Shown in pieces: positions 1 through 64,000 of a stretch of DNA of 64,000 bases. The notes below the pieces were generated by a model, which was not told the origin of the DNA, ran no database searches, and saw only the letters and a list, made by a program, of their open reading frames with translations. A program made the translations under genes and the position numbers. The stretch is from Humibacillus xanthopallidus (GTDB taxonomy: Bacteria > Actinomycetota > Actinomycetes > Actinomycetales > Dermatophilaceae). Each line of letters opens with the position of its first letter. Positions within the stretch are counted from its first letter, which is position 1. Location of the stretch: the NCBI RefSeq assembly GCF_006716675.1, contig NZ_VFPM01000001.1, positions 1,364,001 to 1,428,000 of the forward strand. The letters run 5' to 3'.

Positions 1-156
1 TCAGGCAAGGGCACCAGGGCAACGGCATCGACGATCGGGGCGGTCACGGTCGGCAGCAAGGCCCTCGTCACGGGCGTCGGCGCATCGTCACCGACGGCGC
101 GCGTCGTCGTGCACGTTGCCGCCGCGCCGAAGCCCTCGCCGAGCGCCACGAGCTGA
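1..156 (+). CDS. C-terminal end of a protein that begins left of the window
   Basis: Frame 1 is open from the first base to a TGA at 154-156 and has strongly G/C-biased third codon positions, as expected for coding DNA here. The visible 51 residues are rich in Ala, Val, Ser and Thr and end in a short Pro/Ser tail (PKPSPSATS), which resembles the end of an extracellular or wall-associated protein. No domain can be named. It converges on the secreted-protein gene that ends at 213. It could still be a chance open frame because only 51 codons are visible. Confidence 0.45.
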   Translation, partial: SGKGTRATASTIGAVTVGSKALVTGVGASSPTARVVVHVAAAPKPSPSATS

Positions 157-212
157 CGGTGGCTCCGTCGGGCAACCCCTGGTGGGCCGCTCCTGCCTCA
201 GGCCCAGTGCCG

Positions 213-809
213 TCAGGTGGTCTGGTAGAAGGGCGGGTCGCAGGTCGGCGCCCCGGTCGGGAACGGGGTCCGGCTCGAGCACGGCGGGAACGCGCTCACC
301 ACGACGCCGTTGATGACGATCGGGGCGTGGTCGACGTCGTCGCAGTCGTGCCCCCACGGGATGGTGAAGCCCAGCGTGACCGACTGGTTCGCACTGGAGT
401 CGGAGTTGGCATAGACGATGACCTTGACCGACGCGCCGGGGGCGATGGGGGTGCAGTACGTCGGGATGATGCCGACGACCGTGAAGGGAAGCCCCGACGA
501 GGTGATCGTGATGCTCGGCTTGAGGACGATCGGCTTGTTCGTGTTGTTCGTGATGAGCAGGGGGATGGCAAAGGCCTTGTTCGGGTCGAGCCCGGGCAGT
601 CCGGCGAAGACGTCGGCGCATCCCTGGGCACTGTTGCCCGGCAGCTTGCACGCCGTGCCGACGGCCGGGGTCGGCGGAGCGCCGGAGGCAGCCAGGACTG
701 GCGCGGCGGCCGCGACCGCGACGGCCGGCACCGACCAGGCCATCCCCTTCGCCACGGTGCGACGGGCGACTCCCTTGGGAGCCGACGGCTCCTTGCTGTC
801 ACGGCTCAT
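213..809 (-). CDS. Secreted hypothetical protein with a twin-arginine-type signal
   Basis: The 198-residue product starts with a charged region, a twin arginine (RRTVAKGMAW, about residues 16-25) and an Ala/Val-rich hydrophobic stretch ending near Ala-Ala-Ser at residue 42. This is the layout of the short Tat-like leaders common on actinobacterial secreted proteins. The mature part has several Cys residues and beta-rich, Thr/Val/Ile-rich sequence and might form an Ig-like fold, but I recognise no family. The ATG at 809 was chosen because AGAGGA lies about six bases upstream; the open frame continues further upstream without a better signal. Export is inferred from the leader. Confidence 0.7.
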   Translation of the reverse strand: MSRDSKEPSAPKGVARRTVAKGMAWSVPAVAVAAAAPVLAASGAPPTPAVGTACKLPGNSAQGCADVFAGLPGLDPNKAFAIPLLITNNTNKPIVLKPSITITSSGLPFTVVGIIPTYCTPIAPGASVKVIVYANSDSSANQSVTLGFTIPWGHDCDDVDHAPIVINGVVVSAFPPCSSRTPFPTGAPTCDPPFYQTT

Positions 810-968
810 GTCGATCCTCTGTCTCTGCGAGAGGTGAGGCTGTGCCCTCACCCCGGACCTCACGTTGGCATGACCCCCGTTGCCGGAAACCTCGAGTACG
901 TCGAGCAGCGACACGATATCGCCCGATGTGACTGCCCCGTCAAGGTTCTCGTGAAACCCGCTGAAGGT

Positions 969-2333
969 TCAGGCGAAGATCGGACCCACCGCGGGGTAGG
1001 CGCCGGTCAGCTGGGTGCGCACCGCTGAGAGCGACGGCACGTCGGCACCGCCCTGGAAGCCGGTGTCGAGCCGCATCGGCTTGCCCCAGGCAGTGAGGTC
1101 CTCGATCGTCGACGACGTGGCAGACGCCGAGAGCTCACCGAACCAGTCGGCACGGGCGTAGGTGACGTCACCGCCGATGCAGACGAGCTCGACCCAGGAC
1201 GGGTCGGCGAGGCACACGTTCTCGTAGGCATCGGCGTGATGCCGTTCCAGCACAACGAGATCCGCCGGCCTGCCCACCGCGATCGAGCCGAGGTGCTCGT
1301 CCAGCCCGGCCACTCGGGCGGCCACGGAGGTGACCATCGCTACGAGATCGGCAGCCGCGATCGGGCGACCCTGCCGAGCGAGCTCTCGCCGCGCGACCTT
1401 CATCTCCGCGAGGAGACTCGTCGAACCCGAGGGCAGCCAGTCGGCGCCCAGGGCCACGGGCATCCCTGCGGCGATGGCCTCCCCGGCGAGGGTCGTCTCA
1501 CCGTAGAGGCGCAGGTTGGACTGCGGTGACCACACGAGCCGGCACCCGAGGCCAGCGACGGTGTGCAGGTCGTCGGCGCTCAGGGCGCTGCCGTGGATGA
1601 TGTTCGTCACCGGTGTGGCGCCGCCGAGGTCGAGGAAGCGCTGGAACTCCTTGGCGCTCACGTCATCTCCGCGCCGCCCCTCCGACAGGTGCAGGTAGAA
1701 GGCGTTGACGTCACCGGCGGTGATCCGCTTCATCACGGCCTGGAAGCTCGGCAGCCCGAAGGTGCCCGACGGCAGGTCGACCATCGACCGTGCCCGGTGC
1801 GCCCCGAAGGCCCACTGGTCGAGGTTGCGCACGAGCGGCTCCGACGACGCGGTGCTCGCCCCCGACGCTCCCTGGATGCCGGTCACGCCACCGACGAGGG
1901 CCCGCACCTCGGCGTACCGGGTCTGCGTCTTCGGCGACACCTGGGTCAGGAGCACGTTCTGCGGGTCCCGCACGAGGGCTTGGTAGGGCTTGGACCGTCG
2001 CCACGCATAGCGATTCGGGTAGAGCTTCGGCGGCTCCCACGCGGAGAAGACGTTGAACTCCGGGTGCCCGTGCAGGTCGAGCAGCCCGGGCAGGATGACC
2101 CCGTCGGTCTCGAGCACGCGCACGTCGGTCGGCTTGGTCTTCGCCACCCGGGTGATCTCACCCGCGGCCACCGTGACGTAGCCGCTGCTCCACGCGCCGC
2201 TCGGTGTGATGACGCCACCGTGCAGCGCGAAGGGCGCAGCGAGCGCTCGGCGCCGTCGCGTCGGCGGCGGCAGCTCGTTGACGATGCCGCGGGCGTATGC
2301 CGCCTCGAACGGACCCTTCACAGGTTCAGCCAC
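969..2333 (-). CDS. Amidohydrolase family protein
   Basis: The 454-residue product is a metal-dependent hydrolase of the amidohydrolase superfamily, which opens cyclic or linear amides and deaminates bases through metal-bound water in a TIM barrel. The N-terminal beta-sandwich segment leads into the metal-binding LLDLHGH motif at about residues 84-90. HLSEG, a later NIIHGSAL histidine and the GADW aspartate complete a plausible set of ligands. The GTG at 2333 is chosen because GGAGGGA lies eight bases upstream; the frame extends upstream but without a ribosome site. The substrate is unknown. It stands alone, with the sigma factor gene upstream on the same strand. Confidence 0.8.
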   Translation of the reverse strand: MAEPVKGPFEAAYARGIVNELPPPTRRRRALAAPFALHGGVITPSGAWSSGYVTVAAGEITRVAKTKPTDVRVLETDGVILPGLLDLHGHPEFNVFSAWEPPKLYPNRYAWRRSKPYQALVRDPQNVLLTQVSPKTQTRYAEVRALVGGVTGIQGASGASTASSEPLVRNLDQWAFGAHRARSMVDLPSGTFGLPSFQAVMKRITAGDVNAFYLHLSEGRRGDDVSAKEFQRFLDLGGATPVTNIIHGSALSADDLHTVAGLGCRLVWSPQSNLRLYGETTLAGEAIAAGMPVALGADWLPSGSTSLLAEMKVARRELARQGRPIAAADLVAMVTSVAARVAGLDEHLGSIAVGRPADLVVLERHHADAYENVCLADPSWVELVCIGGDVTYARADWFGELSASATSSTIEDLTAWGKPMRLDTGFQGGADVPSLSAVRTQLTGAYPAVGPIFA

Positions 2334-2407
2334 GTGCCCGCTCCCTCCATGACAGTGCAGGGCGATTCGACGGTAGCCCTGATCCGCCACGGCCGCAGGC
2401 CCATTGC

Positions 2408-3760
2408 TCAGGCTGAGGGGTCGCCCGCCCCGCCGGCGTCGCCCTCGGCCGTGTCGCCGTGCGCCCCACCACCGCCCGCCGCCCGCCGCCCGAGCAGCGC
2501 GCGCTCCGCCTCGTTCTGTGTCATCGCGGCAGCTCGAGCGAACTCCGATCGGGCCTCGCCGTCGCGGCCCAAGCGCTCGAGCAGGTCGCCGCGCACGCTC
2601 GGCAACAGGTGGTAGTCGTCGAGGGCGCCCGACCCGACCAGCTCGTCGACGACCTCGAGCGCGGCTGCCGGCCCCACGGCATACGACAGCGCGACAGCGC
2701 GGTTGAGGTCGATGACCGGTGAGGGTCGCAGCGCGCCGAGCTGCTCATAGAGCCGCACGATCATCGGCCAGTCGGTCTGATCGGCGGTGCGGGCCCGCGC
2801 ATGGCATGCGGCGATGGCTGCCTGCAACACGTACGGCCCCGGCGGGGTCCCGGGACGCATGCCGTCCGGCGAGGTCGCGTGGTCGAGAGCGGCGAGCGCG
2901 TGGCGGATGAGTGACCAGTCCCAGCGCGTCCGGTCCTGGTCGAGGAGGAGCACCGGCTCGCCGTCGCGCCCGATGCGCGCGCGGGTGCGCGAGGCCTGGA
3001 TCTCCATGAGCGCGAGCAGTCCGTGCACCTCGGGCTCGCGCGGAGCGAGCGCTGCGAGCTTGCGGCCGAGCCGGATGGCCTCCTCCATGAGGTCACCGCG
3101 CACCCAGTCCCGGCCCGATGTCGCGGCATACCCCTCGTTGAAGATGAGGTAGACGACCTCGAGCACGGACGCGAGCCGCGGCGCGAGCTCGGCGCCCGAG
3201 GGGATCTCGATCGTCACACCGTCCTGGCTCAGCGTGCGCTTCGCGCGAGAGATGCGCTGCCCGATGGTCGCCTCGGACGTGAGGAAGGCACGAGCGATCT
3301 CGCGCGTCGTGAGGCCACCGATCATCCTCAGCGTCAGGGAGATTCGCGCCTGTGGCGTGAGCACGGGGTGGCACGCAGCGAAGATCAGCCCGAGCACGTC
3401 GTCGTCGATGTCGGCGAGGGCGGCGTCGAAGTCGGCCTCGGCGGTGTCGGCCGCCCGCAGCTCCTCCGCGTGACCCACTTGCTGCAGCTTGCTCGCGAGG
3501 TTGACGTCACGGCGGATGCGGTCGATGGCGCGGCGCCGCGCCGTCGAGGTGAGCCAGGCGCCGGGCTTGTCGGGCACCCCGTCGCGCGGCCACTGCTCGA
3601 GCGCCTGGACGAAGGCGTCCTGCGCGAGGTCCTCGGCAAGGCCGACGTCGCCGACGACACGCGCGACGACCGCTGTGACCTTGGCGGCCTCCATGCGCCA
3701 GACGGCCTCGACGGTGCGGCGCACGCTCTCGACGTCGTGGGCGGGGGTGGTGGGTGGCAC
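2408..3760 (-). CDS. ECF42-type RNA polymerase sigma factor with C-terminal TPR-like extension
   Basis: This 450-residue protein has sigma-70 region 2 (about residues 15-80, with LAEDLAQDAF and the DRIRR promoter-melting region) and region 4 (about 125-185, containing LTTREIARAF). A long helical extension of about 250 residues follows, as in the DUF6596/TPR tail of ECF42 sigma factors. Known ECF42 proteins depend on this tail instead of an anti-sigma factor and sit beside DGPF (YCII) genes, exactly as here: the DGPF gene lies just upstream on the same strand. The GTG at 3760 is chosen because the conserved region starts soon after it; its ribosome site (AGAGTGGG) is modest. A repeat cluster separates it from its partner. 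Confidence 0.88.
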   Translation of the reverse strand: MPPTTPAHDVESVRRTVEAVWRMEAAKVTAVVARVVGDVGLAEDLAQDAFVQALEQWPRDGVPDKPGAWLTSTARRRAIDRIRRDVNLASKLQQVGHAEELRAADTAEADFDAALADIDDDVLGLIFAACHPVLTPQARISLTLRMIGGLTTREIARAFLTSEATIGQRISRAKRTLSQDGVTIEIPSGAELAPRLASVLEVVYLIFNEGYAATSGRDWVRGDLMEEAIRLGRKLAALAPREPEVHGLLALMEIQASRTRARIGRDGEPVLLLDQDRTRWDWSLIRHALAALDHATSPDGMRPGTPPGPYVLQAAIAACHARARTADQTDWPMIVRLYEQLGALRPSPVIDLNRAVALSYAVGPAAALEVVDELVGSGALDDYHLLPSVRGDLLERLGRDGEARSEFARAAAMTQNEAERALLGRRAAGGGGAHGDTAEGDAGGAGDPSA

Positions 3761-3804
3761 GCGCCCACTCTTGCACGAGCCGGCGTCAGGCCCCGAAACC
3801 GAGA

Positions 3805-3972
3805 ACGCAATCAAAAGAGCATTCCGTCCCCGTGCGCGCCTTGAGCAACGATCGAAAGAGCGGTTCGTCGCCCTCGCACAAGACCGCGCGGACCCGCTCG
3901 ACGGCGACGAACTGCTCTTTCGATTGCTTGGGGACGCTGGGCGCCGACGGACTGCTCTTTCGATTGTGAGTT
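3805..3972. repeat. Cluster of four palindromic repeat units (family A)
   Basis: Four copies of a unit close to CAATCGAAAGAGCAGTTCGT lie between the sigma factor and DGPF genes. Two copies (3809-3830 and 3849-3873) read forward and two (3903-3926 and 3942-3966) read in reverse. The inner pair and the outer pair can therefore fold into nested hairpins, with only a few mismatches. A perfect version of the same unit recurs at 63450-63540. No protein-coding frame is conserved across the copies. Such intergenic palindromes resemble REP elements and may end or stabilise transcripts. Confidence 0.8.
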
Positions 3973-3994
3973 GGGTGGGTCGTGGGTGCCCGGT

Positions 3995-4435
3995 TCAGGA
4001 CTGGGGGGCGGTGGCGCCGGTCGCCGCGCGCATCTGCGCCTCGCGCTCCTGCAGCTCCGGCGTGAGCTCCGCACCGAAGTCCTCGGCGGCGAAGACCTGC
4101 CGCAGCTCGAGCGCGAAGCCCTCCTCGCCGCCGATGCGCGGCCACTTCCTCACCCACTCCACGGCCTCGTCGCGCGAGCTGACGTCGATGAGCGTGAAGC
4201 CGGCGATGAGCTCCTTGGCCTCGGCGAACGGCCCGTCGGTGACGGTCACCTCGCCGTCGGGGCCGAAGTCGAAGCGGGCGCCGCGACTCGTCGGGTGGAG
4301 CCCCTCGCCGCCGACGAGGACTCCGGCACGCAGGAGCTCCTCGTTGTAGTCGGTCATGGCGGCGAGCTCGGCCTCGGTGGGCAGGCCGCCGGCCTCGGAG
4401 CGGGCGGTGGCGGGGACGATGATCATGAAGCGCAT
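3995..4435 (-). CDS. DGPF (YCII-related) domain protein, ECF42 partner
   Basis: The 146-residue protein is a single YCII-like domain with the signature TDGPFAEAKELIAGF at about residues 67-81, which gives DGPF proteins their name. The fold is a small ferredoxin-like dimer; its biochemical role is not established in this family. Members are encoded next to ECF42 sigma factors and are usually their main transcription target. GAAGGAG six bases before the ATG at 4435 supports the start. A possible ECF42 promoter lies about 50-75 bases upstream (4485-4511). Confidence 0.88.
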   Translation of the reverse strand: MRFMIIVPATARSEAGGLPTEAELAAMTDYNEELLRAGVLVGGEGLHPTSRGARFDFGPDGEVTVTDGPFAEAKELIAGFTLIDVSSRDEAVEWVRKWPRIGGEEGFALELRQVFAAEDFGAELTPELQEREAQMRAATGATAPQS

Positions 4436-4484
4436 GTGGGTCTCCTTCGTGCGGCGCTGCCCTCGTGGCCTCGCTCACCACCAC

Positions 4485-4511
4485 GTCGATCGGCGCAGGC
4501 CCATCTCGACA
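4485..4511 (-). promoter_or_regulatory. Candidate ECF42 promoter for the DGPF gene
   Basis: On the minus strand TGTCGA (4511-4506) is followed after 17 bases by CGAC (4488-4485). This agrees with the ECF42 promoter as I recall it (TGTCGA at -35, CGA plus T or C at -10). Transcription would start about 40 bases before the DGPF start codon. Confidence 0.45.
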
Positions 4512-4514
4512 CGC

Positions 4515-5483
4515 CTACCGATCCTCTTGCAGGCTCGCAGCCACCCGCTCGGCCAGCGCCCGGTAGAAGTCGGGGTTCGCGAGATAGCGGTAGTGGTCGG
4601 TGGCGAGGGACCCGCTCGCAAAGAACGGCGAGTCGTCGACGCCCTCGATGATGCCGGCGGCGCGGAAGCTCAGCAGGTCGGCATGGTCCCAGACGTTCCA
4701 CCAGCCCCCGAGGTGGTCGCTCGACGGGTGCTGCGCCATGCGCCCCGTCTCGGCCCCGCACGTCGGGTCGCTCTCGATGAACAGGCCGAGCTCCTCGAAG
4801 AGACCCACCTGCGACGCGGCCGCGCACCAGTAGTCGATGCGGATCCCGCGGTGTTCCGGCATGCGCGGCAGGAAGTGGGTCACGAGGTCATAGACGATCT
4901 GCCCGCCCATGCTGTGCGTGAGCACGACGAGCGGCTCCTGCCGGCTCGCCGCCGCGAACGCAGCTGCGTCGAGCTGGTCGAGGACGCGCGTGATGATCGG
5001 CCCGGGCGCGTCGGACGTGCCGCGGCCGACGACGTAGGTCATGACGTCGCCGATGAAGATGGGCACGAAGTCCTCGAGCGGCCTGCGGATCGCCGTGGCC
5101 GTCGACCGCAGTCGACGGACCCCACGCTCGCGCAACCCCGGCTTGCCGCCGGTGCCGCCGGTCTCGCCGGCCTCGCCGCTCCCACTCGGGTTGTCGGCGA
5201 GGCGCTCGGCGGCCTCGTCGACGACGTCGGCCGCGTCGTCGCGCAGGTCCTCCGGACGGGACACGAGCGACCTTCCGCCCCAAGCGAACCGGGCCCCGAG
5301 ATCGCCCCAGTAGGCGCGCATGACCGGCACCCCGCCGGGGTCGTCCGAGATGGCAGGCGCGACGTGCGTCCGCAGGTGCTGCTCGATGGTCGTCCACGGG
5401 ACCTCGCCGAACTGACGGATGGCCCTGGCCAGCACCTCGTCCTCGTCGCGCACCGCGACGCCATGGATGTAGACGATCGGCAC
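4515..5483 (-). CDS. Alpha/beta-hydrolase (lipase-like)
   Basis: The 322-residue product begins with MPIVYIHG, where the His-Gly is typical of an oxyanion-hole strand of alpha/beta hydrolases. It carries a nucleophile elbow THSMGGQ at about residues 209-215. A Gly/Glu-rich linker near residue 120 separates an N-terminal segment of unknown role. No signal peptide is visible, so it is probably cytoplasmic. The GTG at 5483 is preceded by GGAGGAGGGAGG. Substrate unknown; an esterase or lipase activity is inferred only from the fold motifs. Confidence 0.72.
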   Translation of the reverse strand: MPIVYIHGVAVRDEDEVLARAIRQFGEVPWTTIEQHLRTHVAPAISDDPGGVPVMRAYWGDLGARFAWGGRSLVSRPEDLRDDAADVVDEAAERLADNPSGSGEAGETGGTGGKPGLRERGVRRLRSTATAIRRPLEDFVPIFIGDVMTYVVGRGTSDAPGPIITRVLDQLDAAAFAAASRQEPLVVLTHSMGGQIVYDLVTHFLPRMPEHRGIRIDYWCAAASQVGLFEELGLFIESDPTCGAETGRMAQHPSSDHLGGWWNVWDHADLLSFRAAGIIEGVDDSPFFASGSLATDHYRYLANPDFYRALAERVAASLQEDR

Positions 5484-5522
5484 GGGCCCTCCCTCCTCCG
5501 ACAGGGTATGCCGTGTGGCGGG

Positions 5523-6380
5523 CTAGAGCTCGAGCCGTGCGGTCGCGGCCGAGGGCACTCCGTCGCGGAACGGCACGCCAGCCCGCACCGCCTCGGAGAC
5601 CGCCTCGACGATCGGCACGAGGCCGTCGTCGTCGACGTGCCCGGTGACCTCGTCGGCGATCGCCTTGACCTGGTCAGGGGCGTTGCCCATCGCGACGCCC
5701 CACGCCGCCCAGTGCAGCATCTCGAGGTCGTTGCGCTGGTCGCCGCACGCGATGGTGTGGACCGGCTCGACCTGCAGGTGCCGGCGCACGAGCTCGAGCG
5801 CGCTCGCCTTGGAGACGCCCTCGGGGTTGATGTCGAGCCACGCCGACCACCCCACGGCGTAGGACACCTCGTGCAGACCGGCACGCTCGACGAGCTCCAT
5901 GAAGTCCTCGGCGCTCGACTCGGGCTGGCGCAGCGTGACACGGGTGACGGGGTGCGCGACGAGCTCGTCCCAGTCGACCTCGCGGGAGTGGCCCATGAGC
6001 TCGCCGTCGGGGAAGTGCCGGCTCACCTTGAAGCCGATGCCCGGCTCCTCGACGGCGATGAGCGCGTCGGGCAGCTCGACCCGCAGCTTCTCGAGCACCG
6101 GACGCGGGTCGAAGGTCACCATGTCGATGACGGAGTAGCCGAGCTCGGCGCTCGGGTCGAGCTCGAGCGTCAGGGCCCCGTTGGAGCAGACGAAGTAGCC
6201 CTTCCGCAGCCCGAGCGCCTCGAGGATCGGCGTCGTCGCGATGATCGAGCGGCCGGTCGCGACGACGACCGCCACCTCCTCCGGCAGTGCCGCGATCGCG
6301 TCACGCACCGCAGGCGAGAGCTCCCCCATGTGGTTGAGGGTCGTGCCGTCGAGGTCGAGCGCGAGGAGTCGCTGTGCCAT
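5523..6380 (-). CDS. HAD-superfamily hydrolase, Cof type
   Basis: The 285-residue protein has HAD motif I (LALDLDGTTLN, residues 6-16), motif II around ATGR, and motif IV (ACGDQRNDLEML) followed by the VAMGNAP element. A cap domain sits between them, as in Cof-type sugar-phosphate and cofactor phosphatases. The two aspartates of motif I and the GDxxND motif bind magnesium. It probably removes phosphate from a small metabolite that cannot be named. The ATG at 6380 fits the start of the first strand. Confidence 0.87.
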   Translation of the reverse strand: MAQRLLALDLDGTTLNHMGELSPAVRDAIAALPEEVAVVVATGRSIIATTPILEALGLRKGYFVCSNGALTLELDPSAELGYSVIDMVTFDPRPVLEKLRVELPDALIAVEEPGIGFKVSRHFPDGELMGHSREVDWDELVAHPVTRVTLRQPESSAEDFMELVERAGLHEVSYAVGWSAWLDINPEGVSKASALELVRRHLQVEPVHTIACGDQRNDLEMLHWAAWGVAMGNAPDQVKAIADEVTGHVDDDGLVPIVEAVSEAVRAGVPFRDGVPSAATARLEL

Positions 6381-6490
6381 GCGGCAACGCTATCTGGCCC
6401 GCCGACGACACAGCCGAGGTATGCCGTCCGGCGGGCGAACGGCATACCAACGGCTGGCGACGGGGCTGGGCCCACCGCCCGCGGGCGTGC

Positions 6491-7906
6491 TCAGGCGAGG
6501 CGGCCGAGGGCGTCCTCGATGCCGCGGTGGAGGGTCGGGTAGGCGTAGATCATCGAGCGGAGCCGCTCGAGCGGCACCTCGGCGTGGACCGCGACGGCGA
6601 GCGCCCCGAGCACTTCGCCGCCGGCCGGGCCCATCGTCGTGGCGCCGACGAGGACGCCACGGTCGGCGTCGGCGACGAGCTTGATGAGCCCGTCGGCCTT
6701 GGCGATCCAGCCTCGGGTCGTCTCGCCGATCGGGGTCACGCCGACCTGGACATTGGCCAGCTGCTCGCGCGCCTGCTTCTCGGTGAGGCCCACGGAGCCG
6801 ACCTCGGGGTCGGTGAACGTGACGCGGGGCAGGGCGGCATACGACGCCGGCGGGCCGTCGTCGCCCAGCACGTCGCGGATGACGATGCCGGCCTGATACA
6901 TCGAGACGTGCGTGAAGGCGCCCTTGCCGGTGATGTCGCCGACGGCCCAGACCCCGCCGGTGACGCGGCAACGGTCGTCGACGGGGACGGTGCGGGCGTC
7001 CTCGGCGACGCCGACGCGGTGCAGGCCGACGGCGCGCAGGTCTGCCCGGCGACCGGTGGCGACGAGCAGCCGCTCTGCCGAGATCACCGAGCCGTCGGCG
7101 AGTGTCACGGTGAAGGTGTGGCCGTCGTGCACGACCTTCTCGGCGCCCACACCCTGGCGCACCGTGATGCCCTCGGACTCGAACGTCGACGCGAGGACCG
7201 TGGACGCCTCGGGCTCCTCGAGGGCGAGCAGCCGGTCTGCGGCCTCGACGACGGTGACGTCGACCCCGAAGCGCGCCATCACCTGGCTCAGCTCGCAGCC
7301 GATGGCCCCGCCGCCGAGCACGATGATCGACGCGGGCAGCTCGGTGGCCTCGATGATCTCGTGGTTCGTCCAGTACGGGGTGTCCGCGAGGCCCTCGATG
7401 GGTGGGACCGCGGCGGTGGTGCCGGTGTTGACGACGATGCCGGTCGTCGCGGTGTAGGTCGTTCCGTCGACGGCCACCCGGCCGGAGCCCTCGATGACGC
7501 CGCGTCCGCGCACGAAGGTCGCCCCCTTGCCGACGAGGCGGTCGACGGCGACCTGGTCGTCCCAGTCGTCGGTGGCCTCGTCGCGGATGCGCCTGGCGAC
7601 GACGCTCCAGTCCGGCGTGACCTCGCCGACGGTGCCCGCCAGACCGTCGACGCGGCGGGCCTCGGCGAGGGCGTCGGCGGCCCGGATCATCATCTTCGAG
7701 GGGATGCAGCCCCAGTAGGGGCACTCGCCGCCGACGAGGCGGTCGTCGAGGGCGAGCACCCGCAGGCCGCGCTCGGCGAGGCTGCCGGCGACGTGCTCGC
7801 CACCGGGGCCGAGCCCGATGACGATGACGTCAAAGGTGCGGTCCATGCCGCCGGAGGGGCCGGTGCCGCGGGAGGAGTCGGTGCCGTTCGCTGTGCCGTC
7901 GCTCAT
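6491..7906 (-). CDS. NAD(P)/FAD-dependent disulfide-reductase-like protein
   Basis: This 471-residue flavoprotein has an FAD-binding GLGPGG motif (about residues 31-36), a redox pair in GGECPYWGC (Cys62 and Cys67), an NAD(P)-binding VLGGGAIGCE motif and a C-terminal dimerisation domain, as in dihydrolipoamide and mercuric reductases. The usual HxHPT catalytic His near the C-terminus is replaced by YAYPT. It is therefore unlikely to be an ordinary lipoamide dehydrogenase, and its substrate is open. GGAG precedes the ATG at 7906, which overlaps the stop of the EamA gene (ATGA), so the two are probably co-transcribed under MarR control. Confidence 0.85.
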   Translation of the reverse strand: MSDGTANGTDSSRGTGPSGGMDRTFDVIVIGLGPGGEHVAGSLAERGLRVLALDDRLVGGECPYWGCIPSKMMIRAADALAEARRVDGLAGTVGEVTPDWSVVARRIRDEATDDWDDQVAVDRLVGKGATFVRGRGVIEGSGRVAVDGTTYTATTGIVVNTGTTAAVPPIEGLADTPYWTNHEIIEATELPASIIVLGGGAIGCELSQVMARFGVDVTVVEAADRLLALEEPEASTVLASTFESEGITVRQGVGAEKVVHDGHTFTVTLADGSVISAERLLVATGRRADLRAVGLHRVGVAEDARTVPVDDRCRVTGGVWAVGDITGKGAFTHVSMYQAGIVIRDVLGDDGPPASYAALPRVTFTDPEVGSVGLTEKQAREQLANVQVGVTPIGETTRGWIAKADGLIKLVADADRGVLVGATTMGPAGGEVLGALAVAVHAEVPLERLRSMIYAYPTLHRGIEDALGRLA

Positions 7907-8871
7907 GTCTCCACCCTTACCCGAACCTGCTCTCGCGTCGAGGCCCGTGCTCGCGCCGGACGGGGACGCCTGACCGAGGCGGCCCAGTCGCGGACCGGCT
8001 CCTGGGCCGCCAGCACGCTGCCGACGATGAGGACCATGGCGACGAGGTGCACCGCGCCGAACGACTCGCCGAGCAGGGCCACGCCGAGCAGCACTCCGAC
8101 GACAGGGTTGACGAGCCCGATGATCGAGGCAGCCGTCGGCCCGAGGATGCGCAGGCCCCGGAACCAGAGGACGTAGGCGAGGCCGCTGCCGGCGAGACCG
8201 AGGTAGGCGAGGGCACCGACCGCCGGCAGGTCGAGGGCCGGAGGCGCGCCCTCGACGAGGAGCGCGATGGGCACGAGCACGGCGCCGCCCGCGACGAGCT
8301 GCCACGCGGTCGCCGTGACGACGTCGACGGGCGGGGTCCACTTCTTCGTGAGGACGAAGCCGCACGAGGAGAGCACGACGGCGAGCAGGCCGGCGGCGAG
8401 GCCGAGGACGTCGAGCGGACGGTCGAGTCCGTTCTGGAGGACGAGCAGTCCGACCCCGAAGAGCCCGACCACGCTGGCCGCCAACGAGATCCGGGCGGGA
8501 CGGTCGCCGATGACGATCCACGCCACGGCCATCGTCACCATCGGGGCGGTCGCCACGAGGGTGGCACCGAGACCGCTCGGCAGCCGGTAGGCCGCGAAGA
8601 AGAGCAGGGCGTAGAAGAAGCCGATGTTGAGACTGCCGAGGACGAGCGAGCGCCACCACCAGTCGCCGCGCGGCAGACGGCGCAGCCAGAGGAGCATGAG
8701 CAGGCCGACGGGCAACGCACGGAGCGTCGCGGCGAAGAGCGGGCGGCCCGGTGGCAGCCAGAGCTGCGTCACGGCATACGTCGAGCCCCACACGGCCGCG
8801 GGAACTGCAGTGAGGGCGAGGGTGCCCCAGCCAGCTCGATTGTCTTCCACGGAAGACAATTTACCTTCCAT
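7903..8871 (-). CDS. EamA-family (DMT) transporter
   Basis: The roughly 322-residue protein is almost entirely hydrophobic, with about ten membrane helices arranged as two EamA repeats. The first begins near AVPAAVWGSTYAV and the second near SSCGFVLTKKW. Such proteins export or import small metabolites across the cell membrane. The start is uncertain: ATG 8871 and GTG 8850 are both possible and neither has a strong ribosome site. Both lie within or beside the two MarR-type operators, so repression would block this promoter. It overlaps the flavin reductase gene by four bases. Confidence 0.82.
   Translation of the reverse strand: MEGKLSSVEDNRAGWGTLALTAVPAAVWGSTYAVTQLWLPPGRPLFAATLRALPVGLLMLLWLRRLPRGDWWWRSLVLGSLNIGFFYALLFFAAYRLPSGLGATLVATAPMVTMAVAWIVIGDRPARISLAASVVGLFGVGLLVLQNGLDRPLDVLGLAAGLLAVVLSSCGFVLTKKWTPPVDVVTATAWQLVAGGAVLVPIALLVEGAPPALDLPAVGALAYLGLAGSGLAYVLWFRGLRILGPTAASIIGLVNPVVGVLLGVALLGESFGAVHLVAMVLIVGSVLAAQEPVRDWAASVRRPRPARARASTREQVRVRVET
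8839..8860. promoter_or_regulatory. Palindromic operator 1 (MarR type)
   Basis: ATTGTCTTCC and GGAAGACAAT form perfect ten-base arms around a two-base centre. The site lies in the divergent region between the EamA and MarR genes. Confidence 0.75.
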
Positions 8872-8879
8872 GGAAGATA
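8862..8879. promoter_or_regulatory. Palindromic operator 2 (MarR type)
   Basis: TACCTTCCATGGAAGATA is an 18-base palindrome with one mismatched pair and shares the TTCC-N2-GGAA core with operator 1. It overlaps the -10 box of the MarR gene, as expected for autorepression. Confidence 0.75.
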
Positions 8880-8883
8880 GAGT
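8878..8883 (+). promoter_or_regulatory. -10 box of the MarR gene, leaderless
   Basis: TAGAGT lies seven bases before the ATG at 8891. No ribosome site is present, so the transcript probably begins at the start codon. Confidence 0.5.
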
Positions 8884-8890
8884 CCAGCCC

Positions 8891-9394
8891 ATGAGCTCCG
8901 AGCCCCTCCACGACCACGTCCAGCACGTCGTCGACCAGTGGGCCCGCGAGCGCCCCGACCTCGACGCGTCGCCGATCCTCGTCATCGGCCGGTTGCACCG
9001 GGTCGGGCTCGCGCTGACAGCGGAGCTCGTGCGGGTCTACGGCGCGCACGGCCTCGGCGAGGGCGACTTCGACGTGCTCGCGACGCTGCGACGAGGTGGG
9101 CCGCCCTACGAGCTGACGCCGAGCGACCTCGTCGATCAGACGATGGTGACCTCGGGCGCCGTGACGAAGCGGCTCGACCGGCTCGAGGCGGCGGGCCTCG
9201 TCGAGCGGCGCGTCTCCGGTGGCGACCGCCGCAGCCGCATCGTCGCGCTGACCCCGGCCGGCCTCGAGCTGACCGATCGCGCCGTGCCGGAGCACCTCGC
9301 CAACGAGGCGCGCCTCCTCGAGCCGCTCACCGCCGCCGAACAGGCCACCCTCGCGCGCCTGCTCGGCAAGCTGGGGGCCTCGCTCGGAGTCTGA
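8891..9394 (+). CDS. MarR-family transcriptional regulator
   Basis: The 167-residue protein has a central winged helix-turn-helix (about residues 50-125), including SDLVDQTMVTSGAVTKRLDR and the wing sequence VSGGDRRSRIV, flanked by dimerisation helices. MarR proteins bind palindromes as dimers and usually release DNA on binding a phenolic or oxidising ligand. Two palindromes lie directly upstream, between this gene and the EamA exporter. It probably represses itself and the exporter-flavoprotein pair. The ATG at 8891 is preferred because a TANNNT box sits seven bases before it. Confidence 0.9.
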   Translation: MSSEPLHDHVQHVVDQWARERPDLDASPILVIGRLHRVGLALTAELVRVYGAHGLGEGDFDVLATLRRGGPPYELTPSDLVDQTMVTSGAVTKRLDRLEAAGLVERRVSGGDRRSRIVALTPAGLELTDRAVPEHLANEARLLEPLTAAEQATLARLLGKLGASLGV

Positions 9395-9464
9395 CGGAAC
9401 GTCCGACCGGAGAGCCGGTCGACCACCCGCCGAGCACGCCGGTCGACGAGCCGGGCGCGCGGCA

Positions 9465-9470
9465 TACCCT
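9465..9470 (+). promoter_or_regulatory. -10 box of the TSUP transporter gene, leaderless
   Basis: TACCCT ends eight bases before the ATG at 9478 and is embedded in a GGCATACC word. There is no ribosome site between them. Confidence 0.4.
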
Positions 9471-9477
9471 CGCGGTC

Positions 9478-10212
9478 ATGACCCTCACGACGGTGCTGCT
9501 GCTCGGGGTGGCAGCCGTGCTCGTGGGGTTTGCCAAGACCGCCATCGGCGGCGTCGGCAGCATCGCCATCGCGATCTTCGCCCTCGTGCTGCCGACGAAG
9601 GAGTCGACCGCGGCGATCCTCCTGCTCCTGCTCATCGGTGACGTCGTCGCGGTCTGGCACTACCGCCGCGATGCCGACCTCGTCATGCTGCGACGGCTCA
9701 TCCCGGCGGTGCTGCCCGGCCTCGCGCTCGGCGCGCTCTTCCTCGCGTGGGTCGACGACACGACTCTGCGGCGGTGCATCGGTGTGCTGCTGCTCGTGCT
9801 CGCGGCGATGCAGCTGCTCCTGCGGTGGCGCTCACCCGACACGACCCGCATCGGCGAGTCCCGCCCCGCCGCCATTGGCACCGGCGTGGCCGCGGGCTTC
9901 GCGACGATGACGGCGAATGCGGCCGGACCCGTCATGACCCTCTACCTCGTCGCGCAGGGGGTCGAGAAGCGTCGCTTCCTCGGCACGGCGGCACTCTTCT
10001 TCTTCGGCGTCAACCTCTGCAAGGTGCCCTTCAGCCTCGGTCTCGGCCTCTTCGACGGCGAGACGCTGTGGCGCACCCTCGCGCTCGCGCCGCTCGTGCT
10101 GCTCGGCACGTGGATCGGCCTGCACACCGCGCGTCGCCTCAGCCAGACCCGCTTCGACCAGGCCGTGCTCGCGGCGACCGTCGTGTCGGCGCTGGCTCTC
10201 GTCGTGCGCTGA
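9478..10212 (+). CDS. Sulfite exporter TauE/SafE-family (TSUP) membrane protein
   Basis: The 244-residue protein has about eight hydrophobic helices and two related halves. The first begins with a Gly-rich VGFAKTAIGGVGS and the second with GVAAGFATMTANAAGP, both typical of TSUP transporters. The family moves sulfite, sulfonates or other organic anions across the cytoplasmic membrane; no substrate can be assigned here. The ATG at 9478 begins the first helix and lacks a ribosome site, which agrees with a leaderless message. Confidence 0.85.
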   Translation: MTLTTVLLLGVAAVLVGFAKTAIGGVGSIAIAIFALVLPTKESTAAILLLLLIGDVVAVWHYRRDADLVMLRRLIPAVLPGLALGALFLAWVDDTTLRRCIGVLLLVLAAMQLLLRWRSPDTTRIGESRPAAIGTGVAAGFATMTANAAGPVMTLYLVAQGVEKRRFLGTAALFFFGVNLCKVPFSLGLGLFDGETLWRTLALAPLVLLGTWIGLHTARRLSQTRFDQAVLAATVVSALALVVR

Positions 10213-10234
10213 GGGTCGCGGGTGGGGCACCGCC

Positions 10235-10240
10235 TAGGGT
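10235..10240 (+). promoter_or_regulatory. -10 box of the SCO6745-family gene, leaderless
   Basis: TAGGGT lies six bases before the ATG at 10247 with no intervening ribosome site. Confidence 0.45.
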
Positions 10241-10246
10241 GCAGCC

Positions 10247-11110
10247 ATGACAGACCTCACGGACGACGCCGAGCTGGTGCGCGCCTCCCGCCAGGCGTGG
10301 GGCGCGCTGGAGACGGTCCACGTGCTCAGCTACTTCGCCGAGGAGGTGACGGCCGCCTTCGTCGCGCTCGGCCTGCGCCCGCGGCTCAGCTACTTCGCGG
10401 CGCGGTCGGCTGCGTTCGGAGCGGTCGGTCCCGAGGTCCCGACCGCGACGTTCTACGTCTTCGCGCCGTGGCTGCACGCCAAGGCCCTGCCCGCGTCGTG
10501 GTCGGCGGCCTCGCCCGACGAGGTGCAGCAGGCCCGGCGCGACTCCATGGGCGTCGTGCTGGAGCGAGTGCTCGGCGACGTCGACGAGGTGGAGCTGGCT
10601 GAGCTGCTGGGTCTCGTGCGGACGGCCTGCGAGGGGCTGAGGCCCCCGGGGCGCCCGCTCTATGCCGCCCACGCGGGTCTCGCGTGGCCCGACGACCCGC
10701 GGGTGGCGCTCTGGCACGCTGCCGGACTCGTGCGCGAACACCGCGGCGACGGGCACATCGCACTCCTGCTCGCAGCCGCCCTCGACCCCGTGGAGTCCCT
10801 CGTGCTCAATGGGCTCTTTGCCCGAAATACGCCCTTCCTCAAGGCAACTCGCGGGTGGACCGACGAGGAGTGGGCGGCCGCCGAGCAGCGACTCGTGGCG
10901 CGGGGGCTCGTCTCCGGCGGCGCCCTGACCGAGGAGGGCGTCGCCTTCCGCAAGGGACTCGAGCGCGACACCGACCGGCTCGCCCTCGAGGGCTGGGCGC
11001 ACCTCGGTCTCGACGGGACCCGGCGCGTCGTGGAGCTGGCGGCTCCCCTGCGCCAGCGCGCCCTCGACAGCGGCATCCTCCCCGGCTGGACCACCAGTCG
11101 TCGCGCGTAA
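10247..11110 (+). CDS. SCO6745-family helical protein
   Basis: The 287-residue soluble protein resembles the actinobacterial SCO6745 (SalK-like) family. It has an N-terminal ETVHVLSYFAEEV helix, a GLRPRLSYFAARSA segment, a central ALWHAAGLVREHRGDGHIA helix and a C-terminal winged-helix-like region that includes ARGLVSGGALTEEG. The last part looks like a helix-turn-helix with a wing, but DNA binding has not been shown for the family as far as I know. The start at 10247 is supported by the -10 box six bases upstream. Function unknown. Confidence 0.75.
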   Translation: MTDLTDDAELVRASRQAWGALETVHVLSYFAEEVTAAFVALGLRPRLSYFAARSAAFGAVGPEVPTATFYVFAPWLHAKALPASWSAASPDEVQQARRDSMGVVLERVLGDVDEVELAELLGLVRTACEGLRPPGRPLYAAHAGLAWPDDPRVALWHAAGLVREHRGDGHIALLLAAALDPVESLVLNGLFARNTPFLKATRGWTDEEWAAAEQRLVARGLVSGGALTEEGVAFRKGLERDTDRLALEGWAHLGLDGTRRVVELAAPLRQRALDSGILPGWTTSRRA

Positions 11111-11125
11111 GGCTCGACAGAGGCC

Positions 11126-11153
11126 TTGTCGGGCGTCGCTGCACGGCTAGTCT
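11126..11153 (+). promoter_or_regulatory. Promoter of the alpha/beta-hydrolase gene, leaderless
   Basis: TTGTCG (11126-11131) and TAGTCT (11148-11153) are separated by 16 bases, and the ATG at 11160 follows after six bases. Confidence 0.6.
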
Positions 11154-11159
11154 CGCGAC

Positions 11160-11966
11160 ATGGCGACCACGGTGGGGGACGTCCGCGAGCGATCGGACGT
11201 CCGCGAGCGGTCGACGCCGGTTGGGGGGCGGGCCGTGCGCTCGCTCCGGGTGTCAGCGCCTCCCGCAGAGGCCGAGGGACCGCTCGTCGTCATCCTGCCG
11301 GGGCTCGGGCTGCCGTTCTACACGCTGCCGACGGCGCGCGCCCTGTCGGCTCGCGGACTCGACTGCGAGGTGCTCGACCTGCCGGGTTTCGGTGCGGCGC
11401 GGCCACGGCCGACCCGGCCCAACATCCACGCCATCGGTCTGTCGGCAGCCGGCTGGGTCCGGGCTCGGGCCGCCCACCGTCCCGTCGTCGTGGTCGGTCA
11501 CTCCACTGGCTCGCAGGCGGCACTGACCGCGGCGCTCGCTCTCGCCGGTGAGCGCCGCGGATACTCGCTCGTCATGGCCGGCCCGACCTTCCCGCCCGGG
11601 CAGCGTCGCATCCTGCCGCTGGCGGCCGTCACGCCCTTCGCCTACCGCGACGACAGACCTCGCGAGCTCGACCCCGCCGAGGTGGGCCGTGGACGCACGA
11701 GCATCGTGGAGATGCTGCACTCCGGCATGCGTGACGCCCCGGAGCGACGCATCGCCGCGCTGCGCGCGCCGCTCACGGTGACGAGCGGAGTCCACGACGC
11801 CTTCGCCCCCGCGTCCTGGATCGACACGCTCGCAACGTCGGCCGTGTCTTCCGCGCGCACGCGGACCTCGCTGCTCGGCGGCTCGCACAACAACCTCTTC
11901 ACCCACCCCGACGAGCTGGCCGACCTCATCTGCCTCGCCGCAGCCGATGCGGTGGACTGGCGCTGA
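11160..11966 (+). CDS. Alpha/beta-fold hydrolase
   Basis: The 268-residue protein has the strand-turn LVVILPGLGLP of an oxyanion hole (about residues 42-52), the nucleophile elbow VVVGHSTGSQ (about 108-117), a likely acid in SGVHDAFAP and a late GSHNNLF histidine. This is a complete alpha/beta-hydrolase triad. No leader is present. The substrate is not predictable; small ester or lactone hydrolases have this size. The first 20 residues are unusual because they contain an imperfect duplication (VRERSDVRERS). Confidence 0.8.
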   Translation: MATTVGDVRERSDVRERSTPVGGRAVRSLRVSAPPAEAEGPLVVILPGLGLPFYTLPTARALSARGLDCEVLDLPGFGAARPRPTRPNIHAIGLSAAGWVRARAAHRPVVVVGHSTGSQAALTAALALAGERRGYSLVMAGPTFPPGQRRILPLAAVTPFAYRDDRPRELDPAEVGRGRTSIVEMLHSGMRDAPERRIAALRAPLTVTSGVHDAFAPASWIDTLATSAVSSARTRTSLLGGSHNNLFTHPDELADLICLAAADAVDWR

Positions 11967-12003
11967 CCTCGCGGAGCTGCCTGACTGGCGCGGACGGCAT
12001 ACC

Positions 12004-12663
12004 TCAGTCGTGTGGCGTGGGGTCGCGCCCCTGCCACGTGCACACGCAGGCCTCGTTCCCCTCGACGTCGGCGAGGATCCAGAAGGCCGGCGCCTCGGCG
12101 TCGGAGACGAGATGGCCTCCTGCGGCGAGGGCGCGGTCGATCCGGGCGAGCGCTTCGTCGTGGGCGACCGTGACGTCCAGATGTATCCGATTGCGTTGCG
12201 GCCGTGGCTCATCCATCTGCTGGAACCACACGGCGGGCCCCAGCTGGAGACGGTCCTGGAGGTCGTCGCGGGCCTTGACGTCATAGCCGAGCACTGCCGC
12301 CCAGAAGGGCCGGACCGCGTCGATGTCGATCGCGTCGATGGCGATCTCGACCTGGGTGAGGCTGCTCGGCTCCGACCCGAGGCCCAACTCGGCGACCACC
12401 TCGTCGATCGCCCGGCCGAGGGCGACGTCGCGCTCGGTGACGCCGCCGACGTCGTGGCTCGACAGCACGATGTGCACGACGTCGTAGCGCAGGTCGATGT
12501 CGGGATGGTGCCCCTGCTCCTCCGCGAGACGTCCGACCCGACCGACGAAGTCGAGGGCAGTGACGAAGTCGGGCGCCCGCACGGTGAGGTGCATGCGCTG
12601 GAGCAGGTGCCGCCACGCAGGCAGCGCATCGGACGCCGCCTGCCGGCTCAGCTTCTCGGCCAT
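12004..12663 (-). CDS. Fusion of pterin-carbinolamine-dehydratase-like and glyoxalase/VOC domains
   Basis: Residues 1-100 match the 4a-hydroxytetrahydrobiopterin dehydratase fold, with the active-site pattern EQGHHPDIDLRYDVV near residues 46-60. Residues 105-219 form a VOC (glyoxalase-like) domain with QVEIAID and FWILADVEGNEACV strands. The first domain would dehydrate pterin carbinolamines, and the second could bind a metal and a small substrate. The ATG at 12663 has GGAGG directly next to it, so the spacing is unusual. It is divergent from the small gene at 12724. The substrate of the fusion is unknown. Confidence 0.8.
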   Translation of the reverse strand: MAEKLSRQAASDALPAWRHLLQRMHLTVRAPDFVTALDFVGRVGRLAEEQGHHPDIDLRYDVVHIVLSSHDVGGVTERDVALGRAIDEVVAELGLGSEPSSLTQVEIAIDAIDIDAVRPFWAAVLGYDVKARDDLQDRLQLGPAVWFQQMDEPRPQRNRIHLDVTVAHDEALARIDRALAAGGHLVSDAEAPAFWILADVEGNEACVCTWQGRDPTPHD

Positions 12664-12710
12664 CCTCCGACGGTAGCCCGGAGGCGGGCCGTGTGGGGGT
12701 TGGCGAGGGC

Positions 12711-12716
12711 TAGCAT
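12711..12716 (+). promoter_or_regulatory. -10 box of a small leaderless gene
   Basis: TAGCAT lies seven bases before the ATG at 12724 and no ribosome site is present. Confidence 0.45.
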
Positions 12717-12723
12717 CGCGAGC

Positions 12724-12903
12724 ATGCCCCGCTACCGATTCCTCGATGCCCTCGGCGACGTCGTCGCGGAGGGCGACCACGCCGACCACGCGGAGGCCCT
12801 CCTCTGGGCGCGTGACGAGGAGGAGACCGAGGACGGCGTCAACCGGGTCGAGTACCTCGGACCCGACGGCGACTGGCGCTGGGCCGGCCCCCTCCAGAGC
12901 TGA
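12724..12903 (+). CDS. Small hypothetical protein, 59 residues
   Basis: The product is a short acidic protein (MPRYRFLDALGDVV at the N-terminus, WRWAGPLQS at the end) with one likely beta-hairpin and a central helix rich in Glu, Asp and Ala. Codon third positions are strongly G/C. A TANNNT box seven bases before the start and a perfect hairpin just after the stop support a real transcription unit. No family is recognised. Confidence 0.6.
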   Translation: MPRYRFLDALGDVVAEGDHADHAEALLWARDEEETEDGVNRVEYLGPDGDWRWAGPLQS

Positions 12904-12961
12904 CCCCGATTCGAGGTGATCGCGGCAGCCACCTGGGGTGCAGGATCACCTCGAATCGGGG
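12904..12961. terminator. Perfect hairpin between convergent genes
   Basis: CCCCGATTCGAGGTGATC (12904-12921) pairs exactly with 12944-12961 around a 22-base loop. It starts directly after the TGA of the small gene and lies five bases beyond the stop of the minus-strand isomerase, so it can serve both. There is no T-run. Confidence 0.75.
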
Positions 12962-12966
12962 AAAGG

Positions 12967-13770
12967 TCAGGGGGTGAAGGCCTCGCGGAAGCGCGCCAGA
13001 GCCAGCTCGGGGTCGCTCGACGCGAAGGCCTCGAGTCCGACCGGACCGGTGTAGCCCATCTCGACAAGGGCTCGGGCCACCGCGGGGTAGGCGATCTCAC
13101 CCGTGCCCGGCTCGCAGCGTCCCGGCACGTCGGCCACCTGGATCTCACCGATGAAGGGCAGGGCCCGCCGGCAGAGCTCGATGAGGTTCCCCTCGCCGAT
13201 CTGGGCGTGGTAGAGGTCGAGCATGAGGCGCAGGTGCGGGCTGTCGACCGACTCCACGAGCGCGAGGCAGTCGGCGGCGGTCGCGAACGGGACACCCGGG
13301 TGGTCGACGGCGGTGTTGAGGTTCTCGAGCACGAAGGTCACGCCGGCGCTCCTGCCCAGCTCGGCGATCTGCGCCAGCGTCGAGCGGGCGGTCAGCCACA
13401 TCTTCCCCGTCACGACCGGCTCCGGTCGCACCGGCAGGCCTCGATCGTCGAGCCCCGTGCCGTGCAGGTTGAGACGTGGGATGCCGAGGCGCTGCGCCAC
13501 CGGCACGGATTCCTTTGCGGTGGAGAGCAGCTCGTCAGCGCCCTCGGCGTCGCTCAGCCGTCCGCGGACGTAGCCGGTCATCGACGAGTAGACGACGCCC
13601 TCGTCGCGCAGCCCGGCGAGCTCGTCGATGTCGTGCCGGGTCCAGTCCCAGATCTCGACCTGGAAGCCGCGCGCGTGGATACGGCGGACCCGCTCGGCGA
13701 AGGGCAGGTCGACAAAGACCATCTCGGCGCTGACCGCGAGCGTGAAGGGGCTCGCTCCCGTCGTCGACAT
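12967..13770 (-). CDS. Hydroxypyruvate-isomerase-like TIM-barrel protein
   Basis: The 267-residue protein belongs to the xylose-isomerase-like TIM-barrel superfamily. It carries the metal ligands expected of the hydroxypyruvate/2-oxo-tetronate isomerase group: FVLENLN (Glu), MLDLYHAQ (Asp, His), QVADVPGRCEPGTGEI and the late GLEAFAS Glu. It would convert an aldose or oxo-acid into its isomer. It shares one base (TGATG) with the upstream dehydrogenase gene, so the two are co-translated, and the divergent LacI gene probably controls both. The exact sugar acid is unknown. Confidence 0.82.
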   Translation of the reverse strand: MSTTGASPFTLAVSAEMVFVDLPFAERVRRIHARGFQVEIWDWTRHDIDELAGLRDEGVVYSSMTGYVRGRLSDAEGADELLSTAKESVPVAQRLGIPRLNLHGTGLDDRGLPVRPEPVVTGKMWLTARSTLAQIAELGRSAGVTFVLENLNTAVDHPGVPFATAADCLALVESVDSPHLRLMLDLYHAQIGEGNLIELCRRALPFIGEIQVADVPGRCEPGTGEIAYPAVARALVEMGYTGPVGLEAFASSDPELALARFREAFTP

Positions 13771-14798
13771 CAGGCACCGACCCGGTCGGTGTCGCGGACG
13801 GTGACGGTGCCGCCGGCCTCGACCGACTCGATGCAGGCGAGCGCGATGCGAAGCGCGGCGCGCGCGTCGTGCCCACCGACCAGCGTCGGGGTGCCGACAC
13901 GAAGGGCAGTGCAGAACGCTGCCAGCTCGGCGGCATACGCGCTGTCGAAGAGGTCGGTGTCGGTGCGGGCCGTCGGGCTGGAGACCCCGGCGGCGCTCCA
14001 GTGGGTGGTCGTGAGGTGCGCCGGGCTGCCGGCCTGGACCATGCCGGCAGAGCCGAACACCTCGGCGCGCACGTCATAGCCGTAGGCGGCCGAGAAGCTC
14101 GCCTCCGCCACGGCGATGGCGCCGTTGTCGTAGCGGATGGTGACGACTGCGGTGTCGAGCAGCCCGGCGTCCTTGAACTCGGGCGCGACGAGAGCGTCTG
14201 CCATGACGCTGACCTCGACCGCAGTGGCCCCGGGGTTGAGCCAGTTGAGCGCGTCGAAGTCGTGGATCAGCGTCTGGGTGAAGATCGTCCACGGCGGAAC
14301 GCCTGCGGGGTTGGCGAGCCCGGGGTCACGCGTCAGCGACCGGAGCAGCTGCGGGGTGCCGATGCCACCCGCGGTGACGACGTCGCGAGCCGTGGCGAAG
14401 TCGCGAGCGAACCTGCGGTTGAACCCCACCTGCAGCGGTATGCCGTTCGCCTCCGCCGCGCTGATCGCGCGGTCCGCGTCGGAGAGAGTCATCGCCATGG
14501 GCTTCTCGACGAAGACGGCCTTGCCTGCCTGCGCAGCGGCCACGACGAGGTCGGCGTGGGCGGTGCTCGCGCAGGTGATGGCGACCGCGTCGATGCGAGG
14601 GTCGTCGATGAGGGCCTGGCTGTCGGTGAGCCACTGGACCCCCAGCGCCTCGCCGAGCCGTTGGGCAGAGGCCTCGAACGGGTCGGCGACCGCGACGAGC
14701 TCGGCCTCCGGGAGGCGGCGCGCCAGAGTCGTGGCGTGGTAGGTGCCGATGCGGCCGGCTCCGATGAGGCCGATCCGGACGGGGTCGGGGATGGACAT
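13770..14798 (-). CDS. Gfo/Idh/MocA-family dehydrogenase (inositol-dehydrogenase-like)
   Basis: The 342-residue protein has an N-terminal Rossmann fold with IGLIGAGRIG (about residues 8-17), the EKPMA catalytic-lysine motif (about residues 97-101), and a C-terminal alpha/beta domain with QTLIHDFDALNW, whose Asp and His lie in the usual active-site place. This layout matches IolG/IdhA-type inositol or sugar dehydrogenases using NAD(P). Together with the isomerase that follows it could oxidise and isomerise a polyol. The ATG at 14798 fits the start of the first strand. Two LacI operators lie just upstream. Confidence 0.87.
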   Translation of the reverse strand: MSIPDPVRIGLIGAGRIGTYHATTLARRLPEAELVAVADPFEASAQRLGEALGVQWLTDSQALIDDPRIDAVAITCASTAHADLVVAAAQAGKAVFVEKPMAMTLSDADRAISAAEANGIPLQVGFNRRFARDFATARDVVTAGGIGTPQLLRSLTRDPGLANPAGVPPWTIFTQTLIHDFDALNWLNPGATAVEVSVMADALVAPEFKDAGLLDTAVVTIRYDNGAIAVAEASFSAAYGYDVRAEVFGSAGMVQAGSPAHLTTTHWSAAGVSSPTARTDTDLFDSAYAAELAAFCTALRVGTPTLVGGHDARAALRIALACIESVEAGGTVTVRDTDRVGA

Positions 14799-14822
14799 CG
14801 CTGCTCCTTCGTGGCTGCGCTG

Positions 14823-14836
14823 CTAGAGCGCTCTAG
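14823..14836. promoter_or_regulatory. LacI-type operator, dehydrogenase side
   Basis: CTAGAGCGCTCTAG is a perfect 14-base palindrome with the central CG typical of LacI-family operators. It lies 25 bases upstream of the dehydrogenase start. Confidence 0.85.
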
Positions 14837-14892
14837 TGCTCCTAGTGAAGCGGGTCGCCGCGACCGAGGTCAAGGGGTTGCGGCACATTGAG

Positions 14893-14904
14893 TAGAGCGC
14901 TCTA
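14893..14904. promoter_or_regulatory. LacI-type operator, regulator side
   Basis: TAGAGCGCTCTA repeats the core of the operator at 14823, 70 bases away centre to centre, and overlaps the LacI gene's -10 box. DNA looping between the two sites is possible. Confidence 0.85.
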
Positions 14905-14908
14905 GAAT
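14903..14908 (+). promoter_or_regulatory. -10 box of the LacI gene, leaderless
   Basis: TAGAAT ends six bases before the ATG at 14915 and overlaps the operator by two bases. Confidence 0.55.
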
Positions 14909-14914
14909 CACGGC

Positions 14915-15916
14915 ATGGCATCAGACCGGGTCACGATGGAGGACGTCGCTGCGCGCGCCGGTGTCTCGCGCGCGCTCGTGTCGATCGTCTTCCGGGGCGT
15001 CGCCGGGGCCTCCGACGCCACCCGCGAGCGGGTGCTCGCCGCCGCCCGGGAGCTCGACTACCGGCCGGACACGCGTGCGAGCCGGCTCGGTCGCAGCCGA
15101 ACCCGGATGATCGGTGTGACCTTCTCCGTCGGCGCAGCCTTCCACGGTGACCTGCTGCAGAGCCTCTACACCCACGCCGACGCCGCCGGCTATGAGGTCG
15201 TCCTCAGCGGCGTGACGCCGGAGCGATCGGAGTCAGCGGCCGTCGAGACCCTGCTCGCCGAGCGGTGCGAGGCGATCGTCGCCCTCGGCAGCACCCTGGG
15301 CGCCGGCGAGCTCGGGCGCCTTGCCGCACAGCTGCCCGTCGTCAGTGTCCTACGGGCCGTCTCCGGCGGCGTCGACGTCGTGCGCACTGATGACGCAGCG
15401 GGGCTCCAGCTCGCCGTGGCCCACCTCGTCGAGCTCGGTCACGAGCGCATCGCCCTGCTCGACGGCGGACGCGCGGCGGGCGCGGCCGAGCGCCGCCGCG
15501 GCTATCGCGCGGGACTGCGCCGGGCCGGCGGCCTGCCGGAGCACGTGTACCCCGGCGGGTTGACCGAGCTCGAGGGCGCCTCTTCAGCAACGGAGTTCCT
15601 CGCCCTTGAACGTGATCGACCCACTGCCGTCACTGCTTTCAACGACCGCTGCGCCCTTGGCTTCATCGACGTCGTGCGTCAGGCGGGCTTGCGAGTGCCC
15701 CACGACGTGTCGGTCGTCGGCTTCGATGACATCAGCCAGGCGGCATACCCCCACGTCGGCTTGACGACAGTGCGGCAGGACGCCGAGCAGCTCGGCACCG
15801 CAGCGATCAGAACGGTCGACGCGCGGCTGTCCGGCGCTGCTCCCGGCCCGGCCACGGTCATCGATCCCGAGCTGGTCGTGCGCACCAGCACCGCGCCGCT
15901 GCTCAGCGGCGGGTGA
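14915..15916 (+). CDS. LacI-family transcriptional regulator
   Basis: The 333-residue repressor has the N-terminal helix-turn-helix and hinge (MEDVAARAGVSRALVSIVFRG, within residues 8-30, then RPDTRASRLG) and a periplasmic-binding-protein-like effector domain with FNDRCALG and VSVVGFDDI motifs. It probably represses itself and the divergent dehydrogenase-isomerase pair through the two TAGAGCGCTCTA operators, releasing them when a sugar or cyclitol binds. The start is fixed by the -10 box six bases upstream. Its 3' end overlaps the convergent gene at 15903-15916. Confidence 0.92.
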   Translation: MASDRVTMEDVAARAGVSRALVSIVFRGVAGASDATRERVLAAARELDYRPDTRASRLGRSRTRMIGVTFSVGAAFHGDLLQSLYTHADAAGYEVVLSGVTPERSESAAVETLLAERCEAIVALGSTLGAGELGRLAAQLPVVSVLRAVSGGVDVVRTDDAAGLQLAVAHLVELGHERIALLDGGRAAGAAERRRGYRAGLRRAGGLPEHVYPGGLTELEGASSATEFLALERDRPTAVTAFNDRCALGFIDVVRQAGLRVPHDVSVVGFDDISQAAYPHVGLTTVRQDAEQLGTAAIRTVDARLSGAAPGPATVIDPELVVRTSTAPLLSGG

Positions 15917-16307
15917 GGAGCATGACCGGGATGACTCGGTCGGTCTTCTTCTCGTAGCCGGCGAAGCCCGGGTAGCGGCGCTTCTGCTCCTCCCACACCG
16001 GCGTCCGCTCGTCGGGCGCCAGCTCGCGCGCCGTGACGTCGATCGTGTCGGTGCCGACCTCGATCGAGGCCTCGGGGTTGGCCTTGAGGTTGTGATACCA
16101 AGCGGGGTGGACGTCGAGTCCCGCGTAGGAGGCGAAGACGGCCCAGCCTCCGTCGACGGCCTGGTACATCATCGGGCTGACGCGCGGCAGCCCGGACTTG
16201 GCGCCGGTGCTGTGGAGCAGGAGCAGCGGTGCCCCCTCGAAGTTGCCACCGACCTTGCCGCCGTTGGCACGGAACTCCTCGATGATCTTGTCGTTCCACT
16301 CGCTCAT
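15903..16307 (-). CDS. Deazaflavin-dependent nitroreductase-family protein
   Basis: The 134-residue protein is a split-beta-barrel member of the actinobacterial DDN/F420-binding family. It begins with a MSEWNDKIIEEFRANGGKVGG helix and carries the phosphate-binding LLLHSTGAKSGLPRVSPMMY region (about residues 33-52). A later WYHNLKANPEASIEVG motif is also typical. Members use coenzyme F420 to reduce quinones or nitro compounds. No ribosome site is clear at ATG 16307. It overlaps the 3' end of the LacI gene by 14 bases. Confidence 0.85.
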   Translation of the reverse strand: MSEWNDKIIEEFRANGGKVGGNFEGAPLLLLHSTGAKSGLPRVSPMMYQAVDGGWAVFASYAGLDVHPAWYHNLKANPEASIEVGTDTIDVTARELAPDERTPVWEEQKRRYPGFAGYEKKTDRVIPVMLLTRR

Positions 16308-16317
16308 GGTCGCCACT

Positions 16318-17316
16318 CTAGGTGCGGTCCGTCGGAGGTGCCGTCGTGCCGCGGACGACGAGGTGCGGCTCGAGCACGACGTCGGCGGGCTCGCTGCGGT
16401 GGCCCTCCAGACGCTCGACGGCCGCGGCCACGGCGGCCTCGGCCATCGCGTGCGGCGCCTGGCTGACGGTCGTGAGGTCGATGGTCGCGAGCCGGGCCAC
16501 GGGGCTGTCGTCATAGCCGACGACCGACACGTCGCGGGGCACGTCGAGACCGTCGCGCCGCAACCGGTCGAGAAGTCCGAGCGCGCAGCGGTCGTTGAAG
16601 GCGATGACCGCCGTCGGCAGCTCGGCACGCAGGCGCTCTGCGCCGCGCACCCCGTCGGCCTCCGTGTCGCCCCCAGCGAGCGTGCGCGCAGCGGCCACAC
16701 CGGGGAGGCGCCCCATCGCCCTGACATAGCCCTGTCGACGGAGGGTCGTGATGGGACCTGGGCGCCCTTCGACAAAGACGACCTGGCGGTGGCCCAGGCC
16801 GGCGAGGTGCTCGACGGCGAGCCCGACCCCGACGTCGTCGGCCGCGCGCACGACATCGACGCCGGGCGAGGTGACGCGCCGACCAATAGCGACGACCGCC
16901 TGCCGCTCCCCCAGCTCGGCGAGCTCCGCAGCGGTCATCGAGGGGCCGAGCAGCAGCAACCCCTCGCACCGGAAGTCGAGCAATGACTCCACCGCGCGCC
17001 GCTCGTCACGAGTGCGGGTCAGGGGGCTGACGACGACGTCGTAGCCGCGGGCGTCAGCGGCCGCCTGGATCTCCTCGAGCAGCTCAGCATGGAAGGGGTT
17101 GCTGACGTCCATCGTCACCCCGAGCAGCTGGGTGCGGCGCCGGGCGAGCAGGCTGGCTGCGGCGTCGGGGCGGTAGCCGATGGTGCGCGCAGCATCGAGC
17201 ACGGCCTCCCGAGCCGCCGCACCCGGCCCCGGCTTGCCGCGCAGCACGAGCGAGGCCGTGGCAGTAGAGACGCGAGCGCGAGCGGCGACGTCCTCGAGAC
17301 GCGGGCGGGGCGGCAT
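16318..17316 (-). CDS. LacI-family transcriptional regulator
   Basis: The 332-residue protein has the LacI helix-turn-helix (LEDVAARARVSTATASLVLR, about residues 6-25), the hinge RPDAAASLLARRR and a sugar-binding effector domain with IAFNDRCALG and SVVGYDD. It is divergent from a dehydrogenase-isomerase operon. A perfect AAAGCGCTTT-type palindrome lies between them, so it probably represses that operon. GGAGGAG eight bases upstream supports ATG 17316. It is related to, but distinct from, the LacI regulator at 14915. Confidence 0.92.
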   Translation of the reverse strand: MPPRPRLEDVAARARVSTATASLVLRGKPGPGAAAREAVLDAARTIGYRPDAAASLLARRRTQLLGVTMDVSNPFHAELLEEIQAAADARGYDVVVSPLTRTRDERRAVESLLDFRCEGLLLLGPSMTAAELAELGERQAVVAIGRRVTSPGVDVVRAADDVGVGLAVEHLAGLGHRQVVFVEGRPGPITTLRRQGYVRAMGRLPGVAAARTLAGGDTEADGVRGAERLRAELPTAVIAFNDRCALGLLDRLRRDGLDVPRDVSVVGYDDSPVARLATIDLTTVSQAPHAMAEAAVAAAVERLEGHRSEPADVVLEPHLVVRGTTAPPTDRT

Positions 17317-17372
17317 ACGGGCTCCTCCATGAGGCTGGTCTGAGAGTGACACGAGTTTGTCAGTACAAAGTG

Positions 17373-17402
17373 TTGACACGGTGGCCAACGGCTCTGCACA
17401 CT
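17373..17402 (+). promoter_or_regulatory. Promoter of the second sugar operon
   Basis: TTGACA (17373-17378) and CACACT (17397-17402) are 18 bases apart. The LacI palindrome begins 14 bases after the -10 box, where a bound repressor would block initiation. Confidence 0.55.
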
Positions 17403-17416
17403 GATCTCACCACACC

Positions 17417-17430
17417 TTAAAGCGCTTTAA
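17417..17430. promoter_or_regulatory. LacI-type operator of the second sugar operon
   Basis: TTAAAGCGCTTTAA is a perfect 14-base palindrome with a CG centre, located between the divergent LacI gene and the dehydrogenase gene. Confidence 0.88.
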
Positions 17431-17476
17431 AAGCGCCGGAGCCTCCCTCGGCCCGTGATGTTCAGAGAGGCACATC

Positions 17477-18673
17477 ATGACCGCTTCACCCATCGGCGTC
17501 GCCGTGATCGGCGCCGGCATGGCCGGTCGCGCTCACTGCGCCGGATACCGCACAGCACCAACGCTTTTCGACCCCCCGCTGCCCCCCATTCGGTATGCCA
17601 CCGTGGTCGACGCCAACGAAGGCGTGGCCAAGGATGCCGCCGAGCGCTATGGCTACGAGCGCTACGGCACCGACTGGCGCGAGCTGCTCGAGGCCGATGA
17701 CGTCCAGGTCGTCAGCGTCGTCGTCGCAAACCACCTCCACCGCGCGATCGTCGAGGCGCTGCTGGCCGCCGGCAAGCACGTGCTGTGCGAGAAGCCCCTC
17801 GCGGCGAGCCTCGAGGACGCGACCGCCATGGTCGCCGCCGCCGAGGCGCACCCCGACCTCGTGAGCGGGGTCGGCTTCGTCTACCGCCGGCAGCCCGCCG
17901 TCGCCGCGATCCGCGCCCTGCTGCACAGCGAGCTCGGCGAGGTGTCGCACTTCAACGGCCGCTACTGGTGCGACTACGCGCGCAGCTCCGAGACCCCGAT
18001 GGCCTGGCGCTACAAGGGCGGCCCGGGCACGGGAGCGCTCGCCGACATCGGCAGCCACCTCATCGACCTTGCGGAGTTCGTCTGCGGCCCGATGACCTCG
18101 GTCAGCGGCGGCGCCTTCACGACGAAGGTCAAGGAGCGCGCGGTGCCGCTCGGCACGACCTACGGCCACGCCAAGGCGCAGCTCAGCGACGTGCGCGAGC
18201 CGGTCGAGAACGACGACGTCGCCACCTTCACAGCGCACTTCGAGTCGGGCGCCGTCGGCACCTTCTCGATCTCCCGCATCGCGCCCGGCCACGCCAACTC
18301 GCTCGCCTTCGACCTCATGGCCGAGAACGGCGCTGCGAAGTGGGACATGGACCGTCCCGCCGAGTTCTCGGTCATCCGGCAGCTGCGCGGCGATGGATTC
18401 GACGGCTACAACCAGGTGCTCGCCGGCCCGGACCACCCCTACGTCAAGGGCGGCCTGCCGATGGACTTCCCCGGCTGCTCCTACGGCGTCGGCGACCTCT
18501 TCGGCTACCAGGCGCGGGCGTTCCTCGAGCAGGTCGCCGGCATCGAGGGGGGCCTTCCCCAGGTCGCACCGTTCGACGACGGCGTGCGCGACCTCACCAT
18601 CATCGACGCCGTCGCCCGCTCCGCTGCGGCCGGCGGCGCGACCGTCTCCGTCAGCTGCCCCAGCCATACCTGA
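17477..18673 (+). CDS. Gfo/Idh/MocA-family dehydrogenase
   Basis: The 398-residue protein has IGVAVIGAGMAG (about residues 6-17) for dinucleotide binding, the catalytic CEKPLA motif (about residues 104-109) and the active-site helix IGSHLIDLAEF in the C-terminal domain. It is longer than usual inositol dehydrogenases (about 340 residues), as in many sugar-oxidising family members. It begins an operon with a TIM-barrel isomerase and another dehydrogenase. The start codon follows a GAGAGGCACATC region with a GAGAGG ribosome site. The substrate is not known. Confidence 0.87.
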   Translation: MTASPIGVAVIGAGMAGRAHCAGYRTAPTLFDPPLPPIRYATVVDANEGVAKDAAERYGYERYGTDWRELLEADDVQVVSVVVANHLHRAIVEALLAAGKHVLCEKPLAASLEDATAMVAAAEAHPDLVSGVGFVYRRQPAVAAIRALLHSELGEVSHFNGRYWCDYARSSETPMAWRYKGGPGTGALADIGSHLIDLAEFVCGPMTSVSGGAFTTKVKERAVPLGTTYGHAKAQLSDVREPVENDDVATFTAHFESGAVGTFSISRIAPGHANSLAFDLMAENGAAKWDMDRPAEFSVIRQLRGDGFDGYNQVLAGPDHPYVKGGLPMDFPGCSYGVGDLFGYQARAFLEQVAGIEGGLPQVAPFDDGVRDLTIIDAVARSAAAGGATVSVSCPSHT

Positions 18674-18710
18674 AATACCCACCCCACCAGAGCTTTTCGA
18701 AGGGATCACC

Positions 18711-19697
18711 ATGCTCATCGGCGCCTACAACGCCTGCCTCGGCGACAAGCCGCTCGGCGAGGCTCTCGACATGATCGCGAGCCTCGGGCTCACAAGTGCC
18801 GAGATCAACTCCGGCGGCTTCCTGCCGCCCATCCACCTGCCCGTCGACGACCTGCGCGCGAGCGAGGACGCACGGCAGGAGTATCTCGGCGAGTTCAGCT
18901 CCCGCGGGCTCACCCTCACGGCCCTCAACTGCAACGGCAACCCGCTACACCCGGCGGCCGGCTTCCCCCACTCGCAGGACCTCATCGACTCGATCGAGCT
19001 CGCGGCCCTGCTCGGGGTCAAGCGCGTCATCACGATGTCGGGCGCTCCCGGTGGCGAGCCGGGCACGTCTGTCCCCGTGTGGAACCCGCTCCCCTGGTGG
19101 AGCCCGTTCCTCGACGTGCAGGACCACCAGTGGAGCGTCGCCGTGCCCTACTGGAAGGACGTCGAAGCCCGCGCCGCCGACGCCGACGTCAAGGTCGCCA
19201 TCGAGATGCACCCCGGCAACATCGTCTTCAACCCGCGCACGCTGCACCGACTCGTCGCGGAGACGAACGCCACGCACATCGGTGCCGAGATGGACCCGAG
19301 CCACCTCTTCTGGCAGGGCATCGACCCCGTCCTGGCCGTCGCCGACCTCGGGGAGCTCGTCTACATCGCAGCCGCGAAGGACACCCGCATCAACGACGCG
19401 GCCAAGGTCAACGGTGTCATCGACGACAGCTTCTACCGCGTCGCCGAGGGTGAGCCGGGCTACCTGCCCCTCGGCGGCGGCTCGACGCTGAGCGGCTGGC
19501 CGAAGAACCCCTCGTGGGACTTCGTCGCCGTCGGTCGCGGGCACGACACGGCCTACTGGACCGAGTTCCTCCGCGCCCTGCACAAGGTCGACCCCGACAT
19601 GCCGGTCAACATCGAGCACGAGGACCAGGAGCTCGACCAGATGGAGGGCCTCCGCTTCGCCGCCGCCACCCTCCTCGAGGCCGAGAAGGCGCTCTGA
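18711..19697 (+). CDS. Sugar-phosphate isomerase/epimerase-like TIM-barrel protein
   Basis: The 328-residue protein is an AP-endonuclease-2-like TIM barrel. Likely metal ligands are in VAIEMHPGN (Glu, His), GAEMDPSHLFWQG (Asp, His) and the late NIEHEDQE (Glu, His). It would isomerise or epimerise the product of the dehydrogenase encoded 37 bases upstream. AAGGGA seven bases before the ATG at 18711 supports the start. A second dehydrogenase follows after three bases. Similar gene pairs occur in plant-polyol and rare-sugar catabolism, but the compound is unknown. Confidence 0.84.
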   Translation: MLIGAYNACLGDKPLGEALDMIASLGLTSAEINSGGFLPPIHLPVDDLRASEDARQEYLGEFSSRGLTLTALNCNGNPLHPAAGFPHSQDLIDSIELAALLGVKRVITMSGAPGGEPGTSVPVWNPLPWWSPFLDVQDHQWSVAVPYWKDVEARAADADVKVAIEMHPGNIVFNPRTLHRLVAETNATHIGAEMDPSHLFWQGIDPVLAVADLGELVYIAAAKDTRINDAAKVNGVIDDSFYRVAEGEPGYLPLGGGSTLSGWPKNPSWDFVAVGRGHDTAYWTEFLRALHKVDPDMPVNIEHEDQELDQMEGLRFAAATLLEAEKAL

Positions 19698-19700
19698 CCC

Positions 19701-20731
19701 ATGGATGACGAGGCAGTGCCACCGACGGCGGCCGGGCCGCTGCGCATCGGCATCCTCGGTGCGGCCCGCATCGCTCCCCTCAGCATCGTCGAGCCGGCTG
19801 CGGCCACGGGGCACCGCCTCGTGGCCGTGGCGGCGCGCGACGCGGTGCGAGCGGAGGCCTTCGCGGCCGACCACGGCGTCGAGAGGGTCCACCACTCGTA
19901 TGCGGCCGTCATCGACGATCCCGACGTCGACGTGGTCTACAACCCGCTGCCCAACTCGCTGCACGCCGAGTGGAACATCCGCGCGGCGGAGGCCGGCAAG
20001 CACGTCATGTCGGAGAAGCCTGCTGCGCTGAGCGCCTTCGAGGCGCTCCGAGTGCGCGACGCCGTCACCGCTGCCGGGGTGGTCTTCATGGAGGCCTTCC
20101 ACTACCCCTACCACCCGCTCTTCCAACGGGTCCGCCAGCTGCTGGCCAGACGCGCGGTGGGCGAGGTCCAGCACGTCGAAGCGATCCTCACGATGCCGGC
20201 GCCGCCGGACTCGGACCCGCGCTGGTCGCACGAGCTCGCCGGCGGTTCGACGATGGACCTCGGCTGCTACAGCCTGTGGCGCTGGGGCTGCTCGGCCCGT
20301 ATGCCGGTGGGGAGCCTCGCGTCGTCAGCGCCTGGCGCGAAGACCGGCCGGGCAAGCCGGGCGTCGACGAGCGCCTCTTCGTCGAGGTCGCCTACCCCTC
20401 CGGGGCAACAGGATCGGGTGGCAGCGACATGGACTGCGCCGAGCGCGACTTCCACCTTCTCGTCCGCGGCAGCCTCGGTGAGATCTTCGTACCGATGTTC
20501 CCCGTCCCCCACGAGGGCGACTCGCTCGTGCTGCGGCTCGCTGGTGCGCCGGAGGTCGTCGAGCACCTCGGCACGAGGTCGAGCTACACCTACCAGCTCG
20601 AGGCCTTTGCGGATGCCGTGCGCCGGGGTAGTGCCGTCGTCACCGACGCGCAGTGGTCCGTTGGCAACGCGCGCCTCGTCGAGGACGCCGTTATCGCCTC
20701 CCATCGCCCGTCCTCGAGTCCTGTGCCGTGA
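19701..20731 (+). pseudogene. Gfo/Idh/MocA-family dehydrogenase with a -1 base frameshift
   Basis: The first part (19701 to about 20279) encodes the Rossmann domain with IGILGAARIA, the SEKPAA lysine motif and MDLGCYSLW. The rest (about 20282-20731) continues the same family in another frame, starting LGLLGPYAGGEP and ending SHRPSSSPVP. One missing G in GTGG(G)CGC at 20277-20281 would restore a normal 343-residue protein reading SLWALGLLGPYAGG. Everything else in both parts looks intact, so this is either a recent mutation or a base-calling error. It is the third gene of the LacI-controlled operon. Confidence 0.8.
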
Positions 20732-20760
20732 GGGCGCCCTCCCGGGTGGCGCGCCCTCAC
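20728..20760 (+). terminator. Hairpin after the LacI-controlled operon
   Basis: GTGAGGGCGC (20728-20737) pairs with GCGCCCTCAC (20751-20760) around a 13-base loop. It overlaps the stop of the dehydrogenase gene and faces the convergent PhoX-like gene. Confidence 0.7.
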
Positions 20761-20780
20761 GGGTCATCGTCCTGACGTGA

Positions 20781-22367
20781 TCAGTGCTGACGAGCGCCCT
20801 TCCAGCTGATCTCCCACGTCGTGTTGTCACCGTGCTGCTGGGTCCAGAACGTGCGCCACGCCGTCGACGTCGCGGGCTGCGGCACCTTGGCGCCCAGCAG
20901 GCCGCTGACCGAGGCGTCGCCGTCGGAGACGTGGATGCCGGTGATCTCGTTGTCGCCGTCGTTGTAGGACGGGCCGCTCATCGAGTCGAACGTCGCCGAC
21001 GCATCGCGCCCTTCGGCAAGGAAGCGGACCGGCTGCGGAGCGCGATCCCGCCCGGCGGCATACGCTTCGCCCCCGGCACGGTCGGCGAGGTGGAAGACGT
21101 AGCCCGAGTCGAGCGCGTTGCGCTGCGTGTGCAGCCCATCGCCGGCGTCCTCGACGACGAGGAGGTCGTCGGCCGTGGCGAAGGCGATGTTGTCGAAGCC
21201 GGTGTGCTCCTTGTCTCCGACCGCGGCGATCGAGATGCGGCCGGTGTCGGCGCTCGCGCTCTCCTGCGAGATGCGGAAGACGCCGCCGTCGGCGCCCGGC
21301 AACGTGCTCGTCGCGCTCGTGTCGCCCGTCTCGGTGAAGTAGAACTCCGTGAAGTCGGTGCCGGGACGGAAGACGCCGTTCTCGGGGCGCTTGAGCGGCG
21401 TCGCGTTCGCCGCCTTGGCGGCTGCCGTCGCGTCGAAGGCACCGACGCCCGTGTGGATCGTGACCCACGTCGTCGCGAACGACGTTCCGTACGAGTGCAG
21501 CTCGCCGATGAAGGCGTCCGACGGGTTGGACTGGAGCTGCGACGTCGTCACGGGGGTGCCGTCCGCGCGCTCGATCTGGAGGGCCTGGAGCGAGCCGCCC
21601 TTCGTGAGATCCGACGTGTCGGTCGGCACGAAGCGGTAGACGAAGCTGTTGGGCACCTTGCCGCCTGCGGCACCGGCTCCGCCGATGTCCTCGACGAGCC
21701 ACACGTTGCCGTCGGCGTCGTTCTGGATGCCCTCGTAGCCCCCCGAGCCGAGCGCACCGAGCCGCGTGGCCCGGCCGCCGTCGACGGGGTCGCCCAACGC
21801 GTCGAGGCCGACGCCGAAGACCCCACCCTTGGGTGAGCTCGACTCTGCCGTGAGCAGCAGCTGCTGGGTGAAGGGGTCCCACGTGATGCCGTCGATCGTC
21901 GGGTAGGCGTTGCCCGCGGTGTCGACGTCTGAGATCAGGGTGACGCGCTTGAGCGGGTCGGTCTCGTCGAGGTTGATGCGCGTGACGTAGCCGCGCGGCC
22001 CCAGCTCGTGACCCTGGTAGAGGTAGTGCTTGCGACCGAGGACGAGGTAGACGTTCTTGTCGGGCTCGGTCTTGCGAGCCTCGTTCTTCGCCTGCGTGAG
22101 CGGCGCGCCGTCGAGCGTGTTGTAGCCGTAGTGCGTGACCCCGGTGGCGACGTCCGGGTTGCTGAGCGGCAGGTTGCCCCACGCGACGGACGTCTGGGTG
22201 GCCGCCGGGGTGAGCACCGTGCCCTGGATGCCGGACTTCGGGTTGGCGTTCGGCACGTTGACGACGGGCAGGCCGCCGTGCGCGTCCGCGCTGCCACCGA
22301 GGAAGAAGGCGGCGGCCGCCGCCAGGGTGCTGGCGAGCGCCGTCTTGGCGATGGTGCGAGTGTTCAC
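20781..22367 (-). CDS. Secreted PhoX/DUF839-like protein
   Basis: The 528-residue product begins with a Sec-type leader (TIAKTALASTLAAAAAFFLG, residues 5-24, cleavage after ADA). The mature part shows beta-propeller-like repeats such as TIDGITWDPFTQQLLLTAE, GYEGIQNDADGNVWLVED and GFDNIAFATADDLLVVEDAG. These resemble the PhoX alkaline-phosphatase (DUF839) family, which uses calcium and iron to release phosphate outside the cell. It lacks the long Tat leader of classical PhoX, so enzymatic identity is uncertain. GTG 22367 is chosen because GAGAGG lies six bases upstream. Confidence 0.7.
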   Translation of the reverse strand: MNTRTIAKTALASTLAAAAAFFLGGSADAHGGLPVVNVPNANPKSGIQGTVLTPAATQTSVAWGNLPLSNPDVATGVTHYGYNTLDGAPLTQAKNEARKTEPDKNVYLVLGRKHYLYQGHELGPRGYVTRINLDETDPLKRVTLISDVDTAGNAYPTIDGITWDPFTQQLLLTAESSSPKGGVFGVGLDALGDPVDGGRATRLGALGSGGYEGIQNDADGNVWLVEDIGGAGAAGGKVPNSFVYRFVPTDTSDLTKGGSLQALQIERADGTPVTTSQLQSNPSDAFIGELHSYGTSFATTWVTIHTGVGAFDATAAAKAANATPLKRPENGVFRPGTDFTEFYFTETGDTSATSTLPGADGGVFRISQESASADTGRISIAAVGDKEHTGFDNIAFATADDLLVVEDAGDGLHTQRNALDSGYVFHLADRAGGEAYAAGRDRAPQPVRFLAEGRDASATFDSMSGPSYNDGDNEITGIHVSDGDASVSGLLGAKVPQPATSTAWRTFWTQQHGDNTTWEISWKGARQH

Positions 22368-22630
22368 TGTGAGCCTCTCGTGTGACGGGGATCGACCCGT
22401 CAAGGGATGGTCTGGAGACGCGCTCACCCTCTCGACCGAGGCTGGGAGCAGCCTTCGGATTCCGTTAACTGCGAGCAGAATTCGACCAACGAGAGAGTGA
22501 AGAATCGTTTGACTGCCGCTCGCCTTGCGACGGTGCGCGGCGCCGACTGGGCGACGTTTTCGCCCCGACGCGCTACCCACCTTCGTAGGATCGCCTCACC
22601 CCACTGCCCCTCATCGAGAGAAGATCCACC

Positions 22631-23590
22631 ATGCCGATGCACGTGAACGTCGACAACTTCGTCCAGGTCGAGACCGCGCGCATGTTGCATGACATCCAGC
22701 AGAGCGCCGGTGGGGTCAACGTCTTGAGCCACAAGCGTCAGCCCGCGCCCATCGATGAGCAGACCGTGATCCGCCTCAACCGCGACACGCTCTACAGCTT
22801 CGCCGTCGTCGACGTCTCCCATGGCGCCGACCTCACCCTTCCCGAGACCGACGGTCGCTACCTCTCGGCCATGGTCGTCAACGAGGGCCACTACGTCGTC
22901 GACGTCCTGCACGATGCGGGGGTGCACCACCTCACGGCCGATCGCGTGGGCTCGGGTCACGCGCTCGTCGCACTGCGCACGTTGGTCGACCCCAACGAAC
23001 CCGCCGACCTGACCGCCGTCGCCGCCATCCAGGACGGCGTGGTGCTCGCTGCCGGGTCGAGCGAGCCCTTCCGCGCCCCCGACTACGACACGGTGTCGCT
23101 CGACCAGACACGCGACGCGCTGCTCGACCTCGCGCGCAACCTCACCGCCTTCGACCGCACCTTCGGCTCCCGCGAGGAGGTCGACCCGGTGCGGCACCTC
23201 ATCGGCACGGCGGCGGGCTGGGGTGGGCTCCCGACGAGCGAGGCGGCATACGTCGGCGTCGACCCGCAGGTTGCCCCCGGCCGCTACGAGCTCACCCTGA
23301 AGGACGTGCCCGTCGACGCCTTCTGGTCGGTCAGCGTCTACAACGGCGCTGGCTTCTTCGAGCCCAACGCCTCAGGTCGCTACACGCTCAACAGCGTCAC
23401 TGCCGATCGCAACGGCGACGGATCGGTGACGGTGCGCTTCGTGCCGGACGACTCCGTGACGGGCTCGAACACCATCCCCGTCCCGGGCGGCGGCTGGAAC
23501 TACCTCGTCCGCCTTTACCGCCCGCGCGCCGCGTTCTTCGACGGCTCATGGGCGCTCCCCTCGCTGGAGCCGTCGCCACCGCAGTCGTGA
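22631..23590 (+). CDS. DUF1254/DUF1214 domain protein
   Basis: The 319-residue protein has an N-terminal DUF1254-like part (VIRLNRDTLYSFAVVDVSHG, about residues 45-64) and a C-terminal DUF1214-like part with VPVDAFWSVSVYNGAGFFEP and a final NYLVRLYRPR strand. These domains are widespread beta-rich folds without a firm function. No signal peptide is present, unlike many relatives. The start is supported by a GAGAGAAG site. It is divergent from the PhoX-like gene across 263 bases of lower-GC DNA that must hold both promoters. Confidence 0.8.
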   Translation: MPMHVNVDNFVQVETARMLHDIQQSAGGVNVLSHKRQPAPIDEQTVIRLNRDTLYSFAVVDVSHGADLTLPETDGRYLSAMVVNEGHYVVDVLHDAGVHHLTADRVGSGHALVALRTLVDPNEPADLTAVAAIQDGVVLAAGSSEPFRAPDYDTVSLDQTRDALLDLARNLTAFDRTFGSREEVDPVRHLIGTAAGWGGLPTSEAAYVGVDPQVAPGRYELTLKDVPVDAFWSVSVYNGAGFFEPNASGRYTLNSVTADRNGDGSVTVRFVPDDSVTGSNTIPVPGGGWNYLVRLYRPRAAFFDGSWALPSLEPSPPQS

Positions 23591-23683
23591 GGTGAGCGCG
23601 CGAGGCTGACCCGAACAGCCCGCTGCACGGCATACCGCAGGCGGCAGCCGGGTCGCAGGGGCCTGCTCTCGAGGCGGGCTGGC

Positions 23684-23689
23684 TACGGT
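23684..23689 (+). promoter_or_regulatory. -10 box of the DUF5655 gene, leaderless
   Basis: TACGGT lies six bases before the GTG at 23696, with no ribosome site between. Confidence 0.45.
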
Positions 23690-23695
23690 GGACGG

Positions 23696-24067
23696 GTGCA
23701 CGCCGATGCCGAGCGCACCCCCGCGCAGTTCTTCGCCGGGCACCCCCGGGGGCTCGCGGTGTATGCCGCCGTGGCGAGGGCCGTCGAAGCGCTCGGCCCC
23801 GCAGAGGTCACGGTGTCGAAGAGTCAGATCGCCTTCCGGAGGCGCCGGGGCTTCGCCTACGTGTGGCGCCCAGGACAGTACGTGAAGAGCGACGTCCCTG
23901 CGGTCCTGTCTCTCGCACTCCCCCAGGAGCTCGCGTCGGCGCGCTTCAAGGACGTCGTCCACCCGTCCGCGGGGGTGTGGATGCACCACCTCGAGCTCGA
24001 CGAGCCCGCGCAGGTCGACGACGAGGTATGCGGGTGGTTGCGCCTCGCGTTCGAGCTCGCCGAGTGA
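23696..24067 (+). CDS. DUF5655-like small protein
   Basis: The 123-residue protein fits the DUF5655 type. It has an N-terminal helix (TPAQFFAGHPRGLAVYAAVA), a KSQIAFRRRRGFAYVWRP strand pair and a conserved late MHHLELDEPAQVDDEV segment. Family function is unknown; members are small cytoplasmic proteins that look like uncharacterised enzymes or nucleic-acid-binding folds. The GTG start is favoured by the TANNNT box six bases upstream. Confidence 0.7.
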   Translation: MHADAERTPAQFFAGHPRGLAVYAAVARAVEALGPAEVTVSKSQIAFRRRRGFAYVWRPGQYVKSDVPAVLSLALPQELASARFKDVVHPSAGVWMHHLELDEPAQVDDEVCGWLRLAFELAE

Positions 24068-24100
24068 AGGCAGGAAGCCCCTACGCCGCAGCCCCCGCTG

Positions 24101-24688
24101 TCACGAACCGACGGCCGCCCGCAGGGCGCGGTAGGACGCGAGCAGTGCCTCCCGCTCCTTCGCGAGCAGCGGGCTGGCGAGGTCGCGGCCCGACCGCACC
24201 CACGCGTCGGAGTGCTCCATCGCGAGGACCCGCTGCCGCGCCGCCTCCCGCACGGTCTCCCCCGGCACGTCGTAGACGTAGGAGTAGAGGCTCACGAGAG
24301 AGTCGACGAGCGGCTCCTCCTCGCCGACGAGGCCGTACTGGTGCTCCCGGTGCAGCCGCCACCACTCCACCTCGCGCCGAGCCGCCTCGACCGGGTCCAA
24401 CCCGTGGTCGACCCCTCTTAGCGCGAGCGCGTAGAAGCGGCGCATGTACTCGCGGGCGGCATCGGCGTCGTTCTCCGGGTAGGGGGCCCACTTCTGGTTG
24501 GCCCGCAGCACGTAGTAGGCGCCCTGCACCGTGCGGATGCGTCCCATGCCGAAGCCCTCGTGCACCATCACGTACGCCGCCTTCAGAAAGGCCCACCACT
24601 CACGGCGGTAGTACGACACCCATGCGTCGGTCTCCGCGTTGCCCACCGCCTCCGGGTCGAAGGTCCACGGTCCCCGCTGACTGCTCAC
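24101..24688 (-). CDS. Conserved actinobacterial protein of unknown function
   Basis: The roughly 195-residue protein is helical and rich in aromatic residues. It has WVSYYRREWWAFLKAAY near the N-terminus, GFGMGRIRTVQGAYYVLRA and a later EVEWWRLHREHQ motif. I recall similar proteins in mycobacteria and other Actinomycetota, without an assigned role. Glu, Arg and His residues in the last motif could bind a cofactor, but no known signature is complete. The start is uncertain: GTG 24688 with a weak GGGA site is used, because further upstream the frame runs into the divergent oxidoreductase gene region. Confidence 0.65.
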   Translation of the reverse strand: MSSQRGPWTFDPEAVGNAETDAWVSYYRREWWAFLKAAYVMVHEGFGMGRIRTVQGAYYVLRANQKWAPYPENDADAAREYMRRFYALALRGVDHGLDPVEAARREVEWWRLHREHQYGLVGEEEPLVDSLVSLYSYVYDVPGETVREAARQRVLAMEHSDAWVRSGRDLASPLLAKEREALLASYRALRAAVGS

Positions 24689-24850
24689 CGTCCCACTATG
24701 GCGCGTCACCAGACCGCGTCCGAGGGGTACGAGGAAGCCAATGATCTCCTCCTCGCCGCGCGGCAGCGCCGGCCCTCGGTGACGGAGCGGATCACCTCGA
24801 GAGTCCCTGTGCGCAGCGCCGTGTGCCCCGACCCGAAGCGGAGACCCAGC

Positions 24851-26218
24851 ATGGCCGTGCAGACACCGGTGCGACACCGCAGGCCCTACCGCGGAGCGCA
24901 CCTCATCACCCGCCTCATCGGGCCCCTGACCATCGCGGCACTCGTCGTCGCGTTCGCCCTCCTGTGGGTGGCGGCTCGGCCTGCCGGTGACGTCGGACCC
25001 TTCATCGGGCAGCTCATCGGCGCGGAGGGCGTGCTGCTCCTGTCGGTCGGGCTCGTCCTCATCAGCACGCTGCGCTGGGTGGAGCAGTTCTTCGACGGCG
25101 TCGACAAGGCGGCGGTCTGGCACCGGAGGGTCGCCATGACGGGCACCATCCTCATCGGCGTGCACATCGCCACGACGGGCAACCCCAACGCCACCCAGCT
25201 CGGCCCGACGCTCGGCACCATCGGCATCGTCGGCCTCGCCACCCTCACCGTGTGGGCCATCGCCCCGCGCTGGCGCTCGATCACGCCTCGACCGCTGCGG
25301 ACGCCGGTCGAGCGCGTCATGTCGTCGGCGCCGGTGCGGCATGTCGGGCGCTGGGTCGGCAGCTACGGTCTGTGGCGCGCCTTCCACCGCCTCACCGGCA
25401 TCTTCCTCGCGTTCGGCTTCGTCCACGGGCTCATGGACTCCTCCGTCTTCGGCTCGCAGCTGCTGCGCTGGTCCTACGTCGTGGTCGGCGGAGTCGGGCT
25501 GGCCTTCTACCTCTACCGCGAGCTGCTCGCGCGGCGACTCGCCCACACGCATGACTACGAGGTGTCCTCGGTCGAGCCTATCGACGATGCTGCCTTCGAG
25601 ATCTGGCTGCGCCCGCTCGGGGAGCGCTTCTCCTTCCGCCCCGGACAGTTCGCGCTCGTCAACCTCGAGGCTCGCGACGGCTGGCACCGGCACCCCTTCA
25701 CGATCGCAAGCGGCCCGCAGGAGAGAGAGATTCGCGTCACCGTGCGCGCGCTCGGCGACTTCACGTCGAGCATCGGCGAGCTCGTCGAACCCGGCATGCC
25801 GGCCGTCATCAGCAGCCGGCAAGGGCACTTCGACTACACCCGCGGGACCGAGCACCAGGTCTGGGTCGCCGGAGGGATCGGGGTCGCGCCGATGCTCAGC
25901 TGGCTGCGTTCAGCCGAGGTGGGGGCCCTGCCGCAGCGCGTCGACTTCTTCTACACCGCGCGTGGGCCGGCTCCCCTCGCCGACGAGGTCGCCCACCTCG
26001 CTGCCCACCACGACGAGCTGCACCTGCACGTCATCGACACCGAGACCTCGCCGCGGCTGACGGCGGTGCAGGTGCTCGAGAGCGCCGGCGTCGACGCCCA
26101 CATGCTCTCGGCCTTCCTCTGCGGGCCGGAGCAGATGGTGAGCGCCATCCAGCGCGATCTCGTCCGCGCCGGGGTGAAGCCGGCCAACATCCACCGCGAG
26201 TTCTACAACCTGCGCTGA
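24851..26218 (+). CDS. Ferric-reductase-like transmembrane flavoprotein
   Basis: The 455-residue protein has about six membrane helices (residues 20-225) with histidines suited to haem binding (VHIATTG, RAFHRLTG, GFVHGLMD). An FAD-binding ferredoxin-reductase domain follows (FRPGQFALV and HRHPFTIAS, about residues 265-300), and then an NAD domain (VAGGIGVAPMLSW, and LCGPEQMVSAI near the end). It would move electrons from NAD(P)H across the membrane to an external acceptor such as ferric iron or oxygen. GGAG precedes ATG 24851. The 3' end overlaps the convergent kinase gene by 16 bases. Confidence 0.87.
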   Translation: MAVQTPVRHRRPYRGAHLITRLIGPLTIAALVVAFALLWVAARPAGDVGPFIGQLIGAEGVLLLSVGLVLISTLRWVEQFFDGVDKAAVWHRRVAMTGTILIGVHIATTGNPNATQLGPTLGTIGIVGLATLTVWAIAPRWRSITPRPLRTPVERVMSSAPVRHVGRWVGSYGLWRAFHRLTGIFLAFGFVHGLMDSSVFGSQLLRWSYVVVGGVGLAFYLYRELLARRLAHTHDYEVSSVEPIDDAAFEIWLRPLGERFSFRPGQFALVNLEARDGWHRHPFTIASGPQEREIRVTVRALGDFTSSIGELVEPGMPAVISSRQGHFDYTRGTEHQVWVAGGIGVAPMLSWLRSAEVGALPQRVDFFYTARGPAPLADEVAHLAAHHDELHLHVIDTETSPRLTAVQVLESAGVDAHMLSAFLCGPEQMVSAIQRDLVRAGVKPANIHREFYNLR

Positions 26219-27748
26219 GGGGCGCTCGGCCCCCCGGGAGTGGGTGCGGCGGGCGCCGGGGCTGTGCCGAGGTCGGTCGGCAGCTCGACGCGGAAGACGG
26301 TGCGACCCGGTCTCGAGTCGACCGTGATCCGGCCGCCGTGTCGCGCGACGACGTGGTGGCACGTGCCCAGCCCGAGGCCGGCGCCCTCGCCCGGCGGCTT
26401 CGTCGTGAAGAACGGATCGAAGACACGCGCCTGGTCGGCGGCCGGGATCCCCGGGCCGTCGTCCTCGACCTCGACGACGACTCCCGCGGCCTCCTTCGCC
26501 GCGCGCAGGGTGATCGTGCCGTGGCCGCCAACGGCGTCGAGGGCGTTCTCGAGGAGGTTGGTCCAGACCTGGTTCAGCTCGCTCGCGTACGTGCCGACGC
26601 GCGGGAGGTCCGGCGAGTAGGCGCGTTCGACGTGCACGCCCGGCGGCATACGGTGGCGGAGGAAGAGGAGGGTGTCCTCGAGACCCTCGGTGACGTCGAC
26701 GTTCTGGACGGTCGCCTCGTCGAGGTGCACGTAGGACTTGAGGGCCGCGACGGTCTCGGAGACGCGGGTCGCTCCATGCCCGATCTCGACGAGCAGGGAG
26801 CGCACGGTGACGGACGTCGACACCCATCGCACGAGCGACGGCATACGTTCGGGTCCGAAGTCCTCTTCCAGCCGGTCGAGCTGCGCGGGACCGAGCCCCA
26901 GCGCTGCCACCGTGGACGCCTGCTGCCAGGCCTGGCCGATGCCGTGATTCTCGAGCCAGGCCCCCCGCCGCGTCCTCGGCGTCAACGCGCGTCAGGCCGT
27001 CAGCTGTCGGCGGCTGGTGCACGGCCTGCTCGATCTGCTCGGTCACGGCGTCCAGCCTCGCCTGCTGCCCCTCCGAGAGGTCCGAGCGCTCGAGCTCGAG
27101 GCGGGCCTGCGTCGATCTATCGAGGAGCTCAGTCAGCTGGCTCGCACTGCGCACCACCGCGGCGACGGGGTTGTTGAGCTCGTGGGCGATCCCTGCGGCC
27201 AGGGTGCCGAGCTGGGCCATCCGCTCGTTGTGGTGGACATGCGCCTCGAGTGAGCGCCACCGCCGGGTCAGCGTGTGCAGGATGACTCTCGCGGCAGTCG
27301 GGCTGACGTGCAGGAGCGAGACGACCTGCTCATGGTCGAGAGCCAGCAGGTGAGTGGGGCGCGTGGCACGCACCGAGGCCAGCCGCGTCGTCTCCTCGAG
27401 GAGCGCCATCTCGCCGATGACCGTCCCCGGTGCGTCGTGCGTGTCGATCTGGACCTCGTGGCCGTCGACGAGCTTGACGACCTCGATCTCACCGCGATGC
27501 AGGACGAAGGCACGGTCGGCAAGGGCGCCCTCGTGGAAGAGCACCTCGCCTGCTTCGAGATCCACCTCGTGCACCATCTCGCACAGCCGCGTGAGGTCGG
27601 CGGCGTCGAGATCGGCGAAGAGGGGCACCATGCGGAGGAACCCTCGGTAGTCAGCGGGTTCAGGACCCTGCTTCGTCTCTTGCTCGCGGCCCACCCCTTG
27701 ATTATCCGACCGGTTCGGCTTGTCGCTGGTGCTCCCGAGAAGCGGCAC
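26203..27748 (-). pseudogene. Cyclic-nucleotide-domain histidine kinase with a +1 base frameshift
   Basis: Residues 40-155 form a CNMP-type sensor domain (EVLFHEGALADRAFVLHRGEI). An H-box follows (MAQLGTLAAGIAHELNNPVA). In the next frame the N-box (NQVWTNLLENALDAV) and G-boxes (DDGPGIP, GAGLGLGTCHHV) of the ATPase domain appear. The frames join exactly if one C is removed from the six-C run at 26961-26966 (giving DAAGAWLENHG). The GTG at 27748 has GGAAGGAAG upstream. No response regulator is nearby, so this would be an orphan kinase. The intact frames either side suggest a recent mutation or sequencing error. Confidence 0.82.
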
Positions 27749-27837
27749 GCTTCCTTCCGTGACCGAGGCCTGAGGGCGCGGCAGTGCGCCGCCCGAGGGT
27801 CGCCCTGCTCTTGCCCGATCAGGCGGCTCAGTCGGAC

Positions 27838-28233
27838 CTACGCCTGAGGGCGATCTCCCGCTTCGGCGAGGCGGTCGCGACTCAGATATCGAACCGGCTT
27901 GCCGAGAGACTCCGCATAGGCGATCTCGCGTCGGGTCGACTCACCTAGGTAACCGCCCGGATCGACGATGTACACCTCGTCAGCCATGCGAATCTTCTGG
28001 AAGTGCACGCCACCGAGCCGCCCCTTGAGGTCCCGGCGGTCGGCCGTCCAGTCGTAACCCGGAAGATCGGGCAGGCTGAACATTCCGAGGCTGATGACGA
28101 CACAACCCTCCATCGTGAGCCGCTGGTTGACCTGCGCGAACTCAGCCTCGAACCTGGTCGAGCCGCAGAGCGTGATGACCTTCGCCTCACCCACGGCCGT
28201 CCGCGGCGCCTGTTGGTCATCCACGAGGTTCAT
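27838..28233 (-). CDS. Nucleoside-deoxyribosyltransferase-like protein
   Basis: The 131-residue protein has a conserved VITLCGSTRFEAEFAQ start of a Rossmann-like fold (about residues 19-34), a VVISLGMFSLPD strand and MADEVYIVDPGGYLGESTRREI. This matches small proteins in the nucleoside 2-deoxyribosyltransferase/DUF4406 group, which occur in bacteria and phages. The family exchanges or hydrolyses nucleoside bases, but activity here is only inferred. The ATG at 28233 has no strong ribosome site; the frame is open further upstream. Confidence 0.6.
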   Translation of the reverse strand: MNLVDDQQAPRTAVGEAKVITLCGSTRFEAEFAQVNQRLTMEGCVVISLGMFSLPDLPGYDWTADRRDLKGRLGGVHFQKIRMADEVYIVDPGGYLGESTRREIAYAESLGKPVRYLSRDRLAEAGDRPQA

Positions 28234-28340
28234 GATCGCCCACTGGCGGCCAACGCTGTCGCCCGCCCCCGGACGTCGAGGACCGAGGCCACCCACGCGT
28301 GCGGCGCGGACAATGGTGGGGACCAGAACGGAGGCCCACC

Positions 28341-28775
28341 ATGCAGACTCGCCCATTACCGTCCGCCCCCGACGCACGCTCCCCCGCAGGAGCAGAGATC
28401 CGACACCTGATCGAGTCAGAGACCGGCGGCATGATCCACTCCACCGTCCCGCCAGGGCAGGTGAACCGGGCGACCGTCCATGCCACGGTGAGCGAGTTCT
28501 GGCATGTCCTCTCCGGCCAAGGCCAGATCTGGCGACAGGACGACACTGGTGAGGAGACGACTCCTCTGACCGCAGGCGTGTCCATCGAGATCCCGGTCGG
28601 GACCGCATTCCAGTACCGCTGCACCGGCCCTGGCCCACTCAAGTTCCTCTGCATCACCATGCCGCCCTGGCCCGGTGACCACGAGGCAACCGTCCTTGAC
28701 GGGCCCTGGCAACCGACTGCTCCAACACCCGAGGTGACCCTGCTCCCCGAGCCGGTGCGTCGAAGCACCGCCTGA
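28341..28775 (+). CDS. Cupin-domain protein
   Basis: The 144-residue protein is a single cupin barrel. The first motif region holds NRATVHATVSEFWHVLSGQG, and the second holds SIEIPVGTAFQYRC. His, Glu and a later residue could bind a metal, though the first motif lacks the classical HxH pair. The role is unknown; small cupins are often isomerases, dioxygenases or sensors. GGAGG seven bases before ATG 28341 supports the start. It faces away from the deoxyribosyltransferase-like gene. Confidence 0.75.
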   Translation: MQTRPLPSAPDARSPAGAEIRHLIESETGGMIHSTVPPGQVNRATVHATVSEFWHVLSGQGQIWRQDDTGEETTPLTAGVSIEIPVGTAFQYRCTGPGPLKFLCITMPPWPGDHEATVLDGPWQPTAPTPEVTLLPEPVRRSTA

Positions 28776-28881
28776 GGGGCGTGGACGAGGCGACGTTCTC
28801 TGGTCGCGCCACCCTCGACGGTGCTACCTTGCGCGGATCGGGGCCGATGCAAAGGTGTGCACCTGATGGAGGAGGGCGCTC

Positions 28882-29835
28882 ATGTCGCTCAAGCGCTGGT
28901 CGAGAATGCCCGTCGCGATCCTTGCCTCACTGGTGGTGATCGCTGCTCCCCAGCTGGCCTGGGCGACAACGCCAAGCCCGACGAGCACCGTGGACTAGTC
29001 GAACGACGTGCCTGCACAGAGCTATTTGGGGACCGTCGAACAACAGGCGCAGACCTTCACGGCAGGCCGCGACGGCACGCTTGACCGCATAGAGGCACAG
29101 GGCTTCCGACTGAGCGGCTCCAGTGCTCTCTTGTCGGTCCAGATCACCGCCGTCGACGGCTCCGGCGTCCCCGTGGGTGCCCCCCTCGGCGTCGGGTCTG
29201 CGGACATCGCGACGCTGCCGACATTGGCCGGCGACCCGGCCGGCGGCGGCTGGCTCTCGGTGGACATCATCCCCCCGGTCCACGTCCACGCAGGCACCCG
29301 GTACGCCATCGTGCTGCCGGCGACCAGTCCCTTCAGTTTCCTGTGGTCGCTGTCGGTCGGGGACACCTACCCTGCCGGAGCGGGGTCACCGTCCCTGGGC
29401 CAGGCCTACGACTACCTCTTCCGGACGTTCGTTCTCACTCCGGAGCCAGTGGCCACCTGCGAGGGGCGGGACCCCACCATCTACGTCAAGGACGGGATGG
29501 TGATCGGCGGCCCGGACGCAGGGCAGCCCTACACCGGCACGCTGCGAGGAAGCACCGCAGCCGATGTCATCCTCGGCACGAGCGGAGCCGATGTCATGTC
29601 CGGCGGCAACGGCGATGACCTCATCTGTGGCGCGGGTGGGGCCGACGTCATCAAGGGCGGCAACGGCATCGACGTCTTGATCGGCGGGGACGGCCCGGAC
29701 CGGCTCGACGGCGGCAACGGCAACGACGTCCTGACGGGCGGGGTCGGCGCCGACACCTTCATCGGCGGTCGGGGAGCGGACACCGTGACCGACTACTCCC
29801 CCAGCGATGGCGACACGCAGCGAAGCATCCCCTGA
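28882..29835 (+). pseudogene. Secreted RTX-repeat protein interrupted by an in-frame amber codon
   Basis: An ATG at 28882 with GGAGGAGG upstream starts a clear signal peptide (residues 1-28, ending QLAWA), but codon 39 is TAG (28996-28998). The same frame then continues for 279 codons. It includes a beta-rich domain ([17 protein letters not shown]) and at least six glycine-aspartate nonapeptides ([27 protein letters not shown]) that bind calcium. A C-to-T change in a CAG codon would explain the stop. Without readthrough the exported product is lost; an internal GTG at 29008 would give a protein without a leader. Confidence 0.78.
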
Positions 29836-29926
29836 ACCACGCCATCGTGCGTCACACCGTCTCCGGAAGCGCCGTGGCCGAGCCGTGCAAGCGTCGACGG
29901 GTATGGTCACCGAAGGAGGTGTGGCT

Positions 29927-30274
29927 ATGGAATCGACGTCGTTGTCGTCCCTTGCCGACGCGCAGCTCGAGGCCGCTCGTGGTGCCGCGAGCGGCAGGTC
30001 GGCTCAGACCATCCACGGAGGTCATGACCGTTCGTTGCGCGAGACGGTGATCGCCCTCGTCTCGGGTTCCACGCTCTCCGAGCATGAGAGCCCCGGCGAG
30101 GCGACCCTGCAGGTCGTTCAGGGTCGCGTTCGGCTGAGCAGCGGCGAGGACACCTGGGAGGGCGCGGTCGGCGATCACGTCATCATCCCTGGCGCCCGGC
30201 ACTCGCTGACCGCGCTCGAGGACGCGGTGGTTCTGCTCACGGTCGTCAAGCCGATGCCACCAGAGGGCGCCTGA
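29927..30274 (+). CDS. Small cupin-domain protein
   Basis: The 115-residue protein is one cupin barrel with ESPGEATLQVVQGRVRL in the first motif and GDHVIIPGARHSLTALEDAV in the second, where the PxxRH pattern is typical of small stress-related cupins. It may bind a metal and a small ligand in the cytoplasm. AAGGAGG six to eight bases upstream of ATG 29927 and a TATGGT box at 29902 support the unit. It converges on mraY. Confidence 0.8.
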   Translation: MESTSLSSLADAQLEAARGAASGRSAQTIHGGHDRSLRETVIALVSGSTLSEHESPGEATLQVVQGRVRLSSGEDTWEGAVGDHVIIPGARHSLTALEDAVVLLTVVKPMPPEGA

Positions 30275-30296
30275 GGCCCCAGCGCCCATCGCACGC

Positions 30297-31406
30297 CTAG
30301 GTCGTGAGCCACTCGGCGTAGAAGAGCGCGAGGCCTGCCGTGATGCAGATCCCGGCGATGATCCAGAAGCGCGCCACGATGGTGACCTCGGACCACCCCA
30401 CCATCTCGAAATGATGGTGGAGCGGGGCGATCCGAAAGACTCTCCGGCCGGTGAGCTTGAAGCTCGCCACCTGGATGATGACCGACGCAGTGACGATGAC
30501 GAAGAGGCCGCCCAGCACAACGAGCAGCAGCTGCGTGTGGGTGAGGATGGCGAGTCCGGCCAAGGCGCCGCCGAGGGAGAGCGAGCCGGTGTCGCCCATG
30601 ATGATCTCGGCCGGCGAGGCGTTCCACCAGAGGAACCCGAAGCAGGCACCGCCGATCGCGCAGGCGATGACCGCGAGGTCGAGCGCGTCGGCGACGTCGT
30701 AGCATCTGGGTCCCGGTGCCACCGAGCAGCCTTGGTTGTACTGCCACATGGCAATCAGCGTGTACGCCCCGAACACCATGACCGAGGCTCCGGTGGCCAG
30801 GCCGTCGAGGCCGTCCGTGAGGTTCACGCCGTTGGAGGCCCCCGCGATGAGCACGCCGGCCCACGCGATGACCAGGAGCGCCGCCACCACCGGACCGGCG
30901 AAGGCGAGGTCGACGGCGGTGTCCCTGACGAACGAGACCGCCGTCGATGCCGGTGACTGCCCCTGCTCGTTGGTCACCAACAACGCGGCCAAGGTGAAGA
31001 TGACGGTGACCAGCGCCTGCCCGATGAGCTTCTGTCGTCCCGTCAGGCCGAGGCTTCGCTCTTTGCGGATCTTGGTGTAGTCGTCGAGGAACCCCACCAG
31101 TCCGAGCCCCGTGAGGAGGAAGAGCACCAGCAGGGCGCTGAGAGAGATCCCGTTGTGGATCACCGTTAGCGCCCCGGTGCCGGTCAGCAGCGCCAGCACG
31201 GCGTGTGAGCCGAAGTAGCCGACGAACGCCGCTGCGATGATCACCGCGCCACCCATGGTGGGCTTCCCGCGCTTGACCTGGTGGTGGGCCAGGTCGTCAT
31301 GGATGAACTGGCCGTAGCGACGCCGGACCAGCAGGGCGATGAAGGGCTTCGTGCAGAGCAGCGCAACGGCCATCGAGATGCCGCCAGCAAGCAGGACGTT
31401 GATCAT
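30297..31406 (-). CDS. mraY: Phospho-N-acetylmuramoyl-pentapeptide transferase (MraY), stand-alone copy
   Basis: The 369-residue membrane protein has about ten helices and the MraY signatures: FLDDYTKIRKERSLGL (about residues 115-130), NLTDGLDGLA, GDTGSLSLGG and APLHHHFE. It transfers phospho-MurNAc-pentapeptide to undecaprenyl phosphate, the first membrane step of peptidoglycan synthesis. Normally mraY lies in the dcw cell-division cluster; here its neighbours are unrelated, so it may be a second copy. The ATG at 31406 starts the first helix; the ribosome site is weak. Confidence 0.9.
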   Translation of the reverse strand: MINVLLAGGISMAVALLCTKPFIALLVRRRYGQFIHDDLAHHQVKRGKPTMGGAVIIAAAFVGYFGSHAVLALLTGTGALTVIHNGISLSALLVLFLLTGLGLVGFLDDYTKIRKERSLGLTGRQKLIGQALVTVIFTLAALLVTNEQGQSPASTAVSFVRDTAVDLAFAGPVVAALLVIAWAGVLIAGASNGVNLTDGLDGLATGASVMVFGAYTLIAMWQYNQGCSVAPGPRCYDVADALDLAVIACAIGGACFGFLWWNASPAEIIMGDTGSLSLGGALAGLAILTHTQLLLVVLGGLFVIVTASVIIQVASFKLTGRRVFRIAPLHHHFEMVGWSEVTIVARFWIIAGICITAGLALFYAEWLTT

Positions 31407-31612
31407 GTGAGCTCTTGGCAGTCCTTCATCAGGGGGGTCGGCGACGGCGGCTTCACAGGGGCGGGCCGAGACCTGCCCCATGGCCACATCGGCGACCAAC
31501 CCTAGGACAGCGGCGACGCTGATCCTCCACCGGACAGGGCATGCTTCGGGATGGCAGCGGCGCAGGAGGGACAACACGCCATGTACGCGTCCTCGCTCGC
31601 CTCAGTGACGCC

Positions 31613-32852
31613 TCACGTCCGCGAGGTCTTGCTGTCCGGGCCCGTCGCGAGCGCCCGGGCGACACGGGCCTCGAGCGCCTGTGGATAGGGCTGCAGGCCG
31701 TTCGGCAGCTGCGCGGCCTGTCCGCTGAGAACGGCGTCGAGTCCAAGCAGCATGATCGCCGCGAACGGATCGAAGAGCTGGGGAGCAGCAATCCCGAGCC
31801 CTGCTGCGAGGTTCACCAGGCTGCCGCGGTTGAGCAGGTAGACCTGCCGACGGTCGAGCTCGTAGCGATCGAGATGCCGTCGGATCGGCGTGCGCGGATG
31901 ACGGTCGAGCCAGTCGACGTCGATCTCGCGGTCACTGTGGCCGACGTTGACGAGGATGGCGCCATCAGCGACCTCCGACAGCTGCTGCTCGCCCAGCACG
32001 CCGTCGAAACCTGTGGCAGTGATCACCACACTCGCCGTGCGCAGCGCCGCGTCCATCTCGGCAACCCGGCATCCGTCGTGCCGCGCCTGGACGAGACGCA
32101 CCGGGTCGAGGTCGACGACTGTCACGACGGCGCCGAGGTCGCGCGCCCGAGCAGCGACTCCCTGTCCCACCGGTCCGAATCCGACCACGACGACCTCGCG
32201 CCCGTAGAGCGCCAGGCCCGTGATGGCAGTGAACGCGGGCCACGTCTCGACGCCGACGTGGTGGCGGTTGTGGATCAGGTTCTTGAGCGCGATCCCGTTC
32301 CAGTCGAGCACGGGGAACGGGATGTCCAGCCCGTCGAGGCGGTGCAGCCCCGTCGTTGTCGCCTCGAGCGCCCCGGCAGGCCGGTGGCTTGCAGCAGCAA
32401 CGCCGGCAATGAGGTCGCCGCCCATGTCGCACAAGGCATCTGCCGGTTCGCTGACGAGCCAGGCCAGCGACTCGCCCAGCTCGCCTGCGCTCATGCCGGC
32501 ACGCGCCCGGACCTCGACACCGATCGACATGAGGTGAGCGACCGTGCGGTCGTCGGTGCTGTCAGGGTTGCACGGCGCCAGTCGCACTCGAGCCCCGGCT
32601 GCGACGAGGGGCGTGAAGATCGGGATCGTGTCGGCAAGGATGTGCTGGCGACACGCAACGGTGCGACCGCTGAAGTCCGAGGCCGCCACCTCTGAACCGA
32701 ACGCAGTCGTGATCGGTGTCGTCCACGCGATCCACTCGAGCTCGGCAGGGTCCATCGACCAAGTACACCAGTGAAGGGGCCGGAGCCAGGCCCACTTGCA
32801 CGAGCTCGCGCAGCCTCCGTTCGCTCTCGATCAGCGACCTGGCGGCGCTCAC
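31613..32852 (-). pseudogene. Adenosylhomocysteinase-like NAD-binding protein, probable +1 frameshift near the N-terminus
   Basis: From 32755 to 31613 the frame encodes a 380-residue protein with S-adenosylhomocysteine-hydrolase features: CDMGGDL, a NAD-binding VVVGFGPVGQGVAARARD, and GHSDREID. It is shorter than true SahH (430-490 residues). That ATG has no ribosome site. A coding-like frame just upstream begins with a GTG at 32852 that overlaps the acetyltransferase stop (GTGA) and has AAGGAG. The two join (LVDGPAELEW) if one G is removed from GGG at 32748-32750. A related regulator or hydrolase role is possible. Confidence 0.6.
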
Positions 32853-33325
32853 AGCTCCTTGCGAAAGTGCACGTCGGCAGACGTGGGCGTGGGAACGCCC
32901 TCCCACCGCAAGATCTCGTGATACCCATGACGCTCATAGAACCCAGGCGCCTGGAAGGTGAACGAGGTGACGAAGACGTGAGTGCAGCCGCGGGTGCGCG
33001 CCTCGTCCTCGAAGGCCGCCAGTAGCCTGGCGCCGAGGCCCTCGCCGCGGACGCGCTCCGACACCCACGTCATCCCGATGCCGGCCGCGACACCCCAGGT
33101 CCAGCCGCTCAGGCCAGCGGCGAGAACCCCGCCGTCATCGACGATCTGCACCGTCAGCTCACGCGCTGGGGCGACACCTTCAGTGGCAGCGGCGTTCACC
33201 GTGTCGAGCTCGTCGGACAACCGTCGGTCGAGCTCGGGCACGCCCTCTGCCACCAGGGTCTTGAACGGAGCCTCGGGCTCGGTTGCCTGGTTCGACGAGG
33301 AGGTCACAGGCCCGAAGCCTGCCAT
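32849..33325 (-). CDS. GNAT-family N-acetyltransferase
   Basis: The 158-residue protein has the acetyl-CoA-binding loop RVRGEGLGARLLAAFEDEA (motif A, about residues 90-108) and the late PGFYERHGYHEILRWEG strand of the GNAT fold. It would acetylate an amine of a protein or small molecule; the substrate is unknown. GAGGGGG eight bases before ATG 33325 supports the start. Its stop overlaps the GTG of the adenosylhomocysteinase-like gene, so both are probably translated from one mRNA. Confidence 0.85.
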   Translation of the reverse strand: MAGFGPVTSSSNQATEPEAPFKTLVAEGVPELDRRLSDELDTVNAAATEGVAPARELTVQIVDDGGVLAAGLSGWTWGVAAGIGMTWVSERVRGEGLGARLLAAFEDEARTRGCTHVFVTSFTFQAPGFYERHGYHEILRWEGVPTPTSADVHFRKEL

Positions 33326-33532
33326 GAGCAGCCCCCTCGGGTGCAGTCTGCGCTTGCGCCACTCGTCATCAACGCGGCGAGGGGCCCGGCAATCGCACGC
33401 CCGGAGACGTCGCGCACCCGGTCGCTCTTGCGCGCCGACGGGCGCGACACTGCGACAGCCACTACAGTCGGGCACCGCCGGCGCCGCAGGACGGCGGGAG
33501 CGGCACCAACAGGGTCTGACGGGGGACGACAC

Positions 33533-34006
33533 ATGCATCGACGGTCGGTGTGCACGATGATGCTCGGGGCCCTGGCCCTCACCGGATGCACGTCGGGCTC
33601 CACGCCGACGGTGCCCGAGATGGACGCGCCCAGCCGGGCTCACGCCTTGTGGCAGAACCGGACTCCCTACGTCGGCGACAACTCCGAGGTCGCGGCGCTC
33701 ACCGCCAACGCCGGCTTCGGCGGCATGGGCACGCACACGATCGCCCTGTACACCACGTCCCGGCCGTATGTCGCGACCGTGGCCTACGACTCCCTCTCCA
33801 AGCCGTTCGACACCGTCGACTTCACGACGCCCGTCACGCTGCTCCTCGGCACCGTCGCGAACCTCGACCGCGTCGAGGTCAGATCCGGCACCGACACCTT
33901 CTCGCTCACCTCGGAGGAGGCCAGCGCCAAGCTGGGCTTCGACGTCAAGGACCTGGGTCGTGACGAGGCAAAGCTGACCGCCTACCTCCAGTCCGTCGAC
34001 GACTGA
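33533..34006 (+). CDS. Lipoprotein with a DUF4825-like domain
   Basis: The 157-residue protein has a lipoprotein leader with lipobox LTGC (Cys at about residue 20), so it is probably anchored outside the membrane. The mature region WQNRTPYVGDNSEVAALTAN is the hallmark of DUF4825, a small domain found in bacterial surface and regulatory membrane proteins. The end is charged. A GGGGGA site precedes ATG 33533. Function unknown. Confidence 0.78.
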   Translation: MHRRSVCTMMLGALALTGCTSGSTPTVPEMDAPSRAHALWQNRTPYVGDNSEVAALTANAGFGGMGTHTIALYTTSRPYVATVAYDSLSKPFDTVDFTTPVTLLLGTVANLDRVEVRSGTDTFSLTSEEASAKLGFDVKDLGRDEAKLTAYLQSVDD

Positions 34007-34065
34007 GCCGGGCTACGGTGGATTCGCCCACCGCTTCAGTGCCGACACCGATCGAGGAGTGCGCA

Positions 34066-34698
34066 GTGCCGCTCACACGGATCCACAACTTCTCCATCTC
34101 CCTCGACGGATTCGCCACGGGCGAGCCGCAGTCCGCCGAGGCACCGTTCGGCCACGCCGGGCAGCGCCTCCACCAGTGGATGATGGCGACCCGCTACTGG
34201 GCTGCCGACGGCACCACCGGCGTCGACGACGCCTTCGCCGAACGCCACACCCCCGGCATCGGCGCCGAGATCATGGGCGCCAACAAGTTCGGCCCGCCCG
34301 GGTGGCACGACGACCCTGACTGGAAGGGCTGGTGGGGCCCGAACCCGCCCTTCCACACCCCCACTTTCGTCCTCACGCACCACGCGCGACCCCCGCTCGA
34401 GATGGAGGGCGGCACGACCTTCCACTTCCTCGAGGCCACGCCGGCCGAGGCCCTCGCAACGGCCCGAGAGGCCGCCGGCGACCAGGACGTGCGTATCGGC
34501 GGTGGCCCCACCGTCGTGCGCGACTTCCTCGCCGCAGGCCTCGTCGACCACATGCACCTCGTCCAGGTGCCCATCGTGCTCGGCCGCGGCGTGCGCCTCT
34601 GGGACGGCCTGGAGGCCGTCGAGCAGGCCTTCGACGTGGAGGCGGTCTCCTCCCCCAGCGCCGTCACGCACCTCACGTTCACCCGCAAGGCCCCCTGA
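34066..34698 (+). CDS. RibD C-terminal/dihydrofolate-reductase-fold protein
   Basis: The 210-residue protein has the DHFR-like fold of stand-alone RibD C-terminal proteins: NFSISLDGFATG near the N-terminus, the IMGANKFGPPGW region, and a NADPH-binding VRIGGGPTVVRDFLAAGLVD (about residues 146-165) followed by PIVLGRGVRLWDG. Most such actinobacterial proteins are NADPH-dependent reductases of unknown substrate. GTG 34066 follows GGAG by seven bases. It lies 59 bases after the lipoprotein gene and may share its transcript. Confidence 0.85.
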   Translation: MPLTRIHNFSISLDGFATGEPQSAEAPFGHAGQRLHQWMMATRYWAADGTTGVDDAFAERHTPGIGAEIMGANKFGPPGWHDDPDWKGWWGPNPPFHTPTFVLTHHARPPLEMEGGTTFHFLEATPAEALATAREAAGDQDVRIGGGPTVVRDFLAAGLVDHMHLVQVPIVLGRGVRLWDGLEAVEQAFDVEAVSSPSAVTHLTFTRKAP

Positions 34699-34818
34699 CC
34701 CTCAACGGCACAAGGGAATTCGCCGGTCACAGGAGACCACCCGCGGACGCAGGGAACGTCACGGCATACGTCTGCGTTGGACATTGACCAGTTTGTCTCG
34801 CCGCTCTGGAGGGCTCGC

Positions 34819-35466
34819 ATGTCCCACGTCGCCACCGTCACCGCGCTTCCGCCCCTCTCCGCCCAGGCGGACCGCCTCGTCGAGCTCGGGGTCCACGACC
34901 TCGCCGGCATGCCGGCTGCCGCCGTGCGCTCGCTCGCTCGCAGTGCGCCCTCCTCCGACGGACTCCTCGTCCTTGCCGAGCCCACCGTTGCGCCGTCGGC
35001 GCTCGCCCCGCTGCTGCGCCTCGGGGATCGGGGCGGCTTCGTCGTCGAGGACATGACCGACGTCGACGCATTCGCTCCGATCGACCGCGTCGGCCTCCCG
35101 AGCGGCCCCGGCTATGTCGTGACCGGGATCGAGCGCGGCGACGAGATGAGCAACTGGACTCCCGACGAGGCGCTGCAGCGCATCACGGAGGCCGGCCGCA
35201 CCCCGCTCACCCTCGCCGAGGGCATCCACTGGGCGCTCCAGGTGCCGGGGGTCCTCGAGCGCAACCTCTGCTTCATGACCATCGGCTCGCGCCGACGTCG
35301 ACCCGACGGTCGGCTCGACGCGCGCACCCCCGCACTCTGGATCAGCAACGGCACCGGGCGCGACGGCCGAGAGCGACGCGGCGCCCCCAAGGTCGGCTGG
35401 TGCTGGGCACGCAACCGGCACACGTGGCTCGGATTCGCCTCTGCGGCAGACCGACTCGCGATCTGA
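34819..35466 (+). CDS. DUF5701-family protein
   Basis: The 215-residue actinobacterial protein has an N-terminal helix pair (QADRLVELGVHDLAGM), a VVEDMTDVDAF segment, a central helical region (LTLAEGIHWALQVPGVLERN) and a C-terminal PALWISNGTGRDGRERRGAPKVGW stretch. This matches DUF5701 as I know it; no function is established. GGAGGG seven bases before ATG 34819 decides the start. A convergent hairpin follows the stop. Confidence 0.75.
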   Translation: MSHVATVTALPPLSAQADRLVELGVHDLAGMPAAAVRSLARSAPSSDGLLVLAEPTVAPSALAPLLRLGDRGGFVVEDMTDVDAFAPIDRVGLPSGPGYVVTGIERGDEMSNWTPDEALQRITEAGRTPLTLAEGIHWALQVPGVLERNLCFMTIGSRRRRPDGRLDARTPALWISNGTGRDGRERRGAPKVGWCWARNRHTWLGFASAADRLAI

Positions 35467-35493
35467 GCCCGTCGGCACCCATCGGCGACGGGC
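35467..35493. terminator. Hairpin between convergent genes
   Basis: GCCCGTCG (35467-35474) pairs with CGACGGGC (35486-35493) around an 11-base loop. It fills the gap between the DUF5701 and DUF2804 genes. Confidence 0.6.
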
Positions 35494-35494
35494 A

Positions 35495-36487
35495 TCACCA
35501 GCGCTGGTGCACGTCCTCCGCCCACCCGAAGATCCCGTCGACGGCCACGTCGCCGACGCGCCCCGCCCACGTGCCGAAGCACTGGTGCGTCCGCGAGGCG
35601 ATGACGCCGAGCTGGGTGACCGAGCGGCGAACGTGCTCTGGATGGAACGTCAGCTCCACCGAACCGCCCTGGATCCGCCACGGCGCCAGCCAGTCGTCGG
35701 AGGAGTAGCCCCACCGGAGCTCGTCGCTGATCTTCGTGAGCGCCCCGTCGACGACGACGGCGTTCTCGGTCACCCCCGTGCCCTGCGTCCATCTCCCCCC
35801 GACCTGGAGGCCCGTCACGCGGTCGCCGACGACACCTGAGCCAGAGCCCCAGTTCCACGAGATCGCGTACGGCCAGCGCCCGCGGCCGTGGTCAAGGGTC
35901 GCCCAGGCGGTCCCCTCTTCGATCGCGTATGCCGTGCCGTCCACGCTCAGTCGGCCAACCGCCGGGCGGGCCGGGTCCTTGACGGTGTACTGGAAGAGCC
36001 GGTCGCTCCAGGGCACGACGACGCCGAGCCGCTCATGGCCTGGCGGCAGCTGCGCGACGACGTCGAGCTCGACCCGCTCGGCTCGCGCGCGCAGCCTCGT
36101 CCCGCCGGGGGCGGGGTCGATGTCGACGCGGAGGCTCTGGGTCTGCGCGTTGGCCGGGCCGCCGTCGAGAGTGCCCGGCAGGGTCGTGCCACGGCCGAGG
36201 GGCGCGATCGCGTCGACGGCGATCTGCTCGCCCGAGCGGCGGTCGAGCACGAAGAGGGAGGGGACGGCGGCATACCCGATGTCGGAGACGACGACGGCGA
36301 CGACGTGGGTCTCGAGCGCGACCGCCCAGTACTCCCAGCGCTTGTTGCGACCCCAGCCGACGCGGCCCCGGCCGATGCCGTCGGTGCGGTGCAACGGCGT
36401 GCGCGTCCAGCCGATGGCAGCCGGGTTGAGACGTCCGTCCGGCAGCGTGAGATCGACGGGCTCGGTGATCTCACGCTCGCTGGGCAC
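35495..36487 (-). CDS. DUF2804-family protein
   Basis: The 330-residue protein is beta-rich and begins EREITEPVDLTLPDGRLNPAAIGW. It contains RNKRWEYWAVALET, FQYTVKDPARPAVGRLSV, WPYAISWNWGSGSG and a closing GRVGDVAVDGIFGWAEDV. These features match DUF2804, which resembles lipocalin-like AttH proteins that bind or modify lipids. No signal peptide is visible. A GTG start at 36487 has no strong ribosome site. A palindrome lies just upstream at 36508-36524. Confidence 0.82.
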   Translation of the reverse strand: MPSEREITEPVDLTLPDGRLNPAAIGWTRTPLHRTDGIGRGRVGWGRNKRWEYWAVALETHVVAVVVSDIGYAAVPSLFVLDRRSGEQIAVDAIAPLGRGTTLPGTLDGGPANAQTQSLRVDIDPAPGGTRLRARAERVELDVVAQLPPGHERLGVVVPWSDRLFQYTVKDPARPAVGRLSVDGTAYAIEEGTAWATLDHGRGRWPYAISWNWGSGSGVVGDRVTGLQVGGRWTQGTGVTENAVVVDGALTKISDELRWGYSSDDWLAPWRIQGGSVELTFHPEHVRRSVTQLGVIASRTHQCFGTWAGRVGDVAVDGIFGWAEDVHQRW

Positions 36488-36507
36488 GTGACCATCATGC
36501 TGCTAGC

Positions 36508-36524
36508 GTCACGTTGATCGTGAC
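36508..36524. promoter_or_regulatory. Palindrome upstream of the DUF2804 gene
   Basis: GTCACGTTGATCGTGAC has perfect six-base arms around a five-base centre. It looks like a dimeric operator, but no intact regulator gene is adjacent. Confidence 0.5.
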
Positions 36525-36546
36525 TGATCGGCAGGAGGTGAGACCC

Positions 36547-36600
36547 ATGACGCAGGATCCGCAATGGGTGCTCCCCTCGAGTGCACGATCGCGCGGCTGA
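36547..36600 (+). other. Seventeen-codon open frame with a strong ribosome site
   Basis: GGAGG lies nine bases before an ATG at 36547, and the frame ends at TGA 36598-36600 after MTQDPQWVLPSSARSRG. It may be a leader peptide or the surviving start of a lost regulator; the product matches nothing I recognise. Confidence 0.3.
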
Positions 36601-36650
36601 GGCAGTCGCGGGCGGGAGCGCCCTCCAGCCATCGCGCGAAAGGCACTCCC

Positions 36651-37535
36651 ATGGACACCACCACTTCTCACCCTCAGAGCCACCCCTCGCCCGCCCGGGC
36701 GCTCGTCCTCGCCGGTGGCGGGGCCGCTGGCAATGCGTGGGAGCTCGGCGTCATCGCGGGCCTCTGTGATGCCGGGATCGACGTGACAGCGGCGGAACTC
36801 GTCGTGGGGACCTCCGCAGGGTCGACCGTGGCCGCCCAGATCACCAGCGGCAGCCGACCCACCGAGCTGTGTGCCGCCGTCCTCGCTGAGCAGCCACCGC
36901 CCCTGCGCTCGACCTGGACGTCTCCGACGGAACGGCCTCGGCGCGTTGGCGCGACATCGTCGCGGCGAGGCTGCCCAGCCGAGACTGGCCACACCAAGCG
37001 GTGCTCATCCCCGCCGTCGATGCCCGCACCGGGGGGCCGGTCGTCTTCGACAAACACAGCGGAGTCGACCTCGTCGACGCCGTCGCCGCCGGCACCTCGG
37101 CCATGACGCGCTACGCGATCGGCGAGTGCCGCTACCTCAAACGGCGGCTACCGACGCAGCGAGAACGCCGACCTCGCAGCACGGCGCGAGGTGGTGCTCG
37201 TGCTGTCACCGTTCGGCGGTCGCTCGCGTATGCCGGCCGGCTGGGGGATGGACCTCGCCACCCAGGTCGACGAGCTGCGGACGGCCGGCAGCAGGGTGCA
37301 GACCGTCTTCCCGGACGTCGGCGCAGGCGACGTCTTCGACGCCAACGCCCTGGATCCGTCGACCCGCCCGCAGGCCGCGCGAGGAGGCTACGAGCAGGGG
37401 CGAGCCCTCGCAGGACAGCTGGCCGACTTCTGGGCTGACCCCCGGCGCCCACCTTCGGCGCAGACCTCCACGCTGCCGGCCAGGAACGCCGCCCAGCGGC
37501 CAAGCGGCCCTGCGGCTCGGCTCAGCGGCGGCTGA
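36651..37535 (+). pseudogene. Patatin-like phospholipase relic with two frameshifts
   Basis: The first frame gives the oxyanion loop LAGGGAAGNAW and the nucleophile GTSAGS. After one lost base near 36900-36907 the second frame gives LDVSDGTASARWRDIV and VFDKHSGVDLVDAVAAG. After one extra A at 37139-37141 a third frame gives NGGYRRSENADLA and the closing QGRALAGQLADFW. The catalytic DG(G/A) motif appears as NGG, so the key Asp seems lost as well. Intact patatins hydrolyse lipids. Several lesions point to real decay. The end overlaps the convergent methyltransferase gene by 14 bases. Confidence 0.72.
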
Positions 37536-38094
37536 CGGCCAGGTACCGCTCGTCGGCGATGGCCTTACCCCAGTAGATCGGCTCGGGCAGGTGCGTGATG
37601 TGCACCTCGTCGCGGACGGCGCGGACCAGCTGCTCGGTCTGTGCCGCGGTGAGGCCGGCCCCCGTGGCCCAGGACCCTTCGACGAGGACGGCGACGCCGC
37701 CGGGCCTGAGCAGCGCGACCCAGCGCGACAACGCCTCCTCAGGGTCGTCCATTGCCCACAGCACATGGCGACTGAGCACGACGTCGTACTCCCCCGCGGG
37801 CAGCGGCGGGTCGCCCGCGTCGGCGACGACGAAGCGCGCCTCCGGCACCTTGGCGCGGGCCCGCTCGACCATCTCCGGAGAGAAGTCGAGACCGTCGACG
37901 ACGTAGCCCTCGTCGGTGAGCAGACGGGTGAGTGTGCCTGTGCCACAACCGAGGTCGGCAACGCGAGCGGGTGCGTCAGGCAGGACGGACACCAGCAGGT
38001 CGCGCCAGGCCGCGCGGATCGTCGGGTCGGTCAGTCCGTGGTCGGGCTCGGTGTCGAAGGTGGCGGCGTGATCGTCCCAGGCGTTTCGCGTCAT
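37522..38094 (-). CDS. Class I SAM-dependent methyltransferase
   Basis: The 190-residue protein has motif I VADLGCGTGTLTRLL (about residues 44-58), motif II YVVDGLDFSPEMVERA, and YDVVLSRHVLWAMDDPEEAL with the following LRPGGVAVLVEG. This is the full class I methyltransferase core. The target is unknown. The ATG at 38094 begins MTRNAWDDHAATFD, a typical start for this subgroup. It stands alone on its strand. Confidence 0.87.
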   Translation of the reverse strand: MTRNAWDDHAATFDTEPDHGLTDPTIRAAWRDLLVSVLPDAPARVADLGCGTGTLTRLLTDEGYVVDGLDFSPEMVERARAKVPEARFVVADAGDPPLPAGEYDVVLSRHVLWAMDDPEEALSRWVALLRPGGVAVLVEGSWATGAGLTAAQTEQLVRAVRDEVHITHLPEPIYWGKAIADERYLAVSRR

Positions 38095-38181
38095 CGCGGC
38101 AGCGTATGCGCCTGCCCGGACAACGCATATCCCACCTCGGGTGCTCGCGTCTCGACCAGCCGACCCGGCCACGCCCCCCGG

Positions 38182-38532
38182 CTACGCGCCCAGGAGCTCG
38201 AGCTCCCTGCGGATCTCGACGTGGCGCGTCAGGAAGGCACGCTCGTCGAGCCGCTTGCGCCGAAGCCAGCCGGTGACCTCGGCGTTGCACTTGCTCGTGT
38301 TGCACGACCGGCACGCCGGGACCACGTTGTCGAGGGTGTAGCGCCCACCGCGGGAGATGGGCAGCACGCAGTCCCGCTGGAGCGGACCACCGGACGCCCC
38401 GCAGTAGGCACAGCCGCCCCACGCGGCCTGCAGGGCCTGCCACTGCGCGTCTGTGAGGTCGTGGTCGACGAGACCCATGCGACGCTTGCGGCGTCGGGCG
38501 GCCACCGCCTTGCGACTCCTGCTCACCACCAC
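38182..38532 (-). CDS. HNH endonuclease-domain protein
   Basis: The 116-residue basic protein has an N-terminal Arg/Lys-rich stretch (SRKAVAARRRKRR), a zinc-binding CAYCGA, the HNH-like core RDCVLPISRGGRYTLDNVVPA and a second CRSCN pair (about residues 74-78). The first His of the HNH motif is replaced (DCVLPI), so the active site may be altered. Such proteins cut DNA in phage, restriction or repair settings, but no partner gene is nearby. The start among three tandem GTG codons is uncertain. Confidence 0.78.
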   Translation of the reverse strand: MVVSRSRKAVAARRRKRRMGLVDHDLTDAQWQALQAAWGGCAYCGASGGPLQRDCVLPISRGGRYTLDNVVPACRSCNTSKCNAEVTGWLRRKRLDERAFLTRHVEIRRELELLGA

Positions 38533-38614
38533 GTCGCCAGCGTAGGGGCGTCACGCCGCCGCTCGTCGGACGCTCGCCTTCGTGGGTCGGTGCCCTCTCG
38601 GTCGCGCGATCCGG

Positions 38615-39475
38615 TCAGAAGGGCATCGCGATGAACGGCGACGAGTAGGCGTCGTCGCCGGCGAGCTGCCGCTCGGCCTCCGCAGGGTCGATGCGATCCC
38701 GCTCGGCCGCGAGCAGCATCCCCAGCAGCCGCACGTCCCCTGCCGTCGGGATGCCGCTGACCTCCTCGTGGGCGAGGACCCAGGAGACGGCCGCGGTGAT
38801 GCGGGCCTGGTCGTCGTACGGCTCGTACCACGTCGCATACGACTGCTCGGTGTCCTGGGGCCAGTTGCGCCGCGACACGGTCTTGATCGTCATCAGCCCG
38901 GCGTCCTGCCGTCGGGTCTCCTCGACGAGCGCCTCGTATGCCGCGCGGTAGGTGTCGTCGCGCCACAGCACCGGGTTGAGCGGGGTCAGCACGGTTGCGA
39001 ACGGGTAGCGCCGCAAGGCCTCGAGGTGGGTCTGGGCGGCCTCGCTGCCATGGCCGGTCACCCCGACCGCACCGACGAGCCCCTCGTCCATCGCGCGAAC
39101 CGCCGCCTCGAGGGCGCCGTCCGGACCGGTCGCGAGGTCCAGCTCGGCGAGGTCGCCGATGGCGTGCAGCTGCAGCAGGTCGACCGTGTCAGTCTGGAGC
39201 CGCTCCAGGGAGGCGTTGATCTCGCGCCAGGCCGACTCGCGATCACGCTGGCCCGTCTTCGTCGCGAGGAAGATGCGGTCGCGGATCTGCGGCATCCACG
39301 GGCCCAGCCGCAGCTCCGCATCGCCGTAGCTGGCGGCCACGTCGAAGTGGTTGATCCCCCCGTCGAGGGCCTCCTGGACCGACGCGTCCGCGACATCCTG
39401 CGTCACGTCGCTCAGCGCCGCCGCGCCGTAGATGAGCACCGAGCTCTGGTGTCCGAGCCGACCAAGTCTTCGCAT
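38615..39475 (-). CDS. Aldo/keto reductase family protein
   Basis: The 286-residue protein has the AKR barrel: INHFDVAASYGDAELRLG with catalytic Asp and Tyr (about residues 42-59), IFLATKTGQRD with the catalytic Lys, LLQLHAIGD with the His, and late SGIPTAGDVRLL cofactor-binding sequence. It reduces aldehydes or ketones with NADPH, or oxidises a sugar. ATG 39475 or the GTG at 39481 could start it; AAGGTGG lies upstream of both. No operon partner is visible. Confidence 0.87.
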   Translation of the reverse strand: MRRLGRLGHQSSVLIYGAAALSDVTQDVADASVQEALDGGINHFDVAASYGDAELRLGPWMPQIRDRIFLATKTGQRDRESAWREINASLERLQTDTVDLLQLHAIGDLAELDLATGPDGALEAAVRAMDEGLVGAVGVTGHGSEAAQTHLEALRRYPFATVLTPLNPVLWRDDTYRAAYEALVEETRRQDAGLMTIKTVSRRNWPQDTEQSYATWYEPYDDQARITAAVSWVLAHEEVSGIPTAGDVRLLGMLLAAERDRIDPAEAERQLAGDDAYSSPFIAMPF

Positions 39476-39538
39476 CTCCACGACAACCACCTTGTGTCAC
39501 ACGACCTGACCTCGGCAACCCCTCCCGTGTCACAGTCG

Positions 39539-40645
39539 TCACAGGCTGAGGTGGAGGTCCCTGCCGAGGATGCCCCCCAGCCGCGCAGCCTCCTGCCGGA
39601 GGGCCTTCTCGGGCGCCGGCCGAGGATCGCGCCAACTGACCGTGAGCTCGTCACCCTTCCGCGCCCACGAGCCGCGGACGACACCGCCCGCGACGACCGG
39701 GTTCGCCTTGCGGGTCATGGCGTCGCGCTGCGCCGGTGGAGTGACGTGCACGTCCTTCGTGCCGGGCCCCATCACCCACTGGTCGTGCCCCGGGAGGAAG
39801 CGGACGACGTCGGACGGCTCCGCGGCCACGAGGGAGTCGACGTCCTCGACGAGCACGTATGCCGTCATGCCCTCGACGTCGACCGTGGCCATGCGGTCTG
39901 CGAGCCCTGAGATCCAGCGGTCGAGGCGTTTGCGGCCGGCGCTCAGGCCGTTGCCGAGCCAGTAGTGGAGGTGGTCGGTCGTGGCCGGCCCGTAGGTGCG
40001 GAGGTATGCCGCGACGGCGCGTGGGCCGGCGTCCTCGAGGTCGGGGATCCCCGTCCACCGCGGGTTGGTGTCGAGCCGCTGGAAGGTGTGCTGCCCGTCG
40101 CGTGGCGGGCCGAAGCTCATGTCGCCCTGCCACGTCAGTGGCTTGATGAGCGTGCCAGCACCCTCGTCGAAGACGGCGCCGAGGTGGCGGTATGCGTGCC
40201 GCTGGGTCAGCGCGTCACCGAGCTCCCGGATCGTCAGAGGCCCGTCGCTGAGCGCATCACGCACCGCGGCTCGGAAGGCGGGCCAGTCCTCCGGCGTCAG
40301 CCGGTAGTACTCCACCCAGCTCGGCAGCTCCCACTGCCGTCCCGCCGCACGGAGTGCCAGGTAGATGCCGCCGTCGACCGGCGAGAGGTAGTGCATCGAC
40401 CCACGGAACGCGAACGCCTTGATCACCGACCCGTCCACGAGTGCCTGCGCGAGGTCGCCGGGGCGGCACGTCGTGCTGCGGGTGCACACCGCGAGGTCGG
40501 CCAGCGACTCGTCCATCGAGAGCACGGCCCCGAGCCGGTGCACGACGTCTGGAGCCGACGACGGACCGAGCGGGTCGAGCAGCTGACGGTTCAGACGCCA
40601 GGCCAGAGCCTGCGCCCACGTGACCGTGCCCTCGGGTGATGTCAT
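39539..40645 (-). CDS. HTH_42 winged-helix protein (AlkZ/YcaQ-like superfamily)
   Basis: The 368-residue protein has the repeated winged-helix layout of the HTH_42 family: AWRLNRQLLDPLG near the N-terminus, KAFAFRGSMHYLSPVDGG, PLTIRELGDAL, and the late FLPGHDQWVMG and NPVVAGGVVRGSWARKGDEL. Characterised members (AlkZ, YcaQ, AlkX) are DNA glycosylases that remove bulky or cross-linked bases. The N-terminal catalytic pattern here (RQLLD) differs from classical AlkZ, so activity is uncertain. ATG 40645 fits the conserved start. Confidence 0.8.
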   Translation of the reverse strand: MTSPEGTVTWAQALAWRLNRQLLDPLGPSSAPDVVHRLGAVLSMDESLADLAVCTRSTTCRPGDLAQALVDGSVIKAFAFRGSMHYLSPVDGGIYLALRAAGRQWELPSWVEYYRLTPEDWPAFRAAVRDALSDGPLTIRELGDALTQRHAYRHLGAVFDEGAGTLIKPLTWQGDMSFGPPRDGQHTFQRLDTNPRWTGIPDLEDAGPRAVAAYLRTYGPATTDHLHYWLGNGLSAGRKRLDRWISGLADRMATVDVEGMTAYVLVEDVDSLVAAEPSDVVRFLPGHDQWVMGPGTKDVHVTPPAQRDAMTRKANPVVAGGVVRGSWARKGDELTVSWRDPRPAPEKALRQEAARLGGILGRDLHLSL

Positions 40646-40689
40646 CCCAGCATCGTGACACCGGGCAGGCGACCAGTGGGCATCCTCCG

Positions 40690-40804
40690 GCGTCGAGAAG
40701 TGAGCACTCGACCGGAACGTGGCGTCGAGTGCCCAGATCCCCACACCTCAGACCGTCGAGTAGTGAGCACTCGACCGGAACTTGGCGTCGAGTGCCCAGT
40801 TTCC
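40690..40804. repeat. Two tandem palindromic repeat units (family B)
   Basis: Two units of about 52 bases (40690-40742 and 40752-40804) are nearly identical. Each can fold GCACTCGAC against GTCGAGTGC. The element lies between divergent genes and so may hold promoters. Related sequence recurs at 57434-57511. Confidence 0.8.
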
Positions 40805-40839
40805 TGCGGGGGACAGCCTTCGCGCCCTACATTGCAGTC

Positions 40840-41487
40840 ATGGCTGACATCGTGCTGGGTCTCTTCGCAATCCTGGCCGGGGGCGTCATGCTCTTCGCCG
40901 GGCAGTTCGTCCTGCGCCTCATCCTGCCGATCTGGGGTTTCTTCGCCGGATTCGCTTTCGGGGCAGGCCTGTTCGCTGAGCTGGCCGATGAGCGCTTCCT
41001 CGGAACGGTGCTCGGCTGGGTGAGCGGCTTCGTCTTCGCGCTCATCTTCGCAATCTTCGCCTACCTCTACTACGCGGTCGCGGTGATCCTCGCCATGGCC
41101 GCCTTCGGCTTCGCCATCGGCGCCGGCCTCATCTCCGCGCTCGGGATCGACTGGAACTGGGTCGGCGTGCTCGTGGGCCTCGCGTTCGGAGCCGCGCTGG
41201 GCGTCGTGGCCGCCTTCGGCAACATGCCGATGATCGTGCTCGCCGTCGCCAGCTCCATCGCCGGAGCCGTCAGCATCGTCGGCGGACTCATGCTGCTCTT
41301 CGGCACGCTCGACTCCGCCACCCTGACGCGGAGCAGCTTCAGCGCCGCGATCCAGTCGGGGTGGTACTGGTACGCACTGCTCCTCGTCCTCGCCGTCGTC
41401 GGCATCGTCGCCCAGACCCGGCAGCGCCTGGCCATGCGACGCAGCATCAACGAGGCGTGGTACGCGGAGCGCTCCGCGGTTGTCTGA
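40840..41487 (+). CDS. DUF4203-like polytopic membrane protein
   Basis: The 215-residue protein has about seven hydrophobic helices rich in Gly and Ala (starting MADIVLGLFAILAGGVMLF) with paired aromatic/acidic loops (ELADERFLG, GIDWNWVG), and ends in a basic cytoplasmic tail (RQRLAMRRSINEAWY). This matches DUF4203/TM7S3-type membrane proteins of unknown function. The ATG at 40840 starts the first helix, directly downstream of the repeat pair. Confidence 0.78.
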   Translation: MADIVLGLFAILAGGVMLFAGQFVLRLILPIWGFFAGFAFGAGLFAELADERFLGTVLGWVSGFVFALIFAIFAYLYYAVAVILAMAAFGFAIGAGLISALGIDWNWVGVLVGLAFGAALGVVAAFGNMPMIVLAVASSIAGAVSIVGGLMLLFGTLDSATLTRSSFSAAIQSGWYWYALLLVLAVVGIVAQTRQRLAMRRSINEAWYAERSAVV

Positions 41488-41676
41488 GGCACGTCCCCAC
41501 GCCCCCGAGGCGGTCAGGCGCCCCCTGCGCTCATCAAATCTGCGACAGCCGTGGCAGTCTCTCCCGGCGCCGAACCGGGACCTTCTCCCCTTCTGCACCC
41601 ACGGGGTCGGCCCCACACTCGGCAGTGAGGCGGCGGCCCGAGAGAGTCGCCCCGGAGACGAAGGCTGGGACAGGCC

Positions 41677-41910
41677 ATGCGGCGTCACGTGGAGGTGCAC
41701 CAGCGGGGACGGGACGTCGATGAGCCGAGGACAGCTCGCGGTGACGGCACGAGCCGGAGGCAGCGTCTCGAGCTCGCCGGTAGGTCGGTGCTCGGGGTGC
41801 TCGGTCTCACGATGGTCCTGCTCATGCTCAGCGCCGTCCTCATCGCGGTGCTGCTGCTCGCGTTCAACTGGCTCGTGTTCGGCATGGTGCTCGGCGGTCT
41901 CGGCGAGTGA
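41677..41910 (+). CDS. Small single- or double-helix membrane protein
   Basis: The 77-residue product has a basic N-terminal half (RRHVEVHQRGRDVDEPRTAR) and a hydrophobic C-terminal half (GVLGLTMVLLMLSAVLIAVLL, about residues 41-61, then FNWLVFGMVLGG). It would sit in the membrane with a charged cytoplasmic tail. The start has no clear ribosome site and could lie further downstream. No family is recognised. Confidence 0.5.
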   Translation: MRRHVEVHQRGRDVDEPRTARGDGTSRRQRLELAGRSVLGVLGLTMVLLMLSAVLIAVLLLAFNWLVFGMVLGGLGE

Positions 41911-42012
41911 CTCCTCGGGCACGTCAGGAGCCGTCCACGTGTCGGTGACGGTTGAGCCGCAGCGTCGTCGGGTAGGACTCGGTGGTCCATGACACCGATC
42001 GAAGGAGCGCAC

Positions 42013-42456
42013 ATGTCGGATGACGAGAAGGTCGCCAAGGACCTCGTGGAGACCCTGAAGGACGGCGAGCGTGGTTTCGCCGCCGCCGCCGAGAAGCTGC
42101 GCGACAGCGACCGCGCCGAGTGGGCGGCGACGCTGCAGCGCCTGTCGGAGCAGCGCGCCGGCTTCCGCCGCGAGATCGTCGAGATGGGCCACGAGTACGG
42201 CGACGACGTCGACGAGAGCGGCTCCGTCGCCGCGACCCTGCACCGTGGGTGGATCTCGCTCAAGGACGCCCTGACCGGTGACGACGCGGGCAGTGTCCTC
42301 GGTGCCGCCGTCACGGGTGAGGACCACGCGGTGTCGGAGTACGAGAAGGGCCTCGAGAAGGACCTCAGCGCGGGCTTCCGCGAGGTAGTGACCCGTCAGC
42401 ACGCCGCCATCGTGGCTGCGCGCAACGAGGTCAAGGCTCTTCAGATCGCCGACTGA
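42013..42456 (+). CDS. DUF2383 (PA2169-like) four-helix-bundle protein
   Basis: The 147-residue protein is ferritin-like and all-helical: VAKDLVETLKDGERGFAAAA, LQRLSEQRAGFRREI, AATLHRGWISLKDALTGDD and TGEDHAVSEYEKGLEKDL. It fits the DUF2383/PA2169 family, whose members look like metal-free or di-metal ferritin-like proteins of unknown role. GAAGGAG six bases before ATG 42013 is a textbook ribosome site and rules out the ATG at 41989. A perfect hairpin follows. Confidence 0.83.
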   Translation: MSDDEKVAKDLVETLKDGERGFAAAAEKLRDSDRAEWAATLQRLSEQRAGFRREIVEMGHEYGDDVDESGSVAATLHRGWISLKDALTGDDAGSVLGAAVTGEDHAVSEYEKGLEKDLSAGFREVVTRQHAAIVAARNEVKALQIAD

Positions 42457-42492
42457 CATCGTCCGCCGGCCTCGTCAGAGGCAGCGACACGA

Positions 42493-42530
42493 AGCGAGCC
42501 GGTCAGCCCCACAGGGCTGACCGGCTCGCT
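42493..42530. terminator. Perfect hairpin between convergent genes
   Basis: AGCGAGCCGGTCAGCCC (42493-42509) pairs exactly with 42514-42530 around a four-base loop CACA. It lies between the DUF2383 gene and the end of the inositol operon and can serve both. Confidence 0.85.
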
Positions 42531-42544
42531 CGCGTGACGCCGGG

Positions 42545-43549
42545 TCACGCGTAGAAGGCGGGCTTCTCGATCATCTCGACCGTGACGACACCGTCGCCCG
42601 TGAGTGCCTTGACACCGGCGTCGCACACGCAGGCGGCGGCATACCCGTCCCACGACGTCGAGCCGGAGTGCTGGCCTGAGGCGACGCCGGTGATCCACTC
42701 CTGGACCTCGGTGACGAAGGCGCCCCAGAAGCGGTCGTTGTGGTCGCGGGCGATGGTGTTGCGGTGGCCCGAACCGTCGCGCACCTCGATGGCGTGCTGG
42801 TCAGAGAGGCTGACGGTGCCCTTCTCGGCAACCGCCTCGCAGCGGATGTCGTAGCCGAACTGGCAGTTGACGAAGATCTCGTCGTCGACCCGCACGCCGG
42901 ACGCGGTCTCGAGGATGAGCACGAGCGGGTCCTGGAGGTGCTCGAAGCGCAGCGACGTCTTCTTCGGCTTGTCGACGCGCGCCGAGACGAACTCCTCGCC
43001 GAGCAGCCAGCGCATCGTGTCGACCTCGTGGATCGCCGTGTCGTTGATCGCCATGTCCCACGTGTAGTGCTCGGGCACGGTGGGGTTGCGGTGCGCGCAG
43101 TGGACCATGAGCGTCTCGCCGAGCTCGCCCGAGTCGAGCAGCGCCTTCATCTCGCGATAGCTGCGGTCGAAGCGCCGCATGAAGCCGACGGTCACGAGAC
43201 GTCGCCCACCTGCCTGCTCCGCTTCCATGATGCGCAGCGCGGCCGCAGCCGTCGGCGTCAGCGGCTTCTCGCAGAAGACGGGCTTGCCCGCGGCGATGCA
43301 GGCCAGCACGTCGACCTCGTGGGCGGGGCCGTAGCTGCAGATCATCACGGCGTCGACCTCGTCGGCCGCGATGAGGCTCGCCGAGTCGGGGTATGCCGTC
43401 GCACCGATCCGCGTCGCCACCTCCTTCGCCCGCAGCTCGTCGACATCGGAGACGGCGACGACGCGCCCTCCCGCGATGACGGTGTGGATGCGGTCGATGT
43501 GGGCCTGGCCCATTCCGCCGGGGCCGATCATGCCGATGCGCACGGTCAT
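42545..43549 (-). CDS. iolG: Inositol 2-dehydrogenase
   Basis: The 334-residue protein has the NAD-binding [13 protein letters not shown] (about residues 5-17), the CEKPLTP lysine motif (about 95-101), [26 protein letters not shown] and [14 protein letters not shown] with the catalytic Asp and His. The GFMRR and CAHRNPTV stretches closely recall Bacillus IolG, which oxidises myo-inositol to 2-keto-myo-inositol. It is the last gene of the inositol operon. GAAGGAG nine bases before ATG 43549 supports the start. Confidence 0.87.
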
Positions 43550-43592
43550 TGGTGTCACTCCTTCGTGATGAGGATGCTCGGGCTCAGGACGC

Positions 43593-44525
43593 TCAGCGCA
43601 GGCCGAGACCGACCGACGCGAGGTACTCCCGCGTCTGGATGGCGTTGGGCAGCGGGTAGGACGGGTCACAGGGATACATGTCCTGCTCGCACACGACGTA
43701 GAGCTCCTTGTCGAGGTCGGCCAGGGCCTCGATGAGCGACGGCATGTCGGGGGCACCGGCGGGCGGTGCGACCGAGCAGCCCTTGGCGACGGCGAGACCG
43801 AAGGGCCAGTCCTCGTCGTGGGCCTGCTTGACGAGAGCCTCGTCCATGGCCTTGATGTGGACGTAGGAGATGCGCTCGGGGTACTTGCGGCACAGCTCCA
43901 TCGGGTCGCCGCCGCCGTAGACGATGTGGCCCGTGTCGAGGCAGAAGCCGACGTAGTCCGGGTCGGTCGCCTGGAAGACGCGGTCGATGTCCTCCGGCGT
44001 CTCGATGTGGCTGTCGCCGTGCGGATGCAGCACCATCTTGAGGCCGTAGTCCTCCTTCATGATGCGACCGAGCCTGTCAGCGTTGCTGATGTAGGCGTTC
44101 CACGCCTCCGTCGAGAGCACGCGGTCGTCGGTGAACTCCCACGTCTTGTCGTCGCGGAAGAGCGGCGGCAGGTGCACGATGTACTCCGCCCCGACGGCGG
44201 CATGCGTCTCGGCGATCTCGCGGAACGTCTTCTCCGTGTCGGCCCAGGCCTCGGGCTTGTGCAGGATGCCCCAGCCCGTGCCGGCAACGACGCGGAAGCC
44301 GCGCTTGTCCATCTCCTCCTGCAGGCGCCTCGGGTCCTTGGGGAAGTAGCCGAAGGGGCCCGTCTCCATGACCGAGAAGCCGGCCTCGGCCATCTCGTCG
44401 AGGGCGGTCTCCCAGTGGATCTGCTTGTCGTCCTCGGGGAACCAGACGCCCCACTGGTCAGGACACACGCCGATCGTCAGCTTGCTGTAGCGGGCATCGG
44501 TGTTGCGGGCCTTGGACGCGGCCAT
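43593..44525 (-). CDS. iolE: IolE-like inosose dehydratase (TIM barrel)
   Basis: The 310-residue protein is a xylose-isomerase-like TIM barrel. Likely metal-site residues lie in [49 protein letters not shown] and the late [15 protein letters not shown]. Its pattern of blocks follows IolE, which dehydrates 2-keto-myo-inositol to the diketo product, and the remaining inositol genes surround it. The cluster has no other IolE candidate. A 2-keto-inositol isomerase role (IolI-like) is the alternative. It lies 60 bases after iolA and 43 before iolG. Confidence 0.65.
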
Positions 44526-44585
44526 CGTTCGGTTCCTCTCGAAAGGTGTTGCAGTCAGGGGGTTCTAAGACATCTGGTGCTGGGG

Positions 44586-46085
44586 TCAGTCGTTCTGCGG
44601 GAAGCCGAGGTTGAGGCCACCGTGGCTCGGGTCGAGCCAGCGCGACGTGACGACCTTGCCGCGGGTGAAGAAGTGGACGCCCTCCATGCCGTGGGCGTGC
44701 GTGTCGCCGAAGAGGGAGTTCTTCCACCCGCCGAAGGAGTAGTACGACACCGGCACGGGGATCGGCACGTTGACGCCGACCATGCCGACCTCGACGTTGC
44801 GCTGGAACTTGCGAGCCGCACCACCGTCGTTGGTGAAGATGGCCGTGCCGTTGCCGTAGGGGTTGCTGTTGATGAGCTTCAGCCCCTCGTCGTAGGAGTG
44901 GACGCGCACGACCGAGAGCACCGGCCCGAAGATCTCGTCGTCGTAGAGCGACATGCCCGGCTTGACGTTGTCGAAGAGGGTCGGCGCGAGGAAGTAGCCC
45001 TCGCCGTCGGAGTCGTAGTCGTCGCGGCGGCCGTCGACGACGAGCGTCGCGCCCTCGGACACCCCGGCGTCGAGGTAGGAGGTCACCTTGTCGCGGTGCT
45101 GGGCCGTGACGAGCGGTCCCATGTCGCAGCCGCGCGTGCCGTCACCGGTCACGAGCTTGCCCATGCGGTCCTTGATCTTCGAGATGAGCTCGTCGGCGAT
45201 GGGCTCCACGGCGACGAGGGCCGAGATCGCCATGCAGCGCTCACCCGCCGAGCCGAAGCCCGCGTTGACGGCGGCGTCTGCAGCGAGGTCGAGGTCGGCG
45301 TCGGGCAGCACGAGCATGTGGTTCTTCGCGCCACCGAGAGCCTGGACCCGCTTGCCGTGGGCCGTGCCCGTCTCGTAGACGTACTTCGCGATCGGGGTCG
45401 AGCCGACGAAGGAGACGGACTTGACCTCGGGGTGCGTGAGCAGCGCGTCGACCGCCTCCTTGTCGCCGTTGACGACCTGCATGACGCCGTCGGGCAGGCC
45501 GGCCTCCTTCCAGAGGGCGGCGATCGCCAGCGCTGCCGACGGGTCCTTCTCGGACGGCTTGAGCACGACGGCGTTGCCGCAGGCGATGGCCACGGGGATG
45601 AACCACATCGGCACCATGGCCGGGAAGTTGAAGGGCGAGATGACCGCCACGACCCCGAGCGGCTGACGGATCGAGTAGACGTCGACGTTGGTCGAGGCGT
45701 TCTCGGAGAAGCCGCCGCGCACGAGCGTCGGGATGCCACAGGCGAACTCGGCGACCTCGAGGCCGCGGGTCACCTCTCCGAGCGCGTCGGAGAGCACCTT
45801 GCCGTGCTCTGCCGTGATGAGGGCCGCGATGTCGTGCTTGCGCTCGTTGAGCAGCTCGCGGAAGGCGAAGAGCACTCCGGTCCGCTTGGCGAGCGAGGCG
45901 TCGGCCCACTCCTCCCAGGCGCTCGCGGCGCCCTTGACGACCTCGTCGACGAGGGACGCGGACGCGAGGTCGAGCACCCCGGTCTGCTCACCCGTCGCGG
46001 GGTTGTAGACGGGCGAGGTGCGCTCGGCGGTGCCGGTCCACGACTGGCCGCCGATGAGGTGGGTGATGCGGGTGGGCGTGCTCAT
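44586..46085 (-). CDS. iolA: Methylmalonate-/malonate-semialdehyde dehydrogenase (CoA-acylating)
   Basis: The 499-residue aldehyde dehydrogenase has the MmsA/IolA features: VISPFNFPAMVPMWFIPVA (about residues 150-168), the NAD-binding SFVGSTPIAKYVYE and the catalytic Cys in GSAGERCMAISALV. Relatives turn malonate semialdehyde plus CoA into acetyl-CoA, the last step of inositol breakdown. The GxGxxG-like SFVGSTP and the Glu-poor active site are typical for the CoA-acylating group. It is flanked by iolH and the IolE-like gene in the same direction. Confidence 0.92.
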   Translation of the reverse strand: MSTPTRITHLIGGQSWTGTAERTSPVYNPATGEQTGVLDLASASLVDEVVKGAASAWEEWADASLAKRTGVLFAFRELLNERKHDIAALITAEHGKVLSDALGEVTRGLEVAEFACGIPTLVRGGFSENASTNVDVYSIRQPLGVVAVISPFNFPAMVPMWFIPVAIACGNAVVLKPSEKDPSAALAIAALWKEAGLPDGVMQVVNGDKEAVDALLTHPEVKSVSFVGSTPIAKYVYETGTAHGKRVQALGGAKNHMLVLPDADLDLAADAAVNAGFGSAGERCMAISALVAVEPIADELISKIKDRMGKLVTGDGTRGCDMGPLVTAQHRDKVTSYLDAGVSEGATLVVDGRRDDYDSDGEGYFLAPTLFDNVKPGMSLYDDEIFGPVLSVVRVHSYDEGLKLINSNPYGNGTAIFTNDGGAARKFQRNVEVGMVGVNVPIPVPVSYYSFGGWKNSLFGDTHAHGMEGVHFFTRGKVVTSRWLDPSHGGLNLGFPQND

Positions 46086-46137
46086 GGGAGTTTCCTTTGC
46101 TGGCAGGCTGGTTCAGGGGTATGCCGCGTGGCGGGCT

Positions 46138-47019
46138 TCAGGGGGAGACGAACGTGGGCGGGGTGTCCCACTTGTCGAGGTAGGAGCGGATCGTGTCGCG
46201 CATGTAGGTGCTCGACTCGCGAGCGCGGTCCTCCCAGGCGAAGACGCACGAGGTGACGATGCCGTCGAAGCCGATGCGCTCGAGACCGGAGAAGAACTGG
46301 TCGAAGTCGACCTCGCCCTGACCGATGTCGAGGTGCTGGTGGACGGTGACCTGCGAACCCGGCGGGTTGACGATGTAGCGCAGACCCGATGACGCCGTGT
46401 GGTCGTAGGCGTCGGCGACGTGGACCATCGTCAGCAGGTCGCCGGCCTTGTCCATGATGCCGTCGCAGTCGTTGCCCTGGTGGAACGTGTGCGGCGCGCA
46501 GTAGAGGAAGGAGACGGTGGGCGAGTTGATGCCCCGGATGAGGTCGACCGCCCGCTTGCCGTCCTCCTCCCAGTCGTCCGGGTGCGGCTCGAGGACGAGT
46601 CGGATGCCCTCCTGCTCGAAGACCGGCAGCAGCTCCTCCATCGACCGCCAGAACATCCCCTCGCACACCGCGGCCTGGCGGGGGTTGCCGTTGAACTCGG
46701 AGTTCATCGTGTCGACCCCGAGGTCGGAGGCGATCTGGATGGCGCGCTTCCAGTAGCGCACGGCGGCCTGGCGCTCGTCCTCGTCGGGACCGGACCAGCG
46801 GAAGAGCGGCAGGACGGACGACACCCCCACGCCGGCGCTCGCCAGGGCCGACCGGAAGGCGGCCACCCCTGCGTCATCGACCCGCGGGTGGTTGAAGAAG
46901 GGGATGAAGTCGTCGCGCGGCGACAGCTCGATCCACTCGTAGCCGAGCTCGGCGACGAGGCCGGGCATCTCGAGCAGGGGTGTATCGCGGAACATGTAGG
47001 GGTCGATGGCGAGCTTCAT
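46138..47019 (-). CDS. iolH: IolH-like TIM-barrel protein
   Basis: The 293-residue protein begins MKLAIDPYMFRDTPLLEMPG and contains YEWIELSPRDDFIPFFNHPR, VLEPHPDDWEEDG, VSFLYCAPHTFHQG and a late CVFAWEDRA block. These match the IolH group found in Bacillus and Corynebacterium inositol clusters. Its reaction is not firmly known; an isomerase/epimerase on an inositol intermediate is likely. It overlaps the iolD stop by four bases (ATGA), so translation is coupled. A metal site (Glu, His, Asp) is plausible. Confidence 0.8.
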   Translation of the reverse strand: MKLAIDPYMFRDTPLLEMPGLVAELGYEWIELSPRDDFIPFFNHPRVDDAGVAAFRSALASAGVGVSSVLPLFRWSGPDEDERQAAVRYWKRAIQIASDLGVDTMNSEFNGNPRQAAVCEGMFWRSMEELLPVFEQEGIRLVLEPHPDDWEEDGKRAVDLIRGINSPTVSFLYCAPHTFHQGNDCDGIMDKAGDLLTMVHVADAYDHTASSGLRYIVNPPGSQVTVHQHLDIGQGEVDFDQFFSGLERIGFDGIVTSCVFAWEDRARESSTYMRDTIRSYLDKWDTPPTFVSP

Positions 47020-48992
47020 GATGCTGACTCCGGAGTCGTCGGGGTGGTCGGGGCCACGAACGGGCGCTGCGTCGCCTTGTGGTCGAGGTACTCGCCGAAG
47101 GCGGCCTGGGTCGAGTCGAGCTCGGAGACCGCGCTCACGGGCACGTCCCACCACGACGCGCTGTCGGGTGCGTGGACGAGCGGGTCGGTCTCGACGTGGA
47201 TGACGATCGGGCCCCCGTCGGCTCGAGCGGCCTTGGCCTCCTTGATCGCCTGCTCGAGCTCGTCGAGCGAGTGCACCTCGATGACATGGGCACCGAGCGA
47301 CCGGGCGTTGGCGGCCAGGTCGACCGGCAGCACGTCACCGTCGAGGCGCCCCGACTCCTCGCCGCGGAAGCGGTAGCTCGTGCCGAAGCGCTGCGAGCCG
47401 AGCGACTCCGACAAGGATCCGATCGAGTGGAAGCCGTGGTTCTGCACGAGCACGACGATGACCTTGACGCGCTCCTGCACCGCGGTGACGAGCTCGGTCG
47501 GCATCATGAGGTAGCCGCCGTCGCCGACCATGGCGAAGACGTCGCGTGACTCGTCGGCGAGGCGGATGCCGATCGACGCCGGCACCTCGTAGCCCATGCA
47601 GGAGTATCCGTACTCGACGTGGTAGGCCTTGCGATCACGCACACGCCACAGCTTGTGCAGGTCGCCGGGCATGGAGCCTGCCGCGCAGAGCACGACGTCA
47701 CGCGGGTCGGTGAGCTCGTTGACCGCCCCGAGCACCTGTCCCTGCGTGAGCAGGCCCTCGGCGAGCCGGTCGGTGACCTCTGCCGCGGGGTGGTAGGCGG
47801 CCTCGACGGCAGCATCCCACTGCGACCACAGCGTGTACTGGCGTGAGCGGTAGTCGTCGTCGACGGCATACCCCTCGAGGGCGGACGCGAGAGCGGTCAG
47901 TGCCTCACGGGCGTCGGAGACGACCGACAGACCCGAGTGCTTGCCCGCGTCGAAGCGCGCGATGTTGATGTTGACGAAGCGAACTCCGTTGCCCTGGAAT
48001 GCGGTCCGCGACGCCGTCGTGAAGTCGCTCCAGCGCGTGCCGATCCCGATGACGACGTCGGCCTCGGCGGCGAGCGCGTTGGCGGCCGTCGTGCCGGTCG
48101 ATCCGATGGCACCCATCTCCTGCGGGTGCCCGTGCGGCAGGGACCCCTTGCCGGCCTGGCTCTCGCCCACCGGTATGCCGGTCTGCTCGCACAGTGCCCG
48201 CAGCGCCTCCTCGGCGCCGGAGTAGTGCACGCCGCCACCGGCGACGATGAGCGGCCGCTTCGCGGACCGGATGACGGCAGCGGCGTCGGCGATGTCGACG
48301 GCCTCCGGCAGCGGGCGTGCGACCCGCCATGTGCGCGGGGCGAAGAGCTCCACCGGCCAGTCGTGCGCCTCGGCCTGCACGTCCTGCGGCAGCGCGATCG
48401 TCACGGCACCGGTCTCGACCGGGTCGGTGAGCACGCGCATCGCCGAGATGAGCGCGGACGGCAGCTGCTCGGGGCGGCTCACCCGGTCGAAGAAGCGCGA
48501 GAGCGGGCGGAAGGCGTCGTTGACCGTCACGTCGGCGGCATACGGGGCCTCGAGCTCCTGGAGCACCGGGGAGCTGACCCGGGTCGCGAAGGTGCCGGAG
48601 GGCAGGAGCAGCACGGGGATGCGGTTGATCGTCGCGAGGGCGGCGCCGGTCAACATGTTCGTGGAGCCGGGCCCCACCGAGGCGGTGCAGGCCCACGTCT
48701 GGAGGCGGTCCTTCTGGCGCGCGTAGGCGACGGAGGTGTGCACCATGGCCTGCTCGTTGCGGGCGAGGACGTACGGAAGGTGCTCCTCACCATCGGCGAG
48801 CTCGTTCTGGAGCAGCGCCTGGCCGATGCCGGCGACGTTGCCGTGGCCGAAGATGCCGAAGCAGCCGGCGAAGAGCTTTTGCCGCTCGCCGTCGCGCTCG
48901 CTCCACTGGTTGGCGAGGAAGCGCACCACGGCCTGGGCCACGGTGAGCCGGACCGTCCCGGTTGCCGGGGTCTGCGGGGTTGCGCTCGTCAC
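47016..48992 (-). CDS. iolD: 3D-(3,5/4)-trihydroxycyclohexane-1,2-dione hydrolase
   Basis: The 658-residue protein is a thiamine-diphosphate enzyme. The N-terminal PYR domain has the catalytic Glu in ARNEQAMVH (about residues 79-87), the middle domain follows, and the C-terminal PP domain has the ThDP motif VGDGGYLMM to VLVQNHG (about residues 490-520). IolD opens the inositol ring by hydrolysing the dione to 5-deoxy-glucuronate. The length matches the family (about 640). It overlaps iolB at its start and iolH at its end, both as ATGA. Confidence 0.93.
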   Translation of the reverse strand: MTSATPQTPATGTVRLTVAQAVVRFLANQWSERDGERQKLFAGCFGIFGHGNVAGIGQALLQNELADGEEHLPYVLARNEQAMVHTSVAYARQKDRLQTWACTASVGPGSTNMLTGAALATINRIPVLLLPSGTFATRVSSPVLQELEAPYAADVTVNDAFRPLSRFFDRVSRPEQLPSALISAMRVLTDPVETGAVTIALPQDVQAEAHDWPVELFAPRTWRVARPLPEAVDIADAAAVIRSAKRPLIVAGGGVHYSGAEEALRALCEQTGIPVGESQAGKGSLPHGHPQEMGAIGSTGTTAANALAAEADVVIGIGTRWSDFTTASRTAFQGNGVRFVNINIARFDAGKHSGLSVVSDAREALTALASALEGYAVDDDYRSRQYTLWSQWDAAVEAAYHPAAEVTDRLAEGLLTQGQVLGAVNELTDPRDVVLCAAGSMPGDLHKLWRVRDRKAYHVEYGYSCMGYEVPASIGIRLADESRDVFAMVGDGGYLMMPTELVTAVQERVKVIVVLVQNHGFHSIGSLSESLGSQRFGTSYRFRGEESGRLDGDVLPVDLAANARSLGAHVIEVHSLDELEQAIKEAKAARADGGPIVIHVETDPLVHAPDSASWWDVPVSAVSELDSTQAAFGEYLDHKATQRPFVAPTTPTTPESAS

Positions 48993-49909
48993 TGAGCACC
49001 TCCAAAGGGGAGTCGGGGGTCGACCTGCTGGGTCGCCCAGGTGTCGCGCACCCAGCCGTGGGCCGGGTCGTCGCAGATGAGCCAGGACCGCTCCGTGCCG
49101 GGGCCGGCCATGACGTTGAGGTAGTAGAGGTCGTAGCCGGGGGCCGCCATCGCCGGGCCGTGCCAGCCGTGCGGCACGAGGACGACATCCCCCGAGCGCA
49201 CCTCGACGAGCACGTCGATCGGACGCTCGTCGGTGCCGTAGACCCGTTGGTAGCCCACGGGATCCGTGCCAGCGGCCGCCGGTGACCCCGCCTCGGGCGC
49301 CACCTCGAAGTAGTAGACCTCCTCGAGGTCGGTCTCGATGCCGGGCCGGTCCTCGTCGTGCTTGTGCGGCGGGTAGGAGCTCCAGTTGCCACCGGGGGTC
49401 AGCACCTCGCAGGCGATGATCGAGTCGGCCTCGAGCACGGCCGGGGTGCCGAAGTTGCGCACCTCGCGCGAGGCGATGCCGGCTCCGCGGAGCTCGACGG
49501 GCACGTCTGCGACGCCCACGTGGCGCAGCGGCGGCGTGTGCCGACGAGACGCGCGGGCGCCGCAGACGGCGACCTTGGCGGCGCCGCCCTCGGCGGTCAC
49601 CGTGACCTCGCAGTCGCGGGTCGCGTAGGCGACGTCGCTCGCTCCAGCGAAGACAGACGCACGGCCTGCGAGCAGCGCGTCGTGCGAGACCCCCTCGGGG
49701 TCGACGACCGTCACGGAGACCGAGCCGCGGAGGGGCACGACGATGTGCTCGAAGTCCGCCGCCGGCACCGTGCGGCTCTCACCGGCAGCCAGCGTCACGG
49801 CATACAGGCGGGTGTGCTCCCAGCTGTCGACGGACTCGTCGATGGCGACGTCCCATCCGGCGGCCGACGCCGACCCGAGGGGACGCACCCACCGTGCGTT
49901 GTCGCTCAC
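48989..49909 (-). CDS. iolB: 5-deoxy-glucuronate isomerase
   Basis: The 306-residue protein is a bicupin of the IolB type. It has an N-terminal half with DFEHIVVPLRGSVSV, and a C-terminal half with the metal ligands in SSYPPHKHDED (about residues 171-181), EEVYYFE and VLVPHGWHGPAMA. It isomerises 5-deoxy-glucuronate to 2-deoxy-5-keto-gluconate. Both ends overlap neighbours by four bases, placing it tightly between the aldolase and iolD genes. Length and motifs are normal. Confidence 0.92.
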   Translation of the reverse strand: MSDNARWVRPLGSASAAGWDVAIDESVDSWEHTRLYAVTLAAGESRTVPAADFEHIVVPLRGSVSVTVVDPEGVSHDALLAGRASVFAGASDVAYATRDCEVTVTAEGGAAKVAVCGARASRRHTPPLRHVGVADVPVELRGAGIASREVRNFGTPAVLEADSIIACEVLTPGGNWSSYPPHKHDEDRPGIETDLEEVYYFEVAPEAGSPAAAGTDPVGYQRVYGTDERPIDVLVEVRSGDVVLVPHGWHGPAMAAPGYDLYYLNVMAGPGTERSWLICDDPAHGWVRDTWATQQVDPRLPFGGAQ

Positions 49910-50823
49910 GCGGACACCCCGCTCCCGTGCACGAGGTCGGCAGCGATGTCGACCGCCGCGGCGACGTCACCGTCGGGCGGGAAGAGCAGCGCGCGTCCGA
50001 CGACGAGGCCGCGCACGGCGGGCAGGTCGAGCGCGCGACCCCAGGACGCGTACGTGTCGTGGGGGTCGCCCTGGGGGTCACCGCCGAGAAGGAGTGTCGG
50101 GAGGGTGGTCGCGTCCATGACCCGCTCGAGGTCGTCGACGACGGGCAGCTTGAGCCACGTGTGGGCGCTCGACGCGCCGAGGCCGGCCGCGATGTGGATC
50201 GACTTGATGGTGGAGTCGGGGTCGAGCTGGTTGACGACGCGCCCACCCTCGCGGGTCGAGAGGAAGGGCTCGACCATCGCCATGATGCCGCGGTCGGCGA
50301 GCTGCGTGACGGCCTGGGCGCTCGCCTCGAGCGTGGCAGCGGTGCCGGGGTCCTCGAGGCAGATGCGCGTCAGCATCTTGCCGCCGTCGATGCCGCGAGC
50401 TGCGATCTCGGCGGCCGTGTAGGCCGTGAAGCGGTCGTCGAGCTCGAAGCTCGCCCCCTGGAGGCCGCCGCGGTTCATCGACCCGATGACGACCTTGTTG
50501 TCGAGGGCGCCGAGGAGCAGCAGGTCGTCGAGGATGTCGGGGGTGCCGAGCACACCGTCGACACCAGGGCGCTCCAGCGCCGTGACGAGGCGGGCGAGCA
50601 GGTCGCTCCGGCTCGCCATCGCCGTGCCTGCTCCGCGGACGCCGAGCGCCCCCCGGGCGGGGTGGTCGGCGGCGACGAGAAGCATGCGGCCGTCGTCGCC
50701 GACGAGGGGGCGGCGCTGCCGGGCCGCCCAGCCGGCCGCGATACGACCGGGCTCCCGCACGCGCACCTCGGTCAGGTCGGCGACGGCGAGGCGGCTGGTG
50801 CTCGGGGTGTGCGTGGTGGTCAT
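49906..50823 (-). CDS. Cgl0158-type (beta/alpha)8 protein, candidate deoxy-ketogluconate-phosphate aldolase
   Basis: The 305-residue protein belongs to the Cgl0158/LacD-like group of class I aldolases, known from the Corynebacterium inositol cluster. It has LLVAADHPARGALGV, LGTPDILDDLLLL, IGSMNRGGLQGASFELDDRF, and a strand ending in THTWLKLPVV-like AHTWLKLPVVDD, whose Lys (in LKLPV) could form the Schiff base. No class II IolJ gene is present, so this protein may cleave 2-deoxy-5-keto-gluconate 6-phosphate. It overlaps iolB and iolC by ATGA at both ends. Confidence 0.75.
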   Translation of the reverse strand: MTTTHTPSTSRLAVADLTEVRVREPGRIAAGWAARQRRPLVGDDGRMLLVAADHPARGALGVRGAGTAMASRSDLLARLVTALERPGVDGVLGTPDILDDLLLLGALDNKVVIGSMNRGGLQGASFELDDRFTAYTAAEIAARGIDGGKMLTRICLEDPGTAATLEASAQAVTQLADRGIMAMVEPFLSTREGGRVVNQLDPDSTIKSIHIAAGLGASSAHTWLKLPVVDDLERVMDATTLPTLLLGGDPQGDPHDTYASWGRALDLPAVRGLVVGRALLFPPDGDVAAAVDIAADLVHGSGVSA

Positions 50824-51848
50824 CGTGCCTCCTCGGCAACGGGAGCGAATGATGCTGCGGCAGAGTCCGATCGGGCGCCCGCCAGGCGCTCCTCGACCTC
50901 GGCTGAGGTCGGCATGGCAGTCGAGCACTCGAGCTTGCTGGCGACGATCGCGCCGGCGACGTTGGCGAACTCGAGGATGCGGCGCAGGTCCCAGCCCTCG
51001 AGGAGGCCGTGACACAGCGCCCCGCCGAAGGCGTCACCCGCGCCGAGGCCGTTGACGACGTCGACGGGGTAGGGCGGCACCTCGACGCGCTCGTCACGAG
51101 TGGCGGCGAGCACGCCCTTGGGGCCCTGCTTGACGACCGCGAGCTCGACGCCGCGCTCGAGCAGCGCGTCGGCGGCTCGCTGCGGCTCGGTCTCGCCGAC
51201 GGCCACCTCGCACTCCTCGCGGTTGCCGACGGCGACCGTCACGTGCTCGAGCGCGCGCCCGACCTGGTCGCTCGCCTCGGCGGGGTCGCCCCAGAACATC
51301 GGGCGGTAGTCGAGGTCGAGGATCGTGTGGGCGCGCCGTCCGCGGGCCTCGAACGCTCGGAAGTGCGCGGCCCGGCTCGGCTCCTGCGAGAGGCCGGTGA
51401 CGGTGGACCAGTAGACGCGGGCGTCGCGGATCGCGTCGAGGGGCATCTCGTCGGGCTCGATGAGCAGGTCGGGAGCGATCGGGTAGCGGTAGAAGTAGAG
51501 CGGGAAGTCGTCGGGCGGGAAGACCTCGCAGAACGTCACGGGCGTCGGCGGGCCGTCGACGGCGGAGACGAAGCGGTCGTCGACGCCGAAGTCCTGCAGC
51601 GCCTCGTGGATGTAGCGGCCGAAGGCGTCGCGTCCGGTGCGCGTGATGAGCGCGACCCGGTGGCCGTGGCGTGCGGCGGCGACCGAGACGTTGGTCGCGC
51701 TGCCGCCGAGGAACTTCTCGAAGGTGCGCACCTTCTCGAGGCCGACGCCGTGCTGGAGCGGGTAGATGTCGACGCCCGTGCGCCCGATGGTGATGACGTC
51801 GTATGCCGCGTGGCTGGCTTCGGTGGTCGTGGTGGTCATGGTGGTCAT
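50820..51848 (-). CDS. iolC: 5-dehydro-2-deoxygluconokinase
   Basis: The 342-residue PfkB-family kinase has ITIGRTGVDIYPLQ (about residues 20-33), FLGGSATNVSVAAARHG, and the ATP/anion-hole motif NGLGAGDAFGG with its catalytic Asp (about residue 270). IolC phosphorylates 2-deoxy-5-keto-gluconate. ATG 51848 follows GAGAGGTG; an ATG three codons later is also possible. The stop overlaps the aldolase gene. It is second in the operon, 14 bases after the dehydrogenase stop. Confidence 0.9.
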   Translation of the reverse strand: MTTMTTTTTEASHAAYDVITIGRTGVDIYPLQHGVGLEKVRTFEKFLGGSATNVSVAAARHGHRVALITRTGRDAFGRYIHEALQDFGVDDRFVSAVDGPPTPVTFCEVFPPDDFPLYFYRYPIAPDLLIEPDEMPLDAIRDARVYWSTVTGLSQEPSRAAHFRAFEARGRRAHTILDLDYRPMFWGDPAEASDQVGRALEHVTVAVGNREECEVAVGETEPQRAADALLERGVELAVVKQGPKGVLAATRDERVEVPPYPVDVVNGLGAGDAFGGALCHGLLEGWDLRRILEFANVAGAIVASKLECSTAMPTSAEVEERLAGARSDSAAASFAPVAEEAR

Positions 51849-51862
51849 GGCGTCCACACCTC

Positions 51863-52867
51863 TCACAGGCTCGGGATCTCGTCGAGGGTGACCGGTCGGC
51901 CCTCGTGGCGGGACAGCTCGCACGCCTCGGCGACGCGGAACGCCTGAAGGGCGTCGTCGACGGTGCAGGGCGAGGGCAGCACCCCGCGGGCGACGGCGGC
52001 GAAGGCCGTGAGCTCGGCGCGGTAGGCGGGCAGGAAGCGCTCCATGAAGGACCAGTGCCTCGGGCCGGACGGGTAGGTCGCCCCGGGCTCGGCCGAGGTG
52101 ACGGCGAGCGAGTCGTCGTAGCCGACGCCGAGCGTGCCCTCGCTGCCGAGCACCTCCATGCGCACGTCGTGTCCGGCGCCGTTGTAGCGCGTTGCCGACA
52201 GCGAGACGAGGGTGCCGTCGTCGAGGGTGAGCACGGCGGCCGCGGTGTCGACGTCGCCGGCCTCGCTGAAGAAGTCGGCGCCCTTGTTGGCCCCCGTCGC
52301 ATAGACCGAGGCGACCTCGCGGCCGGTGACGAAGCGGATGATGTCGAAGTCGTGGATCGAGCAGTCGCGGAAGAGGCCGCCGCTCGTCGGGATGTAGGCC
52401 GCGTGCGGTGGGGACTGGTCGTGCGTCTGGGCACGGATGCTGTGCACGAAGCCGAGCTGGCCGGACGTGACAGCCTCTTGGGCGCGGCGGTAGCCGCAGT
52501 CGAAGCGACGCTGGAAGCCGACGTGCACGGGGGTGCTCGTCTGGGAGACGAGCTTGGCGAGCTCCATCGTCTCGTCGAGCGTCGCCGCGACCGGCTTCTC
52601 ACAGAAGGTCGGCGCGCCGGCCTCGATGCCGAGCCGCAGCAGCGGGGCATGACCGGGGGTGGCGGTCGCGATGACGAATCCGTCGACGCCGTCGGCGAGC
52701 ATCTCGGCCGGCGAGGCGGCGAAGCCGACCTCGAGACGCTCGGCCAGTGCTCGGGCGGCGTCGACGTCGAGGTCGCTGACGACGAGCTCGTCGACGTCAC
52801 TGAGGCTGCGCAGCGTCTCTGCGTGGAACGCCCCGATGCGTCCGACTCCGGCCAGTCCGATGCGCAT
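51863..52867 (-). CDS. Gfo/Idh/MocA-family dehydrogenase, inositol-dehydrogenase paralogue
   Basis: The 334-residue protein has MRIGLAGVGRIGAFHAE for dinucleotide binding, the CEKPVA lysine motif (about residues 92-97), VHVGFQRRFD and SIHDFDIIRFV with the active-site Asp and His. It is the first gene of the inositol operon. It may be a second inositol dehydrogenase, for example for scyllo- or chiro-inositol. AGGGAG seven bases before ATG 52867 is better placed than for the GTG two codons upstream. It reads away from the ABC transporter operon. Confidence 0.87.
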   Translation of the reverse strand: MRIGLAGVGRIGAFHAETLRSLSDVDELVVSDLDVDAARALAERLEVGFAASPAEMLADGVDGFVIATATPGHAPLLRLGIEAGAPTFCEKPVAATLDETMELAKLVSQTSTPVHVGFQRRFDCGYRRAQEAVTSGQLGFVHSIRAQTHDQSPPHAAYIPTSGGLFRDCSIHDFDIIRFVTGREVASVYATGANKGADFFSEAGDVDTAAAVLTLDDGTLVSLSATRYNGAGHDVRMEVLGSEGTLGVGYDDSLAVTSAEPGATYPSGPRHWSFMERFLPAYRAELTAFAAVARGVLPSPCTVDDALQAFRVAEACELSRHEGRPVTLDEIPSL

Positions 52868-52967
52868 GCGCACACTCCCTTGGGTGATCGAGCGCCGCGT
52901 GCACCGTCGGTGCGTCGCGGCTGTGGATGGACGGCCGCCTTGCGACGACCTCGTCCTGACGACATCG

Positions 52968-52997
52968 ATGCTCCAACCTCACCCCATGCCGTGTCAA
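52968..52997 (-). promoter_or_regulatory. Promoter of the inositol catabolic operon
   Basis: On the minus strand TTGACA (52997-52992) is followed after 18 bases by GAGCAT (52973-52968), which keeps the key A and T of a -10 box. Confidence 0.5.
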
Positions 52998-53002
52998 GCA
53001 AA

Positions 53003-53022
53003 TGTTAGGACATTCTGATGTT
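53003..53022. promoter_or_regulatory. Candidate GntR (IolR-like) operator
   Basis: GACATTCTGATGTT (53009-53022) contains the palindrome ACAT-N4-ATGT. Its reverse complement matches the site before the GntR gene (56623-56636) at 12 of 14 positions. The adjoining TGTTAGGACA (53003-53012) fits, on the reverse strand, the KGWCHTRACA motif that I recall for Corynebacterium IolR. Confidence 0.65.
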
Positions 53023-53033
53023 TGACCAATCTC

Positions 53034-53063
53034 TTGACAGGACGGGTCGCGCGGGTCCATTCT
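53034..53063 (+). promoter_or_regulatory. Promoter of the inositol ABC transporter operon
   Basis: TTGACA (53034-53039) and CATTCT (53058-53063) are 18 bases apart; the palindrome lies 11 bases upstream of the -35 box. Confidence 0.55.
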
Positions 53064-53236
53064 CCAAACGCTGGCACCGACGCCGGGACCGGCAGACATT
53101 CCTCACAGGCCCCTGGGTCGCATCGGCCGGATCGGCCGACTCGGCCGATGCCCACTGAACGGACGGATCCACCGTCACAGAAACGTCGCGCCACTCCGGC
53201 GACCGGGTCACCGCGACGCAACGAAAGGAATCAACG

Positions 53237-54232
53237 ATGACTCCGACTCGGACTCGCAAGAGTTTGACTGTCGCCGCCGCCGTGGCCACCGCGGCCGCCC
53301 TCGCCCTGGGCGCCTGCAGCGGTGGCGGCGCCACCAACACGACGTCCACGGGTGGCGGTGGAGGCGGGGGCAACTCCGGCTACACCTTCGCCATGATCAC
53401 CCACGAGAGCCCCGGAGACACCTTCTGGGACCGGATCAAGGCCGGCGCCAACCAGGCCGCCAAGGACACCGGGTCCACCCTCAAGTACTCCTCCGACCCA
53501 GACGCCACCAAGCAGGCCGTGCTCATCCAGAACGCGATCGACTCCAAGGTCGACGGCATCGCCACGACCCTGGTCACCCCGGACGCGCTCATCCCCACCG
53601 TCAAGAAGGCTGTCGCGGCGGGCATCCCGGTCGACAGCTTCAACTCCGGCCTCAACTTCTACAAGCAGGCCGGCTCCCTCGTGCACTTCGCCGCGGACGA
53701 GCGACTCGGCGGCCAGGGTGCTGGTGAGCGCGCCAAGGCCGACGGTGCCACCAAGATCCTCTGCGTCATCCAGCAGACCGGTTCCGTGGCGCTCGAGGAC
53801 CGCTGCGCCGGCGTCAAGGACTCGTTCCCCAACACCGAGAACATCCAGGTCAACGGCGCCGACGACGCGGCCGTCACCTCCGCTCTGCAGGCGAAGCTCA
53901 GCCAGGACCCGACGATCAACTGGGTCATCACCCTCGGCGCCGCTCAGGCTCTGGACACCATCAAGGCCGCCCAGGGCGCCGGGTCGAAGGCCAAGATCGG
54001 CACGTTCGACACCAACCCTGACGCTGCTCAGGCCGTGAAGGACGGCAAGATCCAGTTCTTCATCGACCAGCAGCCCTACCTGCAGGGCTACCTGTCGATC
54101 AGCCAGCTCTACCTGTTCAAGAAGAACGGCAACATCATGGGCGGCGGCAAGGCCGTCCTCACAGGTCCGTCGTTCGTCGACTCGTCCAACATCGACGTCA
54201 TCCTCCCGTTCGTGAAGCAGAACACCCGCTGA
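53237..54232 (+). CDS. Sugar (probably inositol) ABC transporter substrate-binding lipoprotein
   Basis: The 331-residue protein has a lipoprotein leader with LGAC (Cys27), a Gly-rich linker (about residues 38-46) and a type I periplasmic-binding fold (Peripla_BP_4) with FAMITHESPGDTFWDRIKAG, VDGIATTLVTPDAL and IDQQPYLQGYLSISQL. It captures substrate outside the membrane for the permease encoded next. The divergent inositol operon and shared operator suggest myo-inositol. A hairpin after the stop may keep this gene's message more abundant than its neighbours. Confidence 0.88.
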   Translation: MTPTRTRKSLTVAAAVATAAALALGACSGGGATNTTSTGGGGGGGNSGYTFAMITHESPGDTFWDRIKAGANQAAKDTGSTLKYSSDPDATKQAVLIQNAIDSKVDGIATTLVTPDALIPTVKKAVAAGIPVDSFNSGLNFYKQAGSLVHFAADERLGGQGAGERAKADGATKILCVIQQTGSVALEDRCAGVKDSFPNTENIQVNGADDAAVTSALQAKLSQDPTINWVITLGAAQALDTIKAAQGAGSKAKIGTFDTNPDAAQAVKDGKIQFFIDQQPYLQGYLSISQLYLFKKNGNIMGGGKAVLTGPSFVDSSNIDVILPFVKQNTR

Positions 54233-54241
54233 ACCCATCCC

Positions 54242-54274
54242 GTGGGGCCGGGTCGCTTCACGGCCCGGCCCCAC
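54242..54274 (+). terminator. Intercistronic hairpin after the binding-protein gene
   Basis: GTGGGGCCGGG (54242-54252) pairs with CCCGGCCCCAC (54264-54274) around an 11-base loop. In this place it may partly terminate or protect the upstream message. Confidence 0.7.
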
Positions 54275-54294
54275 CGAACAGCACTGGAGCTGTC

Positions 54295-55362
54295 ATGAGC
54301 ACACCTGTCAAGACCGACCCCTCGCCGGCGGCCCCATCCGAGGCCTCCAACCGCGTGTCCCTGGGCTTGTCCAACCGGCTGCTGGCCCGGCCGGAGATCG
54401 GCGCCCTCGTCGCCGCCATCGTCATCTTCATCTTCTTCCTCATCGTCGCGCCCGCCTTCCGGAGCGCGCCCGCCTTCTTCACCGTCCTCTACCAGGCCTC
54501 CACCATCGGCATCGTCGCCGTGGGGGTCGGGATGCTGATGATCGGCGGCGAGTTCGACCTCTCCGCCGGCGTCCTCGTCACCACCGCCGGGCTGTTCAAC
54601 GCGATGTTCTGCTACCAGCTCGGGATCAACCTGTGGGTCGGCGCGATCCTGTCGCTGGTGCTCTGTCTCTGTATCGGGTTCCTCAACGGCTACCTCGTCA
54701 TGAGAACCGGGATCCCAAGCTTCCTCATCACCCTGGGCACCTTCTTCATCCTCCAGGGGGTCAACCTCGGAGTGACCAAGCTCGTCACCGGCTCGGTGTC
54801 CAGCCCGAACATCAACCAGATGGCGGGCTACGACAGCCTGAACTGGATCTTCGCCGCTGAGTTCGAGATCGGTTCGATCACGCTGAACATCACAGTGATC
54901 TGGTGGCTGCTGTTCGTCCTGCTCTCGGCCTACGTGCTGCAGCGCACCAAGATCGGCAACTGGATCTACGCCGTCGGTGGCAACGCCGCCTCGGCTCGCG
55001 CCGTCGGCGTGCCCGTCACCGCGGTGAAGATCGGCCTCTTCATGACCGTGGCGTTCCTCGGCTGGTTCACCGGCATGCACTACCTCTACAACTTCAACGT
55101 CCTGCAGGCAGGCAACGGTGTCGGCAACGAGTTCCTCTACATCATCGCCGCCGTCGTGGGTGGCACCCTGCTGACCGGCGGCTACGGCAACGCCATCGGC
55201 GTCGCCCTCGGCGCCTTCATCTTCGGCATGACGAGCCTCTGCATCGTCTACGCCGGCTGGGACCCCAACTGGTTCCGGGCCTTCCTCGGCGTCATGCTCC
55301 TGCTCGCCGTCATGGTCAACCTCTACGTGAAGAAGCTCTCGACCACCCGAAAGGTGGGCTGA
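54295..55362 (+). CDS. Sugar ABC transporter permease
   Basis: The 355-residue protein has about ten membrane helices and the BPD_transp_2 pattern: [19 protein letters not shown] (about residues 75-93), [21 protein letters not shown], and a late [23 protein letters not shown] cytoplasmic loop that contacts the ATPase. It is an RbsC/FrcC-like permease. The start at 54295 follows GGAG by five bases. It ends two bases before the ATPase gene, so the two are co-translated. Confidence 0.9.
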
Positions 55363-55363
55363 C

Positions 55364-56179
55364 ATGACTGACACGATCGCCGAACACGCCGACAGCACGC
55401 TGTACAAGGGCGAGCCCCTGGTGCAGATGACCAACATCGGCAAGACCTACGGCGCCATCCGGGCCCTCAAGGGCATCAACCTGACCGTCAACGCCGGCGA
55501 GGTCACCTGCGTCCTCGGCGACAACGGCGCCGGCAAGTCGACGCTCATCAAGATCATCTCGGGCCTGCACCCGCACAACGAGGGGACGATGAAGGTCGAC
55601 GGCAAGGAGGTGTCGTTCAGCTCGCCGCGAGAGTCCCTCTCGCACGGCATCGCCACGGTCTACCAGGACCTCGCGGTCGTCAGCCTCATGGAGGTCTGGC
55701 GCAACTTCTTCCTCGGCTCCGAGATGGTGAGCGGCAAGGCGCCCTTGGCCCCGATGAGGATCAACGAGATGCGGCGCATCGCCGACCAGGAACTGCGCAA
55801 GATGGGCATCGTCGTCAAGGACATCAACCAGCCCATCGGCACGCTCTCCGGTGGCCAGCGCCAGTGTGTGGCGATCGCCCGGGCCGTCTACTTCGGTGCC
55901 CGCGTGCTCATTCTCGACGAGCCGACCGCCGCCCTGGGCGTCAAGCAGTCGGGCGTCGTGCTGAAGTACACGGCTGCCGCCCGTGACGCCGGGCTCGGCG
56001 TCGTCTTCATCACGCACAACCCGCACCACGCCTACCTCGTCGGCAACCACTTCGTCATCCTCAAGCTCGGCGAGGCGGTGCTCGACAAGAAACGGTCCGA
56101 GGTCCAGCTCGACGAGCTCACCCGCCAGATGGCCGGCGGAGACGAGCTCACCGAGCTCTCGCACGAGCTGCAGAAGTGA
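55364..56179 (+). CDS. Sugar ABC transporter ATP-binding protein (single domain)
   Basis: The 271-residue ATPase has Walker [11 protein letters not shown] (about residues 51-60), Q-loop VYQDLAV, the signature TLSGGQRQ (about residues 156-163), Walker [12 protein letters not shown] and the switch His in [12 protein letters not shown]. It has one nucleotide-binding domain, like FrcA, instead of the doubled RbsA form. It drives import through the adjacent permease and must form a homodimer. The gene starts one base after the permease stop region. Confidence 0.92.
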
Positions 56180-56192
56180 GGGAGGTGACGTC

Positions 56193-56606
56193 ATGAGCGT
56201 CGCCGTCGCACACCACACCCGCAGCTCGAGCGGACTCGCCCTGGCCGAGGGAGCCCGCCAGGCGGCATACCGCGGCACCGACCTGGTAGTCATCCACGTC
56301 GTGGAGTCGCTCGACAACGACATCGCCGAGGCCAACAAGGCCGGCATCTCCGATGCCGTCGAGGCAGCCCTCGCGGCGACCTCGCTGCCCGACCTGCGCT
56401 GGGACGTGCGTCTCGTCGCCGGCGGCAGCGAGATCTCCCAGGTGTCGGAGGCGTTGCTCGGTGCCGTCGAGGAGCTCGGGCCCGAGCTGCTCGTCATCGG
56501 GGCTCGCCGTCGCTCGCCCCTGGGCAAGGCGTTCCTCGGCAGCATCGCGCAGAACATCATCCTCGACGCCGACGTGCCGGTGCTCGTCGTCAAGAGCCCG
56601 AGATGA
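56193..56606 (+). CDS. Universal stress protein (UspA family)
   Basis: The 137-residue protein is one Usp domain: SVAVAHHTRSSSGLALAEGA at the N-terminus, a DLVVIHVVESL strand, and the ATP-binding VIGARRRSPLGKAFLGSIAQ (about residues 104-123), which keeps the G-x2-G-x9-G(S/T) spacing only loosely. It probably binds ATP or AMP. It lies 13 bases after the ATPase gene with a GGAGG site, so it is likely the last member of the transporter operon; a regulatory role in uptake is possible. Confidence 0.8.
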   Translation: MSVAVAHHTRSSSGLALAEGARQAAYRGTDLVVIHVVESLDNDIAEANKAGISDAVEAALAATSLPDLRWDVRLVAGGSEISQVSEALLGAVEELGPELLVIGARRRSPLGKAFLGSIAQNIILDADVPVLVVKSPR

Positions 56607-56622
56607 TGCCCTGGGGTGTGCT

Positions 56623-56636
56623 GACATGAGAATGTC
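56623..56636. promoter_or_regulatory. Candidate GntR operator, autoregulatory
   Basis: GACATGAGAATGTC has five-base arms around a four-base centre. It lies 36 bases before the GntR start and matches the palindrome in the divergent inositol region. Confidence 0.65.
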
Positions 56637-56659
56637 TTCTCACTCCTGCGCCGAGTCGT

Positions 56660-56665
56660 TAGTCT
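56660..56665 (+). promoter_or_regulatory. -10 box of the GntR gene, leaderless
   Basis: TAGTCT ends six bases before the ATG at 56672. There is no ribosome site, and the operator lies where the -35 region should be approached. Confidence 0.55.
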
Positions 56666-56671
56666 GCGGCC

Positions 56672-57412
56672 ATGTCCACGCCAGTTGACGTCCGCATCGA
56701 CCGGGAGACGCCCGTACCGCTCTATCACCAGCTGGCCGAGCAGCTGAGTGCCGCGATCGCGCGGGGCGACCTCCAGCCGGGGGACGCCTTCGAGAACGAG
56801 GTCGCGATGGCCGAGCGGCTCGGGCTCTCTCGGCCGACGGTGCGTCGAGCCATCCAAGAGCTGGTCGGGCAAGGTCTGCTCCTGCGACGCCGGGGTCTCG
56901 GCACCCGGGTCGCGGGGCGGCAGATCCACCGGAAGGCCGAGCTGACAAGCCTCTACGACGACCTGCGCCGCGAGGGCTCGGGTGACCCTCACACCGAGGT
57001 GCTCGTGCACGAGGTCGTCACCGACGAGGTGGCGGCGACCGCGATGGGCCTGCCGGCCGACACCCCGCTGCTGCGCCTGCTGCGGCTGCGCCGTGACGGC
57101 GACAGGCCACTCGCGATCCTGCAGAACTGGCTGCCGCCGGCCTACTCCGACATCACGCGCGAGCAGCTCGAGACCGACGGTCTCTACGCGTTGCTGCGGG
57201 CCAAGGGTGGCAAGCCCGTCGTCGCCCACCAGCGCATCGGGGCCAGGCCGCCCACGGCGACCGAGCGCAAGCACCTCATGCTCACGCCGTCACAGCCCGT
57301 GCTCACCATGACGCGGGTGGCGTTCGACGCGGTCGGTGGGCCGGTCGAGTACGGCGACCACTGCTACCGCGCCCAGGACTACTCCATCGAGGTCATGCTC
57401 GACGAACGCTAG
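56672..57412 (+). CDS. GntR-family (HutC/UTRA type) transcriptional regulator
   Basis: The 246-residue protein has an N-terminal winged helix (PLYHQLAEQLSAAIARGDLQ, about residues 16-35, and RLGLSRPTVRRAIQELVGQG) and a C-terminal UTRA effector domain (TPLLRLLRLRRDGDRPLAIL, VEYGDHCYRAQDYSIEV). It is the only regulator in the inositol region. It probably represses the transporter and catabolic operons through the shared palindrome until an inositol intermediate binds. The start is fixed by the -10 box six bases upstream. Confidence 0.9.
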   Translation: MSTPVDVRIDRETPVPLYHQLAEQLSAAIARGDLQPGDAFENEVAMAERLGLSRPTVRRAIQELVGQGLLLRRRGLGTRVAGRQIHRKAELTSLYDDLRREGSGDPHTEVLVHEVVTDEVAATAMGLPADTPLLRLLRLRRDGDRPLAILQNWLPPAYSDITREQLETDGLYALLRAKGGKPVVAHQRIGARPPTATERKHLMLTPSQPVLTMTRVAFDAVGGPVEYGDHCYRAQDYSIEVMLDER

Positions 57413-57433
57413 GTCGCGCGGGCCCACCCCATC

Positions 57434-57511
57434 CGTCGAGTGCCCATTTCCCCACGTCACACAGTGGGCACTCGACGCCACTCCCCGTCGAGTGCCCACT
57501 TCTCCACGCAG
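57434..57511. repeat. Palindromic repeat cluster (family B)
   Basis: CGTCGAGTGCCCA (57434-57446) pairs with its perfect reverse complement at 57465-57477, and a further direct copy follows at 57487-57509. It shares its core with the tandem units at 40690-40804. It lies between the GntR gene and the next dehydrogenase gene. Confidence 0.8.
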
Positions 57512-57531
57512 ACGACCCGAGGCGGTATGCC

Positions 57532-58578
57532 GTGAGCCCTCATCCCCTGCCCGGCGCCCTTCCAGCGCCGCGGCGTCCGACCGCCGACTCCGTGCCGAGC
57601 CTGCGCTGGGGCGTGCTCGGCACAGGGTGGATCGCCTCCCGCTTCGTCGCCTCGCTGCAGTCGTCGACGACACAGCGAGTCGTGGCGGTCGGGTCGCGCA
57701 CCCAGGCGTCCGCCGATGCCTTCGCCACCGCCCACTCGATCGAGAGAGCAGTTCGTCGGGCGACCGCACTCGTCGCCGACCCGGGCGTCGACACCGTCTA
57801 TGTCGCGACGCCGCACCACCTGCACCGAGAGAGCGCCCTGCTCGCGATCGAGGCCGGCAAGCACGTGCTCGTCGAGAAGCCGCTGGGTCTCAATGCCATT
57901 GAGGCGCAGGAGATCTCGGATGCAGCTGCGGCTGCCGGCGTGTTTTGCATGGAGGCGATGTGGTCGCTCTTCCTGCCTCGATTCGACGTCGTGCGGCAGG
58001 TGCTCGACCTCGGAATGCTCGGTGATGTCCGCACCGTGCTGGCCGACCACGGTGAGCACTTCGACGCACCGCACCGCATCCTCGACCCGGCGATGGCCGG
58101 TGGCTCCCTGCTCGACCTCGGCACCTATGTCACGACTTTCGCGACGTGGGTGCTCGGGCCGGCATCACGCGTGCAGGCATCCGGATCGATGACCCCGAGG
58201 GGCGTCAACGGTCAGGCCGCGATGGTGCTCACGCACGCTGGCGAGGCGACGAGCGTGCTGCACTCGACCCTGCTCACGCGTACTCCGACCGCGGCGACCA
58301 TCGCCGGGACGGCGGCCACCCTCACCCTGCCCGGCCCGTTCTTCCAACCCGGCGATGTCGCCGTGACCTCTGCCGACGGGTCTCGCACGCTCACGTGGAC
58401 CGAGCCCGAGCCGATAGGCCACGGTGCGCTCTTCCACTCTGCGCTCGAAGCGGCACGCTGCATCGGGGAAGGCCTGCTCGAGTCTCCGCTGCACCCGGCC
58501 CGCGCGGTCGTCAGGAACATGACAGCCCTCGACGAGGTCACCCGCCAGGTGGGCGTCACCTACGCCCCCACCCGCTGA
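57532..58578 (+). CDS. Gfo/Idh/MocA-family dehydrogenase
   Basis: The 348-residue protein has LRWGVLGTGWIASRFVASLQ, the VEKPLGLNAIEAQEI lysine region (about residues 120-134), CMEAMWSLFLPRF and GGSLLDLGTYVTTF. The EAMW signature and the DLGxY active site resemble dimeric dihydrodiol dehydrogenase/deoxyglucose-type members more than IolG. It stands alone after the repeat cluster. A GTG start at 57532 is assumed, with the first conserved strand about 25 residues in, so the true start may be later. Confidence 0.85.
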   Translation: MSPHPLPGALPAPRRPTADSVPSLRWGVLGTGWIASRFVASLQSSTTQRVVAVGSRTQASADAFATAHSIERAVRRATALVADPGVDTVYVATPHHLHRESALLAIEAGKHVLVEKPLGLNAIEAQEISDAAAAAGVFCMEAMWSLFLPRFDVVRQVLDLGMLGDVRTVLADHGEHFDAPHRILDPAMAGGSLLDLGTYVTTFATWVLGPASRVQASGSMTPRGVNGQAAMVLTHAGEATSVLHSTLLTRTPTAATIAGTAATLTLPGPFFQPGDVAVTSADGSRTLTWTEPEPIGHGALFHSALEAARCIGEGLLESPLHPARAVVRNMTALDEVTRQVGVTYAPTR

Positions 58579-58612
58579 CCCATCTCTCGATTGGCGGGCG
58601 CGAAAGATGGGG
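58579..58612 (+). terminator. Hairpin after the dehydrogenase gene
   Basis: CCCATCTCTCG (58579-58589) pairs with CGAAAGATGGG (58601-58611) with one mismatch. It begins directly after the stop codon. Confidence 0.55.
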
Positions 58613-58728
58613 TGGAGGCAGCTCGAACATGGGGAGTCGCTCCCGATTCGGGCCAGGTGGCTGCGGACGGACGCTGTGGGGGCGCCGGTGACCTCCGGCG
58701 TCAACCACCACCAGAAGGAACTGTTTCA

Positions 58729-59013
58729 ATGAAGCGCTACATCATCGAGCGAGACCTCCCCGGCGCCAGCCAGCTGACGATGGACGAGCTCGCCGAGATC
58801 ACCCGCACCTCCAACGAGGCCGTGGCTTCCCTCGGTGTCCCGTACACCTGGGTCATGAGCTACGTCGCGGGCGACAAGATCTACTGCGTCCACGAGACGG
58901 ACGACGCGGAGACGGTGCGCGAGCACGCTCGCCGCGGAGGCTTTCCGTGCACGCTGCTCGCCGAGGTCGTCGCGGAGTTCGGGCCCGAGACCGCCCGGAG
59001 GCTCGCCGCCTGA
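58729..59013 (+). CDS. DUF4242 (SCO4226-like nickel-binding) protein
   Basis: The 94-residue protein starts MKRYIIERDLPGASQLTMDE and contains YTWVMSYVAGDKIYCVHETDD and a closing REHARRGGFPCTLLAEV. This is the DUF4242 ferredoxin-like fold; the Streptomyces SCO4226 member binds nickel. The His and Cys residues could serve as ligands here. AAGGA ten bases upstream supports ATG 58729. The role is unknown. Confidence 0.82.
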   Translation: MKRYIIERDLPGASQLTMDELAEITRTSNEAVASLGVPYTWVMSYVAGDKIYCVHETDDAETVREHARRGGFPCTLLAEVVAEFGPETARRLAA

Positions 59014-59048
59014 GGCGGCGAGCTCCTCGAGGACTCAGGAGAACTCGC

Positions 59049-59195
59049 ATGATCGACTCGCAGATGCAAGCCCTCCTGCTCGACCTGGCTCGGCGCCAGA
59101 GGGCTCAGGAGGGACGCAGGACACGTCAGCACCGCGGTGCTCGCCAGATCGCGCTCGAGGCCCGGCGGCTCAGCCGGGACTCACGGGCAGCCTGA
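59049..59195 (+). CDS. Small basic protein, 48 residues
   Basis: The product is a helical, Arg/Gln-rich protein (MIDSQMQALLLDLARRQRAQ at the start). AGGAG eight bases before ATG 59049 and a perfect hairpin after the stop support a real gene co-transcribed with the DUF4242 gene 35 bases upstream. No family is recognised. Confidence 0.55.
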   Translation: MIDSQMQALLLDLARRQRAQEGRRTRQHRGARQIALEARRLSRDSRAA

Positions 59196-59221
59196 CGGCA
59201 AAGCTGAGGTGCACGCACCGC

Positions 59222-59256
59222 CGAGGGCGGGGAGACAGATCGTCTCCCCGCCCTCG
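59222..59256. terminator. Perfect hairpin between convergent genes
   Basis: CGAGGGCGGGGAGAC (59222-59236) pairs exactly with 59242-59256 around a five-base loop. It separates the small protein gene from the convergent LuxR gene. Confidence 0.85.
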
Positions 59257-59329
59257 CCGTTCGCTGCACGGGTCGACGCGCGGCAATACCTGCGCGCTTC
59301 GCCACCTCCTCGATCGCGGCGTCCTCGGG

Positions 59330-60409
59330 TCACAACCCTGATGAGGCTCCGGCCACCCCGAGGACATGCGAGAGGAGCACCCGCCGGGTGTGCGTGCCTG
59401 TCTTGGCGAAAATGGACTTGAGGTGGTCCTGCACCGTGTGTCGCGACACGAGCATCGACGCCGCGATCTGCCGGGTGTCGGCACCTCCGGCAAGCAGGGT
59501 CAACAGCTCGCGCTCTCGCTCGGACAGGCCGTGGGCACGGGCGAAGACGTCGAGCCGGTCCGCGGGCGACGACGGTTCGATGGTCACGGCGATGACGGCC
59601 CCGGGTGTGATCCGGGAGGCCCGAAGGGTGAGCCAGACGCCGTCCGCGACCGGGACTCGCGCCATCGGCGGGCTCTGGTCGACACCTGCCTCGCTTGCCA
59701 CCAGGGCGGCCGCGACGTTGTAGACAGCGGCCGGCACGGGAGGAACCCCCGGCGCCCCGGGCAGCAGCATGGCGAGCAACTCGTCCGATGCCGTCGTCTG
59801 ACCCACGATCGAGAGCCCGTCGTCCAGCAGCACCACCGCTGGACCCTGGTCGATCCGGGGAGATCCCGATGACCGACCGGAACCGGAACCGACCTGATCG
59901 AGGGGGACGGCGACCGTCCGGAACTGCGCCGCGCGGGCGTCTCGCAGGGCTGTCGTGAGCACGGGCGCGACTACACGCAGGAGCGCAAGGTCGTCGGCGG
60001 CATACCGAGTCGTCGACCACAGGTCGAGGAAGCCCCAGCACCCCCACGGGTCACGCAGCGCCACCGAGGCCACGTCGATGACGCCGAGCGGCCGCTGGAC
60101 CTCGCTCCAGAGGTCGCTCTCAGCCGCCCGCTCCGCGAGGTTGGCCGCGACCGTGAGGCTGGTCCAGCGGTTGAGGGTCGTCAGGTACTTGAGGCGGATG
60201 GTGGTCGGCAAGGACAGGAGGTCAGGCACATGAGCCACCGGGTCGACCCCGACGGAGGTGGCTGGATCGGTGAGCATCCAGACGTACCAGTCGAATCCGA
60301 CGGAGTGGCGCAACTGCTCCAGGACGTCCTGCCGGAGCGCGCGCGACTCCCCACCCCGTCGGCAGATGCGTTCGATCGCGTCCCGTGCATGGGCATGAGA
60401 CCGTCGCAT
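59330..60409 (-). CDS. LuxR-type regulator with N-terminal sensor-like domain
   Basis: The 359-residue protein ends in a LuxR helix-turn-helix (AHGLSERERELLTLLAGGAD then TRQIAASMLVSRHTVQDHLK, about residues 290-330). The N-terminal 250 residues look like a GAF-type ligand domain: SVGFDWYVWMLTDPATSVG, DVASVALRDPWGCWGFLDLW and DDLALLRVVAPVLTTALR. It probably senses a small molecule and activates a nearby gene; the divergent small gene at 60498 is a candidate. GAGAGG six bases before ATG 60409 supports this start over GTG 60415. Confidence 0.87.
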   Translation of the reverse strand: MRRSHAHARDAIERICRRGGESRALRQDVLEQLRHSVGFDWYVWMLTDPATSVGVDPVAHVPDLLSLPTTIRLKYLTTLNRWTSLTVAANLAERAAESDLWSEVQRPLGVIDVASVALRDPWGCWGFLDLWSTTRYAADDLALLRVVAPVLTTALRDARAAQFRTVAVPLDQVGSGSGRSSGSPRIDQGPAVVLLDDGLSIVGQTTASDELLAMLLPGAPGVPPVPAAVYNVAAALVASEAGVDQSPPMARVPVADGVWLTLRASRITPGAVIAVTIEPSSPADRLDVFARAHGLSERERELLTLLAGGADTRQIAASMLVSRHTVQDHLKSIFAKTGTHTRRVLLSHVLGVAGASSGL

Positions 60410-60497
60410 CGTCACCTCTCGAGGCTACTTCGGATGAGTCGGAGCACCCAGGTAGTTGGGATGCCATCAGGCGCTGGCAGCGGCGCACGATCGAGTC

Positions 60498-60785
60498 ATG
60501 AGCACCCTTCACATCGAGCACGCCATCAGTGACTACGGTACCTGGAAGGCCGCCTTCGACCGGTTCGAGGGGGTCCGCGCAGAGGCCGGAGTCAGACGGC
60601 ACACGATCCGCAGGCCCGTCGACGACCCCACCTACGTCCTCATCGACCTCGAGTTCGACCGAACCGACGAGGCGGCTCGCTTCCTCGGGTTCCTCCGCGC
60701 GAAGGTGTGGTCGACGCCTGACAACAGCCCGGCCTTGATCGGTTCACCGGTCGCGCGGGTGCTGGAGACCGTCGACAGCATCTGA
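60498..60785 (+). CDS. Antibiotic-biosynthesis-monooxygenase-like small protein
   Basis: The 95-residue protein has a ferredoxin-like fold pattern: TLHIEHAISDYGTWKAAFDR, VRRHTIRRPVDDPTYVLIDL and AARFLGFLRAKVW. It resembles the ABM/dimeric alpha-beta-barrel group. Such proteins are often small oxygenases or cofactor-free isomerases; no catalytic residue can be named. It starts 89 bases from the divergent LuxR gene and 54 bases before the large regulator. Confidence 0.68.
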   Translation: MSTLHIEHAISDYGTWKAAFDRFEGVRAEAGVRRHTIRRPVDDPTYVLIDLEFDRTDEAARFLGFLRAKVWSTPDNSPALIGSPVARVLETVDSI

Positions 60786-60827
60786 GCCACGCCTCGGAAA
60801 TCCGTGTGCCCGGAGGCTCAGCCCTCC

Positions 60828-60833
60828 TACGCT
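60828..60833 (+). promoter_or_regulatory. -10 box of the large LuxR regulator, leaderless
   Basis: TACGCT ends six bases before the GTG at 60840, and no ribosome site lies between. Confidence 0.5.
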
Positions 60834-60839
60834 TCTGGG

Positions 60840-63440
60840 GTGGAGGTCGTCGAGCGCGATCCACAGATCGCGCAGCTGCGGCGGGCGATGCGGAGCGTGG
60901 TCCGTCGAGGTCGAGTCATTGCGGTCACCGGTGAGCCCGGGGCCGGCAAGACGACGCTGTTGCGCGCGGTGACGTCCGCGTCCGAGTCGACCAGAGTGGC
61001 TCGTGGTCTCTGCGACCCGCTCGCCACCCCACGGCCTCTCGGACCCGTCCGCGACGTGCTCGCCGAGCTGGGAGCGGCACTCCCCGACGACGGATCGACC
61101 GCGCCCGCCGAGGTCGGTGCACGGCTCGCGATCGCCCTCGCCGACCAAGCGACCACGGTGGTCATCGAGGACGCACAGTGGATCGACGAGGCCTCGGTCG
61201 ACGTCCTGCGCTTCTTGGCGCGTCGCGTCGAGACGCTGCCGACGCTCCTTCTCCTCAGCTATCGCGCTGACGAGATCGGCCCCGGCCACACGCTGCGCCC
61301 TCTGCTGGGCGACCTCGCCCGCCTCGAGCACGCAACGACGATCACCCTGTCCCCGCTCTCGATCGAGGCCGTCGGCACACTCCTGCGCGACACGTCGCTC
61401 GACCCGCAGCGGGTGCACCGGATCACCGCCGGCAACGCCTTCTACGTCACCGAGATCGCCCGTCACCCCGATGAGGAGCTGCCGAGCTCGGTGCGCGATG
61501 CCGTCCTCGCGAGCACGAGCTCGGTGGAGGATGCCGACCTCGAGGTGCTCCAGATCATCGCCACATCTCCCGACGCCGTCGACGACCGGCTGCTGCCCCT
61601 CCTCGGCATCGACCTCCCGCAACTGCGCCGTATCGAGAGCACCGGTCTGCTCAACCGCTCGCGACGTGGGCTGGCCTACCGCCACGAGCTGGCCCGGCTC
61701 GCTGTCGCGGATGCCATCCCGTTGGGTGGCGCCCCGGCGCTCCACGCCCGGATGCTCGCTGCCCTCGAGCAGTTCGGCTCCACGGACGTCGCCCTCCTCA
61801 CTCACCACGCGCGCGCCGCACACGACCGTGGTCGCACCAGCCGGTATGCCGTCCTCGCCGGCACCGAGGCCGCGCGCGCCGGCTCCCACACGGAGGCCGT
61901 CGCGTTCCTCGCGCTGGCGCTGTCCCACCTCGACGAGGACCGATCCGAGCAGGCTCGAGTGCTCCAGCTCCTGAGCAACGAGCAGTACATGGTGAGCAGG
62001 CTCCCCGACGCGGTCAGCTCGATCTCCACGGCGATCCGGCTCTGGGACGAGATCGGCGACGCCGACGGTGTCGCGGCCGCCCACGACAGGGGTGCGGTGA
62101 TCGAGTACTACTCCGCGCGACGCGTTGCGGCTGAGCGCCATGCGCGCCTCGCCGCCCGCGATCCCGACACGGCGGCATACGCCTCGGCCTGCGCGACGCA
62201 GGCCTACCTCGCTTACCGCCGCAACGACGACGAGGCGGCCGATCTCAACCTCCGCGCCGCCCGTGAGCGGGCCGAGGCCACCGGGGACGAGCTGGTGCGG
62301 CTCCGCTGCGACATCGTGACCGCGGCTGCCAACCTGGTGCGGGGCTCGTACGACGCGCGCGCGCTGCTGGAGCAACACGCGCAGACGGCCTTGGAGCTCT
62401 CCTTCGACGAGCTGGGCACGACCGCCTACTCCAACCTGTCGGCCATCGACATCGAGCAGCGCCGCTATCGCGAGGCCGAGGAGGTGCTGGCCCGATCGAT
62501 CCCGATCACCGTCGAGCGTGACATCCCTCTGTGCAACCAGTGGCAGAGAGGGATGCGCGCGCGGGTGCACCTGCACCGCGGCCGCTGGGCCGCCGCCGAA
62601 GAGGACGCGCGCGCGGTGCTCGAGGAGGGCGCCGCACCACTCGCCTCGATGTGGCCGCACCTCGTGCTCGGTCTGATCGCGCTTCGCCGGATGGACGGAG
62701 CGGGAGCGGAGGCCGACGACGGCTCCCGGGCCGCCACTGTGGCAGGCCATCTCGACGCTGCGTGGGAGCTGGCGGCACGGCTCGACGAACCGCTGGCCCG
62801 GCTCCCCGTGTTGTCAGCCCTGGTAGAGCAGGCGTGGGTGAATGACACCCACGACGAGCGCCTCCAGGCGATCAGCCCGACCCTTGCTTCGGTGAGCTCG
62901 ACTCCCGGAATGGGCTGGGCCATGGGTGATCTCGCCGTCTGGGCCGACCGGATCGCACTTGAGCGCGGGGGGATCGACACGCGCAACCTCGACCTTGCCG
63001 AGCCGTTCCGGCTGGAGCTAGATGGCCTTCATGGTGTCGCAGCCCAGTGGTGGGTCCGCGCGGGCGCCCCATTCGAGAGCGCGATCACCGCGGCTCACTC
63101 AGCCGACCCCGTCACGGCACGGCTGGGGGTCGAGGAGCTCGAGTCACTGGGTGCTCGTGCGACGGCGCATCGGTGTCGGGATCTATTGCGCAGCAAGGGT
63201 TTTCCGGTGGCCGCGCGCGGACGGCGCGCTAGCACGCGCGCGAACCCGTCCGGTCTCACCAACCGGCAGCTCGACGTCGCGCGACTGGTGGCGCGCGGCT
63301 TGACCAACGCCGAGCTCGCCGAGCAGCTCTTCATCTCCCCCAAGACGGCAGACCACCACGTGTCGGCGGTGCTCACCAAGCTCGGCCTGCGCACGCGTCG
63401 CGAGGTCGCCCGTCGGTCCGTCGAGCTCGGCCTCGACTGA
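60840..63440 (+). CDS. Large ATP-binding LuxR-family (LAL) regulator
   Basis: The 866-residue protein has an N-terminal AAA+-like ATPase with Walker A VTGEPGAGKTT (about residues 27-37), Walker B VVIEDAQW and a sensor LLLSYRADEIG. A long helical TPR-like middle follows (about 300-780), and then a C-terminal LuxR helix-turn-helix (SGLTNRQLDVARLVARGLTN, FISPKTADHHVSAVLTKLG). LAL/MalT-type regulators activate carbon or secondary-metabolism genes after binding an inducer and ATP. The GTG at 60840 is chosen for the -10 box six bases upstream. Its targets are unknown. Confidence 0.88.
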   Translation: MEVVERDPQIAQLRRAMRSVVRRGRVIAVTGEPGAGKTTLLRAVTSASESTRVARGLCDPLATPRPLGPVRDVLAELGAALPDDGSTAPAEVGARLAIALADQATTVVIEDAQWIDEASVDVLRFLARRVETLPTLLLLSYRADEIGPGHTLRPLLGDLARLEHATTITLSPLSIEAVGTLLRDTSLDPQRVHRITAGNAFYVTEIARHPDEELPSSVRDAVLASTSSVEDADLEVLQIIATSPDAVDDRLLPLLGIDLPQLRRIESTGLLNRSRRGLAYRHELARLAVADAIPLGGAPALHARMLAALEQFGSTDVALLTHHARAAHDRGRTSRYAVLAGTEAARAGSHTEAVAFLALALSHLDEDRSEQARVLQLLSNEQYMVSRLPDAVSSISTAIRLWDEIGDADGVAAAHDRGAVIEYYSARRVAAERHARLAARDPDTAAYASACATQAYLAYRRNDDEAADLNLRAARERAEATGDELVRLRCDIVTAAANLVRGSYDARALLEQHAQTALELSFDELGTTAYSNLSAIDIEQRRYREAEEVLARSIPITVERDIPLCNQWQRGMRARVHLHRGRWAAAEEDARAVLEEGAAPLASMWPHLVLGLIALRRMDGAGAEADDGSRAATVAGHLDAAWELAARLDEPLARLPVLSALVEQAWVNDTHDERLQAISPTLASVSSTPGMGWAMGDLAVWADRIALERGGIDTRNLDLAEPFRLELDGLHGVAAQWWVRAGAPFESAITAAHSADPVTARLGVEELESLGARATAHRCRDLLRSKGFPVAARGRRASTRANPSGLTNRQLDVARLVARGLTNAELAEQLFISPKTADHHVSAVLTKLGLRTRREVARRSVELGLD

Positions 63441-63449
63441 GACCGGCGC

Positions 63450-63540
63450 CCCACCCAATCGAAAGAGCAGTTCGTCGCCCCGTCCAGCGTGCCCGTCGGG
63501 GCGCTGGAAGGGCGACGAACTGCTCTTTCGATTGGGTGGG
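63450..63540. repeat. Perfect 31-base inverted repeat (family A)
   Basis: 63450-63480 and 63510-63540 are exact reverse complements around a 29-base loop. The loop itself can add a six-base stem (CCAGCG with CGCTGG). The arms contain the same AATCGAAAGAGCAGTTCGTC unit as the cluster at 3805-3972. A degenerate half-copy (CGACCGACTGCTCC) follows at about 63549. Between convergent genes it can act as a strong bidirectional terminator. Confidence 0.85.
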
Positions 63541-63584
63541 AGCGAGGCGACCGACTGCTCCGTGGACTGGCTGCGTTGCGGGGA

Positions 63585-64000
63585 TCAGGCGAGGGGCTTG
63601 AGGACGTCCAGGCCGAGGAAGGGGCGCAGGGCCTCGGGCACGCGCACCGAACCGTCTGCCTGCTGGTGGTTCTCGAGGATCGCGACGAGCCAGCGCGTCG
63701 TGCCGAGCGTGCCGTTGAGCGTCGCGACGGCGCGGGTGCCCGAGCCGTTCGGGTCGCGCTCGCGGGTGTTCAACCGGCGGGCTTGGTACGTCGTGCAGTT
63801 CGACGTCGACGTGAGCTCGCGGTACTTGCCCTGCGTCGGCACCCACGCCTCGCAGTCGAACTTGCGTGCCGCCGGGCCACCGAGGTCGCCGGCCGCGGTG
63901 TCGATGATGCGGTAGGGCACCTCGACCTTGGCGAGCATCTCGCGCTCCCACGCGAGCAGCCGCTGGTGCTCCGCCTCGGCGTCCTCGATGCGGCAGTAGC
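63585..64000 (-). CDS. serS: Seryl-tRNA synthetase, C-terminal part
   Basis: The visible 138 residues, read from the right edge of the window, contain [40 protein letters not shown], the class II motif-3 region [20 protein letters not shown] and a closing [17 protein letters not shown]. These are the tRNA-Ser-charging catalytic core of SerRS. The frame is open to position 64000, so the N-terminal part lies outside. It converges on the large regulator gene across the perfect inverted repeat. Confidence 0.93.

Follow-up and report, generated by a model that had tools for sequence, protein, structure and literature searches.

How does Humibacillus xanthopallidus control its inositol genes, and does one operator serve both the divergent operons of the cluster and the gene of their presumed regulator? 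The question is raised by a 64,000-nucleotide stretch of its genome (hereafter the window), in which a short palindrome occurs between two divergent operons and again before a GntR-type gene. The answer that we favor, with a probability of about 0.86, is that a predicted IolR-like repressor of the HutC type would bind one conserved operator, at the divergent promoter and before its own gene, and would hold the two operons and its own gene silent until a signal derived from inositol appears. Inositol catabolic and import operons under a GntR-type regulator are a known kind of control, of which this locus is an ordinary example.

Gene content of the cluster

Domain and profile matches to the open reading frames of the window identified a full inositol-degradation set of nine catabolic genes, together with three importer genes and a GntR gene (Table 1), in line with the complete regulon of the original prediction. 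The catabolic genes run on the minus strand from 52873 down to 42545, in the order iolG1, iolC, Cgl0159-like gene, iolB, iolD, TIM barrel gene, iolA, iolE and iolG2. Between neighbors there is either an overlap or a gap of no more than 60 bases, so that they are likely read as a single transcript. The plus-strand side holds a sugar-type ABC importer (binding protein, permease and ATPase), a gene with a universal stress protein domain and the GntR gene. NCBIfam cut-offs are passed by iolA, iolB, iolC and iolD, and iolE and both iolG proteins are best matches below cut-off. The genes that together define the IolCatGC core (iolB, iolC, iolD and iolE) are all present, with iolE scoring 160 of the 290 bits of its cut-off. 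Their order here, C-B-D-E, is that of 28% of the positive actinobacterial species, according to PMC9430895.

The importer ATPase (55364-56179) has 271 aa and one ABC domain, and the best-matching NCBIfam models of sugar-importer ATPases are about 500 aa long. The universal stress protein gene (56193-56606) also lies between the ATPase and gntR genes in 10 of the 11 loci L084-L094. After gntR, on the same strand, a further Gfo/Idh/MocA oxidoreductase is encoded at 57532-58578, as it is in seven close loci (L084-L090); it is perhaps another inositol dehydrogenase. The region after gntR (57435-57499) also carries a 13-base repeat, GTCGAGTGCCCAC, in both orientations, with one-mismatch forms near 40.7 kb (40700-40799). 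With 82 exact copies in the genome (33 forward and 49 reverse, against 0 and 2 for the reversed control), often in small clusters, this repeat is a dispersed REP-like family.

Table 1 Features of the inositol locus, with positions in the window
Feature	Position	Strand	Basis
iolG2, inositol dehydrogenase family	42545..43549	-	NCBIfam inositol 2-dehydrogenase/D-chiro-inositol 1-dehydrogenase best, 405 bits, cut-off 540; start ~43549, listed frame longer
iolE, inosose dehydratase family	43593..44525	-	TIGR04379 160 bits, below cut-off 290; PF01261
iolA, methylmalonate-semialdehyde dehydrogenase	44586..46085	-	TIGR01722 681 bits, above cut-off
TIM barrel resembling sugar isomerases; context suggests IolH/IolI-like	46138..47019	-	PF01261
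iolD	47016..48992	-	TIGR04377 900 bits, above cut-off
iolB	48989..49909	-	TIGR04378 260 bits, above cut-off; PF04962
Cgl0159-like protein, likely aldolase step, putative IolJ role	49906..50820	-	PF22649 429 bits; listed frame longer
iolC	50820..51863	-	TIGR04382 384 bits, above cut-off; listed frame longer
iolG1, inositol dehydrogenase family	51863..52873	-	TIGR04380 287 bits, below cut-off 355
GAGCAT, predicted -10 of catabolic operon, 18 nt from -35	52968..52973	-	Sequence; weak
TTGACA, likely -35 of catabolic operon	52992..52997	-	Sequence; kept in 12-row alignment
Operator 1 core TGT-N4-ACA, reads TGTTAGGACA	53003..53012		Genome pattern scan, relatives, lineage alignment
Operator 1 third half-site ATGT	53018..53021		Genome pattern scan, lineage alignment, offset counts
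Weaker second dyad TGTTTGACCA, holds fourth half-site	53019..53028		Lineage alignment, sequence
TTGACA, likely -35 of importer operon	53034..53039	+	Sequence; kept in 12-row alignment
CATTCT, predicted -10 of importer operon, 18 nt from -35	53058..53063	+	Sequence; weak
ABC importer sugar-binding protein	53237..54232	+	PF13407; best NCBIfam = rhizopine model 164 bits, below cut-off 420
ABC importer permease	54295..55362	+	PF02653
ABC importer ATPase, 271 aa	55364..56179	+	PF00005
Universal stress protein domain gene	56193..56606	+	PF00582, on longer frame 55983-56606
Operator 2 core TGTGCTGACA	56617..56626		Genome pattern scan, alignment, shuffles
Operator 2 third half-site ATGT	56632..56635		Genome pattern scan, shuffles
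TTCTCA, predicted -35 of gntR, overlaps operator 2 right end	56637..56642	+	Sequence
TAGTCT, predicted -10 of gntR	56660..56665	+	Sequence; TAGTC kept in most of lineage alignment
gntR, HutC-type regulator, IolR-like	56672..57412	+	PF00392, PF07702; context in relatives

A regulator of the HutC type

The regulator combines an N-terminal GntR winged helix (PF00392, 52 bits) with a C-terminal UTRA domain (PF07702, 105 bits), both above cut-off, which is the architecture of the HutC subfamily. Bacillus-type IolR belongs to the DeoR family; neither this architecture nor the RpiR architecture of the Sinorhizobium type was found in the GntR+UTRA protein, whose only DeoR-type match, 22.7 bits to a helix-turn-helix model with a cut-off of 21, compares with 105 bits for UTRA. 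The closest PDB chain by sequence is 2ra5, a putative transcriptional regulator presumably from S. coelicolor (E 5e-61, residues 5-243), and the next best match to the regulator in its own genome reaches only E 9e-8.

Some GntR match was present in 56 of the 58 genomes searched, which says little by itself. In 21 of 33 stretches around a GntR match (L031-L063), the GntR gene is divergent from iolC or iolG1. Among the nearest loci, the best 80 of 150 matches being kept, the stretch around the match includes iolA, B, C, D, E or J in 75 of 80, so that the regulator gene stands beside inositol catabolic genes in relatives, as expected of a GntR-type actinobacterial IolR. In the same best 80 of 150, the nearest regulator is from Humibacillus xanthopallidus (96% identity), followed by those of Terrabacter species (88-90%), and no Corynebacterium is included. 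We call the regulator IolR-like, a provisional name suggested by gene context and operator.

The operator is wider than the palindrome first noticed

The original prediction was built on a 14-base palindrome with an ACAT-N4-ATGT centre, GACATTCTGATGTT at 53009-53022 and GACATGAGAATGTC at 56623-56636, and the two copies indeed agree at 12 of 14 positions when the second is reverse-complemented. The proposed centre had to be moved: the conserved one is TGT-N4-ACA, and the palindrome joins the right half of that core to a third half-site. The conserved element, 6 bases wider than the palindrome, comprises the core TGT-N4-ACA, the third half-site ATGT and a weaker fourth. We rejected the palindrome as the recognition unit, since it is at chance level in the window and relatives keep TGT-N4-ACA instead.

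The motif of C. glutamicum IolR is KGWCHTRACA. The exact match claimed for it stands at operator 1, where TGTCCTAACA (53003-53012, minus strand) fits at every position, and does not extend to operator 2, whose core (56617-56626) is off at 1 of 10 positions. Neither the palindrome nor KGWCHTRACA is significant alone, because GACAT-N4-ATGTC, when up to 2 mismatches are allowed, matches the window 13 times where 15.3 matches are expected, and KGWCHTRACA 3 times where 1.0 is expected, a number that 11 of 100 shuffles reach.

The pattern of three half-sites, TGTNNNRACATNNNNATGT, has exactly 2 matches in the 5.27-Mb genome, both at these operators, and its reversed control has 0; in the window it has 2 exact matches, and 100 shuffles of the window gave 0. 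When one mismatch and a final Y are allowed, the only further place is C3:329941, two other rows being the same sites on the opposite strand. The exact pattern ending in ATGTC was found class-wide in 8 of 148 genomes, including the genome studied here, a count that carries no weight either way. Operator 2 does not fit the stricter pattern WTGTNNKRACAW. Three further WTGTNNKRACAW places (window 17357-17368, C1:193929 and C4:238296) were not taken as regulon members, as each falls within a putative gene, a stop-to-stop frame 168 or more codons long.

Both cores, TGT-TAGG-ACA and TGT-GCTG-ACA, have the operator geometry of the HutC subfamily, with 4 nt between GT and AC, and are predicted to be bound accordingly by a protein of this type. 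Most HutC sites have this spacing according to PMC4494728, and they share the GT-N4-AC palindrome with the operators here.

The third half-site was followed by counting bases at each offset from the core, after duplicate contexts and sites close to the end of a stretch had been removed. An A at offset 15 together with a T at offset 18 occurs in 56 of 79 gntR-side sites, whereas the opposite side of the core has the pair in 1 of 79. At one further offset the gntR-side sites reach 24 of 79, which probably reflects promoter sequence shared among related genomes. Before other iol genes, the third half-site is present at 17 of 37 sites, against 0-6 at other offsets; after removal of the lineage of the window the signal is modest (9 of 28 against 0-5).

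Conservation in relatives

The comparison of related genomes that the original prediction had called for points the same way, the motif being conserved. The core was found in 31 of 38 regions, compared with a mean of 1.3 and a largest value of 4 in shuffled sets (n=200), although the pattern was chosen after reading these same regions and the count is not blind. The 38 regions are 33 from upstream of gntR in relatives, three of their divergent regions and two of the window; L064, which has no gntR match, was left out of the 33 stretches and of the 38 regions. Among the seven regions in which the core is missing are those before gntR in L032 and L033.

Within 350 bp upstream of gntR, the core is present in 72 of the 80 nearest loci (best 80 of 150), a set collected after the 38 regions and drawn in part from the same genomes. 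All 83 matches to the stricter WTGTNNNRACAW in the 977 kb of these 80 loci lie at most 450 bp upstream of mapped cluster genes, and none is inside a mapped gene. In another set of 34 stretches, 54 of 66 strict sites are upstream of mapped genes, none is inside one and 12 are not near a mapped gene; the two sets apparently have some genomes in common (for example L084 and G001) and are not fully independent. No strict site at all was found in the loci L129, L138, L146 and L152. Together, this comparative evidence supports the idea that one operator of an IolR-like GntR regulator is shared by both places, and the original prediction is broadly correct.

The two places are not kept equally. Eight of the 80 loci have no core before gntR, and the core pattern before gntR is missing in 4 of 12 aligned rows of the lineage, so conservation is weaker for the predicted autorepression than for the divergent site. 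Four of the eight (L085, L092, L093 and L094) keep a core in the region between iolG1 and the binding-protein gene (sbp); the other four are the loci with no strict site. At the divergent site, the Humibacillus/Terrabacter lineage conserves an island of about 47 bp, from TTGACA box to TTGACA box: over these 47 columns, the mean pairwise identity is 85%, compared with 52% in the flanks (12 rows, lineage of the window). A profile of the 80 loci left out 22 that had no forward core far enough inside the 250-base stretch, and one column profile of the relatives' operators left out five rows of the lineage of the window.

Two close relatives, L031 and L088, carry a second core, TGTCTTGACA, in the iolG1-sbp region; it overlaps the importer -35 TTGACA and is 27 bases away from the first core. 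At this place the window has TCTCTTGACA.

Promoters

Operator 1 forms the array TGT-N4-ACA-N6-TGT-N4-CCA (53003-53028), which is separated by 5 nt from a TTGACA box at either end. These boxes had been described as facing promoters; they point away from each other (52992-52997 on the minus strand and 53034-53039 on the plus strand). The array of operator 2 (56617-56642) overlaps TTCTCA, the predicted -35 of gntR. A promoter scan of the divergent and gntR-upstream regions returned no promoter-like site at its thresholds. The gntR message is likely leaderless, as judged from the TAGTCT hexamer at 56660-56665, from which transcription would start at about the ATG at 56672. As no terminator-like site was found in 56550-56700, gntR may also be transcribed from the importer promoter.

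Discussion

The locus can be set beside two known systems. The binding motif of SCO6974 of Streptomyces coelicolor, WTGTMNKRACAW, resembles the operator core described here, and the title of the paper on SCO6974 calls it a GntR-type repressor of inositol catabolism. As for the C. glutamicum system, the likeness lies in a GntR-type regulator together with inositol genes, and in the fit of operator 1 to KGWCHTRACA. SCO6974 is a GntR-type regulator of inositol genes (PMC6295645), C. glutamicum IolR is a GntR-type repressor of inositol transport and catabolism genes (PMC9603128), and autoregulation of iolR is mentioned (PMC8634428). PMC9603128 also names secondary transporters, IolT1 and IolT2, for inositol uptake in C. 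glutamicum, whereas here an ABC-importer operon and the catabolic operon share a divergent operator.

How such control would work can be proposed from this arrangement. Without inositol, a GntR dimer would sit on the operator core, and the third and fourth half-sites would provide a weaker contact or hold a second dimer. The bound protein would block RNA polymerase at both divergent -35 boxes, which the array approaches to within 5 nt, and also at the -35 predicted for gntR. Both operons and gntR itself would stay off until inositol or a catabolic intermediate, acting as ligand, releases the protein. The importer encoded by the plus-strand operon, whose substrate is likely inositol in view of its context, would carry it into the cell.

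Repression rather than activation is suggested by SCO6974, called a repressor in the title of its paper. It is also suggested by C. glutamicum IolR, given as a repressor in PMC9603128. A GntR protein that binds the same sites but activates one or both divergent operons, repressing at most its own gene, has to be weighed against these precedents and against the overlap of operator 2 with the predicted gntR -35. The position of the array just upstream of both TTGACA boxes, not over them, would also allow activation; the cores are about 45 bases upstream of the likely start sites, a position that activators may use as well, and the predicted -10 hexamers are weak, as in promoters needing help. 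On balance, we regard activation as quite improbable.

We give marginally less credit to a different regulator, such as one of global carbon control or another protein of the GntR family, being the one that occupies the element while the neighboring GntR protein acts elsewhere. Such a reading would draw on the loci that keep a gntR gene with no core before it, and on the pairing of operator and GntR protein being itself a prediction. However, the full pattern is limited to these two places in the genome, unlike a global site, and the core, which has HutC geometry, is found together with gntR in 72 of the best 80 of 150 loci. Chance, or promoter symmetry in which TGTCAA/TTGACA boxes give palindrome-like stretches, is disfavored as the source of the repeat and seems barely credible. 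The palindrome alone is no commoner than expected and the two -35 boxes are part of the conserved island, but the wider pattern appeared in none of 100 shuffles, 31 of 38 regions have the core where shuffled sets average 1.3, and the core lies outside the TTGACA boxes and is kept before other iol genes.

Within the repressor reading, a more specific proposal concerns the 26-bp array of four half-sites, which has a -35 box 5 nt off each side. Two HutC dimers 16 bp apart, on opposite helix faces, might lock both divergent promoters, and the extra half-site might be functional across actinobacterial families instead of being a relic; we hold this only tentatively and rather lean against it. According to PMC4494728, sites in four HutC groups have an additional half-site that is weaker and stands 7-12 nt away from the centre. 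As the third half-site here is 12 nt from the centre, within that range, it is not new in kind. GntR-type inositol repressors are known in Corynebacterium and Streptomyces. A literature search on inositol and GntR in Intrasporangiaceae found no report, from which we make no claim of absence from print.

For the Humibacillus/Terrabacter group, these results amount to a well-supported regulon prediction: about 15 kb of inositol genes would be governed from two operators. The fixed 12-nt distance of the extra half-site offers an easy test, on a simple switch of two promoters, of what such boxes do, a question left open in PMC4494728. The refined operator, core plus third half-site, could be used to annotate inositol regulons in other actinobacteria.
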